Assembly: GCF_003019675.1 (NCBI RefSeq)
Contig: NZ_CP028105.1
Span: forward strand, 2,186,282-2,250,281
Source of the DNA: Fusobacterium ulcerans
GTDB lineage: Bacteria; Fusobacteriota; Fusobacteriia; Fusobacteriales; Fusobacteriaceae
Length of the DNA: 64,000 bases
Reading direction: 5' to 3'
This document shows positions 1 through 64,000 of the stretch, piece by piece; within the stretch, counting starts at the first letter, position 1, and each line of letters starts with the position of its first letter. The notes beneath the pieces were generated by a model. It ran no database searches. It was not told the DNA's origin and saw only the letters and a program-made list of their open reading frames with translations. Made by a program: the position numbers and the translations under genes.

Positions 1-1352
1 AGGAATTAGAAAATAATTTTGAAAACGAATTAACTTTCGCAGAAAATATAACTGATTTTATAGAATATCTAAAAAACAAAAAGTATGAAACTATAGTTAT
101 AGAGGAGAGAAATCTTCAAGAAGAAGCTCTTATTAATTTAGTAAAAAAAGTTGGAGAACATCAAAAAAAAGGTGTTATAATAATTCTTGGAGAAACTTCT
201 AATTTAAAAGTAGTTGCAGGAAGTGTAAAGGCAGGAGCTTATGATTATATATTAAAACCAGTGGATAATAATACTGTTATAAAAATAATAGAAAAATCTG
301 TAAAAGATTATAAATTATTGGCTGAAAGAGTAGATAAACATAAAAGCTCTGGAGATAAACTTATAGGACAGACAAAAGAAATAGTAGAACTTTATAAAAT
401 GATAGGAAAAGTTGCAAGCAGTAGAGTACCAGTTTTAGTAGTGGGAGAAAAGGGAACTGGGAAAACAAGTGTAGCAAAATCTATTCATCAATTCAGTGAC
501 TGGTCAAATGAACCTCTTATAAGTATTAACTGTACTTCTTTCCAGAATGAGTTATTAGAAAGAAAGATGTTTGGTTATGAAAAAGGTGCTTTTACAGGAG
601 CTGTTTTTTCTCAGATAGGAGATCTCGAAAAAGCTAATGGAGGAACACTTCATCTAGGAAATGTAGAGTCTTTAAGCTTGGATTTACAATCTAAGATACT
701 ATATTTTTTAGAAGAGGGAGAATTTTTCAGAATGGGTGGAGCAGACCCTATAAAGATTGATTTAAGAGTAGTAGCAAGTACAAGTGAAAATCTCGAAGAA
801 CTTATAAATCAGGGTAAATTTATTGATGAACTATATAGAAAATTAAAAGTTCTTGAAGTAAATATCCCACCATTAAGAGAAAGAAAAGATGACATACCTT
901 TGATAATAGATCACTATTTAATAGAGTGTAATGAAGAGCTTCATAAAAATGTAAAAGGTGTGAGTAAGCCAGCGTTAAAGAAAATATTAAGATATGACTG
1001 GCCTGGAAATGTAAATGAACTTAAAAATGCGGTTAAATCTGCTGTAGCATTGTGCAGAGGAGGTTCTATACTTATAGAAGATCTTCCAAGCAATGTACTG
1101 GGTACAAAGGTCACAAAGAGAAAAGGAGATGCACAGACGAGTGCACTTAAAGAATGGGTAAAAGTAGAGATGGAAATGTATAAAACAGGTAATCAAAAAG
1201 GTTATTATGGAAATATTATCTCAAAAGTAGAAAAGGAACTTATCCATCAAGTATTGGAAATGACTAATGGAAAAAAAGTAGAGACAGCAGAGATACTAGG
1301 AATAACAAGAAATACATTGAGAACAAAAATGAGTAACTATGGTTTGGAGTAG
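1..1352 (+). CDS. NtrC-like sigma-54 activator, 5' truncated, degenerate ATPase
   Basis: The reading frame is open from base 3, so the gene begins outside the window. The visible part holds the end of a receiver-like domain (an AGAYDYILKP stretch near 235-260), an AAA+ sigma-54 interaction domain and a Fis-type C-terminal helix-turn-helix. Walker A GEKGTGKT starts at 444 and the GAFTGA loop that contacts sigma-54 lies at 586-603. Two features are abnormal. The Walker B segment reads GGTLHLGNV, with Gly (657-659) and Asn (660-662) where the family has Asp-Glu. The position expected for the phosphorylated receiver Asp appears to be Glu (IEERN). The gene stops 6 bases before dnaX, whose SD overlaps its end. 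It may bind ATP and sigma-54 without normal hydrolysis; this is inference. Confidence 0.85.
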   Translation, partial: ELENNFENELTFAENITDFIEYLKNKKYETIVIEERNLQEEALINLVKKVGEHQKKGVIIILGETSNLKVVAGSVKAGAYDYILKPVDNNTVIKIIEKSVKDYKLLAERVDKHKSSGDKLIGQTKEIVELYKMIGKVASSRVPVLVVGEKGTGKTSVAKSIHQFSDWSNEPLISINCTSFQNELLERKMFGYEKGAFTGAVFSQIGDLEKANGGTLHLGNVESLSLDLQSKILYFLEEGEFFRMGGADPIKIDLRVVASTSENLEELINQGKFIDELYRKLKVLEVNIPPLRERKDDIPLIIDHYLIECNEELHKNVKGVSKPALKKILRYDWPGNVNELKNAVKSAVALCRGGSILIEDLPSNVLGTKVTKRKGDAQTSALKEWVKVEMEMYKTGNQKGYYGNIISKVEKELIHQVLEMTNGKKVETAEILGITRNTLRTKMSNYGLE

Positions 1353-1358
1353 GATGAA

Positions 1359-2813
1359 ATGCATATAACATTATATAGAAAATATAGACCTAAAAACTTT
1401 GAGGAGATAGCAGGACAAAAGGAAATAGTAAAGACTCTGAAAGCATCATTGAGAAATGGTAAAACTTCCCATGCATATCTTTTCACAGGTCCTAGAGGTG
1501 TGGGAAAAACTACAATAGCCAGACTTATAGCTAAAGGTGTCAATTGCTTGGAAAATGGTATTACTGATGAGCCATGTAATAAATGTGAAAACTGTCTTTC
1601 TATAAATGATGGAAGTTTTATGGATATGATTGAAATTGACGCTGCTTCTAATAGAGGAATAGATGAAATCAGACAACTGAAAGAAAAAATAAATTATCAA
1701 CCCTCAAAGGGAAGAAAAAAAATATATATTATAGATGAGGTTCACATGCTGACAAAGGAAGCTTTTAATGCTCTTTTGAAAACATTGGAAGAACCACCTG
1801 AACATGTAATATTTATACTTGCAACAACAGAAGCAGATAAAATACTTCCAACTATTATTTCAAGATGTCAGAGATATGATTTTAAAACTCTTTCTCCAGC
1901 TGAAATGAAAGAAAAACTTGGAGAAATATCTGAAAATGAAGGAGTTTCTGTACCAGATGATGTATTGGACCTGATTTATGAAAATTCTGGCGGAAGTATG
2001 AGGGATGCCACTTCAATATTAGAAAGACTTATGATAACATGTTTAGATGAAGAGATAACTTTAGAGAAATGTGAAAAAGTTCTTGGAGTAACTCCAGTAA
2101 AGAAAATGAAAGATTTTCTAGACAATGTTACAGAAAAAAAATATAAAGAACTTGTAAAAATGCTAGATGAGTTTTGGAGCGAGTCTTTGGAGATAGAGCT
2201 TTTCTTTAAGGACTTTGCTAAATATTGTAAAACTCTTATGAGCAGATCAGAACTAGAAGTAGATAAAGGACTTAAAATAATTGGAGCTGTCTATGATTCT
2301 CTGAATAAATTTAAATATGAAGAGGACAAGAGAATGGTCGGTTATGTAGTCATTAATAATATTTTAAGTACTAAAGCAGCTGTAGTTCAAGAAAGAGTAG
2401 TAGAAAAAATAATTGAAAAACCAGTAGTAATACATCAAGATAGTTCTAATATTGAAGAAACTGCTGATCTCTCAGGAATTACCTTGGAATATGTAATAAG
2501 CCAGTGGAGAGATATAGTTGAAGAAGCTAAAAAAGAGAAAATAACTTTGGGAGCATTTTTAATAAGTGCTAAACCATATAAAATTGAAGGAGATACGTTA
2601 TTTATTGGATTTGAAAGCGAAAATTCATTTGCTAAAGAGCAGATGGAAACAAGTGCTTATGATGATGTATTCTTAGAAGTGGTAAAGAAAATAATCAATC
2701 CAAAAATAAAAGTAAAATATATACTTGTTGGTAAAAAAAGAGAAGTCAGCAGGGGTGAAAATGATTTTACTAAAAAAATAGTAGATTTTTTTGGTGGAGA
2801 GATTATGAAATAA
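1359..2813 (+). CDS. dnaX: DNA polymerase III subunit gamma/tau
   Basis: Clamp-loader ATPase that loads the beta sliding clamp at the replication fork. The N-terminus (LYRKYRPKNFEEIAGQ) is typical of DnaX. Walker A GPRGVGKT is at residues 44-51, zinc-binding cysteines are at 63, 73, 76 and 79, and Walker B DEVH is at 126-129, followed by the LLKTLEEPP segment. At 484 residues it is somewhat shorter than the Bacillus protein and has a short tau-like tail. The SD (GGAG) lies in the last codons of the upstream activator gene, so the two are probably co-transcribed. No convincing in-frame slippery heptamer for a separate gamma form was seen. Confidence 0.96.
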   Translation: MHITLYRKYRPKNFEEIAGQKEIVKTLKASLRNGKTSHAYLFTGPRGVGKTTIARLIAKGVNCLENGITDEPCNKCENCLSINDGSFMDMIEIDAASNRGIDEIRQLKEKINYQPSKGRKKIYIIDEVHMLTKEAFNALLKTLEEPPEHVIFILATTEADKILPTIISRCQRYDFKTLSPAEMKEKLGEISENEGVSVPDDVLDLIYENSGGSMRDATSILERLMITCLDEEITLEKCEKVLGVTPVKKMKDFLDNVTEKKYKELVKMLDEFWSESLEIELFFKDFAKYCKTLMSRSELEVDKGLKIIGAVYDSLNKFKYEEDKRMVGYVVINNILSTKAAVVQERVVEKIIEKPVVIHQDSSNIEETADLSGITLEYVISQWRDIVEEAKKEKITLGAFLISAKPYKIEGDTLFIGFESENSFAKEQMETSAYDDVFLEVVKKIINPKIKVKYILVGKKREVSRGENDFTKKIVDFFGGEIMK

Positions 2814-2837
2814 ACACCAATAAAAACAGGGGGAAAA

Positions 2838-3644
2838 ATGTTTGTAGTTCACGGAATGGCAGTAGCAGCATTATTTATGATTTCTCTTATGATGCCAATA
2901 TTTAGTTTTTTATTGCCAGTTTATAAGATAAAGAAAATGAAAGAATTAGATTTTAGACAAAAAGTATTGATCAATATTATTGCCATTATGTTTATAATAT
3001 TGATGAACCCCATGCTTTTAAGTATATATATAGGATTTTTTATCGTAATAGAACTTTTTTATTATTATTTTGAAAAGATAAATTATTCTGTAAAAAAATT
3101 TGATAGAATAACTATTACAGCAATAGTAGTAACAGCTTTTATGGCAGGGATATTTATCCTTGTTAAAAAAGATGTAGATGCTAACCTAGGTACATTAATG
3201 ACAATGTATCAGCAAAGAACAAACTTCAGTATGGAAGATGTTCAGATGATATTTAAAGAACTGAAAGCTAATTCTTTATGGCTTATGTTTACTTACTCGA
3301 TGCTATGCTCGTTCATGACATATTTTTCTTTAGATAAGAAAGATTATGCCAATTGGGAAGTGTCATATGGTTGGGTATTAATCTACATAATAACATTCTT
3401 TATGTCAAAAATATTTAAGATAGATAATTTTTATATATATAATTTGATGGAAATAGGAAAAGTAATATTTATATTCTTTGGATTAAAAAGCATATATATA
3501 ACATTGAATAAAATATTAAAAATAAGAATTCTAAATAGCTTTATAGCAATTTTTACTTCTGTAATGTTCCCATTTGCAGCCTTTGTGATTGGGGTACTTT
3601 CAGGATTTAAAATAAATAAAGTATTATTTAACGAAAAAAAATAA
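2838..3644 (+). CDS. DUF2232/YybS-like integral membrane protein
   Basis: A 268-residue, strongly hydrophobic protein with about seven or eight predicted membrane segments and short basic loops. In Firmicutes a YybS (DUF2232) membrane protein sits beside rplI and the replicative helicase gene, and the same context is seen here (dnaX upstream, rplI and dnaB downstream). The family call rests mainly on that context and on the hydrophobic pattern, because no diagnostic motif is visible. A GGGGG SD precedes the ATG. The stop codon lies only a few bases before the rplI SD. Function is unknown; a role in substrate uptake or membrane organisation would be speculation. Confidence 0.7.
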   Translation: MFVVHGMAVAALFMISLMMPIFSFLLPVYKIKKMKELDFRQKVLINIIAIMFIILMNPMLLSIYIGFFIVIELFYYYFEKINYSVKKFDRITITAIVVTAFMAGIFILVKKDVDANLGTLMTMYQQRTNFSMEDVQMIFKELKANSLWLMFTYSMLCSFMTYFSLDKKDYANWEVSYGWVLIYIITFFMSKIFKIDNFYIYNLMEIGKVIFIFFGLKSIYITLNKILKIRILNSFIAIFTSVMFPFAAFVIGVLSGFKINKVLFNEKK

Positions 3645-3659
3645 TTGGAGGAAAATCAA

Positions 3660-4109
3660 ATGGCAAAAATACAAGTTATACTAACGCAGGATGTAGCAGG
3701 ACAAGGAAGAAAAGGAGACTTAATAACTGTTTCTGATGGTTATGCTCATAACTTCCTAATAAAAAATAAAAAAGGTATGATAGCAACTGAAGAGGAATTG
3801 AAGAAGATAGAAAACAGAAAGAAAAGAGAAGAAAAGAAACTTCAGGAAGATAAAGAAAAATCAATCGAATTGAAAAAACAGCTTGAATCTAAAAAGATAG
3901 AAATTGGAGTAAAAATCGGAGAAAATGGGAAACTATTTGGAGCTATAACTAACAAAGAGGTTTCAGCAGCAATAGAGCAGATTTTTGGTGTAGCTATTGA
4001 TAGAAAAAAAATAGAATGTAATATTAAGAGTTTAGGTGAACATATTGCAGTTATAAAACTTCATACTGATGTAAAGGCTGAAGTTAAAGTTGTAGCAAAA
4101 GCTCAATAA
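3660..4109 (+). CDS. rplI: 50S ribosomal protein L9
   Basis: Ribosomal protein that binds 23S rRNA near the L1 stalk. The N-terminus MAKIQVILTQDVAGQGRKGD and the following DGYAHNFLIKNKKG are the L9 signature, joined to the C-terminal domain by a long charged helix rich in Lys and Glu (about residues 45-75). I chose the ATG at 3660, preceded by GGAGG, over an in-frame TTG at 3645 that would add five residues (MEENQ) containing the SD itself. The length (149 residues) is normal. It lies between a membrane protein gene and dnaB, as in many bacteria. Confidence 0.96.
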   Translation: MAKIQVILTQDVAGQGRKGDLITVSDGYAHNFLIKNKKGMIATEEELKKIENRKKREEKKLQEDKEKSIELKKQLESKKIEIGVKIGENGKLFGAITNKEVSAAIEQIFGVAIDRKKIECNIKSLGEHIAVIKLHTDVKAEVKVVAKAQ

Positions 4110-4135
4110 TTTTTTTGTTAAAATAAGGAGAAAAA

Positions 4136-5476
4136 ATGCCAGAAATTGAAAATTTGAGAAAAATTCCAAGTGACCTAGAGGCTGAAAGGTCTGTTTTAGG
4201 AGGTATATTCCTTAAACAAGATGTATTTGGTGATATAATAGAGATACTTTCTCCTGATGACTTTTATAAAAATGCTCATAAAATAATCTATGAAACTATG
4301 AGAGAAATTTACAATAAAGGAGAACCTCTTGATCCTCTAGTAGTAATGAATAGATTGAGAAAAAGTGAAAAATTTGATGAAGTGGGAGGGGAACAGATAT
4401 TCTACGATATAGTAGAAGAGGTTCCTACTGCTGCTAATATCACTGCTTATGCAAAAATAGTTAAAGAAAAAGCTATATTAAGAAGACTGGGAGATGTTGG
4501 AACTAAGATAGTAGAGATGACATATAGCGGTTATGAAGAAGCTGAAAATATTTTAGACAGAGCAGAAGGAATGATATTTAAGATATCAGAAAACAGCGAG
4601 TCAAAAGATTTAGTGAAAATAAGAGATGCTATGTCAGATGAATTTCTTAGACTTGAGAAAGTATATGCAAATAAAGGAACTACAATTGGTATTTCATCAG
4701 GGTTTACAGATTTTGATCAGATGACAAGTGGATTTCAGCCATCTGACCTTGTAATACTTGCAGCAAGACCAGCAATGGGAAAAACTGCCTTTGCACTTAA
4801 CCTTGCTCTTAATGCAGCATTAAAAAGTGAGAAAGCAGTACTTTTATTCAGTATGGAGATGTCAAGTTCTCAGTTGCTTCAAAGACTTCTTGCTGTAGAG
4901 GCAGGAGTAGGTCTTCAGAAAATAAAAACAGGATTTTTGGCACCAGAAGACTGGGGAAGGCTGGGAATAGCCAGTGGAAAACTTTCTAATACAGAAATAA
5001 ATATAGCAGATGTACCTAATCTAGGGGTACTTGAAATAAGAGCCATAGCCAGAAGATTAAAAGCGGCAGGAAAGTTAGATATGATACTTATTGACTATTT
5101 ACAGTTGATAAAAGGAAGCAGTGGAAAAACAGAAAACAGACAACAAGAGATATCTGATATCTCAAGATCACTTAAAGGAATTGCCAGAGAGCTTGATGTA
5201 CCTATTATAGCTCTTTCACAGCTTTCACGGGCTACAGAGCAGAGAGCTGACAGGAGACCTATGCTTTCAGACCTGAGAGAGTCTGGAGCCATAGAACAGG
5301 ATGCTGACATGGTAATGTTTTTGTATAGAGATGATTATTACAATGAAGAAACAGATGATAAGGGAATAACTGAGGTAATCATAGGTAAACACAGAAATGG
5401 TCCAACAGGAACAGTTAAATTGAGATTTTTCCATGAACTTACAAAGTTTGCGGATTATACTGATAAAGTAGAATAA
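4136..5476 (+). CDS. dnaB: Replicative DNA helicase
   Basis: Hexameric 5'-3' helicase that unwinds DNA at the fork. An N-terminal DnaB domain (starting at about residue 9, SDLEAERSVLGG) is followed by a RecA-like domain with Walker A ARPAMGKT at 210-217, the SMEMSS segment, the IDYLQLI Walker B strand and the LSDLRESGAIEQDAD stretch. At 446 residues it is full length with no intein. Its SD (AAGGAG) is seven bases from the ATG, and the gene closes the dnaX-rplI-dnaB cluster. Confidence 0.97.
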   Translation: MPEIENLRKIPSDLEAERSVLGGIFLKQDVFGDIIEILSPDDFYKNAHKIIYETMREIYNKGEPLDPLVVMNRLRKSEKFDEVGGEQIFYDIVEEVPTAANITAYAKIVKEKAILRRLGDVGTKIVEMTYSGYEEAENILDRAEGMIFKISENSESKDLVKIRDAMSDEFLRLEKVYANKGTTIGISSGFTDFDQMTSGFQPSDLVILAARPAMGKTAFALNLALNAALKSEKAVLLFSMEMSSSQLLQRLLAVEAGVGLQKIKTGFLAPEDWGRLGIASGKLSNTEINIADVPNLGVLEIRAIARRLKAAGKLDMILIDYLQLIKGSSGKTENRQQEISDISRSLKGIARELDVPIIALSQLSRATEQRADRRPMLSDLRESGAIEQDADMVMFLYRDDYYNEETDDKGITEVIIGKHRNGPTGTVKLRFFHELTKFADYTDKVE

Positions 5477-5495
5477 TTGAGAGAGGAATGATAAA

Positions 5496-6716
5496 GTGAA
5501 AAAAGTAGAATTACTAGCTCCAGTAGGAAATATGGAGAAGTTTAAAATGGCTATCCATTATGGAGCTGACGCAGTGTTCTTAGGAGGAAAAATGTTCAAC
5601 CTAAGAGCTGGAAGCAGCAATTTTTCTGATGAAGAATTAGAAGAGGCTGTAACTTATGCACATGATTTAGGAAAAAAAGTATATGTTACTTTAAATATAA
5701 TACCACATAATGATGAGCTGGATCTTTTGCCTGACTATGTAAAATTTTTGGAAAAAATTGGGATAGATGGAGTAATAGTTGCTGATTTAGGAGTATTCCA
5801 GATAGTAAAAGAAAATACAAACCTTCGTATCAGTGTAAGTACTCAGGCAAGTAATACAAACTGGCGTTCTGTACAAATGTGGAGAGATCTTGGAGCAAAA
5901 AGGGTAGTATTGGCAAGAGAAATATCTTTAGACAACATAGCAGAAATAAGAGCTAAGGTACCAGATATAGAACTTGAAGTATTTATCCATGGAGCTATGT
6001 GTATGTCAATCTCTGGAAGATGTCTGCTGAGCAATTATATGACAGGAAGAGATGCAAACAGAGGAGATTGTGCTCAATCTTGCAGATGGAAATATTCTCT
6101 TGTTGAAGAGACAAGACCTGGAGAATACATGCCTGTATTTGAAGATGATCATGGAACATATATATTTAACTCAAAAGATTTATGCACAATAGAATTTATA
6201 GATAAGATTCTTGATATAGGAGTGGACTCACTTAAAATAGAAGGAAGAATGAAAGGGATATATTATGTAGCTAACTGTGTAAAAGTATACAGAGACGCTA
6301 TAGACAGTTATTATTCTGGAAACTATAAATTTAATCCTAAATGGTTGGAAGAGTTAGAATCTGTTTCTCACAGATCGTATACAGATGGATTCTATATGGG
6401 AAGACCAGGTGTAGATGGACAAAATTATAATGACAGAAACTCATACAGCCAGTCTCATCAATTGGTAGCTAAAGTAGAGAAAAAACTTTCTGAAAATGAA
6501 TATATTCTTGCTATAAGAAATAGATTAGAAGTTGGAGAAAAACTGGAAGTTGTAAGTCCAGGGATAAATGTAAGAGAGATAACTCTTCCTAAAATGACTC
6601 TTATCACAAGAGGAAAAGAGGGAGAAGAGGTAGAGGCAGCAAATCCTAACTCATTTGTTAAAATAACTATAGACACTGAGCTAAATGAACTGGATATGCT
6701 TAGAAAAAGAATTTAA
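5496..6716 (+). CDS. TrhP-like U32 family protein (tRNA uridine hydroxylation)
   Basis: A member of the U32 'peptidase' family. Close relatives such as E. coli TrhP (YegQ) and Bacillus YrrO act in prephenate-dependent 5-hydroxyuridine formation at tRNA position 34 rather than as proteases. The start MKKVELLAPVGNMEKFKMAI and the cysteine-bearing core (HGAMCMSISGRC, then GDCAQSCRW, at about residues 165-200) match that branch. The start is GTG at 5496 behind a GAGAGG SD. Length (406 residues) is normal. It is the last gene before a strong terminator. No partner U32 gene is adjacent, so assignment to TrhP rather than another U32 paralogue is probable, not certain. Confidence 0.85.
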   Translation: MKKVELLAPVGNMEKFKMAIHYGADAVFLGGKMFNLRAGSSNFSDEELEEAVTYAHDLGKKVYVTLNIIPHNDELDLLPDYVKFLEKIGIDGVIVADLGVFQIVKENTNLRISVSTQASNTNWRSVQMWRDLGAKRVVLAREISLDNIAEIRAKVPDIELEVFIHGAMCMSISGRCLLSNYMTGRDANRGDCAQSCRWKYSLVEETRPGEYMPVFEDDHGTYIFNSKDLCTIEFIDKILDIGVDSLKIEGRMKGIYYVANCVKVYRDAIDSYYSGNYKFNPKWLEELESVSHRSYTDGFYMGRPGVDGQNYNDRNSYSQSHQLVAKVEKKLSENEYILAIRNRLEVGEKLEVVSPGINVREITLPKMTLITRGKEGEEVEAANPNSFVKITIDTELNELDMLRKRI

Positions 6717-6730
6717 TTAACTATGTAAAA

Positions 6731-6800
6731 AAGAAGCTGATTAAGAGGAAAAAAGTAAATTTTAAAATTTTACTTTAACTTCCAGGTCAGCTTCTTTTTA
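6731..6800. terminator. Bidirectional terminator between U32 gene and symporter gene
   Basis: The arms AAGAAGCTGA (6731-6740) and TCAGCTTCTT (6787-6796) form a stem closed by a second inner palindrome (about 6752-6776). A T-run follows on the plus strand and an A-run precedes the hairpin, so it can serve both converging transcripts. Confidence 0.85.
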
Positions 6801-6815
6801 TTAATTGAAAGTTTA

Positions 6816-8507
6816 TTAATTTTTCTTTTCTATTTTTCTAGTGAATATACAGCAGAAATAAGTTAAGACAATAAATATAATTGTTATTATTCCTATTCGC
6901 CCCTTTAGATTTTCACTTTGAGAAAGCAAACCTATTTTTGAAAATACAACATATATCCATACAAGAAGAGACATAAGCATTACAGATACTGTATATCTGT
7001 ATTCCCAAGGTTCAACAGATACCTCGTATCTAATAGGAAGAGAATATTCCTTTTTAGGAGGAATAATTTTATCAACAATATACATTAAGAAAAGACAAAT
7101 AACAAATAAGATTGCTATTACATATAGGAAATGTATTTTTACGGGGCTGATAAATTGTGTGTATCCATAAACAATAACAAAGAAGCCCATAGAAACTTTT
7201 GCAGCAAGAGCACTAGTTTTTTTAGAAAATATACCAACTAATACAATTATTGCAATAGGGACACTGAAAAGTCCAGCAACTTTTTGAATAAATTCAAACA
7301 GTCCTCCTGATGATTTTGAGATAAATGGAGCTACAATCATTGAAAAGACAGCTAAAACAGTACCAAAATATTTACTTACTTTTATAAGATTTTTTTCTGA
7401 AATATTTGGACTGAATAATGGTTTATAAATATTTAAACTGAATATAGTTGAAGCTGAATTTAGGGCAGAGTTAAAAGAACTTAAAACTGCTCCAAATAAG
7501 ACTGCTCCAAAGAAACCTGATAATTTACTAGGGAGAAGTTTATTAACTAATACAGGATATACAATATCTCCACTAATTTGATTCCCATAAATATTGTAGG
7601 CAATGATTCCTGGAACAACGAGTATAAGAGGAGCTACTATTATTTTTAGAAAAGCTGTTAAAAGAACTCCTTTTTGTCCCTCTTTTAAAGATTTTGCTCC
7701 TAAAGCTCTTTGAATTATGGCTTGGTTTGTACACCAATAATAAACAGCCATGATTCTCATTCCTGTAATAGCAGCACCAAATGGAGCTTGAGAGTCTTTT
7801 GATCCAATAGCATTAAGCTTTTCTGGGTTATGCTGGAATAGATACTCAATACCTTTCATCATGCTTCCTTCACCTAGATATATAAATCCAAGAACAGGGA
7901 TAGCTAAACCTCCTATTATTAATCCTATACCATTGACAGTATCTGAAACTGCTACAGCTTTTAATCCACCAAATATAGCATAGATACTTCCAACAATTCC
8001 TATCATCCATACCGAAAGAATAATAGCACTTTCAGGAGAAATATTAAGCAGTTCAGGGATATTAAATAACCTCATCATTGCAATAGAACCAGAATAAAGT
8101 ACAGTAGGAAGAAATGCTACTCCTAATGTAAGCAGAAAAAATACACTGACAATATTTCTTACTGTTTTATCGTATCTTTCTTCTAAAAATTCAGGAACAG
8201 TAGTAATTGATCCCTGAAGATATTTTGGAAGAAAATAAAGGGCAAGAATAACAATACCTATTGATGCACCAGATTCCCATGCAATAACAGAAAGCCCACT
8301 TTTAAATCCCTGAGCATTTAATCCAACCATCTGTTCTGTAGAAAGATTTGTCAGCATCATAGAACCAGCAATAACTGTTGCACTTAAACTTCTTCCTCCA
8401 AGAAAATATCCACTTTCAGTATTAAGATTATCATTTTTTGTTAAATACCATGAAATTATAGCTACAAGAGCAGTGAATAATATGAATGTTACTATTGTAA
8501 AAACCAT
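6816..8507 (-). CDS. Sodium:solute symporter (SSS family), sulfatase-linked
   Basis: A 563-residue integral membrane protein with about 13-14 predicted segments. It has SSS/SGLT-type features: GYFLGGRSLSA after the first segment, a LSTEQMVGLNAQG-like loop, and a TVPEFLEERYD loop. Members couple sodium entry to uptake of sugars, sugar acids or similar solutes. It begins 28 bases after the sulfatase stop codon and has its own strong SD (AAGGAGGG), so it is the third gene of a ROK-sulfatase-symporter operon. The inferred role is to import the sugar released or recognised by the sulfatase. The substrate cannot be read from the sequence. Confidence 0.9.
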   Translation of the reverse strand: MVFTIVTFILFTALVAIISWYLTKNDNLNTESGYFLGGRSLSATVIAGSMMLTNLSTEQMVGLNAQGFKSGLSVIAWESGASIGIVILALYFLPKYLQGSITTVPEFLEERYDKTVRNIVSVFFLLTLGVAFLPTVLYSGSIAMMRLFNIPELLNISPESAIILSVWMIGIVGSIYAIFGGLKAVAVSDTVNGIGLIIGGLAIPVLGFIYLGEGSMMKGIEYLFQHNPEKLNAIGSKDSQAPFGAAITGMRIMAVYYWCTNQAIIQRALGAKSLKEGQKGVLLTAFLKIIVAPLILVVPGIIAYNIYGNQISGDIVYPVLVNKLLPSKLSGFFGAVLFGAVLSSFNSALNSASTIFSLNIYKPLFSPNISEKNLIKVSKYFGTVLAVFSMIVAPFISKSSGGLFEFIQKVAGLFSVPIAIIVLVGIFSKKTSALAAKVSMGFFVIVYGYTQFISPVKIHFLYVIAILFVICLFLMYIVDKIIPPKKEYSLPIRYEVSVEPWEYRYTVSVMLMSLLVWIYVVFSKIGLLSQSENLKGRIGIITIIFIVLTYFCCIFTRKIEKKN

Positions 8508-8535
8508 ATTCCCTCCTTAAATAATATGTTGAGAA

Positions 8536-9954
8536 TTACCAGTTAGCAGTTCTCTCAGATAAAGGATCACTACATTCCATCATTCTATAACAGAATTTTA
8601 ATAGAAGATCACTTTTTAATTCTTTAAAATTTTCATTAAAAAATAAATTTTCTTTCTCTAAAGGATCATTCTTTAAGTCATAAAGTTCCCCATAATTTTC
8701 GTTGAGAAATAAATTTAATTTATATCGTTTATCTCTATATGTTTTTATCATAATCCCTCTATCTCTAGCATCATATGTGACAACTGCTGAAGATTTTTTT
8801 CTAACTGAAGAAATGTTTTTAATTAGAGTATTGAGACTCTCTCCTTGAATTCCATAAGGAATATTACTTCCTATTAATTCAAGGATAGTAGGAACAATAT
8901 CAATATTTTCAACAACAGTGTCTGAGACTCCTTTTGAAACTCCTTTTCCCCAGATTAATAACGGAACTTTAATTAGATCATCATACATAAATGGCCCTTT
9001 TTGTAAAAGTCCATAATCCCCCATGTATTCTCCATGATCGCTTGTAAAAATTATTATTGTATTGTCTAACTGCTTTTTTTCTTCTAAGGACTTTAGAATT
9101 TTTCCTATTTCTTGGTCGATAAAAGAAATCATAGCATAATAATATTTTGTAAATTCTTCTATTTTTTCATCAGAGAAATTATGCTGCTCTCCACCCCCAG
9201 GCCAATATCCATTTTTTCCTTGTTTTTGCAGATGTTCAGGTCTTCCATTACATAGGAAATTTTTTGAAATAGGTTTATCTATAATTGTATTTTCATATAA
9301 TGAAGCAAATTTTTCTATGGGATCAAAGGGATGATGAGGATCAACAAAGCTTGTCCACATAAAAAGAGGAGAATTGAAATCATGATTTATTATTTCCTCA
9401 CAGCTTTTCATACCTATCCAATAAGTTTGATTCATTTCTTCTGGAAGGGGATTTATGCCATCTTCGCCTTTACCAACAGCAAGATCATAACCATTTGCTT
9501 TTATGTAATCTAGATATTTTCCCTGCTTATCATCTTCTGTTATAAAAGTTTTATCAAAACCATAATAAGTATTATCTTTTGTTCTATTTCTATCTCTGAA
9601 ATCTACATCTTCAAAATTGTTATTAAAGTCTTTAAGCTGTGGTCTTAGATGCATTTTACCAACAGCTATATTATAGTAATTATAGATTTTTAAAATATCT
9701 GCTAAAGTAGTTTCATTCTCATTAAGACATGTCCCAATATTCCATGCTCCTGTATTCATCGGATATCTTCCTGTAAATATGGCAGCTCTCGATGGAGTAC
9801 ATACTGGACTTGTACAAAATGAATTTGTGAAAATATATCCTTCATCAGCTAAAGAATCTAATACAGGTGTTTTTATTTTTTTGTTGATATATCCAACAGT
9901 ATCAGCTCTAAGCTGGTCAGCAGTTATCAAAATAATATTAGGCTTGTTATTCAT
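8536..9954 (-). CDS. Type I sulfatase, Cys-type (formylglycine-dependent)
   Basis: An alkaline-phosphatase-superfamily sulfatase. The N-terminal metal site reads TADQLRAD (residues 11-18). The signature C-T-P-S-R at 52-56, followed by AAIFTG, is the cysteine that must be oxidised to formylglycine. SDHGEYMGD supplies further metal ligands. No signal peptide is visible, so it is probably cytoplasmic, acting on imported sulfated sugars. The start at 9954 is chosen for its AAGGAG SD; nine extra in-frame codons upstream are unlikely. The start overlaps the ROK gene by 8 bases, implying coupling. The maturase (anSME) must be encoded elsewhere. Confidence 0.93.
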   Translation of the reverse strand: MNNKPNIILITADQLRADTVGYINKKIKTPVLDSLADEGYIFTNSFCTSPVCTPSRAAIFTGRYPMNTGAWNIGTCLNENETTLADILKIYNYYNIAVGKMHLRPQLKDFNNNFEDVDFRDRNRTKDNTYYGFDKTFITEDDKQGKYLDYIKANGYDLAVGKGEDGINPLPEEMNQTYWIGMKSCEEIINHDFNSPLFMWTSFVDPHHPFDPIEKFASLYENTIIDKPISKNFLCNGRPEHLQKQGKNGYWPGGGEQHNFSDEKIEEFTKYYYAMISFIDQEIGKILKSLEEKKQLDNTIIIFTSDHGEYMGDYGLLQKGPFMYDDLIKVPLLIWGKGVSKGVSDTVVENIDIVPTILELIGSNIPYGIQGESLNTLIKNISSVRKKSSAVVTYDARDRGIMIKTYRDKRYKLNLFLNENYGELYDLKNDPLEKENLFFNENFKELKSDLLLKFCYRMMECSDPLSERTANW

Positions 9955-11095
9955 TGCTTTCTCCTTTAAACATACTTTCAAAGAATTGTGAATTTGTTAT
10001 ATTTTCAATTCCATATTGGATAGCTCCTTTTATTATCAAGTTATCATTATAATCAGATCTTTCTATAAGTATTTCTTTTGTTTTGTCTAAAGAGTTGTTT
10101 TTTAATATTCTTTTTAGCTCTTTCCAAAAGAAATCATCAATAAATGTAATTTTACCTGTGATAATAATTTTTTCAGGAGTTATAAGGTTGTTTACCCATA
10201 AAATTATGTAAGAAAGAGGTCTTAATAAAGTTAAAATCTCATCTCTAAAAAAAGACTTATTTTTATTAGCTTCTTCAACTATTTTGTCATAAGAAAAATG
10301 TTCTCCAGTTTTATTGTATACTTTCTCCTCTATTCTCCAGTTAGCCATGACAGTTTCAAGGCATCCTTTATTTCCACAGACGCATAGAAGAGAAGATTCA
10401 GAATAATCAAAAGGAATATGACCTATTTCTTTAAGCTCAAAGCTTCTTTCATTAGAAACTAGATCATACTTTGATATAGTAGAGCCAACGCCATTTTCAA
10501 TATTAAGTATTACAAAATCTTTTTGACTTTCATAAATTTTAGATTGAGATAAAGCAATGAGATTTACTCCATTTTCGATTATAGTTGTTATACTGAAATT
10601 ATTTTCGAAGATCTCTTTTAAATTCAAATTTTTCCAATGATAATATGTAGAAATCTCAGCTATTCCTTTAAAAGAATCAACTATTCCATTCATTCCTATA
10701 CTTATGAGCATAATTTTATAGTTCTTTAATATTTCATTTACTTTTTTTAGTGTAGAATTTAATATATCTGTTTTAGAGTCAATAGAAATCGATTCTGTTG
10801 TTAAAATTTTTCCATAAATATCAGCAATAGATATAGTTACACTGCTTAATCCAAAATAAATGGCCATAATATTTTGGAATTTACTTAAATTTATGTAAAG
10901 ATATTTTGGCTTTTTGCCAGTTTTAGAAGTATCTACAGTATCAGTTTCAATAATATAGTTTTTTTCTATGAGAGATTTTACAAGCTTACTCACAGCCATT
11001 CTAGATATTCCTAAGATTTCAGCTAATTCATTTCTTGTTATTTTTTTCTTAGTAATTAAAAGATTTAAAATTGCAATTTTATTATTTCTTTTCAA
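9947..11095 (-). CDS. ROK family transcriptional regulator
   Basis: A 382-residue repressor of the NagC/XylR type. A winged helix-turn-helix (residues about 15-60, ELAEILGISRMAVSKLVKSL) is followed by a ROK sugar-kinase-like domain with the zinc motif C-V-C-G-N-K-G-C-L-E. The start is TTG with a consensus SD (AGGAGGT). It is the first gene of the sulfatase operon and probably senses a sugar or amino sugar derived from the sulfatase substrate. Two copies of AGTAAACTATTTT upstream are candidate operators. Confidence 0.92.
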   Translation of the reverse strand: MKRNNKIAILNLLITKKKITRNELAEILGISRMAVSKLVKSLIEKNYIIETDTVDTSKTGKKPKYLYINLSKFQNIMAIYFGLSSVTISIADIYGKILTTESISIDSKTDILNSTLKKVNEILKNYKIMLISIGMNGIVDSFKGIAEISTYYHWKNLNLKEIFENNFSITTIIENGVNLIALSQSKIYESQKDFVILNIENGVGSTISKYDLVSNERSFELKEIGHIPFDYSESSLLCVCGNKGCLETVMANWRIEEKVYNKTGEHFSYDKIVEEANKNKSFFRDEILTLLRPLSYIILWVNNLITPEKIIITGKITFIDDFFWKELKRILKNNSLDKTKEILIERSDYNDNLIIKGAIQYGIENITNSQFFESMFKGESNE

Positions 11096-11370
11096 TTTTT
11101 ACCTCCTAAAGCTTTATAAGAGTTTGATACTTGAATTATATAAGATTTATTTTTTTATTTATAGATATAAAAGCATCAATTTTTAAACTCTTTGTATATT
11201 TTAATAAACTTAAAAGTAAACTATTTTACAATTAGTGATAAATAGGCATATTTGTTAGTAAACTATTTTTTGAATTTTGAGTAAAAAAATAAAATTTTGA
11301 ACTATTTGCTTATTAAAAGTTAAAAAACAAAATAAATAAAACTAAAATAAAACGTTTTTTTTAATAAAAA
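11096..11370 (-). promoter_or_regulatory. Upstream region of the sulfatase operon with paired operator-like repeats
   Basis: AT-rich region without a gene. The 13-base sequence AGTAAACTATTTT occurs twice in the same orientation, at 11215-11227 and 11257-11269. The spacing is exactly 42 bases, close to four helical turns. The first copy lies within GTAAA-N4-TTTAC, an inverted repeat. Binding by the adjacent ROK regulator is inferred. Confidence 0.5.
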
Positions 11371-11399
11371 GAGCCTGACTTAATTATTTTGTCAGGCTC
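11371..11399 (-). terminator. Terminator of the OLD-CHAP operon
   Basis: Perfect 9-bp stem GAGCCTGAC / GTCAGGCTC. Read on the minus strand it is followed by TTTTTATT, just after the CHAP gene stop codon. Confidence 0.9.
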
Positions 11400-11408
11400 A
11401 ATCTTAAT

Positions 11409-12005
11409 TTATTCAGAAAGTGATAATCTTCCAATAACTCTTTTAGAGTTTATAGACCATTTATTATTTTCATAAGTAAGTTTAAATTTTTCTCTAGTTT
11501 TTTTCCAAACATTTTGCTGAACAATTTCAATATTGTCATCTTCAACATTAGATATTATAGCAACATGACCATAAGGATTTAAAATATATGGTTTGAATAT
11601 TATTATATCCCCAACAGAAGGTTTTTTAAAACTAGGATTAGAAAATTGCAGTAATCCTCTTTTAATATTTATTTCCCCATCTTTTAGCTCTTTATTATAG
11701 AAATCTTTAGCATTTCCATAAGTAGCAGGCATTTTATGGTTGTAGTATTCAAAATAATATCTCTTTATAAATTCAACACATTGATACTTCATTCCAATAT
11801 TGTATCCATCTTCAGAAAGGTTTCTTCCAAAAGACTTTGTTGGAAATCCATTAAAATATACTTTTACATTATTGAAGCTGTCTAATTCTTTTCCAACCTC
11901 TTTATCTATTTTCATTTTAAAAAATACAATTCCTATTATTATAATTAAAATAATTTTAGGCAAGGTACTTCTCTTTTTCTTTTTACGAAAAATTGAACTA
12001 GCCAT
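11409..12005 (-). CDS. Membrane-anchored CHAP-domain amidase/peptidase
   Basis: A 198-residue protein with a basic N-terminus, one membrane segment (about residues 16-29) and a CHAP domain. The likely catalytic Cys76 lies in YQCVEF and His147 in YGHVAIIS. CHAP enzymes cleave peptidoglycan cross-bridges or glutathionylspermidine-like amides. The single N-terminal anchor would place the domain outside the inner membrane. The start at 12005 is set by a GGGGGG SD six bases upstream; the TTG 15 bases earlier would lie inside it. It begins 25 bases after the OLD gene stop, so the two form an operon closed by a terminator. The real substrate is unknown. Confidence 0.82.
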   Translation of the reverse strand: MASSIFRKKKKRSTLPKIILIIIIGIVFFKMKIDKEVGKELDSFNNVKVYFNGFPTKSFGRNLSEDGYNIGMKYQCVEFIKRYYFEYYNHKMPATYGNAKDFYNKELKDGEINIKRGLLQFSNPSFKKPSVGDIIIFKPYILNPYGHVAIISNVEDDNIEIVQQNVWKKTREKFKLTYENNKWSINSKRVIGRLSLSE

Positions 12006-12030
12006 ATAATTCCCCCCCAAGATATTTTAT

Positions 12031-13374
12031 TTAGCTGAATATTTTTCTTATTTTCTTTTCTAGTTGAGCTGGAACTGTATAATTTTCTTCTGAAACTGTT
12101 TTAAGAGCATTAAAAGGTTTATTTTTATAATTTTTTCTTTCTCTCTTTTCATTATAAAGTTCCTCTTCTATATCGTTATCAAATTCTATGAAATCACCAA
12201 AATCATAATTAATAGTCTTTTGAATAGAATGATTTTTTATATTTGAATTTTCTATTTCAGATTCAGTTCTCCAGAAATGATTATCCTTATCATAAATGGC
12301 AACATAAGGCAATTTAAAAGCATTTAAAAGTTTTATGAACTGTGGAATAATGCTTTTGCTACCACATTCAAGAATAGAGTAGTCATACTTATAAATTCCT
12401 AGTTTTTTAGAAAGATACCCAAGAACTATTTTATCTGTTTGCCCTTCTACCAGAATAACTTTCTTAGCAAAGAAAAGTTCACTTCGATCAGGATTTATCC
12501 AATAGTTCATATTAAAGTATTTTACCTCATCTCCAGAAAAAAGTCTTCCTTTAAATTGAAAAGCCCTGCTTCCATTATCAGCATTTCTGATAATACATAT
12601 GGATTTATAGTGCTTTAAACTTATAAAGTTGCTTGAATGAGTAGAAATGTATAATTGCAGTCCCAATTTGCTGAGGGCAATAAAACAATCATACAATTCT
12701 TTTTCAGCCTGAGGGTGAAGATATAGTTCAGGTTCTTCAAAGAATATCATAGTATTTCCTATTATGCTTGTTTCCACTTTTTTAGATTCAGCAGCTAATG
12801 CTCTGAATAACTCAAATAATAGTGCTCTATACAATCCTTTGCTTACATATTCTGCTGTGAGAGTATCTGATAAATTTTTCATTTCTTTTAATACAAATTT
12901 TTCATCTATATCTCTTTTTTTCAAAATATTTAAAAAAGAATTAATAAAATGTTCTGCTTGTTCATGTTCTGTAAAAGCTGGAATAAAAAGAATAGGAATA
13001 TTAGAAACAATATTTATATATGTATCATAATTTATTTCAGTCCATTCTCTATTTTTTCCTATTTTGTATTGTATTTCATGGTTAGGATATTTGACAATTC
13101 TAATTTTTAATTCTTTGTTGTATATATAATTTTCTAATTCTTTAAAAGTTTTTCTGGAAAAGTTAGAAAAACTTCCTTCTAATTCCAAAGGAATATTTTG
13201 ATTTCGGATATCCTTTGTTCTTAAATTACGAAAACCTAAAAAAAACATTATAGAAGACATAATACTGGATTTTCCATTATTAGCCGGTCCTATAAAAAGC
13301 ATAAGATTCTCAAAATCAACTTTTGTATATTCTATACATTGCCAATTAACAATTTTTAATTTTTTCAAATACAT
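12031..13374 (-). CDS. OLD-family ATP-dependent nuclease (AAA ATPase + TOPRIM)
   Basis: A 447-residue protein with an ABC/SMC-type ATPase: Walker A GPANNGKS at residues 29-36, and the Walker B-like segment FFEEPELYLHP at about 211-221. A C-terminal TOPRIM domain follows, with a glutamate in LVEGQTDK (about 310) and an acidic pair in IYDKDNHF (about 360). This order is that of overcoming-lysogenization-defect (OLD) nucleases such as P2 Old and GajA. No UvrD-like helicase lies beside it, so it is not a Gabija pair but a stand-alone (class 1) type. Family members act in phage defence or DNA repair. The SD is AAAGGAG. It is divergent from the next gene. Confidence 0.88.
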   Translation of the reverse strand: MYLKKLKIVNWQCIEYTKVDFENLMLFIGPANNGKSSIMSSIMFFLGFRNLRTKDIRNQNIPLELEGSFSNFSRKTFKELENYIYNKELKIRIVKYPNHEIQYKIGKNREWTEINYDTYINIVSNIPILFIPAFTEHEQAEHFINSFLNILKKRDIDEKFVLKEMKNLSDTLTAEYVSKGLYRALLFELFRALAAESKKVETSIIGNTMIFFEEPELYLHPQAEKELYDCFIALSKLGLQLYISTHSSNFISLKHYKSICIIRNADNGSRAFQFKGRLFSGDEVKYFNMNYWINPDRSELFFAKKVILVEGQTDKIVLGYLSKKLGIYKYDYSILECGSKSIIPQFIKLLNAFKLPYVAIYDKDNHFWRTESEIENSNIKNHSIQKTINYDFGDFIEFDNDIEEELYNEKRERKNYKNKPFNALKTVSEENYTVPAQLEKKIRKIFS

Positions 13375-13404
13375 AAAAAACTCCTTTCTATATATTTATT
13401 TCTA

Positions 13405-13433
13405 TTGACATTTTAACGGAAAAAAAATATAAT
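13405..13433 (+). promoter_or_regulatory. Sigma-70 type promoter for the L,D-transpeptidase gene
   Basis: Consensus -35 TTGACA (13405-13410) and -10 TATAAT (13428-13433) are separated by 17 bases. They are followed by a roughly 45-base leader to the ATG at 13488. Confidence 0.85.
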
Positions 13434-13487
13434 TTCAATGTAAACTTTCTATATATAAAAAATTTTCTAGGAGGACAGTGTATAGTT

Positions 13488-14144
13488 ATGATAAAAAAAG
13501 TTTTGTTAGCGTTAACTTTGTTTAGCACTTTGTCTTTTGGAGCAGAAAGAAACCTTGAGGAAGGGTATATAAAAAAAATGTATAGTGATTTAAATTTGAA
13601 TCAAAAAGTTGAGTACACAATTTTCAGAAAAGCATATAAAGGTTATATGCAGATACCAGATAAAAGAGAAGGGCTTCTTACAATAGTGGATTATACAAAG
13701 CCATCAAATGTTGAAAGATTTTTTGTATTGGATCTTAATAAAAGAAAAGTTGCCTACAGCACATATGTAACACATGGAAAAAATTCTGGATTAACTTCAG
13801 CTCTTAATTTTTCAAATAATAAAAATTCATATATGAGTTCATTAGGATTTTATATGACTAATGATTCATATGTTGGAAGTAATGGATATTCATTGAGACT
13901 AAAAGGATTAGAAGCTGGAATAAACTCAAATGCTCTCAGCAGAAATATAGTTGTACATGGAGCAGATTATGCTGAACCTGATTTTATAGAGAGGTATGGA
14001 TTCCTTGGAAGAAGTGAAGGGTGTCCAGCTATACCGACTACAATTTCCAGAGATGTTATTGACTCTATAAAAGATAGAACAGTTTTATTTATTATAGGTA
14101 ATGACAGGCATTATTATGAAAAAAGCAGTTATGCATCATTATAA
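13488..14144 (+). CDS. Secreted L,D-transpeptidase-like (YkuD_2) protein
   Basis: A 218-residue exported protein. A signal peptide (residues 1-18, cleavage near SFG-AE) precedes a murein L,D-transpeptidase catalytic-domain-like module. His157 (VVHGAD) and Cys179 in the motif GRSEGCPAIP are the expected catalytic pair. YkuD_2 members are thought to act on peptidoglycan cross-links in the periplasm, though activity is poorly documented. It has its own strong promoter and terminator, so it is monocistronic. The GAGGA SD is followed by a twelve-base spacing. Confidence 0.85.
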   Translation: MIKKVLLALTLFSTLSFGAERNLEEGYIKKMYSDLNLNQKVEYTIFRKAYKGYMQIPDKREGLLTIVDYTKPSNVERFFVLDLNKRKVAYSTYVTHGKNSGLTSALNFSNNKNSYMSSLGFYMTNDSYVGSNGYSLRLKGLEAGINSNALSRNIVVHGADYAEPDFIERYGFLGRSEGCPAIPTTISRDVIDSIKDRTVLFIIGNDRHYYEKSSYASL

Positions 14145-14173
14145 AAAATAATAATAGAAAATATAAGAATAAG

Positions 14174-14212
14174 TGACCAAAGGTTTTAATTAACTTTTGG
14201 TCATTTTTTATT
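14174..14212 (+). terminator. Terminator of the L,D-transpeptidase gene
   Basis: TGACCAAA (from 14174) pairs with TTTGGTCA ending near 14203, followed by TTTTTTATTT. Confidence 0.8.
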
Positions 14213-14452
14213 TGTGTTTTTAAAATGTTGTTTGTGTGAAAAATATGTATAAAAAAATATATTTTATTCACAATTTATTCATAATTACATATTATAGTAT
14301 CAATATGAAAGAAAAGATTTAAGTGCTAATTTTTCTTGATTTAAAGATAAGGCAGCGAAGATTTCCCAGATTAAAACTGCCTTGCAGGTAAATTATTATG
14401 ATGCTCATAAAGCATGTATAATTTAATATAAAAAAGTACAGGGGGTATTTTT
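14213..14452 (+). promoter_or_regulatory. fomA promoter and structured 5' leader
   Basis: A plausible promoter is TTCACA (14267-14272), 17 bases, TATTAT (14290-14295). About 50 bases into the transcript, AAGGCAG (14349-14355) and CTGCCTT (14377-14383) form a hairpin. The gene starts after a GGGGG SD. A leader of roughly 150 bases with a stem-loop fits post-transcriptional control of an abundant porin. Confidence 0.55.
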
Positions 14453-15559
14453 ATGAAAAAATCTTTATTATTAGTTAGTGCATTTTTAGCAGTAGCAGCA
14501 ATGGCTCAAGCTAAAGAAATTGTACCTGCTCCAGTTGTAACAGAGGAAGCACCAGTACAAGTTGTAGAAAAAGAAGTTATTGTCTACAGAGATAAACCTG
14601 AAGTATTCAGACCAAATGGTTATGTAAATTTACATTATAAATATTATGGAGATGCTGAAGAGCTAAACTATAAAAATGATGGAAAAAGTAATAACTATGG
14701 AAGAGTTGAATTAAAAGGTAAAATCAACATGACTGAAAACCAAGCTTTGGAATACAGAATAAGAGATTACAATAGCTGGAACTCAACAGGAAATACTGAA
14801 GATAAAGGAATGGATGGAACAGAAGCAAGATTCAGATATTTCTATAATCATGGAAATTTAGGAGATTCTAAAGTAAACCTAACTTCAAGAATTCACTACC
14901 AAGATAATGGACATGATGATGATACTCAAGAATTAGAATATCAAGCAAGATTTAACTTTGCTGACTATATGTTCAACAATGATTTTGTAAAAACTACAGA
15001 CTTTGTAGTAGCTCCAAAATATAAATATGCATGGTTAAATAGCGATGATTATGATAACCAAATAGGTGTAGACTTATATACAATGCATGAATTCCCATTA
15101 GGATTCTCATTTGAATTTAATGTATATGCAACTCAACATTTCTATGGAAAAGATCAAGCGACTGGAGCAAACAGCACAGTAGATGACAACTTTGGAGTAG
15201 ATGTAGAGGCATACTTATACAATACTACTAACCTATATTCAAATGGAAAACTTAATATAGATTTCTATTTTGAAGGTGGATTTGATCCATATTCTTGGAA
15301 CTCAGAAAATGTTCTAAAAAGAGAGTATAGAACTAATAACTTTGATAAAGAATCTGATCCTGTAAAAGTATCATATGAAGATTCTAAATATAGATTGTAT
15401 GCTTGGCCTCAAATCATCACTTCATACAATGTAACTGATTCATTTAAAACTTATGTATCTTTAGGTGCTGAGTATACAAATGGATATAAATATGAAAGCG
15501 ATGCACAAGATTGGAGATGGCAGCCAGTTGCTGTAGTAGGATTCAAAACTACATTCTAA
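14453..15559 (+). CDS. fomA: FomA-family major outer-membrane porin
   Basis: A 368-residue outer-membrane beta-barrel. A clear signal peptide (residues 1-20, ending AMAQA) is followed by a Pro/Val/Glu-rich linker and a tyrosine- and asparagine-rich sequence of alternating polar and hydrophobic strands. The barrel closes with a terminal phenylalanine (VVGFKTTF), as required for Bam-dependent insertion. It resembles the Fusobacterium FomA porin, a general diffusion channel and adhesin. Codon use is strongly biased, consistent with high expression. It is monocistronic between a leader with a hairpin and a strong terminator. The genome probably has several paralogues, so the symbol marks the family. 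Confidence 0.85.
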   Translation: MKKSLLLVSAFLAVAAMAQAKEIVPAPVVTEEAPVQVVEKEVIVYRDKPEVFRPNGYVNLHYKYYGDAEELNYKNDGKSNNYGRVELKGKINMTENQALEYRIRDYNSWNSTGNTEDKGMDGTEARFRYFYNHGNLGDSKVNLTSRIHYQDNGHDDDTQELEYQARFNFADYMFNNDFVKTTDFVVAPKYKYAWLNSDDYDNQIGVDLYTMHEFPLGFSFEFNVYATQHFYGKDQATGANSTVDDNFGVDVEAYLYNTTNLYSNGKLNIDFYFEGGFDPYSWNSENVLKREYRTNNFDKESDPVKVSYEDSKYRLYAWPQIITSYNVTDSFKTYVSLGAEYTNGYKYESDAQDWRWQPVAVVGFKTTF

Positions 15560-15609
15560 TAAAATAAAAAAGTTAAGTTTATTATAAATACTTAAGTAAA
15601 CTGCTATGA

Positions 15610-15652
15610 AAAAGCCGATTTCTGCTAAAATTCAGAAATCGGCTTTTCTTTT
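15610..15652 (+). terminator. Strong terminator of the porin gene
   Basis: AAGCCGATTTCTG and CAGAAATCGGCTT (ending near 15647) form a 13-bp or longer perfect stem with an 8-base loop, followed by a T-rich tract. Confidence 0.93.
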
Positions 15653-15739
15653 GTTTAAAAATAAAAAGTATTATCTTTTTTATATTTTTTTTATATGATA
15701 TAATTTGGAAATAAGAGCTTTTTAGTTGGTGGAGGTATT

Positions 15740-16402
15740 GTGAAAAAGATTCTGATAGTAGAGGATGAAAAGGAAATAAGAAATATTTTAAAGGTATATT
15801 TGCTAACAGCAGGATATGAAGTAACAGAATCAGCAGATGGAGAAGAGGCAATGAAAATTTTTTATGAAAAGCCTTTTGATCTGGTAATATTGGATATAAT
15901 GCTTCCTAAAAAGGATGGTTGGAGTATATGCCGTGAAATAAAAGAGTATAGCTCTGTCCCTGTAATAATTATAACAGCAAGAGATAATGAAAATGATGAA
16001 GTGTTTGGTTTTGAAATAGGAGCAGATGACTATATAACAAAACCTTTCAGTAATAAAGTATTTTTAGCAAGAGTGAAGACAGTTTTAAAAAATAAAACTA
16101 TTGTTAATAACAGTAATGAGATAGAAGTAGGAAAGCTTAAAATAAATGATGTTTCTCACAGTGTGTCTAAAGAAGGAAAAAATTTAGATCTTGCTCCTAA
16201 AGAATATGAAATACTGATGTACTTTATCAAAAATAAAAATATAGCTTTAAGCAGGGAAAAGATGCTTACAGAGATATGGGGATATGGTTTTGTTGGAAAC
16301 GACAGAACAATAGATGTTCATATAAAAAACCTCAGAAAAAAAATTGGGGGAGAATATATTAAAACTATAAGAAGTGTTGGTTATAAGTTTGAAATAAAAT
16401 AA
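15740..16402 (+). CDS. OmpR/PhoB-type response regulator
   Basis: A 220-residue two-component regulator. The receiver domain has the acidic pair in VEDEKE, phospho-acceptor Asp52 in LDIMLP, and Lys in TKPFS. The winged-helix DNA-binding domain runs from about residue 125 (RTIDVHIKNLRKKIG near the end). The start is GTG behind a GGTGGAGG SD. The partner histidine kinase follows after 21 bases. Position next to the porin gene allows envelope-related control, but nothing in the sequence proves the target. Confidence 0.95.
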   Translation: MKKILIVEDEKEIRNILKVYLLTAGYEVTESADGEEAMKIFYEKPFDLVILDIMLPKKDGWSICREIKEYSSVPVIIITARDNENDEVFGFEIGADDYITKPFSNKVFLARVKTVLKNKTIVNNSNEIEVGKLKINDVSHSVSKEGKNLDLAPKEYEILMYFIKNKNIALSREKMLTEIWGYGFVGNDRTIDVHIKNLRKKIGGEYIKTIRSVGYKFEIK

Positions 16403-16423
16403 AGAAAAGGAATATGATTATTT

Positions 16424-17794
16424 ATGAAGAAGATTTTCTATAAAATATTTTTAATACTTGTTATAGTCACATATATGCCTCTTTTTATAATATATGGATT
16501 TCATACTCTGTATGTTAATGATTATATCAAAAATGAAAAAGCTAAGGAACTGAAAGAAATAACTGAATTTGTAAATGTAAATTCTTTTTCAAATGAATAT
16601 AAGAAAAAAATAGAAGAAACAGAAAATATTCAAGTTGATATTGTAGATTTATCAATTGATAGACCAGAAACTTATGTTTTTGAATATCTCAATAACAGAG
16701 ATCTTAAAATTGATTTAGAAAGTATGCGTATTAATCAAATTGCTGTGAGGTATGTAAAAAAAACACATCTTTTGAATAATATATATATTATTAAGAAAGT
16801 AGATAAAGAAAAATATATTTTGATCTCATCATTAATGGTAATACCTGAAGTAATAAACCGTATAATTTTATCTGCATATTTTTATGTGACAGTTCTTATT
16901 ATTCCAGTTGTACTCATGCTGGCATATTTTATTTCTAAAAAAATGTCAGGTCCTATAGTACTTTTAGAAGAAGTATCAAAAAAAATGTCAAATCTTGATT
17001 TTTCAAAAACAATTGAATTTAAAAGCAATGATGAACTTACAATGCTTGGAAAGAATATAAATATCATGGCACAGGCATTAAAAAATAATATAGATGAACT
17101 TAATCTAGTAAATAAACAATTAAAAAAAGAACTTGAGACCAATGAAAATCTTATGAATTCAATAAGTCACGAACTTAAGACTCCTATTGCTATTATAAAC
17201 GGATATATTGAAATGCTTCAGGATAAAATGATTAAAGATCCTAAAGAAATAGAAAAAATATATTCAGTTATGTTTGATGAAGGGATTCATCTTAATAAGA
17301 TGATTAAAGATTTAAATTCTTATCGTAGATATGAAGCTAATTTCTTTGAAGTAGAAAAAAAAGAGATAAAAATAAAAGAGTTTATAGAGGGACTTTTAAA
17401 TAAGTATAGACTTGATATAGAAGAAAGAAAAATAAATCTTACTATAAATATGGAAGATGAAATAATTATAGAAGATTTAGGAAAACTATCAATTATACTG
17501 AATAATCTTTTAACTAATGCAATTACATATACAGACAGCAGAGGGATAATCGAAATAAGCTATAAAAATAAAAATTTAAAGATATCAAATAGTGCAGAAG
17601 ATATTTCAGAAGAAAAATTTGAGAAAATTTTTCAGCCTTTTTATAAATTAGATTCTTCGAGAAATAGGAAATATGGTGGAACAGGATTAGGACTCTCTAT
17701 TGTAAAAAATATTTTAGAACTTCTTCAGCTTAAATATAGTATGAAATTTGACAAGGAGAGAGGTTTTGTTATATTCAATATAGAATTCAGTTAA
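16424..17794 (+). CDS. Sensor histidine kinase
   Basis: A 456-residue membrane kinase paired with the regulator just upstream. Two membrane segments (about 5-27 and 145-168) flank a periplasmic sensor region of some 115 residues with no recognisable fold. A HAMP domain follows, then a HisKA domain with the phosphorylated His249 in SISHELKTP. The ATPase domain carries an N box (NNLLTNAITYT) and a G box (GGTGLGLSIVKN). The signal sensed is unknown. Confidence 0.94.
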   Translation: MKKIFYKIFLILVIVTYMPLFIIYGFHTLYVNDYIKNEKAKELKEITEFVNVNSFSNEYKKKIEETENIQVDIVDLSIDRPETYVFEYLNNRDLKIDLESMRINQIAVRYVKKTHLLNNIYIIKKVDKEKYILISSLMVIPEVINRIILSAYFYVTVLIIPVVLMLAYFISKKMSGPIVLLEEVSKKMSNLDFSKTIEFKSNDELTMLGKNINIMAQALKNNIDELNLVNKQLKKELETNENLMNSISHELKTPIAIINGYIEMLQDKMIKDPKEIEKIYSVMFDEGIHLNKMIKDLNSYRRYEANFFEVEKKEIKIKEFIEGLLNKYRLDIEERKINLTINMEDEIIIEDLGKLSIILNNLLTNAITYTDSRGIIEISYKNKNLKISNSAEDISEEKFEKIFQPFYKLDSSRNRKYGGTGLGLSIVKNILELLQLKYSMKFDKERGFVIFNIEFS

Positions 17795-17813
17795 AATATA
17801 AAAAAGAAGCTTG

Positions 17814-17852
17814 CTTGATAAAGAAAAATTTTGGCAGAGCTTCTTTTTTTAT
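17814..17852. terminator. Bidirectional terminator after the histidine kinase gene
   Basis: AAGAAGCT (17814-17821) pairs with AGCTTCTT (17838-17845). A T-run follows on the plus strand and an A-run precedes, serving the converging ThrE-like operon as well. Confidence 0.8.
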
Positions 17853-18346
17853 TAGAACTTATTTATTTGTTTTTTTAATTTTACAGAATTTCTCAGATTT
17901 ATTTTTTTCTTTATTTTATTGTATCTTCTTATTTTATAATATATTTGAGAAAAAGTAGAAACCAATACGATTCCAACTGTAATAGCAACTGTTATAAGAA
18001 TGGTTTCAGTTCCCTTTGCTACAGCGTCTTCTATTTTATTTTCAACCAGATAGGACATTGTAAAATATACTCCACTTCCAGGTACCAAAGGAATAAGACT
18101 GGCTATCAAAGTAGAGGTAACAGGAGTCTTTAAAAATCTGGCAATTATTTCAGAATATACAGTAATTGCAATTGATGAATATAAAAATGATGATGGTATA
18201 GAGCTTCCATTATATTTAAAGAAAATATACACAGCCCACCCTAAAGCTCCACCTGCACTTGCACAAAATAATTTTTTTCCTTTAAGATTGAATATAATAC
18301 CAAAAGCAAAAGTACTTGTGGCAGCCCATAAAATTTCTAACAGCAT
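17852..18346 (-). CDS. ThrE-type exporter, C-terminal half (ThrE_2/DUF3815)
   Basis: A 164-residue protein with about five membrane segments, including the LIPLVPGSGVYFTM-like turn typical of the smaller ThrE_2 subunit. Threonine/serine exporters are single proteins in Corynebacterium, but here, as in many Firmicutes, they are split into two adjacent genes. The ATG at 18346 is used because a TGGAGG SD sits 7-8 bases upstream. The gene overlaps or abuts the stop of its partner (18348-18350), a sign of translational coupling and of a two-subunit complex. Confidence 0.88.
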   Translation of the reverse strand: MLLEILWAATSTFAFGIIFNLKGKKLFCASAGGALGWAVYIFFKYNGSSIPSSFLYSSIAITVYSEIIARFLKTPVTSTLIASLIPLVPGSGVYFTMSYLVENKIEDAVAKGTETILITVAITVGIVLVSTFSQIYYKIRRYNKIKKKINLRNSVKLKKQINKF

Positions 18347-18347
18347 T

Positions 18348-19103
18348 TTATATACCTCCAAATCTTACAAGGATAAATAGTGCAAATCCAGTACCTATAG
18401 CTAAAGCAGCTCCTACCAGAAAGGCTTCTACAGCACGAGATATTCCTGAAAGAAGATCTCCAGCCACAAGGTCTCTTATAGCATTTGTAAGGGCTATTCC
18501 GGGAACAAGGAGCATGATAGCTCCAATGATTGAATAGGAAACTGTATCTGTGAATCCAATTTTATATGAAAGATAAGAGCAGATTGTACAAATAAATCCT
18601 CCCAAAGTATTTATGAAGAAACTATTTGACTGAAGCCTTGCAGCAAAATCTGATATTACAAATATAAGTCCTCCACTTATAAAGGCACAGCATGCATCAT
18701 TTAATTTACCTTTAAAAAGAAGTGAAAAAGAAAAAGCTCCAAAACAGTAAGCTAAAAAATACATATATTTTTTATAAGGAACTTCTTTATCTATTATACT
18801 TATTTTTTTAGCAAAATCTTCAAAAGAATATTTTTTTATATCTCTTACTAATTGATTTATACTATGGACTTTATTTAAATTTGTAGTTCTGTTAGGAACT
18901 CTTTCAACAGAACAGAAAAGTTCTCCCTTGTAGTTTCTTACAGAGGTAATTATACAGGTTATTGAAACAAAACATTGAGCATTCAGTCCATAATGCCGGC
19001 ATATTCTATTTATTATATCTTCCACTCTATAAGTCTCAGCACCACTTTGCAATGCTATTTTCCCTACTAAGTTAGCTAGTACGAGAACCTTGTTTTCATT
19101 CAT
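18348..19103 (-). CDS. ThrE-type exporter, N-terminal half (DUF1212)
   Basis: A 251-residue protein. A soluble N-terminal domain contains the conserved QSGAETYRVED motif (about residues 18-28) and a second conserved stretch around QCFVSITCIITSV. At least five membrane segments follow, ending in LLVPGIALTNAIRD. This is the larger subunit of the split threonine/serine exporter family, found in the inner membrane. Its SD GGGGAGGAAG is strong. It is transcribed ahead of the small subunit and after the methyltransferase gene, 32 bases downstream of it. Confidence 0.9.
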   Translation of the reverse strand: MNENKVLVLANLVGKIALQSGAETYRVEDIINRICRHYGLNAQCFVSITCIITSVRNYKGELFCSVERVPNRTTNLNKVHSINQLVRDIKKYSFEDFAKKISIIDKEVPYKKYMYFLAYCFGAFSFSLLFKGKLNDACCAFISGGLIFVISDFAARLQSNSFFINTLGGFICTICSYLSYKIGFTDTVSYSIIGAIMLLVPGIALTNAIRDLVAGDLLSGISRAVEAFLVGAALAIGTGFALFILVRFGGI

Positions 19104-19135
19104 AAAATCTTCCTCCCCAAGAATGAAAATATAGA

Positions 19136-19870
19136 TTATTTGAACATTTCTAAAACCTCAGGAGAATATTGTCCATTACTATCATGAGTAAATAATGGAG
19201 GCAGTATTCTAAGTCCAGGTTTACCATATTTAATCCCCTCTACCAATAATATTTTTCCCTCTTTATCAGTTTTAGAATGGCAGAACTGAATTCTTTTGGG
19301 TTCAATAAGATGTTTTTTCATAAGTTCAATTATTTCAATGAGTCTGTCTACTCTATGAACAAGAACGAAATATCCCTTATCTTTTAATAAACCAGCAGCA
19401 GTTTCTATAAGAGTATCGAGTGTAATAGATATTTCATGCCTTGCCAAAGTTAATTGTGTAAGATCATTTAAAAGTTCCTCATTGCCATTAAATTTAAAAA
19501 ATGGAGGATTTGAAACTACCATATCTAAAGTATGAGTAGTAAAATATTTTCTCCAATTTTTCATGTCATCATTAATAATAGTAATTTGATCTTCAAGATT
19601 ATTAAGCTTTATATTTCTTCTAGCAAGGTCACTTGATATTTCCTGTATTTCAATTCCTGTTATTTTTGCTTTTGTTTTTTTAGAAAGAAAAAGGGGGATA
19701 GCTCCATTCCCAGTTCCTAAATCTACAATATTGTTAATATTTTTAGTAATAGACGCAAATTCTGAGATAAGAAGTGAATCTAAAGAAAAAGCGAAATGGT
19801 CAGTTCTTTGTATTATCTTCATATCTTTTTTTAAAAGGTCTATAATAGTTTCAAATTCGTTAGTGATCAT
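19136..19870 (-). CDS. TrmN6/YfiC-like tRNA1(Val) adenine-N6 methyltransferase
   Basis: A class I SAM-dependent methyltransferase of about 244 residues. The SAM-binding loop reads VDLGTGNGAIP, and the catalytic motif NPPFF for N6-adenine methylation follows about 80 residues later. The N-terminal QRTDHFAFSLDSLLIS segment is typical of the YfiC group, which modifies A37 of tRNA1(Val). A GGGAGGG SD lies about 12 bases before the ATG at 19870. An upstream in-frame ATG (19891) overlaps this SD and has none of its own, so the shorter form is preferred with moderate certainty. Confidence 0.85.
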   Translation of the reverse strand: MITNEFETIIDLLKKDMKIIQRTDHFAFSLDSLLISEFASITKNINNIVDLGTGNGAIPLFLSKKTKAKITGIEIQEISSDLARRNIKLNNLEDQITIINDDMKNWRKYFTTHTLDMVVSNPPFFKFNGNEELLNDLTQLTLARHEISITLDTLIETAAGLLKDKGYFVLVHRVDRLIEIIELMKKHLIEPKRIQFCHSKTDKEGKILLVEGIKYGKPGLRILPPLFTHDSNGQYSPEVLEMFK

Positions 19871-19946
19871 AATATGTTTTTTCCCTCCCATTGCATTATA
19901 TCAAATTTAATTATAAATTAAAATTAGAATTTTAAGAAGAGAAAAA

Positions 19947-19992
19947 AAGAGCAGCTGGAATTAAATCTAAAGACGATTTACAGCTGCTTCTT
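19947..19992 (-). terminator. Terminator of the gntP-like gene
   Basis: AAGAGCAGCTG (19947-19957) pairs with CAGCTGCTTCTT (19981-19992), with an inner stem TAAATC/GATTTA. On the minus strand a run of T follows. Confidence 0.85.
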
Positions 19993-20019
19993 ATCAAAAA
20001 AATTGTATTCAATTTTAAA

Positions 20020-21336
20020 TTATACTATTCCCATCATTCCTAAAACTATGGCAGCAGCCAATGCGATCAGAGGAATAACACAAGTAACCATTCCAATATC
20101 GTTGTATGAATCTTTATGAGTCATACCAGTAACTGCAAGAAGAGTTATAACAGCACCGCAATGTGGAAGAGAATCCAATCCACCAGAAGCAATTGTAGCT
20201 ATTCTGTGGAAAGCTTCAACACTTATTCCCTGAGAAGCAGCTATTGCCATATATTGAGGTCCAAGAGCTTCCAAAGCTATTCCCATACCTCCAGAAGATG
20301 AACCTGTAGCTCCTGCAAGAAGAGTTATAGCTAATGCTTCTGAAATTAAAGGACTTGCATCAATTCCTAAAAGCTTATCAGTAAGTACCTGGAATCCTGG
20401 AACAGCTCTAACTACTCCACCAAATCCTACAGCAGCAGCAGTATTAAGAATTGCTATTACTGAACCATTTGCACCTTCATTTAAAGCTTTAATAAAGAAT
20501 TTAGATCTCTTTAAATTTAATAGAGCAACAACAATATTTCCACATAAAAGTGATAATATACTTGCTGGTGTTATAGCCATGCCAGCTTTTTTACTTAATA
20601 TATAAAGTACAAGAACAACTGTAACAAGAGGAACTAAAGAAAGATATTCATTAGGAAGATCTCCTTCTTCTTCTTTTACATTATTTGATGGTTCTACAAA
20701 ACGCTCTCCAGCTTTTACTAATTTTTCCTGCTTCCAATATAGATATAGATATCCACATCCAAGCATTATTAAACCTGCAACTATACCCATAATAGGAGCT
20801 GCATAAGGTGTAGTGTTGAAATATCTTCCAGCAATTATATTATTTAACTGAGGACTTCCAGGAAAAGCTGTCATAGTGAAAGTGAATGCACCAAGTGCAA
20901 TAGCACCAGGAATAAGCTTTCTTGGTAAATCAGCTTCTCTGAAAAGAGATATAGCAAGTGGGTATATAGCAAATACTACAACGAAAAGGCTTACTCCTCC
21001 ATAAGTAAGAACAGCACAACTTACAACAACTCCAAGAAGAGCTCTTTTAGCTCCAACAAATTTTACAAGGAGATGTGCAACTGCACGAGCTGCTCCTGTA
21101 ACATCCATCATTTTTCCAAAAACTGCTCCTAGAAAGAACAGAGGGAACCATGATTTAGTAAATCCAGCCAGAGAACCCATATAATTTTCAGTATATGACT
21201 CCAGTAAAACCTGTCCATTGAATCCAAATCCATATAAAGCAACAACGATAGCTGAAAGTGGAGCTACCCAGATGATAGAATATCCCTTATATGAAAGAAA
21301 AACTAATAATAATAAACCTAAAAGTATACCCAGCAT
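20020..21336 (-). CDS. GntP-family permease (hydroxy-acid/gluconate type)
   Basis: A 438-residue inner-membrane transporter with about 12-14 membrane segments. GntP-family marks include the KSWFPLFFLGAVFGKMM segment, a FPGSPQLNNI loop and TGSSSGGMGIALEALG. Members import gluconate and related hydroxy acids, and some carry D-beta-hydroxybutyrate. The neighbourhood (LysR regulator, CoA-transferase, butyryl-CoA-type enzymes) favours a short-chain hydroxy acid over gluconate; that is inference. A strong SD (GGGAGGAAAA) precedes the ATG. A palindrome TGTATGA-N7-TCATACA lies 160-180 bases upstream. Confidence 0.88.
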   Translation of the reverse strand: MLGILLGLLLLVFLSYKGYSIIWVAPLSAIVVALYGFGFNGQVLLESYTENYMGSLAGFTKSWFPLFFLGAVFGKMMDVTGAARAVAHLLVKFVGAKRALLGVVVSCAVLTYGGVSLFVVVFAIYPLAISLFREADLPRKLIPGAIALGAFTFTMTAFPGSPQLNNIIAGRYFNTTPYAAPIMGIVAGLIMLGCGYLYLYWKQEKLVKAGERFVEPSNNVKEEEGDLPNEYLSLVPLVTVVLVLYILSKKAGMAITPASILSLLCGNIVVALLNLKRSKFFIKALNEGANGSVIAILNTAAAVGFGGVVRAVPGFQVLTDKLLGIDASPLISEALAITLLAGATGSSSGGMGIALEALGPQYMAIAASQGISVEAFHRIATIASGGLDSLPHCGAVITLLAVTGMTHKDSYNDIGMVTCVIPLIALAAAIVLGMMGIV

Positions 21337-21495
21337 ATATTTTTCCTCCCTAAATTTATTTTTTACTCTTCAATAATTTTTAAAAGCAACAAATTAGAAC
21401 AAAACTTATAATTAATATACAAAATGGTCTGATAGTTTTATGCTAAAATCATACTCCAATAAATTAACAAAGTAAAATACTAGAATTTCATTTGC

Positions 21496-21516
21496 TGTAT
21501 GAAAAAAAATCATACA
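21496..21516. promoter_or_regulatory. Palindromic operator, copy 1 (candidate LysR site)
   Basis: TGTATGA (21496-21502), seven A, TCATACA (21510-21516): a perfect 7-7-7 inverted repeat. It lies between the LysR gene end and the gntP-like start. It matches a second copy on the far side of the LysR gene. Confidence 0.6.
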
Positions 21517-21552
21517 AAGTCATAAAAAATGAAATTAAGGGATTAAATGAAA

Positions 21553-22434
21553 TTATAAATCTATATTTTTTACAAATTCAATAAAAAGTTTTATAGCTTT
21601 GGATACATATTTATCTTTTCTTACAATAAGTGCTATGTTCCATGGAAATTCAGGATCTTTGATAGTTAAAAGTCTAATGTTTTTAGAATAGAATTTACTG
21701 AGTATAGGTCGAGGAAGTATACTTATTCCTTGATTAAGAGCTACCATTTCAGCAATAAAATCCCATTGTGAACTAGTACAAATTATGTTTGGTTCAAACC
21801 CAGCCTTAGCACACAAAGCTTTTATTCTGTCATGGAGCATGTATGTTTCATTTAAAATAATAAGAGGCTCATTTTTTATTTCAGCCATAGAAACTTCTTT
21901 TTTAGAAGCTAAAGGATGGTTTTTATGAACAACAACAACATTGTCTGACATAAATACAGGAGTTATGTTAAAGTCTTGAGAGGAGAAAGGAAGAATAACA
22001 ACACCAATATCTATTTCTCCTTTTTCAACTTTATCTTTAACTGTATTAGCTCCAGCTTCAATAACACTTAAATTAATGTTTTTATACATATTTCTAAATT
22101 CTTGAATAGTTGAAGTAAAGTATATAGTACTTATTACTGGAGGAACCCCTACTTTGATATTTCCTTTTTCTAAACTTATACTATCTTGTAATTTAGTAAG
22201 CTGTTCATTAATAACTTTTAGAGCGATGGTACCGTTTTCATAGAGAAGCTGTCCCTCTGGAGTTAATTTAAAAGTTTTGGATGTTCTGTCTATTAAGATA
22301 ATATCTAATTCGCTTTCAAAAGTTTTTATAGCCTTACTTAAAGCAGATTGACATATATAGAGCTTTTTAGAAGCATTTGTAAAACTTTCCTGTCTAGCTA
22401 TTTCTACAAAGTAATTCAAAAGTTTTATATTAAT
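21553..22434 (-). CDS. LysR-family regulator with probable ATT start codon
   Basis: A LysR-type regulator with an N-terminal helix-turn-helix (FTNASKKLYICQSALSKAI) and a substrate-binding domain of about 200 residues. The only standard start in frame is TTG at 22419, which lies 21 bases from the nearest SD and truncates the family's first residues. Five codons earlier, ATT at 22434 sits six bases after GGAGGGGG and would give MNIKLLNYF, matching the usual LysR start. An in-frame stop lies just upstream, so no ATG, GTG or other TTG is available. It is divergent from the CoA-transferase gene and is flanked by matching palindromes, so it probably controls gntP and the CoA-transferase. Confidence 0.87.
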   Translation of the reverse strand: MNIKLLNYFVEIARQESFTNASKKLYICQSALSKAIKTFESELDIILIDRTSKTFKLTPEGQLLYENGTIALKVINEQLTKLQDSISLEKGNIKVGVPPVISTIYFTSTIQEFRNMYKNINLSVIEAGANTVKDKVEKGEIDIGVVILPFSSQDFNITPVFMSDNVVVVHKNHPLASKKEVSMAEIKNEPLIILNETYMLHDRIKALCAKAGFEPNIICTSSQWDFIAEMVALNQGISILPRPILSKFYSKNIRLLTIKDPEFPWNIALIVRKDKYVSKAIKLFIEFVKNIDL

Positions 22435-22841
22435 AAGAATCCCCCTCCTTTTTCAAATAATTAAAATTTGGATTTTTATAGTTTTATTTATACTTAGAGT
22501 ATACCTCTCTAAGGACAGAAAATTAAATACTTTTTTATCATATGCTGTATGAATTAAATTCATAAAAGAAAAAATGAATAATATATAAAACTTATCCACA
22601 GCTCAAGTATTATAACATATTTTTATAAAATAGAAAATTCTCTCCAGCTGAGAAAAAAATATTTAATAAAAAGATAGTAATTTATTTTTGGATACATCTA
22701 TTGACTTTTTCGATAAGTGTGTACTATAATCCTACTAACAAATTAGAATCATATTTGATGTATGAAATGGCATGACTTAGTTCTAAAAAAGAATACAAAA
22801 ATATTCTGATAGGTATTTTTGTAAAAAAGGAGTGAGTTCAC
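22435..22841. promoter_or_regulatory. LysR/CoA-transferase divergent control region
   Basis: Non-coding. It contains the second operator-like palindrome, TGTATGA-N7-TCATAAA (22546-22566). A promoter reads TTGACT (22701-22706), 18 bases, TATAAT (22725-22730). Just after the promoter, TCATA-N7-TATGA (22749-22765) gives the same half-sites in inverted order. The SD AAGGAG precedes the CoA-transferase ATG. Confidence 0.6.
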
Positions 22842-24398
22842 ATGGCTGAGTTTATTAAAGCGTCTCAAGCTGCCAGATTAATAAAAGATGATTCGTTATT
22901 ACTGGTATGTGGTTTTGTAGGGATAGGAAGTCCAGAAGAGATATTCATAGAGATGGAAAAATCTTTTTTGGAAGAAGGAACACCAAAAAATTTAGATCTT
23001 ATGTTTGCTGCTGGATTTGGTGATGGAAAAACAAAAGGGCTGAATCATTTTGCTCATAGAGGAATGATAAAAAAAGCTATAGGGGGACACTGGGGGTTAG
23101 CTCCAGGCCTGGCACAACTGGTAAATAATAATGACATGCAGGGATATAATCTGCCACAGGGAGTAATTGCTCAAATGTTTAGAGATATGGCAGCAGGAAA
23201 ACCTGGAACTATTTCTCATGTTGGATTAGGGACATTTGTGGACCCAGAAATCCAAGGAGGAAAACTTAACAGCATTACAACAAAGGATATTGTTGAAAAA
23301 TTAACATTGAATGGGAGAGAAGTGTTATTTTTTCATGGACAAAAGCCAAATTTTGGTATTTTAAAAGGAACTTCATCAGATGAAGATGGAAATATTTCTT
23401 TTGAGGAAGAACCGTTGACATTGGAAACATTGTCAATAGCAATGGCTGTAAAAAATGCTGGTGGAAAAATAATTGTTCAAGTAAAGAAAAAAGTAGAAAA
23501 CGGAGTAATTCAACCTAAAAATGTAAAAATACCAGGAATATTGGTAGATTACGTAGTAGTTGCAGAAAATCCAGAAAATCATAAGCAAACATTAGCTGAG
23601 GATTTTAATCTTGGATATGTGACTAGAGTTATATCTGATAAACCACAAAAAGTGGAGCCAGTACCATTAGATGAAAGAAAAGTTGTATCAAGAAGATGTG
23701 CAATGCTTCTTTCAAGAGAAAAGAAAATAATAAACTATGGAATAGGAATGCCAGAAGTAATAGCTGCTGTACTGAATGAAGAGGGACAGGAAGAGTATTT
23801 TACTCCAACAGTAGAACCGGGAGCTATCGGTGGAACTCCAGCAGGAGGGCTTAATTTTGGGGCTTCTTTAAATCCTATATGTATAGTAGATCAACCTTAC
23901 CAGTTTGATTTTTATGATGGTGGAGGACTTGACATGGCATTTTTAGGTCTTGCTCAATGTGATGGAGATGGAAATATAAATGTATCTAAGTTTGGACCTA
24001 AAATAGCTGGATGTGGAGGATTTATAAATATAACACAAAATGCAAAAGAGGTAGTATTCTGCGGAACGTTTACAGCAGGAGGATTAAAACTTGAAATAGC
24101 TGATGGAAGTTTAAAAATTCTTCAAGAAGGAAAAATTAAAAAATTTGTTAAAGATGTTGAACAAATTACATTCAGTGGAAAACTGGCAAAAGAAAATAAA
24201 AAGAAAGTAAAGTATGTAACAGAAAGAGCAGTTTTTGAACTAAAACCTGAAGGATTAACATTAGTAGAAATAGCACCTGGAATAGATATAGAAAAAGATA
24301 TATTAGGACAGATGGAATTTAAACCATTGATTTCAGATGAGTTGAAAACTATGGATGCAAAAATATTCAGAGCGGAAAAAATGGGACTAGTATTATAA
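22842..24398 (+). CDS. Acyl-CoA:carboxylate CoA-transferase (YdiF type)
   Basis: A 518-residue family I CoA-transferase with fused alpha and beta halves. The N-terminal half begins SQAARLIKDDSLLLVCGFVG. The beta half carries the catalytic glutamate in TVEPGAIGGTPAGG. Enzymes of this type move CoA between acetate, propionate, butyrate or 3-oxoacids. Beside a LysR regulator and butyryl-CoA-forming enzymes it is likely to release butyrate or activate incoming short-chain acids; direction cannot be judged. It is preceded by a good promoter and candidate LysR sites. About 450 non-coding bases separate it from the next operon. Confidence 0.9.
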   Translation: MAEFIKASQAARLIKDDSLLLVCGFVGIGSPEEIFIEMEKSFLEEGTPKNLDLMFAAGFGDGKTKGLNHFAHRGMIKKAIGGHWGLAPGLAQLVNNNDMQGYNLPQGVIAQMFRDMAAGKPGTISHVGLGTFVDPEIQGGKLNSITTKDIVEKLTLNGREVLFFHGQKPNFGILKGTSSDEDGNISFEEEPLTLETLSIAMAVKNAGGKIIVQVKKKVENGVIQPKNVKIPGILVDYVVVAENPENHKQTLAEDFNLGYVTRVISDKPQKVEPVPLDERKVVSRRCAMLLSREKKIINYGIGMPEVIAAVLNEEGQEEYFTPTVEPGAIGGTPAGGLNFGASLNPICIVDQPYQFDFYDGGGLDMAFLGLAQCDGDGNINVSKFGPKIAGCGGFINITQNAKEVVFCGTFTAGGLKLEIADGSLKILQEGKIKKFVKDVEQITFSGKLAKENKKKVKYVTERAVFELKPEGLTLVEIAPGIDIEKDILGQMEFKPLISDELKTMDAKIFRAEKMGLVL

Positions 24399-24847
24399 TT
24401 TTAAATACTATTTTATCTTATAATTTTGATAAGTGAGAGACCATTGTTCATAAAAATTTCTAACTGATAATTATATTCTTTAAATATATTTTTTCTAAGG
24501 TTAAGAATGAGAAAGGGAGTTTTTTATAATTTGATTATTTTTTAATAATTATAACGCAAAAAATGAACAAAAAAACATAAAGTGCTCCCTAGCTCTTGAC
24601 TTTGAGCTAAAATATTGGTATAACATATAATAGAGTACAATTGACAGGTTGTGTGTATGTAAAAAAAGCATTAGATACATATAAAACAAAATAGTACAAT
24701 TTTCGAACGGAAGTGAACTGAAAATATTTGGTTAATTTTTTTTTGAAAAAGTGCTATAATAAAATATATTTATATCTATATAATATATTTATATCTACTG
24801 TTTTTTTATTAATCAAAGAAATTTATGAATGATGGATTGGAGGGGAT
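24399..24847 (+). promoter_or_regulatory. Intergenic region with promoter of the hydratase-acd-etf operon
   Basis: No gene seen. A promoter reads TTGACT (24596-24601), 17 bases, TATAAC (24619-24624). Its -35 box lies in the loop of the inverted repeat AGCTC/GAGCT (24591-24608), a possible operator. A second weak -10 (TATAAT, 24755-24760) follows. The 16-base sequence aatatatttatatcta is repeated directly at 24763-24778 and 24783-24798. The hydratase gene has SD GGAGGGG. Confidence 0.5.
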
Positions 24848-25252
24848 ATGAATTTCGGAGATTTGAAAATAGGTATGAAGGCTCAAGTTACAAAAACAAT
24901 TACAGAGGCTGATGTTATTCTTTATGCAGGTATCACGTTGGATATAAATCCAGCTCATCTAAATGAAGAACATGCAAAAAAAACTATTTTCAAACACAGG
25001 ATAGCACATGGAATGCTAACTGCAGGTCTAGTATCTGCCGTATTAGGAACAAAACTCCCAGGTGAGGGGAGCATCTACATGGGGCAGGAACTAATGTTCA
25101 CAGCACCAGTTTATTTTGGAGATACTATCACAGCAACTGCTGAGATAATAGAGTTGATTCCAGAAAAAAACAGAGTAATATTATCAACAATATGTACAAA
25201 TCAAGATGGTAAAGAAGTATTAAAAGGTCAAGCAAAAATAATGAAAAAATAG
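24848..25252 (+). CDS. MaoC/PhaJ-like (R)-specific enoyl-CoA hydratase
   Basis: A 134-residue single hot-dog protein. The hydratase 2 motif is present: Asp32 in the segment TLDINPAH and His37, the catalytic pair of (R)-specific enoyl-CoA hydratases, with the conserved RIAHGML helix after it. It interconverts crotonyl-CoA and (R)-3-hydroxybutyryl-CoA in the cytoplasm. It heads an operon with an acyl-CoA dehydrogenase and EtfBA. This differs from the common clostridial arrangement, in which an (S)-specific crotonase is used, and suggests (R)-3-hydroxybutyrate chemistry. Confidence 0.88.
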   Translation: MNFGDLKIGMKAQVTKTITEADVILYAGITLDINPAHLNEEHAKKTIFKHRIAHGMLTAGLVSAVLGTKLPGEGSIYMGQELMFTAPVYFGDTITATAEIIELIPEKNRVILSTICTNQDGKEVLKGQAKIMKK

Positions 25253-25286
25253 TTAGATAACAAAGACTAGTAGGAGGATTAAGATA

Positions 25287-26432
25287 ATGGAATTTAATAT
25301 ACCTAAGACACATGAACTTTTCAGACAAATGATAAGAGAATTTGCTGAAAAAGAGGTAAAACCTTTAGCTGCTGAAGTAGATGAAGAAGAAAGATTCCCA
25401 GTTGAAACAGTTAAAAAAATGGCTGAAATCGGGTTAATGGGAATCCCTATTCCAAAACAATATGGTGGAGCAGGTGGAGACAATATAATGTATGCAATGG
25501 CAGTAGAAGAACTTTCAAGAGTTTGTGGAACTACTGGAGTTATTGTATCTGCACATACTTCACTAGGAACTTGGCCAATATTACACTTTGGTACTGAAGA
25601 GCAAAAACAAAAATATATTCCAAAACTAGCAAGCGGAGAATGGTTAGGGGCTTTTGGATTAACTGAGCCAAATGCTGGAACAGATGCTGCTGGACAACAA
25701 ACTACTGCAGTTTTAGATGAAACTACAAACGAATGGATCATCAATGGTTCTAAAATATTTATAACAAATGCAGGATATGCTGATGTTTATGTTATATTTG
25801 GAATGACTGACAGATCAAAAGGATTAAAAGGAATTTCAGCTTTCATATTAGAAACAGGAACTCCAGGATTCTCTATAGGTAAAAAAGAAAAGAAACTTGG
25901 AATCAAAGGATCATCAACTTGTGAATTGATATTTGAAAATGTAAGAATCCCTAAATCAAACCTACTAGGAGAAGTTGGAAAAGGATTCAAAATTGCTATG
26001 ATGACTCTTGATGGAGGAAGAATAGGAATTGCTTCTCAAGCATTAGGAATTGCTCAAGGTGCTTTAGATGAAACTGTTGGATATGTAAAAGAGAGAAAAC
26101 AATTTGGAAGAGCTATTGCTAAATTCCAAAATACTCAATTCCAATTAGCTGATTTAGAAGTTAAAATAGAAGCTTCAAGACTTCTAGTTTACAAAGCAGC
26201 ATGGAAAGAAAGCAACAACCTACCATACACAGTAGATGCAGCAAGAGCTAAACTATTTGCAGCTGAAACTGCTATGGAAGTTACTACTAAAGCAGTTCAA
26301 CTACATGGAGGATATGGATACACTAGAGAATATCCAGTAGAAAGAATGATGAGAGATGCTAAAATCACTGAAATTTATGAAGGAACTTCAGAAGTTCAAA
26401 GAATGGTAATAGCAGGAAATCTTTTAAAATAA
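25287..26432 (+). CDS. Acyl-CoA dehydrogenase, probably butyryl-CoA dehydrogenase
   Basis: A 381-residue FAD enzyme of the short-chain acyl-CoA dehydrogenase family. The three-domain layout is complete: FGLTEPNAGTDA in the middle domain, RKQFGRAIAKFQNTQFQLADL, and the C-terminal QLHGGYGYTREYPVERMMRDAK in overlapping pieces. The catalytic glutamate is in IYEGTSEVQ. Directly followed by etfB and etfA, it is very likely the Bcd component that reduces crotonyl-CoA to butyryl-CoA. In anaerobes this may be coupled to ferredoxin reduction by electron bifurcation. Codon use is strongly biased, a sign of high expression. Confidence 0.92.
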   Translation: MEFNIPKTHELFRQMIREFAEKEVKPLAAEVDEEERFPVETVKKMAEIGLMGIPIPKQYGGAGGDNIMYAMAVEELSRVCGTTGVIVSAHTSLGTWPILHFGTEEQKQKYIPKLASGEWLGAFGLTEPNAGTDAAGQQTTAVLDETTNEWIINGSKIFITNAGYADVYVIFGMTDRSKGLKGISAFILETGTPGFSIGKKEKKLGIKGSSTCELIFENVRIPKSNLLGEVGKGFKIAMMTLDGGRIGIASQALGIAQGALDETVGYVKERKQFGRAIAKFQNTQFQLADLEVKIEASRLLVYKAAWKESNNLPYTVDAARAKLFAAETAMEVTTKAVQLHGGYGYTREYPVERMMRDAKITEIYEGTSEVQRMVIAGNLLK

Positions 26433-26482
26433 TTAACCAATAGAGAAAAAAAGTATATGAATTAATATATGGAGGATGGAAG

Positions 26483-27268
26483 ATGAAAATAGTAGTTTGT
26501 ATAAAACAAGTTCCAGACACAACTGAGATCAAATTGGATCCAGTAAAAGGGACACTAATCAGAGATGGAGTTCCTAGTATCATGAACCCAGATGATAAAG
26601 GTGGATTGGAAGAAGCTTTAAAACTTAAAGATAAATATGGAGCTCATGTAACAGTTATCACAATGGGACCTCCTCAAGCAGAAGCTATCCTAAGAGAAGC
26701 ATATGCAATGGGTGTAGATAGAGCTATCCTTTTAACAGATAGAAAATTTGGAGGAGCAGATACTCTAGCTACTTCTAATACTATTGCAGCTGCTTTAAGA
26801 AATATAGAAGCTGACCTAATAATCGCAGGAAGACAAGCTATTGATGGAGATACTGCACAAGTAGGACCACAAATAGCTGAGCACCTAGGATTACCTCAAG
26901 TATCTTATGTAAAAGATATGCAATATAATACAGAAGACAATTCATTAACAATTAAAAGAGTTGTGGAAGATGGATATTACTTAGTAAATGTTCAATTACC
27001 TGCTCTAGTTACTGTATTATCAGAAGCTAACCAACCTAGATATATGAGAGTTGGAGGAATTGTTGAAGCTTTTGATAAACCAGTTGAAACTTGGACTTTT
27101 GATAACATAACAATAGATCCAGCAATCATTGGATTAAATGGATCACCTACTAAAGTTAAAAAATCATTTACTAAAGGAGCTAAACAAGCTGGTAAAGTAT
27201 TTGAATTAGAAGCAAAAGAAGCAGTAAACTTAATTGTTGAAAAATTAAAAGAAAAATTTGTTATTTAA
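26483..27268 (+). CDS. etfB: Electron transfer flavoprotein beta subunit
   Basis: A 261-residue subunit. It starts MKIVVCIKQVPDT, the classic EtfB opening, and contains the AGRQAIDGDTAQVGP signature near residue 115-130. With EtfA it forms the flavoprotein that passes electrons to or from the adjacent acyl-CoA dehydrogenase. Fifty bases separate it from the dehydrogenase gene, with a GGAGG SD. Bifurcating behaviour is known for such clusters in butyrate-forming anaerobes but cannot be proved by sequence reading alone. Confidence 0.95.
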   Translation: MKIVVCIKQVPDTTEIKLDPVKGTLIRDGVPSIMNPDDKGGLEEALKLKDKYGAHVTVITMGPPQAEAILREAYAMGVDRAILLTDRKFGGADTLATSNTIAAALRNIEADLIIAGRQAIDGDTAQVGPQIAEHLGLPQVSYVKDMQYNTEDNSLTIKRVVEDGYYLVNVQLPALVTVLSEANQPRYMRVGGIVEAFDKPVETWTFDNITIDPAIIGLNGSPTKVKKSFTKGAKQAGKVFELEAKEAVNLIVEKLKEKFVI

Positions 27269-27299
27269 CAAATGAACCTTAGGAAAAGGAGATAGGATA

Positions 27300-28310
27300 A
27301 TGAATTTAAGTGATTATAAAGGAATATTAGTATTTGCAGAGCAAAGAGATGGGGTAATTCAAACTGTTGGTTTAGAATTAATTGGAAAAGCTAAAGAATT
27401 AGCTGGAGTATTAAATGTACCAGTAACAGCTGCTTTAATAGGGCATAATGTTGCAGGATTAGCAAAAACTCTAGTTGAATACGGAGCTGACAAAGTTGTT
27501 GTAGTTGATCAAGCTAGATTAGAAGTTTATGATACTGAGGCTTACACTCAAGTATTTAAAGCTATAATTGATGCTAAAAAACCTGAAATCGTTCTATTTG
27601 GAGCTACTACTTTAGGAAGAGATTTAGCACCTAGAGTATCTTCAAGAATGGCTACAGGACTTACAGCTGACTGTACAAAACTTGAAATTTCTGAAGAAAC
27701 TAAAGGATTAGAAATGACAAGACCTGCATTTGGAGGAAACTTGATGGCAACTATCGTTTGTCCTGATCATAGACCTCAAATGTCTACAGTTAGACCAGGA
27801 GTAATGCAAAAAGCTCCAAGAGTAGAAGGAAGAGAAGGAGAAATAGAAAACTTCTCTGTATCTTTAGATACTTCTAAAATGAAAGTTAAAGTTGTTCAAA
27901 TAGTTAAAGAAACTGCTAATAAAGTAGATATTTCTGAAGCTAAAATACTTGTATCTGGAGGAAGAGGAATCGGTTCAGCTGAGAACTTTGCTGCATTAGA
28001 ATCTGTAGCTAAAGAAATCGGTGCAACTGTATCTGCTTCAAGAGCAGCTGTTGATGCTGGATATATCGAGCATGATAGACAAGTTGGACAAACTGGTAAA
28101 ACAGTTAGACCTGACATTTACTTCGCATGTGGAATTTCTGGAGCAATCCAACACGTTGCAGGTATGGAAGAGTCTGAATATATCGTAGCTATTAACAAAG
28201 ACAAAGATGCAGCTATATTCAATGTTGCAGATCTAGGAATTGTTGGAGATGCTAACAAAATAGCTCCATTACTAGCTGAAGAGTTGAAAAAAGCTAAAGA
28301 CGCTAAGTAA
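27300..28310 (+). CDS. etfA: Electron transfer flavoprotein alpha subunit
   Basis: A 336-residue subunit. The C-terminal FAD-binding domain is recognisable from ILVSGGRGIGSAENF (about residue 218), then SRAAVDAGYIEHDRQVGQTG and the YFACGISGAIQH segment. No extra N-terminal ferredoxin domain is present. It ends the hydratase-dehydrogenase-etfBA operon and is followed by a terminator whose 3' arm also supplies the -35 box of the glmS promoter. Confidence 0.95.
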   Translation: MNLSDYKGILVFAEQRDGVIQTVGLELIGKAKELAGVLNVPVTAALIGHNVAGLAKTLVEYGADKVVVVDQARLEVYDTEAYTQVFKAIIDAKKPEIVLFGATTLGRDLAPRVSSRMATGLTADCTKLEISEETKGLEMTRPAFGGNLMATIVCPDHRPQMSTVRPGVMQKAPRVEGREGEIENFSVSLDTSKMKVKVVQIVKETANKVDISEAKILVSGGRGIGSAENFAALESVAKEIGATVSASRAAVDAGYIEHDRQVGQTGKTVRPDIYFACGISGAIQHVAGMEESEYIVAINKDKDAAIFNVADLGIVGDANKIAPLLAEELKKAKDAK

Positions 28311-28346
28311 TAACAGATAAAAAAATAAAATCTGAGAGTATTTATA

Positions 28347-28385
28347 GGGGACTGGTCAATAAAAGAGTTGACCAGCCCCTTTATT
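28347..28385 (+). terminator. Terminator of the etfA operon
   Basis: GGGGACTGGTCAA (28347-28359) pairs with TTGACCAGCCCC (28368-28379) across an 8-base loop, followed by TTTATTTAT. Confidence 0.93.
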
Positions 28386-28396
28386 TATAATATAAT
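28368..28396 (+). promoter_or_regulatory. glmS promoter overlapping the etfA terminator
   Basis: The -35 TTGACC (28368-28373) lies inside the 3' arm of the terminator, and the -10 TATAAT (28391-28396) follows after 17 bases. The predicted transcript would start near 28403, right at the ribozyme's 5' flank. Confidence 0.7.
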
Positions 28397-28404
28397 AATC
28401 TGAC

Positions 28405-28566
28405 AAGGAGACTAATGTAAGACAAGCGCCAGAACTTTTTATAAAAGTTGACGAGGACTGAGATAATCGAAATTTCGGCGGGTTTCTCAGAGGTGGTTAC
28501 AACCGTTACTAACAAAGCTATAGGGCAACCTATGGAACAAAGAGGTAACTGTAACAAGTCTCCTAT
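28405..28566 (+). ncRNA. glmS self-cleaving ribozyme/riboswitch
   Basis: The conserved core is visible: AGCGCCAGAACT (28425-28436), then AGTTGACGAGG, and TCGAAATTTCGGCGGG, all marks of the glucosamine-6-phosphate-activated glmS ribozyme. Cleavage is expected between A28425 and G28426. AAGGAGACT (28405-28413) is complementary to AGTCTCCT (28557-28564), closing the element. High GlcN6P triggers cleavage of the leader and loss of the glmS mRNA. Confidence 0.95.
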
Positions 28567-28596
28567 GGACATTTTAAATTAAATAGGAGGTTGCAT

Positions 28597-30423
28597 ATGT
28601 GTGGAATTATCGGATATGTAGGAAATGATGAAAAGGCAGTAGAAGTAATACTTGATGGGTTGAGCAAACTTGAATACAGAGGGTATGACTCTGCTGGGCT
28701 TGCAATCATTGAAAAAGGACATCTTTTTGTGGAGAAAAAAAGCGGGAAGCTGGATAATCTTAAAGAATCACTTAAAGATGCAGGGCATTATTCAAATGTG
28801 GGAATAGGACATACTAGATGGGCTACTCATGGGGTACCAACAGATGTCAATTCACATCCTCACTGTAGTTGTGATAAAAAAGTAGCAGTAGTTCATAATG
28901 GGATAATAGAAAATTATGCTGTATTGAAAGATGAACTTATAGAGAAAGGGTATATTTTTTCTTCTGATACTGACAGTGAAGTAGCAGCACAACTTTTTTC
29001 TTATCTTTATACAGGAGATTTACTTGAAACAATAATGAAAGTAAGAGATAGAATAAGAGGAAGTTATGCCTTAGGTATAATTCATGAAGAGCAGCCTGAT
29101 AAGATCATCTGTACTAGAAAAGAGAGTCCTTTAATTATAGGATTAGGAAAGGACAAAAATTTTATTGCATCAGATGTTCCAGCTATTCTAAAATACACAA
29201 GAGATGTTATTTTCTTGGAAAATGATGAAATAGCTGTTATCGAAGAAGGGAAAGTAACAGTTTTTGATAAAGAGGGAAAACCTATAGAAAAAGAAGTTAC
29301 TAAGATAGAGTGGGATATGGAACAAGCTAGTAAAAATGGATATCCTCATTTTATGCTGAAAGAAATAGAGGAGCAGCCTGCTGTTGTAGAAAGAACTCTG
29401 GAAGTTTATATAAAACCAGATGGAAAAGTAGATTTTGGAAAAGCATTTGAAAAAATTGATTTTGAAAAAATTAAGGAAATAGATATAATTGCATGCGGAA
29501 CAGCTTATCATGCTGGATTACAGGCAGCGTATTTCTTTAAGAAAATGGCAAAAATAAAAACAAATGTGGACATTGCATCTGAATTCAGATATAGTGATCC
29601 TTTCTTAAGTGAAGATAATCTTGTTATATTTATAAGTCAGTCTGGAGAAACTCTGGATACTCTTATGGCATTGAAATTAGCAAGAAGCAAAGGAGCAAAA
29701 ACTCTTGCAATAACAAATGTGGTTGGATCAACTATATCAAGGGAAGCAGATGTAGTATTATATACAGTTGCTGGACCAGAAATATCAGTAGCTTCAACAA
29801 AAGCATACACAACACAAGTAGTTACTTTCTATTTGCTTGCTCTTTATGTAGCTTTCAAATGCAACAGAGTAACTTTAGAAGAATATGAAAGTTATTTAGA
29901 TAAAATTTATAGTTTAAGTGAAAAAATAGGAAAAATGTTTTTCAATAAAGAAAAGATAGAGAAAATAGCTCAAGAGGTAAAAGATAGAAAGAATGGTTTT
30001 TATATTGGAAGAGGAATAGATGAAAAAATAACAAGAGAGGGATCTCTGAAAATGAAAGAGATAACTTATATTCATACTGAAGCTTTTCCTGCTGGAGAAT
30101 TAAAACATGGACCAATAGCCCTTATTGAAGAAGGAACTATGATAGTAGTAGTTTCAACTCAAAGAGACATGGTAGAAAAAGTAGCTTCTAATATAAAAGA
30201 ACTAAAGGCAAGAGGTGCTTTTGTTATTTCGGTTACAAAAGCGGATTATAAAGAAATACTAGATGTATCTGACAGAGTGATACTTATAGATGACATAGAT
30301 GATATGGTGGCACCACTATTATCTATGATCCCATTACAGCTGTTGTCATATTACACAGCAGTAGCAAAAGGTCTGGATGTTGATAAACCAAGAAACCTTG
30401 CAAAATCTGTTACTGTTGAATAA
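28597..30423 (+). CDS. glmS: Glutamine:fructose-6-phosphate aminotransferase
   Basis: Makes glucosamine-6-phosphate from fructose-6-phosphate and glutamine, the first step of UDP-GlcNAc synthesis for peptidoglycan and lipopolysaccharide. The N-terminal nucleophile cysteine follows the start Met (M-CGIIGYVG), so the ATG at 28597 is the only workable start; an upstream TTG would bury it. SD TAGGAGG is six bases away. A glutaminase domain (1 to about 240) is followed by two SIS domains (SGETLDTL and STKAYTTQ segments) and the terminal KPRNLAKSVTVE. Controlled by the ribozyme in its leader. Confidence 0.98.
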   Translation: MCGIIGYVGNDEKAVEVILDGLSKLEYRGYDSAGLAIIEKGHLFVEKKSGKLDNLKESLKDAGHYSNVGIGHTRWATHGVPTDVNSHPHCSCDKKVAVVHNGIIENYAVLKDELIEKGYIFSSDTDSEVAAQLFSYLYTGDLLETIMKVRDRIRGSYALGIIHEEQPDKIICTRKESPLIIGLGKDKNFIASDVPAILKYTRDVIFLENDEIAVIEEGKVTVFDKEGKPIEKEVTKIEWDMEQASKNGYPHFMLKEIEEQPAVVERTLEVYIKPDGKVDFGKAFEKIDFEKIKEIDIIACGTAYHAGLQAAYFFKKMAKIKTNVDIASEFRYSDPFLSEDNLVIFISQSGETLDTLMALKLARSKGAKTLAITNVVGSTISREADVVLYTVAGPEISVASTKAYTTQVVTFYLLALYVAFKCNRVTLEEYESYLDKIYSLSEKIGKMFFNKEKIEKIAQEVKDRKNGFYIGRGIDEKITREGSLKMKEITYIHTEAFPAGELKHGPIALIEEGTMIVVVSTQRDMVEKVASNIKELKARGAFVISVTKADYKEILDVSDRVILIDDIDDMVAPLLSMIPLQLLSYYTAVAKGLDVDKPRNLAKSVTVE

Positions 30424-30449
30424 AAATATATTAAACAGGGGTGAATTTT

Positions 30450-32231
30450 TTGAGTAACATAAGAGAAAGAGTCATTAAACTGAGAGAATTAATGAAGAGA
30501 AAAGGAATAGATGTATATGTTATTCCTTCTTCAGATTACCATCAAAGCGAATATGTAGGAGAACATTTTAAGTCAAGAGAATTTATATCAGGATTTACAG
30601 GTTCAGCTGGAACAGTAGTAGTGACAGAAAATGAAGCTGGTCTTTGGACTGATGGAAGATATTTCATTCAGGCTGAAAAACAACTTGAAGAAAGTACAAT
30701 TACTCTTTTTAAAATGGGAGAAGAGAATGTCCCAACATACATTGAATATATAGGGAAGAATCTTAAAAATGGTCAATGTTTAGGATTTGATGGGAAAGTT
30801 TTATCAGGAAAAAATGTCTTTGATATAAAAGCTGGATTTGGAAAAAAAGAGATAAAAATAGAAGATAGATATGATTTGATAGGAGAGATGTGGAATGACA
30901 GACCAGCTCTTCCTAAATCAGATGTGTTTATATTAGATGAAAAATATTGTGGTGAAAGTTTTGAAAGCAAGCTTGAAAGAGTAAGAAAAAAAATGTCAAA
31001 CTTAAATGCCAACAATCATATATTAACTTCTCTTGATGATATAGCATGGCTTTTCAATATGAGAGGAAGAGATATAAAAAATAATCCAGTATCTCTTTCA
31101 TATGCTATGATTTCTAATGAAGAAATTGTATTGTATATAGATAAAAATAAAATAAATGAAGATGTTGAGTTGTATTTTATTGATAAAAATATTAAACTAA
31201 AAGATTATTTTGCTATATATGATGATGTAAAAAATATATCAAAAGAGGATACAGTTCTTTTAGATACAAATAAGGTAAATTATCTTATATACAACAGTAT
31301 TCCAACAGAAACTGAAATAATAGACAAAGCAAATCCGAGCACTCTTATGAAAGCTTGTAAAAATGATATAGAATTAGAAAATCTTAAAAACGCTCATATA
31401 AAAGACGGAGTTGCAGTTACAAAATTTATGTATTGGCTTAAAAAGAATATTGGAAGTCAAGAAATCACTGAAATGAGTGCAGCTGAAAAATTAGAGTCTT
31501 TTAGAAAAGAGTGGGCTGATTATATAGAACCAAGTTTTAATACTATTTCAGCATATGAAGCAAATGCTGCTATGATGCATTATAGTGCCAATAAAGATTC
31601 TAACAGTCAACTTGCACCAAGAAATCTTCTTTTGGTAGATTCAGGGGGGCAATACATAGATGGAACTACTGATATAACTAGAACTTTTGTACTGGGAGAA
31701 TGCAGTGGAGAAATAAGAGAACATTTTACTTTAGTATTAAAAGGGATGCTGTCGCTCTCAATGATTAAATTTATGCATGGAATTACAGGAACAAATTTAG
31801 ATATATTAGCCAGAAAGCCAGTATGGTCAAGAGGAATAGATTATAAATGTGGAACAGGTCATGGGGTAGGATTCCTTCTGAATGTACATGAAGGGCCTCA
31901 TAGTATAAGATGGCAGTATAATCCTCAGGTATTAGAAGCAGGAATGACTGTAACAAATGAGCCTGGAGTATATATTCAAGGATCTCATGGTATCAGACTT
32001 GAAAATGAACTGATAGTGAGAAATGCTGAAAAAACAGACTTTGGACAATTTATGACTTTTGAAACTATGACTTATGCTCCTTTAGATTTAGATGGAGTAG
32101 TTACTGAGCTTTTAAATGAAGAGGAAAAAGAATTTTTGAATAATTATCATCAAATGGTATTTGAAAAGATTTCTCCATTTTTGAGTGAAGAAGAGAAAAA
32201 ATGGCTGAAGGAATATACTAGAAAAATTTAA
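30450..32231 (+). CDS. Xaa-Pro aminopeptidase (aminopeptidase P family, M24B)
   Basis: A 593-residue cytoplasmic metallopeptidase of the long three-domain type, releasing N-terminal residues before proline. Two creatinase-like N-terminal domains precede the pita-bread catalytic domain. Its metal ligands are visible: Asp in LLVDSGGQY and in DGTTDITRTF, His in GTGHGVGF, Glu in NEPGVY and Glu in RLENEL. The TTG at 30450 is preferred because AGGGGTG lies seven bases upstream; a GTG nine bases earlier overlaps that SD. It lies 26 bases after glmS, probably sharing its transcript, and ends at a terminator. Confidence 0.9.
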   Translation: MSNIRERVIKLRELMKRKGIDVYVIPSSDYHQSEYVGEHFKSREFISGFTGSAGTVVVTENEAGLWTDGRYFIQAEKQLEESTITLFKMGEENVPTYIEYIGKNLKNGQCLGFDGKVLSGKNVFDIKAGFGKKEIKIEDRYDLIGEMWNDRPALPKSDVFILDEKYCGESFESKLERVRKKMSNLNANNHILTSLDDIAWLFNMRGRDIKNNPVSLSYAMISNEEIVLYIDKNKINEDVELYFIDKNIKLKDYFAIYDDVKNISKEDTVLLDTNKVNYLIYNSIPTETEIIDKANPSTLMKACKNDIELENLKNAHIKDGVAVTKFMYWLKKNIGSQEITEMSAAEKLESFRKEWADYIEPSFNTISAYEANAAMMHYSANKDSNSQLAPRNLLLVDSGGQYIDGTTDITRTFVLGECSGEIREHFTLVLKGMLSLSMIKFMHGITGTNLDILARKPVWSRGIDYKCGTGHGVGFLLNVHEGPHSIRWQYNPQVLEAGMTVTNEPGVYIQGSHGIRLENELIVRNAEKTDFGQFMTFETMTYAPLDLDGVVTELLNEEEKEFLNNYHQMVFEKISPFLSEEEKKWLKEYTRKI

Positions 32232-32242
32232 AAAATTATTAG

Positions 32243-32292
32243 GGCTGTTAAAAATTAATGATTTATCAACTGATTTTTGCAGCCTTTTATTT
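32243..32292 (+). terminator. Terminator of the glmS-aminopeptidase transcript
   Basis: GGCTG (32243-32247) and CAGCC (32280-32284), extended by A/T pairing in the loop, are followed by TTTTATTTT. Confidence 0.7.
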
Positions 32293-32901
32293 TGCTCTAG
32301 TTTTATTAAAAAAATTATAAAAAATTTTTGGAGAAAAAATAAAAATTATCAATTTGAAGTGCTCATACAAAAAAGGAAAAGTTCGAGTCTATTAATACTA
32401 ATTAATTAATAAAAACTACTACTAGTAAAATTATTATAAATTTAAAAAAATAGTAGTAGATATTTTAGTTAAACTAATCTTATATTTCTAAAAAAATTTT
32501 TTGCAATATATATAAAATTTTGCACACATTTCTACAACAGAAAATTTTAGAGAGCAAATATTTTTTTGAAATTTTATAAAGTTTTTTGAAATATTTTTTG
32601 AAAATTCTTACTGGTGAATAAAAAAATAATTGCATGACCTAAAAAAAATATTGCTGAAACTCGTTAATATTTAAAGGTTTCAAACATGCAGGAAAAATAT
32701 TTGAAAATAATTGAAAAAAAGTTGTTGACGGGAATTAGTATTTGTGATATTATAATCAATGTGCCGCAGGAAAGTGGAACGAAACACAAAACAAATTAAA
32801 TAAAGAAAATAAGGACATTAACAACAGAATAGAGAGAGATGAAAAAATCAACAAACAATAAATAGGTGTAAACAATCAGTTATATAACTGAGTAAATAGA
32901 T
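32293..32901 (+). promoter_or_regulatory. rRNA operon upstream region and promoter
   Basis: No protein gene. CTACTACTA (32416-32424) and TAGTAGTAG (32451-32459) form a 9-bp stem with a 26-base loop of unknown role. A very AT-rich stretch follows, suitable as an UP element. The promoter is TTGACG (32725-32730), 17 bases, TATTAT (32748-32753; an overlapping TATAAT at 32751). A leader of about 140 bases runs to the 16S. Confidence 0.6.
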
Positions 32902-34410
<1,509 letters not shown>

Positions 34411-34582
34411 TAAGGAGATCATTTCTCTTTCTCTATTCTATTGATAATGTTCTTACAGCGTATTAAGCGCTGGATAACTTATCAAATGGACATTGGAAAC
34501 TATATAGTAGATTAAATACAATTTTAACTCTTGTTTATATAAACAGAGTTAGCTGTCAATCAAATTAAACAAAAACAAAATA
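34411..34582 (+). other. 16S-23S internal transcribed spacer without tRNA
   Basis: About 170 bases. No cloverleaf, CCA end or T-loop motif is present, so this operon copy lacks the tRNA-Ile/tRNA-Ala genes often found there. The sequence AAGGAGATC follows the 16S end directly. Confidence 0.8.
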
Positions 34583-37493
<2,911 letters not shown>

Positions 37494-37561
37494 AAGATTG
37501 AAAGCGCGAAAGCGTATGCTACTATATAGTTTCAAGTGTCTATTAGAAATAATACACACAC

Positions 37562-37682
37562 AGCTTGGTAAGAATAGCTGCGGGGGTACACCTGGTCCCA
37601 TTCCGAACCCAGAAGTTAAGCCCGTAAACGCTGAAAGTACTTGGAGGGAAGCCTCCCGGGAGGATAGGAACTTGCCAAGCTT
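37562..37682 (+). rRNA. rrf: 5S ribosomal RNA
   Basis: GCTTGGTAAG (37563-37572) pairs with CTTGCCAAGC (37671-37680) as the terminal helix, with the conserved CCATTCCGAACCCAGAAGTTAAG in between (split here only by position). A T-run at 37681-37694 makes the closing helix double as the operon terminator. Confidence 0.95.
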
Positions 37683-37816
37683 TTTTTATTTTTTGAAGAT
37701 TAATTTTTAAAAAATATTTTTCGATTATTGTTATCTTGAATTCAAACTTTTACAAGTTGAATAAAAAAAAAGAGACTTTTTATTTAAAATTTATAAATAT
37801 AACTACTGTAATTATT

Positions 37817-37844
37817 TTGAACTCCAGTGAAGTTATGATATAAT
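37817..37844 (+). promoter_or_regulatory. Promoter of the PHP phosphoesterase gene
   Basis: TTGAAC (37817-37822), 16 bases, TATAAT (37839-37844), followed by a short leader with an AGGAAGTG SD. Confidence 0.7.
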
Positions 37845-37866
37845 ATAGCGAAAGGAAGTGAGAGTA

Positions 37867-38604
37867 ATGTCGTATCTTATAGATTTGCATATACATACTA
37901 ATGTGAATCCACATGCTTATAGTACATTAGAAGAAGATATAAATTCTGCTTTAAAAAAAGGAATGAAAGTTATAGCAATAACTAATCACGGACCAGCATT
38001 ACAAGATTCGCCTCATTGGTGGAGTTTGGTAAATATGAAGGTTATTCCTAGAGAGGTAGAAGGTATGAGAATACTAAGAGGAGTGGAAACTAATCTAATA
38101 GATGATCGTGGAAATTTTGATATAAATCAAAGAGTGTATGATGTAATGGACATAATTCTTTGTGGACTTCATCCAGTAGAAGCTTATGGAGAAGTAGGAA
38201 ACAAAGAAAAAAATACTAGAGCAGTACTTAATATCATGAGAAAACAGAAAATAGATATTATGGTTCATTTAGGTAATCCACAATTTCCTATTGATTATGA
38301 AGCAGTTGTTAAAGAAGCTAAAGAGCAAAATGTAGCTATAGAACTCAACAACTCATCTTTAGTATCTTCAAGATTAGGTTCTGAACCTAACTGTCAAAAA
38401 ATACTAGAATTATGCAAACAACATGAATGTATGATTTCTTTAGGAACAGACTCACATATCTCTTATGATATAGGAAATTTTGAGCAGGCAAAAAGGCTAT
38501 TAAATAACACTGACTTTCCAGAAAAGTATATAATAAACTCATCAATTGAAAGCCTTGAGAACTTCCTTAGATTAAGGAAAAACCTAAGGGCAAAAGAAAT
38601 TTAA
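37867..38604 (+). CDS. PHP-domain phosphoesterase (YcdX type)
   Basis: A 245-residue metal-dependent phosphatase of the polymerase/histidinol-phosphatase (PHP) fold. The ligands HIHT (about residues 9-12), TNHG (about 40-43), the GVETN segment, MVHLGNP and LGTDSH at the C-terminal end are all present. YcdX relatives are trinuclear zinc enzymes whose physiological substrate is unsettled. The ATG at 37867 is used because AGGAAGTG is six bases upstream; the GTG at 37858 falls inside that SD. It appears monocistronic. Confidence 0.9.
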   Translation: MSYLIDLHIHTNVNPHAYSTLEEDINSALKKGMKVIAITNHGPALQDSPHWWSLVNMKVIPREVEGMRILRGVETNLIDDRGNFDINQRVYDVMDIILCGLHPVEAYGEVGNKEKNTRAVLNIMRKQKIDIMVHLGNPQFPIDYEAVVKEAKEQNVAIELNNSSLVSSRLGSEPNCQKILELCKQHECMISLGTDSHISYDIGNFEQAKRLLNNTDFPEKYIINSSIESLENFLRLRKNLRAKEI

Positions 38605-38691
38605 AAAAACACCTGTTATATAATACTTTACTAATAATATTACATATGTTATAATTGAAAATAATTATTTATATATTAGGAGGTAAAGTTA

Positions 38692-39630
38692 ATGTTAGCA
38701 ATAGGTGATTTAAAAATAGACATCCCAATTATACAAGGTGGAATGGCAATCAGAGCATCAATGGCAAAGCTGGCTGCTGCGGTTGCAAATGAAGGTGGAA
38801 TAGGAGTAATAGCTGGAACAGCATTATCAATAGATGAACTAAAAAAAGAAATTAAAAGAGCAAAAGATATGATCGTAAATAAAGGTGGAGCATTAGGTGT
38901 AAATATCATGTATGCTACTACTGATTTTATGGATCTTGTACATGCATCTATTGAGGCAGGAATTGATGTTATCATATTTGGTGCTGGATTCTCAAGAGAT
39001 ATATTTGAAGTAGCTAAAGGAACTGGAGTTAAAATAATACCAGTAGTATCGTCTCTTAAATTAGCTAAAATTTCTCAAAAATTAGGAGCAGATGCTATTG
39101 TTGTTGAAGGTGGAAATGCAGGTGGACACTTAGGGACAGAAAAAGATTCATGGGATATCGTTGGAGAAATTGCTGAAAACATATCTATCCCTGTTTTTGG
39201 TGCGGGAGGAGTAATAACTCCTGAAGATGCAGAAAGAATGCTTGCATTAGGTGCTGATGGCGTTCAAATGGGAAGCAGATTTATAGCTGCTGAAGAATGT
39301 GAAGTAGATGATTTCTTTAAACAAATGTATATAAATTGTAAAGAGGGAGATGTAGTTGAAATGATGAGTTCTGCTGGTCTGCCAGCTAATGCTATTGTTT
39401 CTCCTTATGTAAAAAAAGTTTTGAATGAAACTACAGAACCGCCAAAGCAATGCAACAGATGTTTGAAAAAATGTACATATAAATTTTGTGTAAATGAAAG
39501 ACTAGTAAAAGCACATGATGGTAATTACGAGGAAGGAATATTTTTTGCTGGAAGAGATGCGTGGAAAATAAATGAAATTCTTTCAGTTAAAGAAATTTTT
39601 GATAGATTTAAAAAAGTATTCAAGGAATAA
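38692..39630 (+). CDS. Nitronate monooxygenase/FabK-like FMN protein with C-terminal Cys cluster
   Basis: A 312-residue TIM-barrel flavoprotein of the 2-nitropropane dioxygenase family. The start [10 protein letters not shown], the [12 protein letters not shown] segment and the phosphate-binding [11 protein letters not shown] and [11 protein letters not shown] segments are clear. An unusual feature is a C-terminal cluster C-x2-C-x3-C-x4-C ([13 protein letters not shown], near residues 245-260), which could bind a metal or Fe-S cluster. It lies 20 bases before fabK, so the two are co-transcribed. Whether it oxidises nitronates or acts as a second enoyl reductase cannot be told. Confidence 0.83.
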
Positions 39631-39650
39631 TTTATATTTTAGGAGGATTT

Positions 39651-40604
39651 ATGAGTAATAACAAGATCTGTAAACTACTTGGAATCAAATATCCAATCAT
39701 ACAAGGAGCAATGGCATGGATCGCTAATGGAAATCTTGCTGGGCACGTTTCTAAAGAGGGAGGTCTGGGAATCATTGCTGGGGGTGGAATGCCTTGTGAT
39801 ATTTTGAGACAGGAAATCAGAAAAGCTAAAGATATAACTTCTAATCCATTTGGAGTAAACTTAATGCTTATGATGGCAGATGTAGAGGAACAAATCAACA
39901 TTTGTATAGAAGAAAAAGTCCAAGTAGTGACAACAGGAGCAGGAAATCCAGGGCCTTATATGGAAAAATTGAAGGCAGCAGGAATAAAAGTTTTACCAGT
40001 AGTAGCTTCAGTAGCATTGGCTAAAAGAATGGAAAGAATCGGAGCAGATGCAGTAATAGCTGAAGGTATGGAAGGTGGAGGACACATAGGAAGTATAACA
40101 ACTATGGCTCTAGTACCTCAAGTGGTAGAAAAAGTTGATATACCTGTAATTGCAGCAGGTGGAATAGCAGGTGGAAAGCAATTTTTAGCAGCTCTTTCAT
40201 TAGGAGCTTGTGGTATACAAGTAGGAACTAAATTCTTAGTAGCTGAAGAGTGTACAATACATGAAAATTATAAGCAAGCTATAATAAAAGCTAAAGATAG
40301 ATCAACTGTATCAACTGGGAACTATACTGGGCACCCTGTAAGAGTTATTGAAAATAAATTTGCTAAATTAATATTAGAAAAAGAAAAAGAAGGAGTTCCT
40401 AAGGAAGAGATTGAGCAAATGGGAACAGGTAGATTAAGACTTGCTGTTGTTGATGGAGATATTGACAATGGAAGTGTAATGGCAGGACAAGTTGCTGCTA
40501 TGGTAAATGAAAAAACTACTGTAAAAGAAATTCTTGAAAGTATGATGAAAGGTTTAGATGAAGCAAAAGAAGATCTAGATAAAAGAATGTCAAGCTGGAA
40601 ATAA
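39651..40604 (+). CDS. fabK: Enoyl-[acyl-carrier-protein] reductase II
   Basis: FMN-dependent reductase that completes each cycle of type II fatty acid synthesis, the triclosan-resistant alternative to FabI. The sequence follows pneumococcal FabK closely: [15 protein letters not shown] at the start, [36 protein letters not shown], and near the end [12 protein letters not shown]. At 317 residues it is full length. It forms a two-gene operon with the related upstream flavoprotein, suggesting old duplication and divergence. Confidence 0.93.
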
Positions 40605-40637
40605 TTAATTTAAATAAAAATAGAATTAGAAATTTGT

Positions 40638-40688
40638 ACTGCACTCAGAATCTTAGATAACTAGGATAGAGAGTGCAGTTTTTTTATA
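40638..40688 (+). terminator. Terminator of the fabK operon
   Basis: ACTGCACTC (40638-40646) and GAGTGCAGT (40671-40679) form a perfect 9-bp stem followed by TTTTTTAT. Confidence 0.9.
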
Positions 40689-40762
40689 AGCTAATTTTTA
40701 GTGATTCATGAAGAGTAGATATAATATTGAGAATAAACTGCTCTTTGTAGAAAGGCACATAA

Positions 40763-41644
40763 TTATTTTAAATTGATTTTTTTTACTGAATCAATAAAGA
40801 CAGACATAGTATTGGAGATAAATTTATCCTTGTGATAAACGATGTAATTATTGTTTTTTAAATTTATATCTTTAATAAAAAGCTTTTTTAATTCTTTTCT
40901 TTCAAGCTCATTTGCAACTAAGATATCTGGGAGAACAGTTATTCCAAGATTGTTTTTTACTCCCTGTATTAATGCCTGTGAGTTAGTACTTGTCCATGAA
41001 GGAGCAGGAAAGACATCTTTTCCAGCTAGAGCATTATCAAGACAATCTCTTATGGCACTTCCCTTTTCTCTTAATAAAAGGTCTTCTTTTATAAATTCCT
41101 CTATAGATATACATTTCTTTTTAGAAAAAGGGTGGTTACTGGAACAGATAACACTTAATTCATATGAAGAGAAAACAGTTTTAATGAGATAATCGTTATG
41201 TATTCCTCCTTCGATTAAGGCTACATCTATGTCATTATTTAAAAGCTTTTTTTCTATTGCAGCAGCACTGTCAATTTCTATTTTTAGTGGTGTTTCAGGA
41301 TAATTTTTTTTAAATTCTTTTATGATAGATGGAAGCCAGAAATTACCTATTGTGATACAAGAACCAATATATATAGGAACATCTTTTTCAGAACTGTAAA
41401 AATTATTTTCTAAATCATCATATAATTCGAGAATTCTTAAAGTTTTATTTAAAAATATCTTTCCCATCTCAGTTAAATATATTTTTTTTGATATACGGTC
41501 AAAAAGGATGTGTCCTGTTTCCTCTTCTAAATCATTTATTACATGGGATACAGCAGGTTGTGTCATATATAGTTTTTCTGCTGCTCTAGTAAAATTCATC
41601 TCTTCACAAACAGCTTTAAAAATATATAGATGTTTTATATTCAA
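40763..41644 (-). CDS. LysR-family transcriptional regulator
   Basis: A 293-residue regulator. The helix-turn-helix (FTRAAEKLYMTQPAVSHVI, residues about 18-36) is followed by a periplasmic-binding-protein-like effector domain. The start is TTG behind a consensus AAGGAGG SD, giving MNIKHLYIF. It is divergent from the two chromate-transporter genes, with about 120 bases between them, and probably regulates them. The effector is unknown. It is not closely related to the LysR protein at 21.5-22.4 kb beyond the family fold. Confidence 0.92.
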   Translation of the reverse strand: MNIKHLYIFKAVCEEMNFTRAAEKLYMTQPAVSHVINDLEEETGHILFDRISKKIYLTEMGKIFLNKTLRILELYDDLENNFYSSEKDVPIYIGSCITIGNFWLPSIIKEFKKNYPETPLKIEIDSAAAIEKKLLNNDIDVALIEGGIHNDYLIKTVFSSYELSVICSSNHPFSKKKCISIEEFIKEDLLLREKGSAIRDCLDNALAGKDVFPAPSWTSTNSQALIQGVKNNLGITVLPDILVANELERKELKKLFIKDINLKNNNYIVYHKDKFISNTMSVFIDSVKKINLK

Positions 41645-41763
41645 AATTTTCCTCCTTTTTAATCATTACTAAAAAATCATGATATTTATAAAATAATAAC
41701 ATTTTATTTATTATAAATCAATTGATATAATAGGTGGAGCATAAAAATAAAAGGAGCTGAAAT

Positions 41764-42345
41764 ATGAAAAATAATAAAGTAAAGGTATGTATATGGCTTT
41801 TTGGAATAAATTTTTTTATAAGTGCATTCACTTTTGGTGGTGGGTATGTAGTGATTCCAATGATAAAAAAATACTTTGTAGATAAGAAAAAATTTTTTGA
41901 TAATGAACAACTGATGGATATGGCTGCAATAGCCCAATCTTCTCCAGGAGCAATAGCTGTAAATCTATCAGTATTATCAGGCTACAAAACAGCAGGTATG
42001 ATTGGAGCAGTGATAAGCTGTATTGCAGCAGTATTTCCTCCCCTTATTATATTGGGAGTAATTTCAATATACTATACGATGTTTAGAGATAATCAAGTGA
42101 TTTCTTCAATACTAAAGGGAATGGAAGCAGGTGTTGGAGCATTGATAGTAGATATTGTTTTAGATATGAGCAGGGCTATTTTTAAAGAAAGGCAAAAATT
42201 CATGACATTTATTATACCTTTAACATTTATAGCTAGCTTTATATTCCATATCAATGTTATTTTTATAATTTTGACATGTTCAGCAGCTTGTTTCATTGAT
42301 GGGTGGATAAAAAAGAAAAAAGGAGAAAAGATATGTGGGGTTTAA
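41764..42345 (+). CDS. Chromate transporter, first half-size subunit (CHR domain)
   Basis: A 193-residue membrane protein with one CHR domain: FTFGGGYVVIPMI near residue 22, then AAIAQSSPGAIAVNLSVLSGY. Short-chain CHR proteins work as pairs of opposite topology. The partner gene overlaps its 3' end by 13 bases. Members export chromate or related oxyanions, but in anaerobes without chromate exposure the physiological anion may be different. A divergent LysR gene probably regulates the pair. Confidence 0.88.
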   Translation: MKNNKVKVCIWLFGINFFISAFTFGGGYVVIPMIKKYFVDKKKFFDNEQLMDMAAIAQSSPGAIAVNLSVLSGYKTAGMIGAVISCIAAVFPPLIILGVISIYYTMFRDNQVISSILKGMEAGVGALIVDIVLDMSRAIFKERQKFMTFIIPLTFIASFIFHINVIFIILTCSAACFIDGWIKKKKGEKICGV

Positions 42346-42896
42346 TTTTAGTTTTATTAATAAGCTTTCTGCAAATAGGGCTGTTCAGTATAGGGGGAGG
42401 GTATGCTACAATTCCCTTGATACAGGAGCAGGTTGTAAATATTCATAAGTGGCTGACTTTTCAGGAATTTACAGATATAATAACTATTTCTCAAATGACC
42501 CCAGGTCCTCTGGCAGTAAATACTTCTACATTTGTAGGAATAAGAATAGCAGGAATACCAGGAGCAATTACAGCAACTTTTGGGTGTGTTATATCTGGTT
42601 TTATAATATCTATATTGCTGTATAATTTTTTTAATAAATATAGAAAAGCTGATAGCATCTTAAATGTTCTCAAGGGATTGAGGGCAGTATCTGTAGGACT
42701 GATAGCTTCATCTGCTAGTACAATATTATTGATAGCTTTTGGTGGAATATCAAAAATAGAAGAGGCTGGAAAAGCTAATGTGAATATGTTGGCAGTAATA
42801 ATATTTTTTGTTTCTATATTTTTGTTGAGAAAGTTTAAAATCAATCCAATGTTAATGATGATATTGAGCGGAACGGCTGGGTTCTTTTTATATTGA
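42333..42896 (+). CDS. Chromate transporter, second half-size subunit (CHR domain)
   Basis: A 187-residue CHR protein with its own FSIGGGYATIPLI and TISQMTPGPLAVN motifs. The ATG at 42333 is preferred: AAGGAG lies seven bases upstream, and the in-frame codons before it encode a lysine-rich stretch shared with the end of the first subunit. The overlap of 13 bases implies coupled translation and equal amounts of the two halves. It ends close to a long hairpin. Confidence 0.88.
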   Translation: MWGLILVLLISFLQIGLFSIGGGYATIPLIQEQVVNIHKWLTFQEFTDIITISQMTPGPLAVNTSTFVGIRIAGIPGAITATFGCVISGFIISILLYNFFNKYRKADSILNVLKGLRAVSVGLIASSASTILLIAFGGISKIEEAGKANVNMLAVIIFFVSIFLLRKFKINPMLMMILSGTAGFFLY

Positions 42897-42940
42897 GTGT
42901 AAGAAATGATTAGCTTATATGAAAATAATTCTCATTAAAA

Positions 42941-43047
42941 AAAGTGGATAACTCATAAGTAAAAATATAATCCCTATAATTATAATAGTTAAAATTACTA
43001 ACTATTTAATTGAGAGAAATTTACTCTAACTTTTGATTATCCACTTT
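42941..43047. terminator. Long-loop hairpin between converging chrA and lgt genes
   Basis: AAAGTGGATAA (42941-42951) and TTATCCACTTT (43037-43047) form an 11-bp perfect stem around an 85-base A/T-rich loop. It sits between convergent genes, so bidirectional termination is likely, though the loop is unusually long. Confidence 0.5.
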
Positions 43048-43104
43048 TAATTTAATTTTTATTTTTATATTTTTTGAATTTTATTTCTATGTATCTCGAA
43101 GAAT

Positions 43105-43974
43105 TTATTTTTTTACTTTATTTTCTCCAATCTTTATCATAATTACTGAGAAGATGATAAGGATAAGACTTACAAGATGAGGTGCTCTTATATTTGCAAT
43201 CATAAGATCTTCAGCTCTGAAGAAGCTGACAAAGATTCTGATTATGCTGTATATTATAATATAATACCACCACATATATCCAGGAGCTTTATTTTCTCTT
43301 TTTCTAAGAACAAACCAAATAAAAAGAAATCCAATAAAATTAAGTATAAGCTCATATAACATAGCTGGGTGAAGCGCCATGTTAGGAAATTCACTCCCTG
43401 CTGGTGATGAAGTAGGGAATACTATTCCCCAAGGAACAAGTGTCTTAAAATCCATCTTGTCAGTTGCTGGAAGAGAAGTATAATAAGAATACCATTCATA
43501 AAATTTTGGTTTTATACTGAAAATAATATTCCAAGGGGTAAAAGTAGGAACCCCATGTATTTCTCCATTCATGAAATTACCAAAACGACCAAGAGCCTGT
43601 CCTAATAAAAGAGGAGCAGCTGCATAATCTCCCAAAGTTAAAGGATTCAATTTTTTAATTTTAGCATAGATGAAAGTACCAATAATTCCACCAATAATTC
43701 CACCATGTATAGCCATTCCACCATGCCATGTTGCAAGAATTTCAGATGGATGATAAAGGTAATAATCTAGATTGAACATAACATAATACAGCCTTCCACC
43801 TAGTAAACCTGACACCATAGCTGCAAATGCATAATTTTCGATTACATTTGTTTTGAAATTTCTTTCTTTTGCCATATATTTTGCAATTTCTATTCCTAGA
43901 AAAAAAGATAGTGCGTACATTAAACCATAGAAACGGATTTCGAATCCACCTATAGTAAATAAAACTGGATGCAT
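43105..43974 (-). CDS. lgt: Prolipoprotein diacylglyceryl transferase
   Basis: Inner-membrane enzyme that transfers diacylglycerol from phosphatidylglycerol to the lipobox cysteine of prolipoproteins, the first step of lipoprotein maturation. The Lgt signature GRFGNFMNGEIHG is intact, and several membrane segments with the early FYGLMYALSF and GGRLYYV regions match the family. Length (289 residues) is normal. SD AGGAGGT precedes the ATG. It would process the lipoproteins encoded at 50.9 and 58.0 kb. Confidence 0.96.
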   Translation of the reverse strand: MHPVLFTIGGFEIRFYGLMYALSFFLGIEIAKYMAKERNFKTNVIENYAFAAMVSGLLGGRLYYVMFNLDYYLYHPSEILATWHGGMAIHGGIIGGIIGTFIYAKIKKLNPLTLGDYAAAPLLLGQALGRFGNFMNGEIHGVPTFTPWNIIFSIKPKFYEWYSYYTSLPATDKMDFKTLVPWGIVFPTSSPAGSEFPNMALHPAMLYELILNFIGFLFIWFVLRKRENKAPGYMWWYYIIIYSIIRIFVSFFRAEDLMIANIRAPHLVSLILIIFSVIMIKIGENKVKK

Positions 43975-44179
43975 ATAAGTACCTCCTAAATATGAACTTT
44001 CTACAAGGAATTATATCATAAATTTTCCGTTTTTGGAAAAATATATATCTTTTTTATAAAAATTTAATAAAAAAGTTGAAATATTTTGATAAGTCGAATA
44101 TTATATATATAGGGTTATTTTTTTAGGTTTATGGAAAGTTATAAGTAAAAGGTACATAGAAGAGCTTTCAGGAGGAAAA

Positions 44180-45148
44180 ATGAAAAGAAAAATATTGGTT
44201 ACTATTCCATTAGAAGAGGAACATAAGAGAAAAATAGAGAATATTGCTTCAGATGCTGAGGTTATATACATAACACCTGATAAAGCAGAAAGATCTATAG
44301 TACAAGAGGCAGAAATAATTTTAGGTAATGTACCTGTTGACGCTGTAAGAGGAAGTAAAAATCTTAAATGGATGCAGCTAAACAGTGCAGGAGCTAATCA
44401 ATATACTGAAGAGGGAGTCCTTTTAGAAGGAACTATATTAACCAACGCTACAGGAGCATATGGACTTGCTATAGCAGAACATATGCTGGGGATGGTATTG
44501 AATTTACAGAAAAAACTGCATCTTTATGCTGAAAACCAAAAAAATCATATGTGGAAGGATGAAGGTCCTGTAACTTCTATATATGGATCAAAAACATTGG
44601 TAGTAGGTTTGGGGGATATAGGAGGAGAGTTTGCAATGAGAATGCATGCTCTTGGAAGTAAGGTATATGGAGTAAGAAGAAATAAAAGCGAGATACCTGA
44701 TTATCTTCAAAATATATATCAACTTGACATGCTTGATGATATACTTCATGAGTTTGATATTGTAGCCTTATCTTTACCAGAAACTAAAGAAACAAAAAAC
44801 TTGTTTGATGGACAGAAATTTGGTAAGATGAAAAAGGGAGCTATACTTTTAAATGTAGGAAGAGGAAGTACTGTTCATACTGCTGATTTGTGTGATGCAC
44901 TAAACAGTGGTATATTGGGAGGAGCAGGACTGGATGTAGTAGATACAGAACCGCTTCCAGCAGAAAGTCCATTATGGGACGCAAAAAATCTGGTACTTAC
45001 ACCACATGTATCAGGAGGTTATCATTTAAAGGAAACACTAGAGAGAATAAGAAAGATATCTATAGAGAATCTTGAATCTTACTATAATAAAGCCCCTATG
45101 AAGAACTTGGTAGATTTTAAAACAGGATATAGAAAATTTGTAAAATAG
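44180..45148 (+). CDS. D-2-hydroxyacid dehydrogenase (NAD-binding)
   Basis: A 322-residue dehydrogenase of the D-isomer-specific family. The Rossmann motif VVGLGDIGGEFA is near residue 139. Catalytic residues are in LNVGRGSTV (Arg), DVVDTEPLP (Glu) and TPHVSGGY (His). It reduces a 2-oxoacid to a D-2-hydroxyacid or the reverse with NAD(P)H; the exact substrate is unclear, with glyoxylate/hydroxypyruvate-type or phosphoglycerate-type activity less likely given the lack of an ACT domain. SD CAGGAGG. It lies 63 bases upstream of the flavodiiron gene. Confidence 0.88.
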   Translation: MKRKILVTIPLEEEHKRKIENIASDAEVIYITPDKAERSIVQEAEIILGNVPVDAVRGSKNLKWMQLNSAGANQYTEEGVLLEGTILTNATGAYGLAIAEHMLGMVLNLQKKLHLYAENQKNHMWKDEGPVTSIYGSKTLVVGLGDIGGEFAMRMHALGSKVYGVRRNKSEIPDYLQNIYQLDMLDDILHEFDIVALSLPETKETKNLFDGQKFGKMKKGAILLNVGRGSTVHTADLCDALNSGILGGAGLDVVDTEPLPAESPLWDAKNLVLTPHVSGGYHLKETLERIRKISIENLESYYNKAPMKNLVDFKTGYRKFVK

Positions 45149-45211
45149 GAATGTCTTCATAATTAATTATCAATTATTGATTAAATAAATTTATTAGGAG
45201 GAAAAGAAAAA

Positions 45212-46423
45212 ATGTATTGTTGTACTAAAGTTACAGATGATGTGTCATGGATAGGTGTTAATGACAGAAAAACTGAAAGATTTGAAAACTATATGCCACT
45301 GCCATATGGAGTAGCCTATAATTCTTACCTTATCAGTGATGAAAAAACTTGCGTTATAGATGCTGTAGAATTTGGAAGCTCTGCTCTTTATATTGAAAAA
45401 GTAATATTAGGGCTGGATGGAAAAAACCTTGATTATATAGTTATCAATCATGTAGAACCAGATCATTCAAGTGGATTAAAAGATATTTTAAGGGTTTTCC
45501 CAAATGTAAAAGTTGTAGGAAATGCTAAAACTTTAGGAATGCTTAGAGCATTTAATATTGAATTCCCAGATGAAAACTTTGTTACTGTAAAAGAAGGGGA
45601 TATTTTAGATTTAGGTAAACATAAACTTACTTTTGCTATGATACCAATGGTACACTGGCCAGAGTCAATGGTTACTTATGATACTACTGAAAAAATACTT
45701 TTCTCTAATGATGCTTTTGGAGGATTTGGAGCATTAGATGGTGGAATATTTGATGATGAAGTAAACTTTGATTTCTATATTGATGAAATGAGAAGATATT
45801 ATGCAAATATCGTTGGAAAATATGGGGCTCAAGTAACTAGTGCAATTAAAAAACTTAGTGGACTTGAAATAAAACTTATATGTCCTTCTCATGGATTAAT
45901 CTGGAGAAAAGATATAGCTAAAGTAGTATCTTTATACAGTACATGGGCTCAACTGCTTCCAGAAGAAGAGGGAGTAGTAATAGTTTATGGAAGTATGTAT
46001 GGAAATACAGCTAAAATGGCTGAAATTATAGGAAGAGAGCTAAATGCTCAAGGAATAAAAGAAGTAAAAATATATGACGCTTCTAAAACAGATCACTCTT
46101 TCATAGTAGCTGAAATCTGGAAGTATAAAGGATTAGTAATTGGGTCTTGTGCACATAACAACTCTGTTTATCCAAAAGTACAGCCGTTACTTCACAAATT
46201 AGAGAACTATGGATTGAAAAATAGATATCTTGGAATATTTGGAACTATGATGTGGAGTGGTGGAGGAGTAAGAGGAATAGAAGCTTTTGCTAACGGATTA
46301 AAAGGTATAGAAGTGATAGCAGAGCCTGTTGAAGTAAAAGGAACTCCAAAAGTTGAAGATGTAGCAAGATTAGAAAATATAGCAAGAGAACTGGCAGCTA
46401 AACTTATAGCTGAAAGAAATTAA
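45212..46423 (+). CDS. Flavodiiron protein (FprA type)
   Basis: A 403-residue soluble enzyme that reduces O2 to water or NO to N2O, protecting anaerobes. The metallo-beta-lactamase-like domain has the di-iron ligands H80-x-E82-x-D84-H85 (INHVEPDHS), then HWPES and CPSHGL further on. The flavodoxin domain begins near residue 254 with the FMN loop VYGSMYGNTAKMAE. No C-terminal rubredoxin is fused, so an external electron donor is needed. The tRNA-Arg gene follows 16 bases after the stop. Confidence 0.94.
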   Translation: MYCCTKVTDDVSWIGVNDRKTERFENYMPLPYGVAYNSYLISDEKTCVIDAVEFGSSALYIEKVILGLDGKNLDYIVINHVEPDHSSGLKDILRVFPNVKVVGNAKTLGMLRAFNIEFPDENFVTVKEGDILDLGKHKLTFAMIPMVHWPESMVTYDTTEKILFSNDAFGGFGALDGGIFDDEVNFDFYIDEMRRYYANIVGKYGAQVTSAIKKLSGLEIKLICPSHGLIWRKDIAKVVSLYSTWAQLLPEEEGVVIVYGSMYGNTAKMAEIIGRELNAQGIKEVKIYDASKTDHSFIVAEIWKYKGLVIGSCAHNNSVYPKVQPLLHKLENYGLKNRYLGIFGTMMWSGGGVRGIEAFANGLKGIEVIAEPVEVKGTPKVEDVARLENIARELAAKLIAERN

Positions 46424-46439
46424 TAGATAGTGACAAAAA

Positions 46440-46516
46440 GCTTCCATAGCTCAATCGGATAGAGCATCTGACTTCGGATCAGAGGGTTAGGGGTTCGATT
46501 CCTCTTGGGAGCGCCA
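46440..46516 (+). tRNA. tRNA-Arg(TCG)
   Basis: Full cloverleaf: acceptor GCTTCCA (46440-46446) with TGGGAGC (46506-46512), D-arm around TAGCTC, anticodon loop CTTCGGA giving anticodon TCG, T-arm GGGGTTCGATTCCTC, and encoded CCA at 46514-46516. Confidence 0.95.
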
Positions 46517-46643
46517 TAAAAATTGTTTAAGGTATAATCTTAACAATTACGAAGAAAAGAAAACTTAGATAAAATTTTAATAATTTAAGTAAATATTTTA
46601 AGAAATATAAAAAATGTTATTAAATTATATATATAAATTTTAG

Positions 46644-46676
46644 ACCTCAGATATTTAATTGTCTGAGGTTTTTCTT
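46644..46676 (+). terminator. Terminator downstream of tRNA-Arg
   Basis: ACCTCAGA (46644-46651) and TCTGAGGT (46662-46669) followed by TTTTTC; about 130 bases after the tRNA. Confidence 0.85.
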
Positions 46677-46679
46677 ATA

Positions 46680-46709
46680 AAAAAATCCTCCTCTGTCTAA
46701 AGAGGAGGA
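46680..46709 (-). terminator. Terminator of the DUF1508 gene
   Basis: TCCTCCTCT (46686-46694) and AGAGGAGGA (46701-46709) form a 9-bp stem; a T-run follows on the minus strand. Confidence 0.85.
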
Positions 46710-46722
46710 AGTAGAATAAAAT

Positions 46723-46905
46723 TTATTTGTTATCAGTTTCATCTTTGATTTCAGCTTTACCAGCTTGCTCTTTAATAACTTCAATAGTGTGGAGTGCTGC
46801 TTGCTTAGATTTATACATTTCACTTGAAAGAATAATTTCATGATTGTTTCCATAACCATTAAAATAAAATTGTTCATTTTTAGCTTTTAAAACTTTAAAA
46901 TACAT
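46723..46905 (-). CDS. Small DUF1508 (YegP-like) protein
   Basis: A 60-residue protein with a single DUF1508 repeat: a short beta hairpin (EQFYFNGYGNNHEIILSSE) followed by YKSKQAALHTIEVIKEQA. Family members such as E. coli YegP hold two such repeats; one is enough for a dimer. The AGGAGGT SD is seven bases from the ATG and a dedicated terminator follows. Cytoplasmic; function unknown. Confidence 0.88.
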   Translation of the reverse strand: MYFKVLKAKNEQFYFNGYGNNHEIILSSEMYKSKQAALHTIEVIKEQAGKAEIKDETDNK

Positions 46906-47036
46906 AAAAATACCTCCTAAGTTATTTTATTTGCAAGAATTAAAAATCAGAAACTTTTAAGTTCTTTGTTATATATAATATACAATCTAAGTAAAGCTTT
47001 TCTTTTATAAAAAAATTAATTGGAGAATAAATAAAA

Positions 47037-47061
47037 AATAAGGAGATTTATTCTCCTTATT
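47037..47061 (-). terminator. Terminator of the small Cys-rich gene
   Basis: AATAAGGAGA (47037-47046) and TCTCCTTATT (47052-47061), a 10-bp stem just after the stop codon on the minus strand. Confidence 0.75.
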
Positions 47062-47071
47062 ATAGTAAAAT

Positions 47072-47275
47072 TTAAATGTCATTTTTTCGATGACAACACT
47101 CGCAGCCAACAGCATTATAGCCTTGATTTTTAGCAAAATTTATTGCTGAAGTTCCATCAGGGAACCAATCTAAAGATTTAGTTTGAGTCGCTTTAATTCT
47201 AGAATTACACTTTGTAGAATGTACCACATTATAACCATCATTATTTTTTTCTAAATCAATTACATAATAAGGCAT
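47072..47275 (-). CDS. Small cysteine-containing protein, function unknown
   Basis: A 67-residue protein with Cys23, Cys58, Cys60, Cys61 and His62 (a CECCH motif), compatible with a single zinc site built from one early and several late ligands. The middle (TSAINFAKNQGYNAVG) suggests an alpha helix and strand before the cysteines, resembling small proteins that carry a C-terminal Cys knuckle. A GGAGGGG SD and a terminator mark it as a real gene. No family could be named. Confidence 0.72.
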   Translation of the reverse strand: MPYYVIDLEKNNDGYNVVHSTKCNSRIKATQTKSLDWFPDGTSAINFAKNQGYNAVGCECCHRKNDI

Positions 47276-47731
47276 AAAATCCCCTCCAGTTAATTATAAA
47301 TTAAGTATTACTCTATACAAAGTATAGCATGTTTTTAATAGGAATTAAAAAATAGTTGTGGTTACTTTTTGTTCTTTATTTGATTTTAAATAACTTAAAA
47401 TAAACATATTTTTTTAAAAATACAACTGAATACAGTTAAACTTAAATTTGAATACTTTTTTTAATAAAAATTATAAAGGTTTTGCTTCATATTTATACAA
47501 TTAAAAAAATAAGTTTGTTAAAAATAACATAAAACTTAATTTATTATATAATGAATTTTGATAACGGATTAAAATAGGAGAAAGGGGATTAATTATAGAA
47601 AATAAAGTTAGATTATAATTTTTACAATCAGAGATTTAAAAATAAAAAAATAGGGAGAGCATTCTTCCCTAAATATTTAAGTATTATTTTTAAAAGGATA
47701 ATTTATCAAGAAATATGATAATAAAATAAAA
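47276..47731. other. Intergenic region, nothing firm
   Basis: About 455 A/T-rich bases. A hairpin, TAGGGA (from 47651) with TCCCTA (to 47671), probably ends the minus-strand gene that follows. No open frame with an SD and no RNA motif was recognised. Confidence 0.5.
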
Positions 47732-48181
47732 TTATAAATTTAAAGGTATATTTGAAGATTTAAATCTAAGATTAACAATTAAATTTTGATTTTTTGTTAC
47801 AAAAAATTCAAAATCATCAGAAGTTATATTCTGTAGGAATTCCAACTTTGTAAAAGTATATGAAGGTTTTATAAAATCAACACTGAGACTAACTTCTTCT
47901 TTTTTTATAAAATAAGCTACCTGTAAATCTTTTAATTTATTACTATTTAAATCATTTAATTGACAGCAAATAGAAAGCAGTGAAAATTCTTTGTTAATAA
48001 AAAATTGTAATAATATACTTTCACTTACATCAAAGAGTAGATTATAAGATCCATTAGGAAAAGAAAAAGACATACTAACTGAATCAGTTTTCTTAAAAAT
48101 ATTAAGTTTTTCTGAAGCTAAACAAAAATTTAATTCGTTATCTAAAAACTTAGAACGGTATTCAAAAACTCTATTTTTCAA
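47732..48181 (-). CDS. Hypothetical protein
   Basis: About 149 residues, rich in Phe, Leu, Asn and Ser with an even alternation of hydrophobic and polar residues that suggests a beta-strand-rich fold. No signal peptide, membrane segment or known motif is seen. The TTG at 48181 is preferred: AGGAG lies nine bases upstream, whereas the ATG at 48190 touches that SD. It is flanked by non-coding DNA and a possible terminator hairpin at 47651-47671. Family not recognised. Confidence 0.65.
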   Translation of the reverse strand: MKNRVFEYRSKFLDNELNFCLASEKLNIFKKTDSVSMSFSFPNGSYNLLFDVSESILLQFFINKEFSLLSICCQLNDLNSNKLKDLQVAYFIKKEEVSLSVDFIKPSYTFTKLEFLQNITSDDFEFFVTKNQNLIVNLRFKSSNIPLNL

Positions 48182-48338
48182 AATGATCATCTCCTGTAAA
48201 ATATATTTTAATTAGTATTATTATATCTTATAAGGAATGAATAAATCAATATATAGTTTTGAAAACTAGAAATAAATAATTATGATAAAACTTTAAGATT
48301 ACTTCATAATTATTAAAAAAATAAAAATTCAAATAAAA

Positions 48339-48689
48339 TTATAATAGTATTTGACACTTTTTACAAAAATTACATTCTACTAATTCTTCATTATCTTCTG
48401 TTAATCCCCATTTTCTTAATTCAAGAAAAATATTATATAAACTTCTCCCTTTATCACTAAGAGAATATTCTACTCTAGGAGGTATTTCTGGGAAGATTTC
48501 TCTTTTAATTAGTTTGTCTTTTTCCAACTCTCTTAAATGCTGTACAAGAACTTTAGGGCTTATTATTGGAATTTCTTTTAATAATTCTCCATAACGCATG
48601 GGCTCTTTAGAAAGTTCTTTTATCAGCATTATTTTCCATTTGCCACTTATTAAAGAAATAGTATATTCTATGGGACATTTTTTACTCAT
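48339..48689 (-). CDS. HxlR-type transcriptional regulator
   Basis: A 116-residue winged-helix regulator. The HxlR pattern CPIEYTISLISGKWKIMLI opens the protein and SPKVLVQHLRELEKDKL forms the recognition region, followed by PPRVEYSLSDKG of the wing. The second of two adjacent ATG codons (48689) has the better spacing from AAAGGAGG. It is divergent from a GNAT and DUF488 gene pair, which it may control. HxlR proteins often sense reactive electrophiles or redox change through cysteines; several are present here, including three at the C-terminus. Confidence 0.9.
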   Translation of the reverse strand: MSKKCPIEYTISLISGKWKIMLIKELSKEPMRYGELLKEIPIISPKVLVQHLRELEKDKLIKREIFPEIPPRVEYSLSDKGRSLYNIFLELRKWGLTEDNEELVECNFCKKCQILL

Positions 48690-48820
48690 CATAACCTCCT
48701 TTATTTTAAATTCTTTCTTTTTGGTAAGCTTAATTACAAAATAGTGCCTACTTGTTTTTTTTATATTATATAATAAAATATCATTAAAAGGTATCTAAAA
48801 ATAATAAAGGAGCAGATAGC

Positions 48821-49360
48821 ATGAATATCAAAATAGAAGTACTAGAAGAAAAGAATTTTATTCAATGCAGGGAACTTTGTAATGATCTAATGAAGTTTCA
48901 AAAGTCAAAGGCTTATATGGGAAAGGAAAAATTTGATTCTATGAATTTTGAAACAAGGATGGAACCAAGTTATAAGAATTCCCTAGCTAATTATATTCTT
49001 TTAATTAAAGATGAAGATACTCCTGTTGGATATCTTTTTTGTACAGTTAATTTAAGTGAAAATCTTAAAAAATCACCTTTTCAATTAGTTCCAGAATGGA
49101 AGGATATACCTGAAAAAATAGGGCATATAAATAATTTGTACTTTGAAGAGAAATATCGTGGAACAGGTTTAGGTAAGAAAACGATTGATTTATCAATGGA
49201 ATGGTTCAGAAATTTTTCAGATGTTAATTTAATTTTGGTTCATGTTTCAAACGGAAATGATGAGGCCTATAATTTTTATATAAAAAAAGGGTTTAAATTT
49301 AGCCATGATATTTTAGATGGTTTTATAAAATGTCTTTATAAATATAAGGAGGAAAAATGA
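48821..49360 (+). CDS. GNAT-family N-acetyltransferase
   Basis: A 179-residue acetyltransferase. The acetyl-CoA-binding motif A is clear in HINNLYFEEKYRGTGLGKK (about residues 104-122), and the terminal AYNFYIKKGFK motif B is present. The substrate, a small amine or protein N-terminus, is unknown. An AAAGGAG SD precedes the ATG. Its stop codon overlaps the start of the DUF488 gene by four bases. Confidence 0.9.
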   Translation: MNIKIEVLEEKNFIQCRELCNDLMKFQKSKAYMGKEKFDSMNFETRMEPSYKNSLANYILLIKDEDTPVGYLFCTVNLSENLKKSPFQLVPEWKDIPEKIGHINNLYFEEKYRGTGLGKKTIDLSMEWFRNFSDVNLILVHVSNGNDEAYNFYIKKGFKFSHDILDGFIKCLYKYKEEK

Positions 49361-49779
49361 AAGTTTTTACAATAGGTGTGAATAATAAAAGTGCAGAGCA
49401 ATTCTTTACATTATTAAGTGATAATAAAATTCTTAAAATAATTGATATTAGATTAAATAATACTACACAATTATGTGGTTTCTCAAAAATGAATGATTTG
49501 AAATTTTTTTTGAAAAGAATATTAAATATAGAATATGAATATATTTCAGATTTTGCTCCTACAAAAGATATAATGGTGAACTACAGAACGAATAAGGAAT
49601 GGGATAAATTCAAAATAGATTACTTAGAATTATTAGAAAATCGTAAAATAAAAGAAAAATATCGAAATTATGATTTTAAAAATACCTGTTTTTTATGCAG
49701 TGAAGATGAAGCAGATGGCTGTCATAGAAAAATACTTTCTGAATATTTAGATAATTCAGTAGAGATAGTACATCTCTGA
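49357..49779 (+). CDS. DUF488-domain protein
   Basis: A 140-residue cytoplasmic protein of the DUF488 family: MKVFTIGVNNKSAEQF at the start, IIDIRLNNTT near residue 30-40, and the C-terminal CFLCSEDEADGCHRKIL motif with Cys and His residues that may bind metal. It overlaps the acetyltransferase by ATGA, so the two are translated together. Function of the family is unknown; it is often found in stress or modification contexts. A strong terminator follows. Confidence 0.87.
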   Translation: MKVFTIGVNNKSAEQFFTLLSDNKILKIIDIRLNNTTQLCGFSKMNDLKFFLKRILNIEYEYISDFAPTKDIMVNYRTNKEWDKFKIDYLELLENRKIKEKYRNYDFKNTCFLCSEDEADGCHRKILSEYLDNSVEIVHL

Positions 49780-49790
49780 AATAAAAAAAT

Positions 49791-49835
49791 GAGTGACCAA
49801 AATGAGATTATTCTTGTATAAAGGTCACTCTTCTT
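49791..49835 (+). terminator. Terminator of the GNAT-DUF488 operon
   Basis: GAGTGACC (49791-49798) and GGTCACTC (49823-49830), followed by TTCTTTAT. Confidence 0.85.
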
Positions 49836-49859
49836 TATATTTTATTACTTAAAATATTA

Positions 49860-50438
49860 CTATTGTGGTCTAAATGTTACTACCAATGATTTGCCAGAAA
49901 CACTAAGACTTACTGTGAAATTATCAATATTTTTTCTGGCAGGAGCAATTTTCTTTCCAGTCTGTTTAGTTAGAAATTCAAGAACTTCTTTTTGGTTTTT
50001 ATCTGAATTTAAAACATTATTTAAAAGTGTAGCCTACCTTCTAAAATTTTTTATTAGGCTTTCATTAAATTCTATTCTAGTTGTACTTTTAAATTTTCCT
50101 AGAGGTGAATATATTTTTACCATAACCAGTTTTCCGTCTTTTTCTTCTGAGAATCCTTCAATTAAATATGTTTTAAGATAAAGAGTACTCTTAAAATATT
50201 TTTTCTTATTTAAAGTAACAGTTCGATTAGAAGTTTTAACTTCAATTTTTTCTTTTTTAGCAGTTTCCTCAAGTAAAGATACAAGTTCATTAAAAGTGAT
50301 ACTATAATTATCTGAACTTTCTACTCTTGAAATATTATCTTTAGTTTTTGCTATACTATTAGGTAAAAAAAATAATTTACCTGCAAAAATTATAATTGCT
50401 ATAACAAGAATTCCTAATATTTTAGTAATTTGTTTCAT
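49860..50438 (-). pseudogene. Membrane-anchored hypothetical protein interrupted by an in-frame TAG
   Basis: The frame opens at 50438 behind GGGGGG, with an N-terminal membrane segment (residues about 5-25), and stops at TAG (50034-50036) after 134 residues. The same frame continues without further stops for 57 codons to a TAG at 49860-49862, with sensible codons and a C-terminal FTVSLSVSGKSLVVTFRP-like beta pattern. The simplest reading is one gene of about 192 codons broken by a single nonsense change; stop readthrough is a less likely alternative. No family recognised. Confidence 0.7.
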
Positions 50439-50907
50439 AATTTTCCCCCCTTAAATGTAATATAAAAGCTATAAAAGTATATCATGTCTCTTTTTCTATA
50501 TCAATAGCTATTGTTTTAAATTATATTTATTGATTTTGGGGAAATGTTTTTATTTACAAGTTTAAGGATAGAATGATAATGAATCTTTTTTAGGATATAA
50601 AAATATAATCTTCTGAAATTATTCTATGGAAATATATTTGTAAAATTTAAAATAATGGACTTTTGAAAAAAATATTTTTATTCTATATTATGGTGAGCCT
50701 TAACAAGAATTCAATAACAAAAATGTGGAAAATAAAAAAATATCAAAAAAATATATATAATAAAAAAAATAGAATTATAGAATAAAAATTCAAATTATAT
50801 CTATTTAAATTGTCAAACATTAACTTGTAATGTTTGATTTTTTCTGATAAATATTGTATCATATATATGGGGAAATTCCTTAAAAGATATTGTAAGGGAG
50901 TGATTTT
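50439..50907 (+). other. Intergenic region with orphan promoter-terminator pair (candidate sRNA)
   Basis: No protein gene. TTGAAA (50663-50668), 17 bases, TATTAT (50686-50691) resembles a promoter. Downstream, TCAAACATT (50813-50821) and AATGTTTGA (50829-50837) followed by TTTTTTC form an intrinsic terminator with no coding gene in front of it. A transcript of about 145 bases (roughly 50698-50845) would result. It is very A-rich, so confidence is limited. Confidence 0.4.
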
Positions 50908-51177
50908 GTGAAAAAGATAATAGGGATATTCTTTTTATTGATGGTCATGAGTGCCTGTGGAGCTAAAACTGATGAAAGAGGATTTTACATTGAAGGAAAA
51001 AATATAGGGAAACATAAAGAAACTAATACTTTATATGATTCTGAAGGATATGATAAAGATGGATTTAATCTTGAGGGATATGATTTTAATGGCTATACCA
51101 GAGAGGACTATGAAAAAGAAGGTCTGGATAATGAGAATTATGATGGAGAAGAGGAAGTAGAAGAAGAAAAAAAATAG
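50908..51177 (+). CDS. Lipoprotein with eight tandem pentapeptide repeats
   Basis: An 89-residue lipoprotein. The signal peptide ends at the lipobox MSAC, Cys17, so it is lipidated by Lgt. From residue 42 to 81 it consists of eight uninterrupted five-residue units: LYDSE GYDKD GFNLE GYDFN and then GYTRE DYEKE GLDNE NYDGE. The consensus is G-[YF]-D-x-E; GFYIE at 25-29 fits too. The tail is almost all Glu and Lys. This is not the A(D/N)Lxx pentapeptide-repeat family. The repeat could form an acidic, possibly calcium-binding, extended rod on the outer membrane; that is inference. Confidence 0.82.
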   Translation: MKKIIGIFFLLMVMSACGAKTDERGFYIEGKNIGKHKETNTLYDSEGYDKDGFNLEGYDFNGYTREDYEKEGLDNENYDGEEEVEEEKK

Positions 51178-51191
51178 CAGTATACTTAAAG

Positions 51192-51222
51192 CTCAAGCTT
51201 ATTATAGTTTGAGTTTTTTTAT
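51192..51222 (+). terminator. Terminator of the repeat lipoprotein gene
   Basis: CTCAA (51192-51196) and TTGAG (51209-51213) with inner CT/AG pairing, followed by TTTTTTT. Confidence 0.75.
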
Positions 51223-51330
51223 TTCTTAGGAAATTATAATTTGATAAATTTACTGAAAAAATAAAAAATATTAATTATTTTGCATTTATATTAGATATAT
51301 TAATCAAATAAGGTTAAAATTGATAGCACA

Positions 51331-51357
51331 AAAAAGCTGATCATAGTCAGCTTTTTA
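51331..51357. terminator. Hairpin at the end of the minus-strand relic gene
   Basis: AAAAAGCTGA and TCAGCTTTTT form a 10-bp stem with a short loop; it overlaps the stop codon at 51355-51357. Confidence 0.7.
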
Positions 51358-51534
51358 GTCATATTCTTTCCAGCAAATGGAGTCTGCATGTATATTAAAA
51401 TATGATATTTTTTTAACTTTCATTCTGGTATTACATTTAAAACAATAAAAAGGATTTACTCCAAAAGCTTTCTATTTTTTATCAGCATAGTCACAACATG
51501 CAAATCTCTCTTTAGCAAGTTCTAAAAATCCCAT
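51355..51534 (-). pseudogene. Sixty-codon relic with in-frame TAG, nitroreductase-like N-terminus
   Basis: An ATG at 51534 with a TAAGGAG SD starts MGFLELAKERFACCDYADKK, which resembles the first residues of nitroreductases. TAG follows at codon 21 (51472-51474), then 38 more in-frame codons with Cys residues (YCFKCNTRM and SICWKEYD) to a TAA at 51355. The tail does not look like a nitroreductase, so it may be a deletion remnant or a small Cys protein that lost a codon. It is divergent from a broken HxlR gene, a usual partner of nitroreductases. Confidence 0.55.
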
Positions 51535-51648
51535 TTTATTTCTCCTTAAATTTTCAATAAATTTATGCACAAAAATTTAGAATATAGTAATTACTCTTTT
51601 GTATTACAGTATCTAAAAAGATACTGTAAATTTTTAAGGAGGATTATA

Positions 51649-51995
51649 ATGAAAAATGAAATATACAATTGTCCTATTGAAGCAACTTTAGAACTTATAG
51701 GTAATAAATATAAATCTCTTATACGTTGGCATATGATAGATAAAGTATTGAGATATAGTGAACTTCAAAAACTTATTCCACAGGCTACTCCTAAAATGCT
51801 GACTGAGCAACTTAGAAAGCTTGAATAACATGATTTGATTATCAAACTGTTTATCCTGTAGTTCCTTCTAAAGAAAAATACTCTCTTTCTGATTCTAGAA
51901 AAACTATAATTTCCATACTTGATACGATGTGTGATTGGAAAGAAAAATTTTTAGAAAGAAACCAGATTCCTTCATGCAGCAATAAAAAAGATTAA
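51649..51995 (+). pseudogene. HxlR-type regulator, inactivated by stop and frameshift
   Basis: The ATG at 51649 has an AAGGAGG SD and begins MKNEIYNCPIEATLELIGNK, a HxlR opening. After QLRKLE the frame meets TAA at 51826-51828, where relatives continue with an acidic residue. The rest of the family pattern (QTVYPVVPSKEKYSLSD, then ISILDTMCDW) is present up to 51995 but in another frame, so a second lesion lies near 51840-51850. Two independent lesions show it is dead. Confidence 0.85.
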
Positions 51996-52016
51996 TTTTT
52001 ATTATCATCTATATGA

Positions 52017-53354
52017 TTATTTCATTTCTCCACTCTTTTTGTAATAATTTTTCTTTTCAGCATACATAAGCTTGTCTGCTCTAGCTATCTGTTTATCTAC
52101 CATTATTTTTCCTGTATTCCAGTCAGTTCCAATAGATACACTTAAATCTTTATCTAAGTCTATAATTTTCCTTAAATATTTTATATCTTCTTTAAATTTT
52201 TCTTCTGATGTATTATTACAAACTACTACAAATTCATCTCCGCCTATACGAAAAACATCTTCCTTAAATGTATTTATCAATATTTCTGCAATACGTTTCA
52301 ACATCTCATCTCCATAGGTATGTCCATATGTATCATTTATTATTTTAAGTCCATTTAAATCCATATATATTATTCCTAAAGTTTCTGGAAGATTTTTTTC
52401 TATTTCTTCAAGAGTACTTATATATTTATTTCTATTCCCTAAGCCTGTAAGCATATCTGTAAAGCTCATCTCTTCCAATCTAGCCAAAAGTTTACGTTTA
52501 CGTATATCATCCATAACAAAAAAAGTTACTGATTTTAAAAAAGTTAAATCATTTGTATTAAATGATGGATTATCAATACCTAAGAACCCAATTATTTTAT
52601 CATTCTCTATCAAGGGAGCAGCTACTAGACTTTCTATTCCTTGAGCTGTAAGTATTTCATATTCAACACTTTTTTTAGTTACAGTTTTTCCAACAGATGT
52701 GATATAAAATTCTCCCTTAGTTTCAAATTCTTCAAACCAACGTTCTATTGAACATAATGGTACATTTTGAAGATTATCTATCTCTGCACTTACACAATCC
52801 ATACACCATTCATAAGTATTAGAAGTTGTCTGTTTTATATAATCTATTTCAAATATATAGGCACGTTCTCCTTGATAAAAATCCCCTATTATCTTTAATA
52901 ATTTATTTATAGCTATCTTTGTATCATTATACTCAGCTAATGTTTGAATACATTTTACTAAAGTCTGTTCATTTGACAATTTAAATTTAAGTCGTTGCTT
53001 TTCTAACTCATTTTTTGTAATATTAGTTGCTATTTCTAGGCGTAAATCTCTCCCATTCACTTCTATCAGCTTATCTTTTATAATAAAATACTCAGCAATC
53101 TTATCATTGTAATGTATCCAACTGTAAAAATTATCTTTTTTAAGTAAGCTATTTGTACAAAATTCACAAGGAGTATTCCTTGATTGAAGAAATTTATAGC
53201 ATTTTTTTCCTACTACCTCTGTCAAATTATTAATTCCTAATGTATTCAATCCATACCTGTTCATATAAACAAGGTCATAAGTTATTGGATCAGAAATATA
53301 AATAACATTTTCACTTTCATTTAAAATAATAGTACTTAACTCATCATATTTCAT
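52017..53354 (-). CDS. PAS-GAF-GGDEF diguanylate cyclase
   Basis: A 445-residue soluble signalling protein. A PAS-like N-terminal domain with a Cys pair (PCEFC, near residue 62) is followed by a GAF domain (about 130-285) and a GGDEF domain with the intact signature FRIGGDEFVVV near residue 380. It should make cyclic di-GMP from GTP. The product-inhibition I-site (RxxD) expected ahead of GGDEF is missing, so feedback inhibition may be absent. No membrane segments. The leader has a 7-7-7 inverted repeat and a start-stop ATG-TGA just before the gene. Signal unknown. Confidence 0.92.
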   Translation of the reverse strand: MKYDELSTIILNESENVIYISDPITYDLVYMNRYGLNTLGINNLTEVVGKKCYKFLQSRNTPCEFCTNSLLKKDNFYSWIHYNDKIAEYFIIKDKLIEVNGRDLRLEIATNITKNELEKQRLKFKLSNEQTLVKCIQTLAEYNDTKIAINKLLKIIGDFYQGERAYIFEIDYIKQTTSNTYEWCMDCVSAEIDNLQNVPLCSIERWFEEFETKGEFYITSVGKTVTKKSVEYEILTAQGIESLVAAPLIENDKIIGFLGIDNPSFNTNDLTFLKSVTFFVMDDIRKRKLLARLEEMSFTDMLTGLGNRNKYISTLEEIEKNLPETLGIIYMDLNGLKIINDTYGHTYGDEMLKRIAEILINTFKEDVFRIGGDEFVVVCNNTSEEKFKEDIKYLRKIIDLDKDLSVSIGTDWNTGKIMVDKQIARADKLMYAEKKNYYKKSGEMK

Positions 53355-53359
53355 AATAA

Positions 53360-53387
53360 ATCACATATGATCACCTGATTTGATCAT
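53360..53387 (-). promoter_or_regulatory. Inverted repeat and minimal ATG-TGA upstream of the GGDEF gene
   Basis: ATGATCA-N7-TGATCAT occupies 53367-53387. On the minus strand its loop carries CAGG. Seven bases further is ATG immediately followed by TGA, and the true ATG (53354) comes six bases later. The gene has no other SD. Confidence 0.45.
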
Positions 53388-53639
53388 CCTACTCCTTTTT
53401 TTGACATTAGGTTATAACAAAATATTTATGCATATTATATCATTTTTTAGAAAAAATAAATAGAATTATTTTTCCATTCATTACCTTTAAATCGTTTTTT
53501 AATTAAGAATTATCTATATTTTATATTTTTTTGAATATGTTACATATTTCTCATAGTTTTTATAATTATTGTAATCCTTTTCATGTTTTCAATTATCCTT
53601 TCTCTATTATTTATATATTTTAATAATACTTTTAATTTT

Positions 53640-54330
53640 ATAAATTTTTATTTTATGTAATAATCACAAACCATCACTTTAAGTGATGGTTTGCTCCACT
53701 CTATAAGTGTATAGGTTAAGCCTTACTAAATGGGTTCCCGACCATGTAATTCTTTATTCTGTTACTTAAGTAGGTGGTGTGCTTTAGTTTATTTTTTCTC
53801 CAAAAGGATCTATATACTTTCTCTTATATATTTTGCGATCCTTTCTTTATTTCTTCCTACTGTATCAACATAATATCCTCTACACCAAAAATGTCTGTTC
53901 CCATATTTATATTTTAAATTTGCATGTTTATCAAATATCATCAATGAACTTTTCCCTTTCAAATATCCCATAAAACTTGATATGCTTATTTTCGGAGGTA
54001 TACTTACCAACATATGTATATGGTCTTTACAGGCATTAGTCTCTATTATTTCTATTCCTTTAAATTCGCAGAGTTTTCTTAATATCTGCCCTATATCTCC
54101 TTTGATTTTTCCATACATTACCTGCCTTCTATATTTTGGTGTGAATATGATATGATATTTACAATTCCATGTTGTATGTGATAGACTATTATTGTCATAC
54201 ATCTTATGACCTCCTTTGATTAGTTAATTGGCCAGCAAACCTAATTAATTATATCAAAGGAGCTTTTATTTTCTAAGCATAGCCTTCCAGCTTTTTTGTA
54301 CCACTTGCTAAGCGAGTGGTTTTTTTATAT
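53640..54330 (-). mobile_element. IS200-type insertion sequence
   Basis: About 0.7 kb, with a single tnpA and subterminal palindromes at both ends. Near one end CAAACCATCACTT (53667-53679) and its complement (53681-53693) form a perfect 13-bp stem. Near the other, ACCACTTGCT (54300-54309) pairs with AGCGAGTGGT (54311-54320). This is the IS200/IS605 layout without tnpB. Exact ends cannot be set by eye. Confidence 0.8.
53810..54202 (-). pseudogene. tnpA: IS200 TnpA (Y1 HUH transposase), C-terminally damaged
   Basis: A 130-residue single-strand transposase. The HUH pair is His61-Ile-His63 (KDHIHML) and the tyrosine nucleophile is Tyr125 in AKYIRES. In active relatives this reads YIxxQ, the Gln completing the metal site; here the frame changes at that point, giving Ser129 and a stop two codons later. 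The lost tail (YIDPFGEKIN) is readable in another frame just downstream. It is therefore probably inactive. SD AAAGGAGG is intact. Confidence 0.8.
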
Positions 54331-54518
54331 AATAATAATTTTTTATTCTATTTTGTAAATAAAAAAAATAAAGTATAAAATAAGAAAATTAAAATTTGGA
54401 TCTGTTAATTTAAAATGAAAACTAGTCCTAGAAAAGAGAGGAAGGTATAAATTATTCTAAAAAAAGAGTATCACAAAAAGACACAGCTGTCTATGCTTTA
54501 AAAAATGTTATTTTTAAT

Positions 54519-55479
54519 TTACATTAAAAATAAATTAACTCTTTGTAATTCTGAATATTTTACTCTTACCACTACTTTTACTGGAGTTTCATTATTTAAA
54601 CCTGAGTGTGGTCTGATGTAGTTGTAAAAAAGAAGAAACCTTCTAAAAGCGCTAAAAAAACTTTCTATGAGATTGTTGGTTGTTTCATCAAACCACGATT
54701 GAACTTTAATATGTTTTGAAGAATCAAAACTACTTTGGCAGGTATTGAATAACTAGGAAGCTTATCAGAGACAATCGTAGCAAGAGTTCCATGATTTAGA
54801 AAACAGGTGGAAAGTTGATGCAGCTTCTCTAGAAGTTGTAAGGATACCAATCAAGGACATATCTAGTTTCAGAATCTATAAGAGTTTAGGTATAATATCT
54901 TTTACCAGCAATTTTAATAACAGTTTTATCAACATGCCATTTATCAGAAGAGCTAAGTTTTTTTGGTATATATTTACTGACAATTTTCTTAAAAATGGAA
55001 CTAAAACCTTTAGCCCGTTTGAAAATAGCCACATGAGATATCTTAACACCTTTTCTATCCCAGAAGTACTTAGCAATGGATCTAGTAGAAGAAGAGGCTT
55101 CAAAGTATAAATAAAGAGCATCAATGACAAGATTAATATCAGTTCTCAATCTTATAAGATTAATAGCTTTAGTAGATTTAAGTTCATCAGCCATTTCATT
55201 AACAAAAGTAGAATTTTTTAATCTGACATGAATATGATTACACTTTTTAGAATTGCATTTAAACTTGGAATAATGTTGATAATCATGATGAAGATAAGTT
55301 CCAGCACCACAAACAGGACATTTAGGATAACCTAGTTGTTATCTAGAGTTAGACTTTGAAGTAAATTGTTTAGTACAAGGCTTGCAAAGAAACTTTTGGT
55401 TTCTAGCTTTATCTTTTCCATAACGGTAAAAAGTTTTGGGAAAACAATTAGGACAAATAACGAAATTTTTTTTATACAT
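54519..55479 (-). pseudogene. Degenerate DDE-type transposase with zinc-ribbon N-terminus
   Basis: The frame begins at 55479 (MYKKNFVICPNC) with Cys pairs of a zinc ribbon, hits TAA after SNSR, then resumes (QLGYPKCPVCG). An open stretch (54886..55194) encodes the helix-turn-helix and KWHVDKTVIKIAGKRYYT with the first catalytic Asp. Further pieces, IVSDKLPSY with the second Asp and NLIESFF with the Glu, are in other frames with an internal deletion before YNYIRPHSGLN. At least three lesions. An IS6-like DDE fold is my best guess for the family. Confidence 0.8.
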
Positions 55480-55732
55480 AGTTAGTAACTGCTTCTTTCC
55501 TTTAGGGAGATATGATAAGTATTGGTAAACTATTATACCTTAAAGCTTAGGAGTAGTTCATATAAATTTTAAGTTAACAGAAACTAAAAATTATCAAGGA
55601 GGATTTTATAAAAAAAATTAAAAATAATATTAACTTTATTAGAAAAAATAATTAGTTAAAAATCAATTTAAATATTGTTTTTTAAGAGTGTTTATGATAA
55701 TATGAAGATATAAAATTAAACTAGGGGAAATT
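55480..55732 (+). other. Upstream region of the Cache-GGDEF-EAL gene
   Basis: A/T-rich with no gene. A stray SD-like AAGGAGG near 55598 is not followed by an open frame. The gene's own SD is AGGGGA just before 55733. Confidence 0.4.
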
Positions 55733-57967
55733 ATGAAAAAACTTAAATTGAAAAAGAAAAAAATTATTGCCTCAGTAATATTTTTTAATATTATCATTGG
55801 AATTTTTGTAATAGTTTTAATGAGATATGTCCAAAATTTACTTTACTTGGATGTTAACATACATTTATCAGAAGTCCTTAATCAAAATAAGGAAGTAATT
55901 ACAAATAAACTAAAATTAGAAATAAATAATTTAAATTTTATTTCTTATTTAATTAATGAAGAAATAATAAAAGAAGAAACAAAAAATAATGAAGAAATAA
56001 ATGATGACACTATAAAAAATATATTTTTAAAATATTATAAAAGTAAAAATAATAAAGATGTATACTTTGCTAATAAAAAGGGAGAGGCCATTTTTATTAA
56101 TAAGGTTATTGATATTACTGGAAGAAATTATTTCAAACTATCAATTCAAGGAATAAATAATATTTCTGAAAGAATTATTTCTAGAGACAATGGTGAAGAT
56201 ATGTTTGTAATAAGTGTACCTATAAAATACAAAAGAAAGATTATAGGGACTGTACAAAAAAAATTTACTCCAGAAGAAATGTATAATATATGTTCTGTTC
56301 CTTTATTTTCTTCAAAAGGAAATACATATATAATTAATAGCCAAGGGTATATACTAGTAACTTCAAATTATGAAAAATATAACAGAGAAACTGATAATTA
56401 TTTTAGAATGCTTTACTCAGAAGGAAATAAAGAAAAATCAGAACAATTGAAAAGAAGTATAAAAGAAAATAAAAGCGGATTTATTGAAATAGAAGGAAGT
56501 AAAGAAGATTTTTATTTAACATATACTCCTATAAAAGAAGTTTATGGCTGGTATCTTATTTCTACTATTTCTACTGAAATAATATCAAGAAATGGAAATA
56601 CAGTAGTTAAAATATTTTATTTCATACTTTTTATCATAATTTTTGTTTTTTTATTCAGTGGTTTATATTTTTTAGATTATAAAAATAAGCAACAAATTCA
56701 ATTAGAGAATATTGCATTTATTGATAATGTTACAAAAGGGGATAGTTATAATAAATTTATTGTGGATTTGTCACAAATACTATTAAATAATCCAGAAAAA
56801 AAATATCATATATTAAAATTTGATATAAAGAAATTTAAATATATAAATAGTTTTTATGGTTTTGAATTTGGAAATAAAGTTTTAACTGATATTTATAAAA
56901 ACAATAAAGAAAAATTAACAACAAATGAAAGAATTGCCAGAATATCAGCTGATAATTTTGTTATCTTGCTTGAAGAGCTTTCTATAGAACGCTTGAATGA
57001 TATTTTAGAGCCATTGAATTATGATGAGGGGGCAACTATTTATTTTTCTGGCGGTTTATATTCAATAAATGATATTTTTGAAAATGTAAATTTAATGGTA
57101 GATAAAGCTAATATAGCGGCTAACTCTGTAAAAGAAATAATGAATAAAACTCTTGGATTTTATTCAGAAGAATTTAATACTCAAATTTTAAAAAATGAAA
57201 AGTTAAAAAAACTGATAAGAGAAGCAATTGATAAAAAAGAATTAATGCCATATTATCAACCTAAAGTCAATATACATACAAATGAATTAGTTGGTGCTGA
57301 AGCATTGGCCAGATGGAAAACTAAGGAAGGTAAACTTATTTCTCCCTTTGAATTTATTCCAATTTGTGAGAAAACAGGAATGATTGTAGAATTAGACATG
57401 ATAATTTTTGAAAAAGTTTTGAAGTTTTTAAAAAGCAATTTAGATAAAAGAATAGAATGTACACCAATATCTGTTAATTTTTCAAAATTACATATTAATG
57501 ATAAAAACTTTTTTAAAAATATAATGGATAAACTTGATAAATATAATATTCCAACTTCATTAATTGAAATTGAAATGACAGAAACTGTTATTTTTGATAA
57601 TTATAAATTGATAAAAAACTTTATTAGAGAACTTCATAAGGTAAGGCTTATGATTTCTATGGATGATTTTGGTACTGGATATTCTTCTTTAAATATGCTG
57701 AAAGATATTCCAATTGATATTTTAAAAATTGATAAAGGATTTTTAGATAAGGGTTCTAATCTTCAAAGAAGAAATATAATTTTTTCAGCAATAGTAGATC
57801 TTGCTCAAAAATTAGGGATAAAAGTAGTAGTAGAAGGAGTTGAAACAATTGAAAATATAGAATTAATGAAAAATTCTGGTTGTTATATAGCACAAGGATA
57901 TTATTATGCTAAACCTATGGATGAAGAAGAGTTTCAAAAAATATATGAAGAGGGTGTTGTATGTTAA
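55733..57967 (+). CDS. Cache-GGDEF(degenerate)-EAL cyclic di-GMP phosphodiesterase
   Basis: A 744-residue membrane protein. Two membrane segments (about 12-33 and 292-315) enclose a periplasmic Cache-type sensor domain of roughly 260 residues. The GGDEF domain is degenerate: SADNF at 405-409 replaces the active signature, so it should not make c-di-GMP. The EAL domain is complete: E523-A-L in EALARW, then the EMTET, DDFGTGYSSL, KIDKGFL and EGVET segments. It should degrade c-di-GMP in response to a periplasmic signal. Its last codons overlap the XylF-like lipoprotein gene, which points to a ligand-receptor partnership. Confidence 0.93.
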   Translation: MKKLKLKKKKIIASVIFFNIIIGIFVIVLMRYVQNLLYLDVNIHLSEVLNQNKEVITNKLKLEINNLNFISYLINEEIIKEETKNNEEINDDTIKNIFLKYYKSKNNKDVYFANKKGEAIFINKVIDITGRNYFKLSIQGINNISERIISRDNGEDMFVISVPIKYKRKIIGTVQKKFTPEEMYNICSVPLFSSKGNTYIINSQGYILVTSNYEKYNRETDNYFRMLYSEGNKEKSEQLKRSIKENKSGFIEIEGSKEDFYLTYTPIKEVYGWYLISTISTEIISRNGNTVVKIFYFILFIIIFVFLFSGLYFLDYKNKQQIQLENIAFIDNVTKGDSYNKFIVDLSQILLNNPEKKYHILKFDIKKFKYINSFYGFEFGNKVLTDIYKNNKEKLTTNERIARISADNFVILLEELSIERLNDILEPLNYDEGATIYFSGGLYSINDIFENVNLMVDKANIAANSVKEIMNKTLGFYSEEFNTQILKNEKLKKLIREAIDKKELMPYYQPKVNIHTNELVGAEALARWKTKEGKLISPFEFIPICEKTGMIVELDMIIFEKVLKFLKSNLDKRIECTPISVNFSKLHINDKNFFKNIMDKLDKYNIPTSLIEIEMTETVIFDNYKLIKNFIRELHKVRLMISMDDFGTGYSSLNMLKDIPIDILKIDKGFLDKGSNLQRRNIIFSAIVDLAQKLGIKVVVEGVETIENIELMKNSGCYIAQGYYYAKPMDEEEFQKIYEEGVVC

Positions 57968-58971
57968 AAAAAATTTTATTGTATTTGGGAGTAATGATTT
58001 TTTTTATAAGTATGATTGGCTGTAAACAGGCTAATAAAAACAAAGGGAAAATAGGGGTGTCATTTGGAGTAGGTGAAGCTATAAGATGGAAGCAAGAAAA
58101 AGAATACATGCAAAATAGGGCAGATGAACTAGGGATTAAAATTGAAATAAAATTAAATACAAAAGATAAGCCCAAAACACAGGAAGAAGACTGCTTTGAA
58201 TTAATAGACAGCGAAATTGATGTATTAATTATTACTCCACGTAATGTGAATGATATGAGTAAAATTATAAAGTATGCTGAAAAAAAGAAAGTAAAAGTAA
58301 TAAGTTATGCACGGATTATTTTAAAAGAAAAAGTTGATTTATATGTAGGCTATGACAGTAAAAGAATGGGACAGATGTTAGGACAATATTTAGCTGAAAA
58401 AGTTTATAAAGGGAATTACATTCTTTTAAAAGGGGATGAAAATGATGAAAATGCTAATTTGCTATATGAAGGAGCTTTGAGATATATAGAGCCAATAAAG
58501 AATGATATTAATGTAATTTTGGATACTTCAATTTCTAATTGGTCTCCTAAAGTAGCTAAAGAATTAGTTACATCAGCAATAAAAGCAAATAATAATAAAA
58601 TAGATGCAATATTAGCTCCTAATGATAAAATAGCTGAAGGATGTGTAGAAGCTATAGAAGAATTAAATATAAATAGAAATATAACTATAACAGGAATGGA
58701 TGCAGAATTAAGTGCAGTTAAAAGAATTTTAAATGAAAAACAAGATGTAACAATTTACATGGACTTAAAAGAACTGGCATATACAGCTATAGATGAAGCA
58801 TTTAGTATGATACATAATAAACCTATTAGTACAAATGCAGAATATGATAATCAAAGTGGAAAAAAAATACCATCACATCTTATCACAGGAAGATTGGTAA
58901 CAAAACAAAATATAGATAGAATATTAATAGAAAGTAAAGTTTTTACAAGAGAAGAAATATATAATGAATAA
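57961..58971 (+). CDS. XylF-like sugar-binding lipoprotein
   Basis: A 336-residue periplasmic binding protein of the ribose/xylose cluster. A lipobox ISMIGC makes Cys21 the lipidation site. The Peripla_BP_4 fold is visible: KIGVSFGVGEAIRWKQEKEYM at the start, VLIITPRNVNDMSKI, DLYVGYDSKRMGQMLGQYL, AILAPNDKIAEG and ITGMDAELSAVKRIL. No ABC ATPase or permease gene is near. The start overlaps the EAL phosphodiesterase gene by seven bases, so it probably feeds a sensor rather than a transporter. The ligand is likely a pentose or related sugar. Confidence 0.9.
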   Translation: MLKKILLYLGVMIFFISMIGCKQANKNKGKIGVSFGVGEAIRWKQEKEYMQNRADELGIKIEIKLNTKDKPKTQEEDCFELIDSEIDVLIITPRNVNDMSKIIKYAEKKKVKVISYARIILKEKVDLYVGYDSKRMGQMLGQYLAEKVYKGNYILLKGDENDENANLLYEGALRYIEPIKNDINVILDTSISNWSPKVAKELVTSAIKANNNKIDAILAPNDKIAEGCVEAIEELNINRNITITGMDAELSAVKRILNEKQDVTIYMDLKELAYTAIDEAFSMIHNKPISTNAEYDNQSGKKIPSHLITGRLVTKQNIDRILIESKVFTREEIYNE

Positions 58972-59297
58972 ATTTGAGACTGTAAAATATTTTGTGTAAA
59001 TAAAGAATTAAAAACTTTCTAGATTAATGATAAAATATCATCAAGTAACTAGGAGGTTTTTTATAACACGATTATATCTTTAAACTTTGAAAATCAAGAA
59101 TATTTTTCAAAAAAATAAATCTCTAAAAATGAAAATGCTTAAAAATAGCCTAAATGGCAGAATAAAAGTCCACTTTTATACACAAAAGAGAACTTTATAT
59201 TCTATAGAATATAAAGCTACTACAAAGAACTTTTCAAAATATTTATAAAAATTTAAAAATAAGAAGAATATCTTATTTTAAACTTGGAGGAAATAGT
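58972..59297 (+). other. Intergenic region with perfect palindrome
   Basis: A 24-base perfect palindrome occupies 59193-59216 (half-site CTTTATATTCTA). GAGACTGTAAAA followed by TTTTGTGTAA (58976-58999) looks like a solo IS256-type inverted-repeat end. An SD-like AGGAGG near 59051 has no gene after it. Confidence 0.5.
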
Positions 59298-59879
59298 ATG
59301 AAAAGAAGCAATATTGAATCATCATTGAAAAGATTTTTGAAAAGAAAAGTAACAATAACATTGTGAATGGTAGTATCATTTTTAATTACAGGAGCTATAG
59401 GATATGGGGCATATGATATAGTAGCACAAGGAGAAATAAAATTTTATATAACACTTAAAGTTGGCAGTGGAAATCCTAAAATTATATGTGGTTGGAATTA
59501 TATAACAGATCTAACTAAAAATGAAGATCATTCAACTGATGAAACAAGTATTACTTTAAAAAGTGGAACAATAGATGAACTTATAGGTGAAAACCATCTA
59601 AAGAAAGTTGATTATAAAGGAGAAGTATATTTATATAGTATAGGAAATACAAGTGTAACTATGAATGATGAGACAGTTCAATATTTAATAGGTGGAAGTA
59701 AATCTAATGGAACTAAAGCTAACATAAAAAATGGAGAAATCAAAATATCAGCATTCTCTGGAAGTTTAGGAGTAGAGTTTAAAAAAGATAACAAAACTTT
59801 CGAAGTAGGATACAGTCTTTATTCATCAAAACATGAAACAGAAAACAGAGGAACTATGTCATTTAAATATAATTTTTAG
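59298..59879 (+). pseudogene. Internally deleted autotransporter with in-frame TGA
   Basis: The ATG at 59298 (SD GGAGG) starts MKRSNIESSLKRFLKRKVT, the extended basic leader of large Fusobacterium autotransporter adhesins. A TGA at 59364-59366 interrupts it, then the hydrophobic signal core (VVSFLITGAIGYGAY) continues in frame. The remaining 150 residues run straight into a C-terminal end rich in beta strands, closing with RGTMSFKYNF, the terminal-Phe pattern of an autotransporter barrel. The passenger and most of the barrel are missing. It is probably a remnant. Confidence 0.75.
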
Positions 59880-60061
59880 AATGAATTTATAAAAAAATAT
59901 TTATTTTTTCTAGGCTGTAGATAATAGAATTATTTACAGCCTTTTTATATCAAAAACATCATTCTAAATTGACAAATATAAGTAAATAGAGTACAATTAT
60001 TAGGAATAAATAAATTTGTATAAATATGATTTATAGAATAAAAGAAATATTTGGAGGAAAA

Positions 60062-60538
60062 ATGGTAAATAACGATATATTGAGAAGGGTAAGATATGCA
60101 TTGAATTTAAAAGATTCTGTAATGTTGGAAATTTTCAAATCAGCAGATTGTATAATTACTCATGAAGAATTATTGAATCTATTAAAAAAAGAAGATGAAG
60201 AAGGATTTGAAAAGTGTAATAATAAAGTTCTTGAAGCATTCTTAGATGGACTTATTATTTTAAAAAGAGGTAAACAGGAACCAAAACCTGGAGAGGAAGT
60301 TCAAGCTGTTAAAATAAACAGAAATAATATAAACAACATCATCCTTAAAAAATTAAAAATAGCTCTTTCATTTAGAAGTGATGATATGTTAAAAATCTTT
60401 AAACTAGCAGGATTAGAATTGTCATCATCTGAGTTAAGTGCTCTTTTTAGAAAAGAAGATCACAAGAATTACAGAGAGTGTGGAGATAAATATATCAGAA
60501 ACTTTTTAAAAGGACTGACTATTTATTATAGAGGTTAA
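60062..60538 (+). CDS. DUF1456 (YehS-like) protein
   Basis: A 158-residue cytoplasmic protein with two similar halves. Each has a VRYALNLKD/LKIALSFRSD helix, then LLKKEDEEGF or LFRKEDHKNY, and ends in FLDGLIILKRG or FLKGLTIYYRG. This is the duplicated DUF1456 domain of E. coli YehS. The ATG at 60062 has a TTGGAGG SD five bases away; an ATG 36 bases earlier has none. Function unknown. A terminator follows. Confidence 0.9.
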   Translation: MVNNDILRRVRYALNLKDSVMLEIFKSADCIITHEELLNLLKKEDEEGFEKCNNKVLEAFLDGLIILKRGKQEPKPGEEVQAVKINRNNINNIILKKLKIALSFRSDDMLKIFKLAGLELSSSELSALFRKEDHKNYRECGDKYIRNFLKGLTIYYRG

Positions 60539-60543
60539 TTATA

Positions 60544-60572
60544 AGGCTGACGGGATAAGTCAGCCTTTTTTC
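60544..60572 (+). terminator. Terminator of the DUF1456 gene
   Basis: GGCTGAC (60544-60550) and GTCAGCC (60558-60564) followed by TTTTTTC. Confidence 0.9.
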
Positions 60573-60586
60573 AAAGGGAGGATTTT

Positions 60587-60784
60587 ATGAATACAGTCTA
60601 TGTAATTTTACTTGTAATAACTTTTGATGCTTTCTTATTTTTAAACAATCAAAAGAAATTTAAAGGGTATGTCACTTTAAAACATTATGCAGAAACATTA
60701 AAAATGCCTATATATCAAAAACTATTAATGGTAAAAATAATGATAGTAGTTTTTTTGACAACTCTTTTGAATTTTGTTTTATAA
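60587..60784 (+). CDS. Small two-segment membrane protein, unknown
   Basis: A 65-residue protein with two predicted membrane segments (about 3-19 and 46-64) around a short basic loop (KKFKGYVTLKHYAETLK). SD AAGGGAGG is correctly placed and overlaps the T-run of the preceding terminator. No family recognised. A stretch of about 290 A/T-rich bases without a gene separates it from the hydrogenase gene. Confidence 0.65.
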   Translation: MNTVYVILLVITFDAFLFLNNQKKFKGYVTLKHYAETLKMPIYQKLLMVKIMIVVFLTTLLNFVL

Positions 60785-61074
60785 AGTGAAATTAATAAAA
60801 ATTAATAGATTTTATTCATAAAATAAATTCTTTATGTTTTGGATAAAAAATAAACAAATTTTTGCTTTTTATTTAATCAATGATATTGTATTATCTTTTT
60901 AAAATGAAGAATTTTTGTAAAATTAAAAAATAACTTGAAATTTATATTTTTTTTGATAGAATATTAATGAGCATAAAAAAGTTAAGCTGTATTTTACAAA
61001 ATAAAGTTCTATTTAATAGAACAATAAGATAAATTTTTAAAACTAATTAAATTTTAAATATATCAGGAGGTCAA

Positions 61075-63009
61075 ATGACAAGCAAAAGTATTATTCTCCA
61101 AAGTTCATTTGGATCAGTATTTTCAACAGTTGAAGATATTGAGGAGAGAGAAGGTATTGAGAGCGGAAGCAGGATGGTAGTAGTTGCTGGAAGGGTAAAT
61201 AATCCAGGAGTTATAGCAATACCAGAAAATGCAACTTTAAATGATGTGATTGGGTTGGCAGGTGGAATTAAAAATAAGAAAAGCTTCAAAGCTGCTCAAT
61301 TTGGACTGCCATTTGGAGGATTTCTTACTAAAAAAAGTTTGGATAAAGTTATTGATTTTTCTCTGTTCCCAGAAGGAATAGACAGAAATATCATTATTTT
61401 ATCAGAAGAAGATTGTATTGTTTCTTTTGCTAAGTTCTATGTAGAATTTTTGATGAGTAAAATAGAACGTAGCGAATACATCCAATATACATCAGTGCAA
61501 AATGAAATAGAAAGAATATGGAGAATATTAGACAGAATCTCTAAAGGAAAAGCAAATATGAGAGATATCTATCTTCTTAGATGTCTGTCTGAAACTATTA
61601 AATCAGAATTAAATCAAAGACATAATCTTGTATTGGAAAGTATAGAAGAATTTTATGAAGAGATAGAAGAGCATATAGAAGAGCATAAATGTGCTGCGGG
61701 ACAATGTATTCATCTTTTAAAATTCAGAATAACTGAAAAATGTATAGGATGTACAGCTTGTGCCAGAGTATGTCCTGTAAAATGTATCAGTGGAAAAATC
61801 AAAGAAAGACACATTTTAGATACAAGCAGATGTACTCACTGTGGTCAATGTGTTGCTGCCTGTCCAGTAGGAGCAATATTTGAAGGAGATCACACAATGA
61901 AACTGTTAAAAGATTTGGCAACACCAAACAGAATCGTTGTAGTACAAGTAGCTCCAGCAGTAAGAGTAGCTATTGGAGAAGCATTTGGATTTGAAGCTGG
62001 AACAAATGTTGAAAAGAAATTAGTAGGAGCACTGAAAAAACTAGGTGTAAACTATGTATTTGATACAACTTGGGCTGCTGATATTACTGTAATGGAAGAA
62101 GCAAGTGAATTTCAAGAGAGACTTGAAAGATTCTATAAGGGTGATGATACAGTAAGACTTCCAATACTGACTTCTTGCTGTCCAGCATGGGTTAAATTCA
62201 TTGAACAAAATTACCCTGATATGCTTGATGTACCATCTTCTGTAAAATCTCCTATGCAGATATTCTCTACAATAGCTAAAGATATCTGGGCTAAAGAAAA
62301 AGGATATGTAAGAGAGAGAGTATCAGTAGTAGGAATAATGCCATGTCTTGCTAAAAAATATGAAGCATCAAGACCAGAATTCTCAAGAGGAGATAACTAT
62401 GATACAGATTATGTTATTTCTACAAGAGAGCTTATCAAAATATTTAAAGAATCTGGAATTAATCTTAAAGATATAGAAGAAAAAGAATTTGATAATCCAT
62501 TAGGAGAATATTCTGGAGCAGGTATCATCTTTGGAAGAACTGGAGGAGTTATCGAGGCAGCAACAAGAAGTACTATTGAAATGATAACTGGAACTCATCT
62601 TGATGAGATAGAATTTAAAGAATTAAGAGGATGGGAAGGGTTCAGAACAGCTGAACTTACTATTGGACATATAGAACTTAGAATAGGTATCGCTCATGGA
62701 CTGGAAGAAGCTGCAAAAATGCTTGATAAAATAAGAGCAGGAGAAGAATTTTTCCATGCTATTGAAATCATGGCATGTAAAGGTGGATGTATTGGTGGTG
62801 GAGGACAGCCAAAAGCTGTTAAGAAACAAGAAACACTTGAGAAAAGAGCAGAGGGACTTAACGCTATTGACAGAGGAATGAAGATCAGAAGATCTCATGA
62901 AAATCCATATGTTAAAGCAATATATGACAAATATTTAGATTATCCATTAAGTCATAAAGCACATGAACTTTTACATACTAAGTATTTCCCAAAAATCAAA
63001 AACAGATAG
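61075..63009 (+). CDS. [FeFe] hydrogenase with HydB/NuoF-derived N-terminus
   Basis: A 644-residue enzyme that reduces protons or oxidises H2. The H-cluster motifs are complete: TSCCPAW (366-372), MPCLAKKYE (422-430) and [14 protein letters not shown] (566-579). Two 4Fe-4S ferredoxin sites are at Cys223/226/229/233 and Cys253/256/259/263. The first 220 residues resemble the end of NuoF/HydB: an SLBB-like domain ([20 protein letters not shown]), then the region that normally binds a 4Fe-4S cluster (CGxCxPCRxG), here without cysteines, then [11 protein letters not shown]. The flavin/NAD domain is absent. SD TCAGGAGG. No maturase genes nearby. Confidence 0.93.
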
Positions 63010-63025
63010 TTAAACAATTTATATA

Positions 63026-63142
63026 GAGGTTGACTAAAGAGCTAAGATAAATTTTAGAAGTTTGGAAATTAATAGTAAATCTTTTTACTGGAAAAGTTCT
63101 AAAATATTATTTCAAGTTATTAATCAACCTCTTTTTTATTTA
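63026..63142 (+). terminator. Long-loop terminator of the hydrogenase gene
   Basis: GAGGTTGA (63026-63033) and TCAACCTC (63124-63131), with partial pairing inside, followed by TTTTTTATTT. Confidence 0.7.
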
Positions 63143-63179
63143 TATGGTAAAATATATATAAAACTATGGAGAGAGAAAA

Positions 63180-64000
63180 ATGGAGAATAAGAAATCATCA
63201 TTGATACAACTTCATATAGCAGTGCTTCTTTTTGGAATATCAGGGCTATTCGGAAAATTTTTGACACAGCCGTCAATAATAATTGTGCTGGGAAGAGTAT
63301 TCTTTTCCAGTATATTTCTTTTTGTTGGTCTGACTATAACTAAAGAAAATTTAAAATTGAAAAGCAGAAAAGATATGTTGATTATAGCTTTTATGGGAAT
63401 AGTATTGGCTATACATTGGAGCAGTTTTTTTCAAGGAATAAAACTCTCAACAGTAGCAATAGGATTATTAACTTTTTCTACTTTTCCAATTTTTGTCACA
63501 TTTATGGAACCTTTTTTCTTTGGGGAAAAATTAAAAAAAGAAGATATAATACTGGCGTTTATAACCTTTGCTGGAGTAATGTTTGTTATACCTGATTTTC
63601 ACATGGGAAATGAAATGACTGTAGGAGCAATGTATGGAATTTTATCCAGTTTATCATATGCAGTTCTTTCAATATTAAATAGAAAATATGTAAAAGAATA
63701 TAAGGGAGTGGTAATAGCTTTCTATGAACAGCTGGTATCTCTTATAGTACTTCTGCCTTTTTTCTTTATTATGGAGCCAGTATTTACCAGAAAAGATATT
63801 TTTTTGTTGATACTTTTGGGAACTGTATTTACAGGGATAACCCATACACTCTTTATAAACAGCCTAAAGGATATAAAGACCCAGACAGCAGGAATAATTT
63901 CCAGCTTAGAACCTTTATATGGAATAATTTTATCAATATTTCTTTTAAATGAAGTCCCGTCTGTAAAAGAAATTGCAGGAGGTCTGCTCATATTAGGAAC
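63180..64000 (+). CDS. EamA/DMT-family transporter, 3' truncated by window
   Basis: Open frame from ATG 63180 (SD GGAGAGAG) to the window end, at least 273 residues, MENKKSSLIQLHIAVLLFG onward. About nine membrane segments are visible in two EamA halves. Conserved features are the FQGIKLSTVAIGLLTFSTFP segment of the first half and TAGIISSLEPLYGIILS of the second. Such proteins export or import small metabolites; the substrate is unknown. It stands alone after the hydrogenase terminator. Confidence 0.88.
   Translation, partial: MENKKSSLIQLHIAVLLFGISGLFGKFLTQPSIIIVLGRVFFSSIFLFVGLTITKENLKLKSRKDMLIIAFMGIVLAIHWSSFFQGIKLSTVAIGLLTFSTFPIFVTFMEPFFFGEKLKKEDIILAFITFAGVMFVIPDFHMGNEMTVGAMYGILSSLSYAVLSILNRKYVKEYKGVVIAFYEQLVSLIVLLPFFFIMEPVFTRKDIFLLILLGTVFTGITHTLFINSLKDIKTQTAGIISSLEPLYGIILSIFLLNEVPSVKEIAGGLLILG

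Follow-up and report, generated by a model that had tools for sequence, protein, structure and literature searches.

The window analysed here is a stretch of 64,000 nucleotides from the genome of Fusobacterium ulcerans (G000, a single contig of 3.54 Mb), with a GC content of 30%. It carries two overlapping genes on the forward strand, the first encoding a membrane-bound phosphodiesterase (P0001) and the second a solute-binding protein (SBP, P0002); the features of the locus are collected in Table 1. A previous reading made from the sequence alone had described both open reading frames and their overlap of seven nucleotides. Both are real, and the overlap is identical in the second species found to carry the pair (G002), with the qualification that the EAL gene comes first and the SBP gene second. 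A ribosome-binding-site-like stretch, GAAGAGGG, lies inside the end of gene 1. Consensus scans for promoters and terminators gave results no better than those obtained with shuffled sequences. Elsewhere in the window, a glmS ribozyme/riboswitch (Rfam RF00234, 88.5 bits) is located at positions 28414-28560, just 5′ of a glmS-like gene at 28591.

Table 1. Features of the phosphodiesterase-SBP locus, in window coordinates.
Feature	Position	Strand	Evidence
Approximate 8.7-kb insertion (accessory island) with diguanylate cyclase gene, IS remnants, phosphodiesterase-SBP block and 170-aa ORF	51253..59941	.	Empty site, GC
Diguanylate cyclase, PAS/GAF-GGDEF type, 445 aa	52017..53354	-	Domain matches
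Conserved leader of the pair, presumably promoter/5′ UTR	55604..55732	+	G002 homology starts here
Gene 1, predicted TM-dCache-TM-degenerate GGDEF-EAL c-di-GMP phosphodiesterase, 744 aa	55733..57967	+	Sequence, domain matches
Periplasmic dCache_1 domain, residues 41-277	55853..56563	+	Pfam PF02743 4.2e-9, below gathering score
Degenerate GGDEF motif SADNF, residues 405-409	56945..56959	+	Sequence, alignment to intact GGDEF
EAL domain, residues 495-728	57215..57916	+	Pfam, MorA alignment
Gene overlap of 7 nt, ATGTTAA	57961..57967	+	Sequence; identical in G002
Gene 2, orphan type I solute-binding lipoprotein (Peripla_BP_4, XylF/ChvE superfamily), 336 aa	57961..58971	+	
Lipobox cysteine Cys21 (lipobox MIGC)	58021..58023	+	Sequence
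Ala117, invariant Asp in transport XylFs (pocket position)	58309..58311	+	Alignment
Met267, invariant Lys in transport XylFs (pocket position)	58759..58761	+	Alignment

P0001 starts with a transmembrane helix, followed by a periplasmic region and by a second helix that precedes the GGDEF domain. The periplasmic region matches dCache_1 end to end, with 36.7 bits where the gathering score is 45, in agreement with the Cache domain previously proposed; the AlphaFold model of the isolated domain reached a pLDDT of 33 and was left unused. In the cytoplasmic half the Pfam match to GGDEF is weak (2.8e-10) and that to EAL strong (1.5e-61). Instead of the GGDEF or GGEEF motif of active diguanylate cyclases the protein has SADNF, and hence cyclase activity is not expected and the domain would be catalytically dead. 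The EAL domain retains the motifs EAL, SVNFS, EMTET, DDFGTGYSSL, LKID, EGVE and QGY, and its signature residues match those of the active MorA EAL in a full-length alignment, so that, by sequence only, it appears competent as the catalytic output. The proposal of an inactive GGDEF and a complete EAL domain was thus upheld.

P0002 belongs to the Peripla_BP_4 family (7.7e-48), and its AlphaFold model (pLDDT 91.4) has the XylF/ChvE fold, with Z scores of 38-40 to XylF. XylF is also the nearest solved structure (5e-46 to 3m9w), while XylFII chains match at only 2e-8. The label XylF-like given in the sequence-only reading therefore holds for fold and superfamily but not for the xylose transporter family, since P0002 scores 198.3 bits with the xylF model TIGR02634, for which the curated cut-off is 389.55. 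In the tree it falls outside the XylF clade, on a long branch of its own, although long branches leave the exact joint unsure, and of the 106 columns with a conservation of 95% or more across 84 transport XylFs it deviates at 57. The XylF consensus residues Glu41, Asp117, Gln246 and Lys267 are replaced by Ile, Ala, Met and Met; the G002 copy has the same Ala117, Met246 and Met267, with Ala at position 41, and the changes D117A and K267M, common to both species, affect positions that are 100% invariant among the 84 transport proteins. Retained in the alignment are Arg42, Trp43, Arg118, Asp162, Asn164, Trp194, Asn221, Asp222 and Asp247; in XylF structures the kept and the replaced positions alike belong to the pocket. 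Xylose isomerase was found in neither host genome (G000 and G002) and is present in the congener G007. P0002 still looks able to bind a ligand and, because its pocket residues are partly kept and partly lost and the hosts have no xylose isomerase, xylose is not the likely one; the ligand is probably sugar-like. An alternative is that the pair senses D-xylose or another pentose, as a c-di-GMP counterpart of XylFII-LytS. The position of XylF as best solved relative and the many pocket residues retained agree with such a sensor, but the failed cut-off, the long branch outside the clade, the loss of two invariant residues in both species, the hosts without xylose isomerase and the far weaker match to XylFII chains than to XylF make it most improbable.

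XylF proper is encoded together with xylG/xylH-type ABC genes, while no ABC genes lie next to the P0002 gene either in the window or at the G002 locus, as had been observed for the window from its sequence. Nor was a partner seen elsewhere. The genome of G000 holds four other Peripla_BP_4 SBPs of the ABC type, each with its own ATPase and permease, and every permease seen among its BPD_transp_2 loci was accompanied by an SBP of its own. Since every such locus has its own partners, P0002 is an orphan, and it is neither part of a transporter nor a proper XylF. These observations bear on an account in which the dCache domain senses a small ligand of its own and the co-transcribed SBP serves uptake through an ABC transporter of the genome. 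That dCache domains of c-di-GMP enzymes can take ligands directly is known from SpdE and GcbC (PMC8846402). The several Peripla_BP_4 systems of the genome would offer transporters for the uptake half of the account; however, each CUT2-type permease found adjoins its own SBP, P0002 lacks over half of the positions conserved in transport XylFs, and its gene moves with the phosphodiesterase gene and with no transporter. Moreover, the aspartates of the published amino-acid-binding dCache motif are missing from the P0001 sequence, which argues against direct sensing. We therefore regard this account as unlikely.

The distribution of the pair was traced first in 61 relatives and later in a set of 98 genomes from the phylum. 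A survey for adjacent genes of this kind had been proposed with the earlier reading; it showed a pair that is intact wherever found but narrowly distributed, since only two of the 98 genomes (G000 and G002) carry it, with both genes together, in the same order and with the same overlap. Within these 98 genomes, relatives of P0002 above 34% identity and of the sensor half of P0001 above 26% identity occur only in G002, at 85% and 91%, respectively. The DNA homology between G000 and G002 is a single block of 3.37 kb (window 55604-58975), 91.4% identical, outside which only paralogous EAL and GGDEF stretches match, and the 3′ neighbours in the window (DUF1456, iron hydrogenase and an EamA-type transporter) are 1.14 Mb away from the block in G002. 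In the congeners G007 and G001 the site is empty and the sequence runs from window position ~51.25 kb directly to ~59.94 kb; hence the window carries an insertion of 8.7 kb, whose GC content is 25%. In G002, the corresponding site is occupied by different insertions, among them two large repetitive ORFs (601 and 648 aa) that resemble surface proteins.

Between G000 and G002 the dS values of the two genes are 0.305 and 0.299, those of seven other genes are 0.42-0.85, and dN/dS amounts to 0.13 and 0.23 for the two genes. Both are under purifying selection. As the shared block lies at unrelated loci, with equal dS and purifying selection, the most economical explanation is joint movement of the two genes and their retention as a unit. 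The claim that the orphan binding protein is functionally tied to the Cache-EAL phosphodiesterase thus gains support from a co-inherited block with both genes under selection. The pair could instead be passing cargo of an IS-rich island, decaying and with no working circuit, as might be thought from the low-GC insertion beside transposase genes and from the restricted distribution. Yet both reading frames are intact, the dN/dS values are those of constrained genes, and the block has been kept in two species at different loci, so we consider decay quite improbable.

A diguanylate cyclase gene 2.4 kb away had also been pointed out. It is indeed there, separated from the pair by an IS200-type transposase gene and a probable transposase remnant. 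Cyclases of the same PAS/GAF-GGDEF type stand beside the block in both G000 and G002. A conserved unit of three genes, with the cyclase as the third, was considered, but the cyclase at the G002 block shares only 36% identity with this one and was rejected as an orthologue. The G002 block is adjoined by a further diguanylate cyclase gene and a further GGDEF-EAL gene (L071 3171-6442), and thus is again located among c-di-GMP genes.

Wider searches returned transport proteins. In a scan of GTDB genomes with the SBP alignment the best 80 loci were all XylF-type relatives, although diverged pairs could escape a pattern method; XylGH-type ABC genes were present in the examined flank at 78 of these nearest SBP loci and an adjoining EAL gene at none of the 80. 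Viral contigs and phages gave no match to the pair; on plasmids the matches were limited to ordinary XylF-like proteins, with identities under 35%, and there was no dCache match. Outside the genus, no dCache domain of this kind was found at E 1e-8 in 389 genomes, with five candidates scored per genome.

Relatives of the dCache domain were found in other settings. One, in G002 (E 1e-13), is part of a hybrid histidine kinase, and at L085 of this genome the histidine kinase gene (4427-6946) overlaps by 4 nt the gene of an orphan SBP_bac_1 lipoprotein (6943-8250). Within one dCache sensor subfamily there are thus two SBP folds and two outputs. A third relative belongs to another dCache-GGDEF-EAL protein (L083 6829-9096; G000:C1:~1148830-1151100), distantly related to P0001 and encoded at the edge of a sialic-acid catabolic cluster with N-acetylneuraminate lyase, ManNAc-6-P epimerase, YhcH, a ROK kinase and a TRAP transporter with a DctP-type SBP. 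The gene occurs in G000, and synteny indicates it for G002 and G007 as well (L083, L086 and L087), that is, in at least three species, and its location makes signalling from sialic acid to c-di-GMP worth considering. Both the kinase with its SBP and the sialic-acid relative agree, circumstantially, with docking of SBPs on this dCache domain.

As in SBP-gated receptors, the SBP gene adjoins a gene for a membrane GGDEF/EAL protein and no transporter genes, in G002 as well as in the window. We consider it likely that the two proteins together form a membrane receptor that responds to a small molecule outside the cell, in which the binding protein docks on the dCache domain to set the phosphodiesterase activity. 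The course of events that we infer, from docking and the signal path to the sign of the effect and the class of ligand, would be as follows. P0002, with its lipid anchor no more than about 9 residues away, would close on its ligand and, once loaded, dock on the periplasmic dCache domain of P0001. By way of the second transmembrane helix and an inactive GGDEF domain, the ensuing change could then reach the EAL domain, whose hydrolysis of c-di-GMP would be raised or lowered; as the GGDEF domain should be dead, EAL activity would be the sole lever. The tether between Cys21 and the folded core measures 9 residues in P0002 and 16-24 in 19 lipoprotein XylFs, and would keep the protein against a membrane-proximal partner provided that it stays at the inner membrane. 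In a diderm, a Lys at position +2 could route a lipoprotein to the outer membrane, beyond the reach of an inner-membrane dCache domain. P0002 has a Lys at +2, which could mean such sorting and counts against a receptor, as does the fact that only two species carry the pair; besides, overlapping genes of an operon can encode proteins that never touch.

The likely output of the receptor was sought among the c-di-GMP effectors of the hosts. PilZ proteins were found in neither G000 nor G002. The G000 genome contains three c-di-GMP-I riboswitches (L214 5684-5759, 15439-15514 and 17190-17265; G000:C1:851683, 861438 and 863189), located ~90-110 nt 5′ of pilin-type genes (DUF4402- or SCPU-like) among which genes for PapD-type chaperones are interspersed, and riboswitches of this class were also found in G002, G001 and G007. 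In all three G000 leaders the 5′ arm of the terminator hairpin is drawn from the 3′ end of the aptamer, and because of this overlap they are probably ON switches. An active phosphodiesterase, by lowering c-di-GMP, would then turn these fimbrial genes off, elsewhere in the genome. Control of adhesion, as earlier supposed, is plausible for the pair because the riboswitches precede fimbrial genes. The first riboswitch-led fimbrial operon also encodes an SBP_bac_3-HD-GYP fusion with a transmembrane helix (L214 6473-8581; HD at 550, HHE at 603 and GYP at 611), possibly a phosphodiesterase with a built-in ligand gate; the next gene, for an SBP_bac_5 protein (L214 8598-10037), has no ABC genes beside it. 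These genes are a further sign that binding proteins are coupled to c-di-GMP hydrolysis in this organism.

More tentatively, as a real possibility but one we hold with less confidence than the receptor itself, the pair may be a mobile plug-in: a re-specialised lipoprotein derived from ChvE/XylF would gate a dCache-EAL phosphodiesterase, and the two, moved horizontally, would wire a new external cue into a core circuit of c-di-GMP, riboswitch and pilus in Fusobacteriales, the dCache subfamily having repeatedly recruited SBPs of different folds and outputs. If the receptor is real, the Fusobacteriales would gain a ligand-to-pilus c-di-GMP circuit built on a discrete, transferable module, with the riboswitch output as a simple reporter.

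A close parallel to the pair is NspS-MbaA of Vibrio cholerae, in which the genes for a periplasmic binding protein and for a GGDEF-EAL protein of the membrane are likewise adjacent. NspS is a polyamine-binding, PotD-like protein of the type II fold and P0002 a type I Peripla_BP_4 protein, so the likeness would be one of function, and the two pairs are not orthologous. The nspS gene is upstream of mbaA, while here the SBP gene is downstream of the EAL gene, and MbaA has SGDEF and apparently still makes c-di-GMP (PMC8079147), whereas the SADNF domain of P0001 should be dead. Occupancy of the binding protein sets c-di-GMP turnover in NspS-MbaA (PMC8079147, PMC8967002), and a like system is described in Sinorhizobium meliloti (PMC9993111). 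In Salmonella, ArtI is required along with the dCACHE_1 cyclase STM1987 (PMC8846402); again a c-di-GMP enzyme that bears a dCACHE_1 domain needs an SBP, but STM1987 is a cyclase and ArtI binds arginine, while the present operon combines a phosphodiesterase with a dedicated orphan SBP from a different family. A survey of SBPs concluded that activation of such receptors by them is general and widespread (PMC9602780). The pair is thus not undescribed in principle, given that SBPs are already coupled to c-di-GMP enzymes in NspS-MbaA and ArtI-STM1987; what looks new is the class of SBP, the dedicated mobile format of two genes and the host group. A 2022 review of c-di-GMP sensing lists no c-di-GMP enzyme gated by a sugar-binding protein, and notes that studies of the PBP clan in c-di-GMP proteins had until then been confined to SBP_bac_3 (PMC8846402); the literature search found no paper on such receptors in Fusobacteriales. 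If the receptor is real, the large type I sugar-binding superfamily would join the SBPs that gate c-di-GMP enzymes.

For the outer half of the receptor the comparisons are different. The transport proteins XylF and ChvE resemble P0002 in fold and superfamily. XylFII-LytS of Clostridium beijerinckii, with which the layout had been compared, shares an orphan type I sugar-binding protein that serves a sensor and not a transporter; its output, however, is a histidine kinase where the present pair has an EAL domain, and XylFII is much further in sequence from P0002 than XylF is, so that NspS-MbaA and ArtI-STM1987 are closer. In LuxP-LuxQ an SBP of the type I ribose family docks on a tandem PAS/dCache-type periplasmic domain. 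This is the nearest structural precedent for a type I binding protein that would sit on the dCache domain of P0001, differing in its ligand, AI-2, and in its histidine-kinase output.
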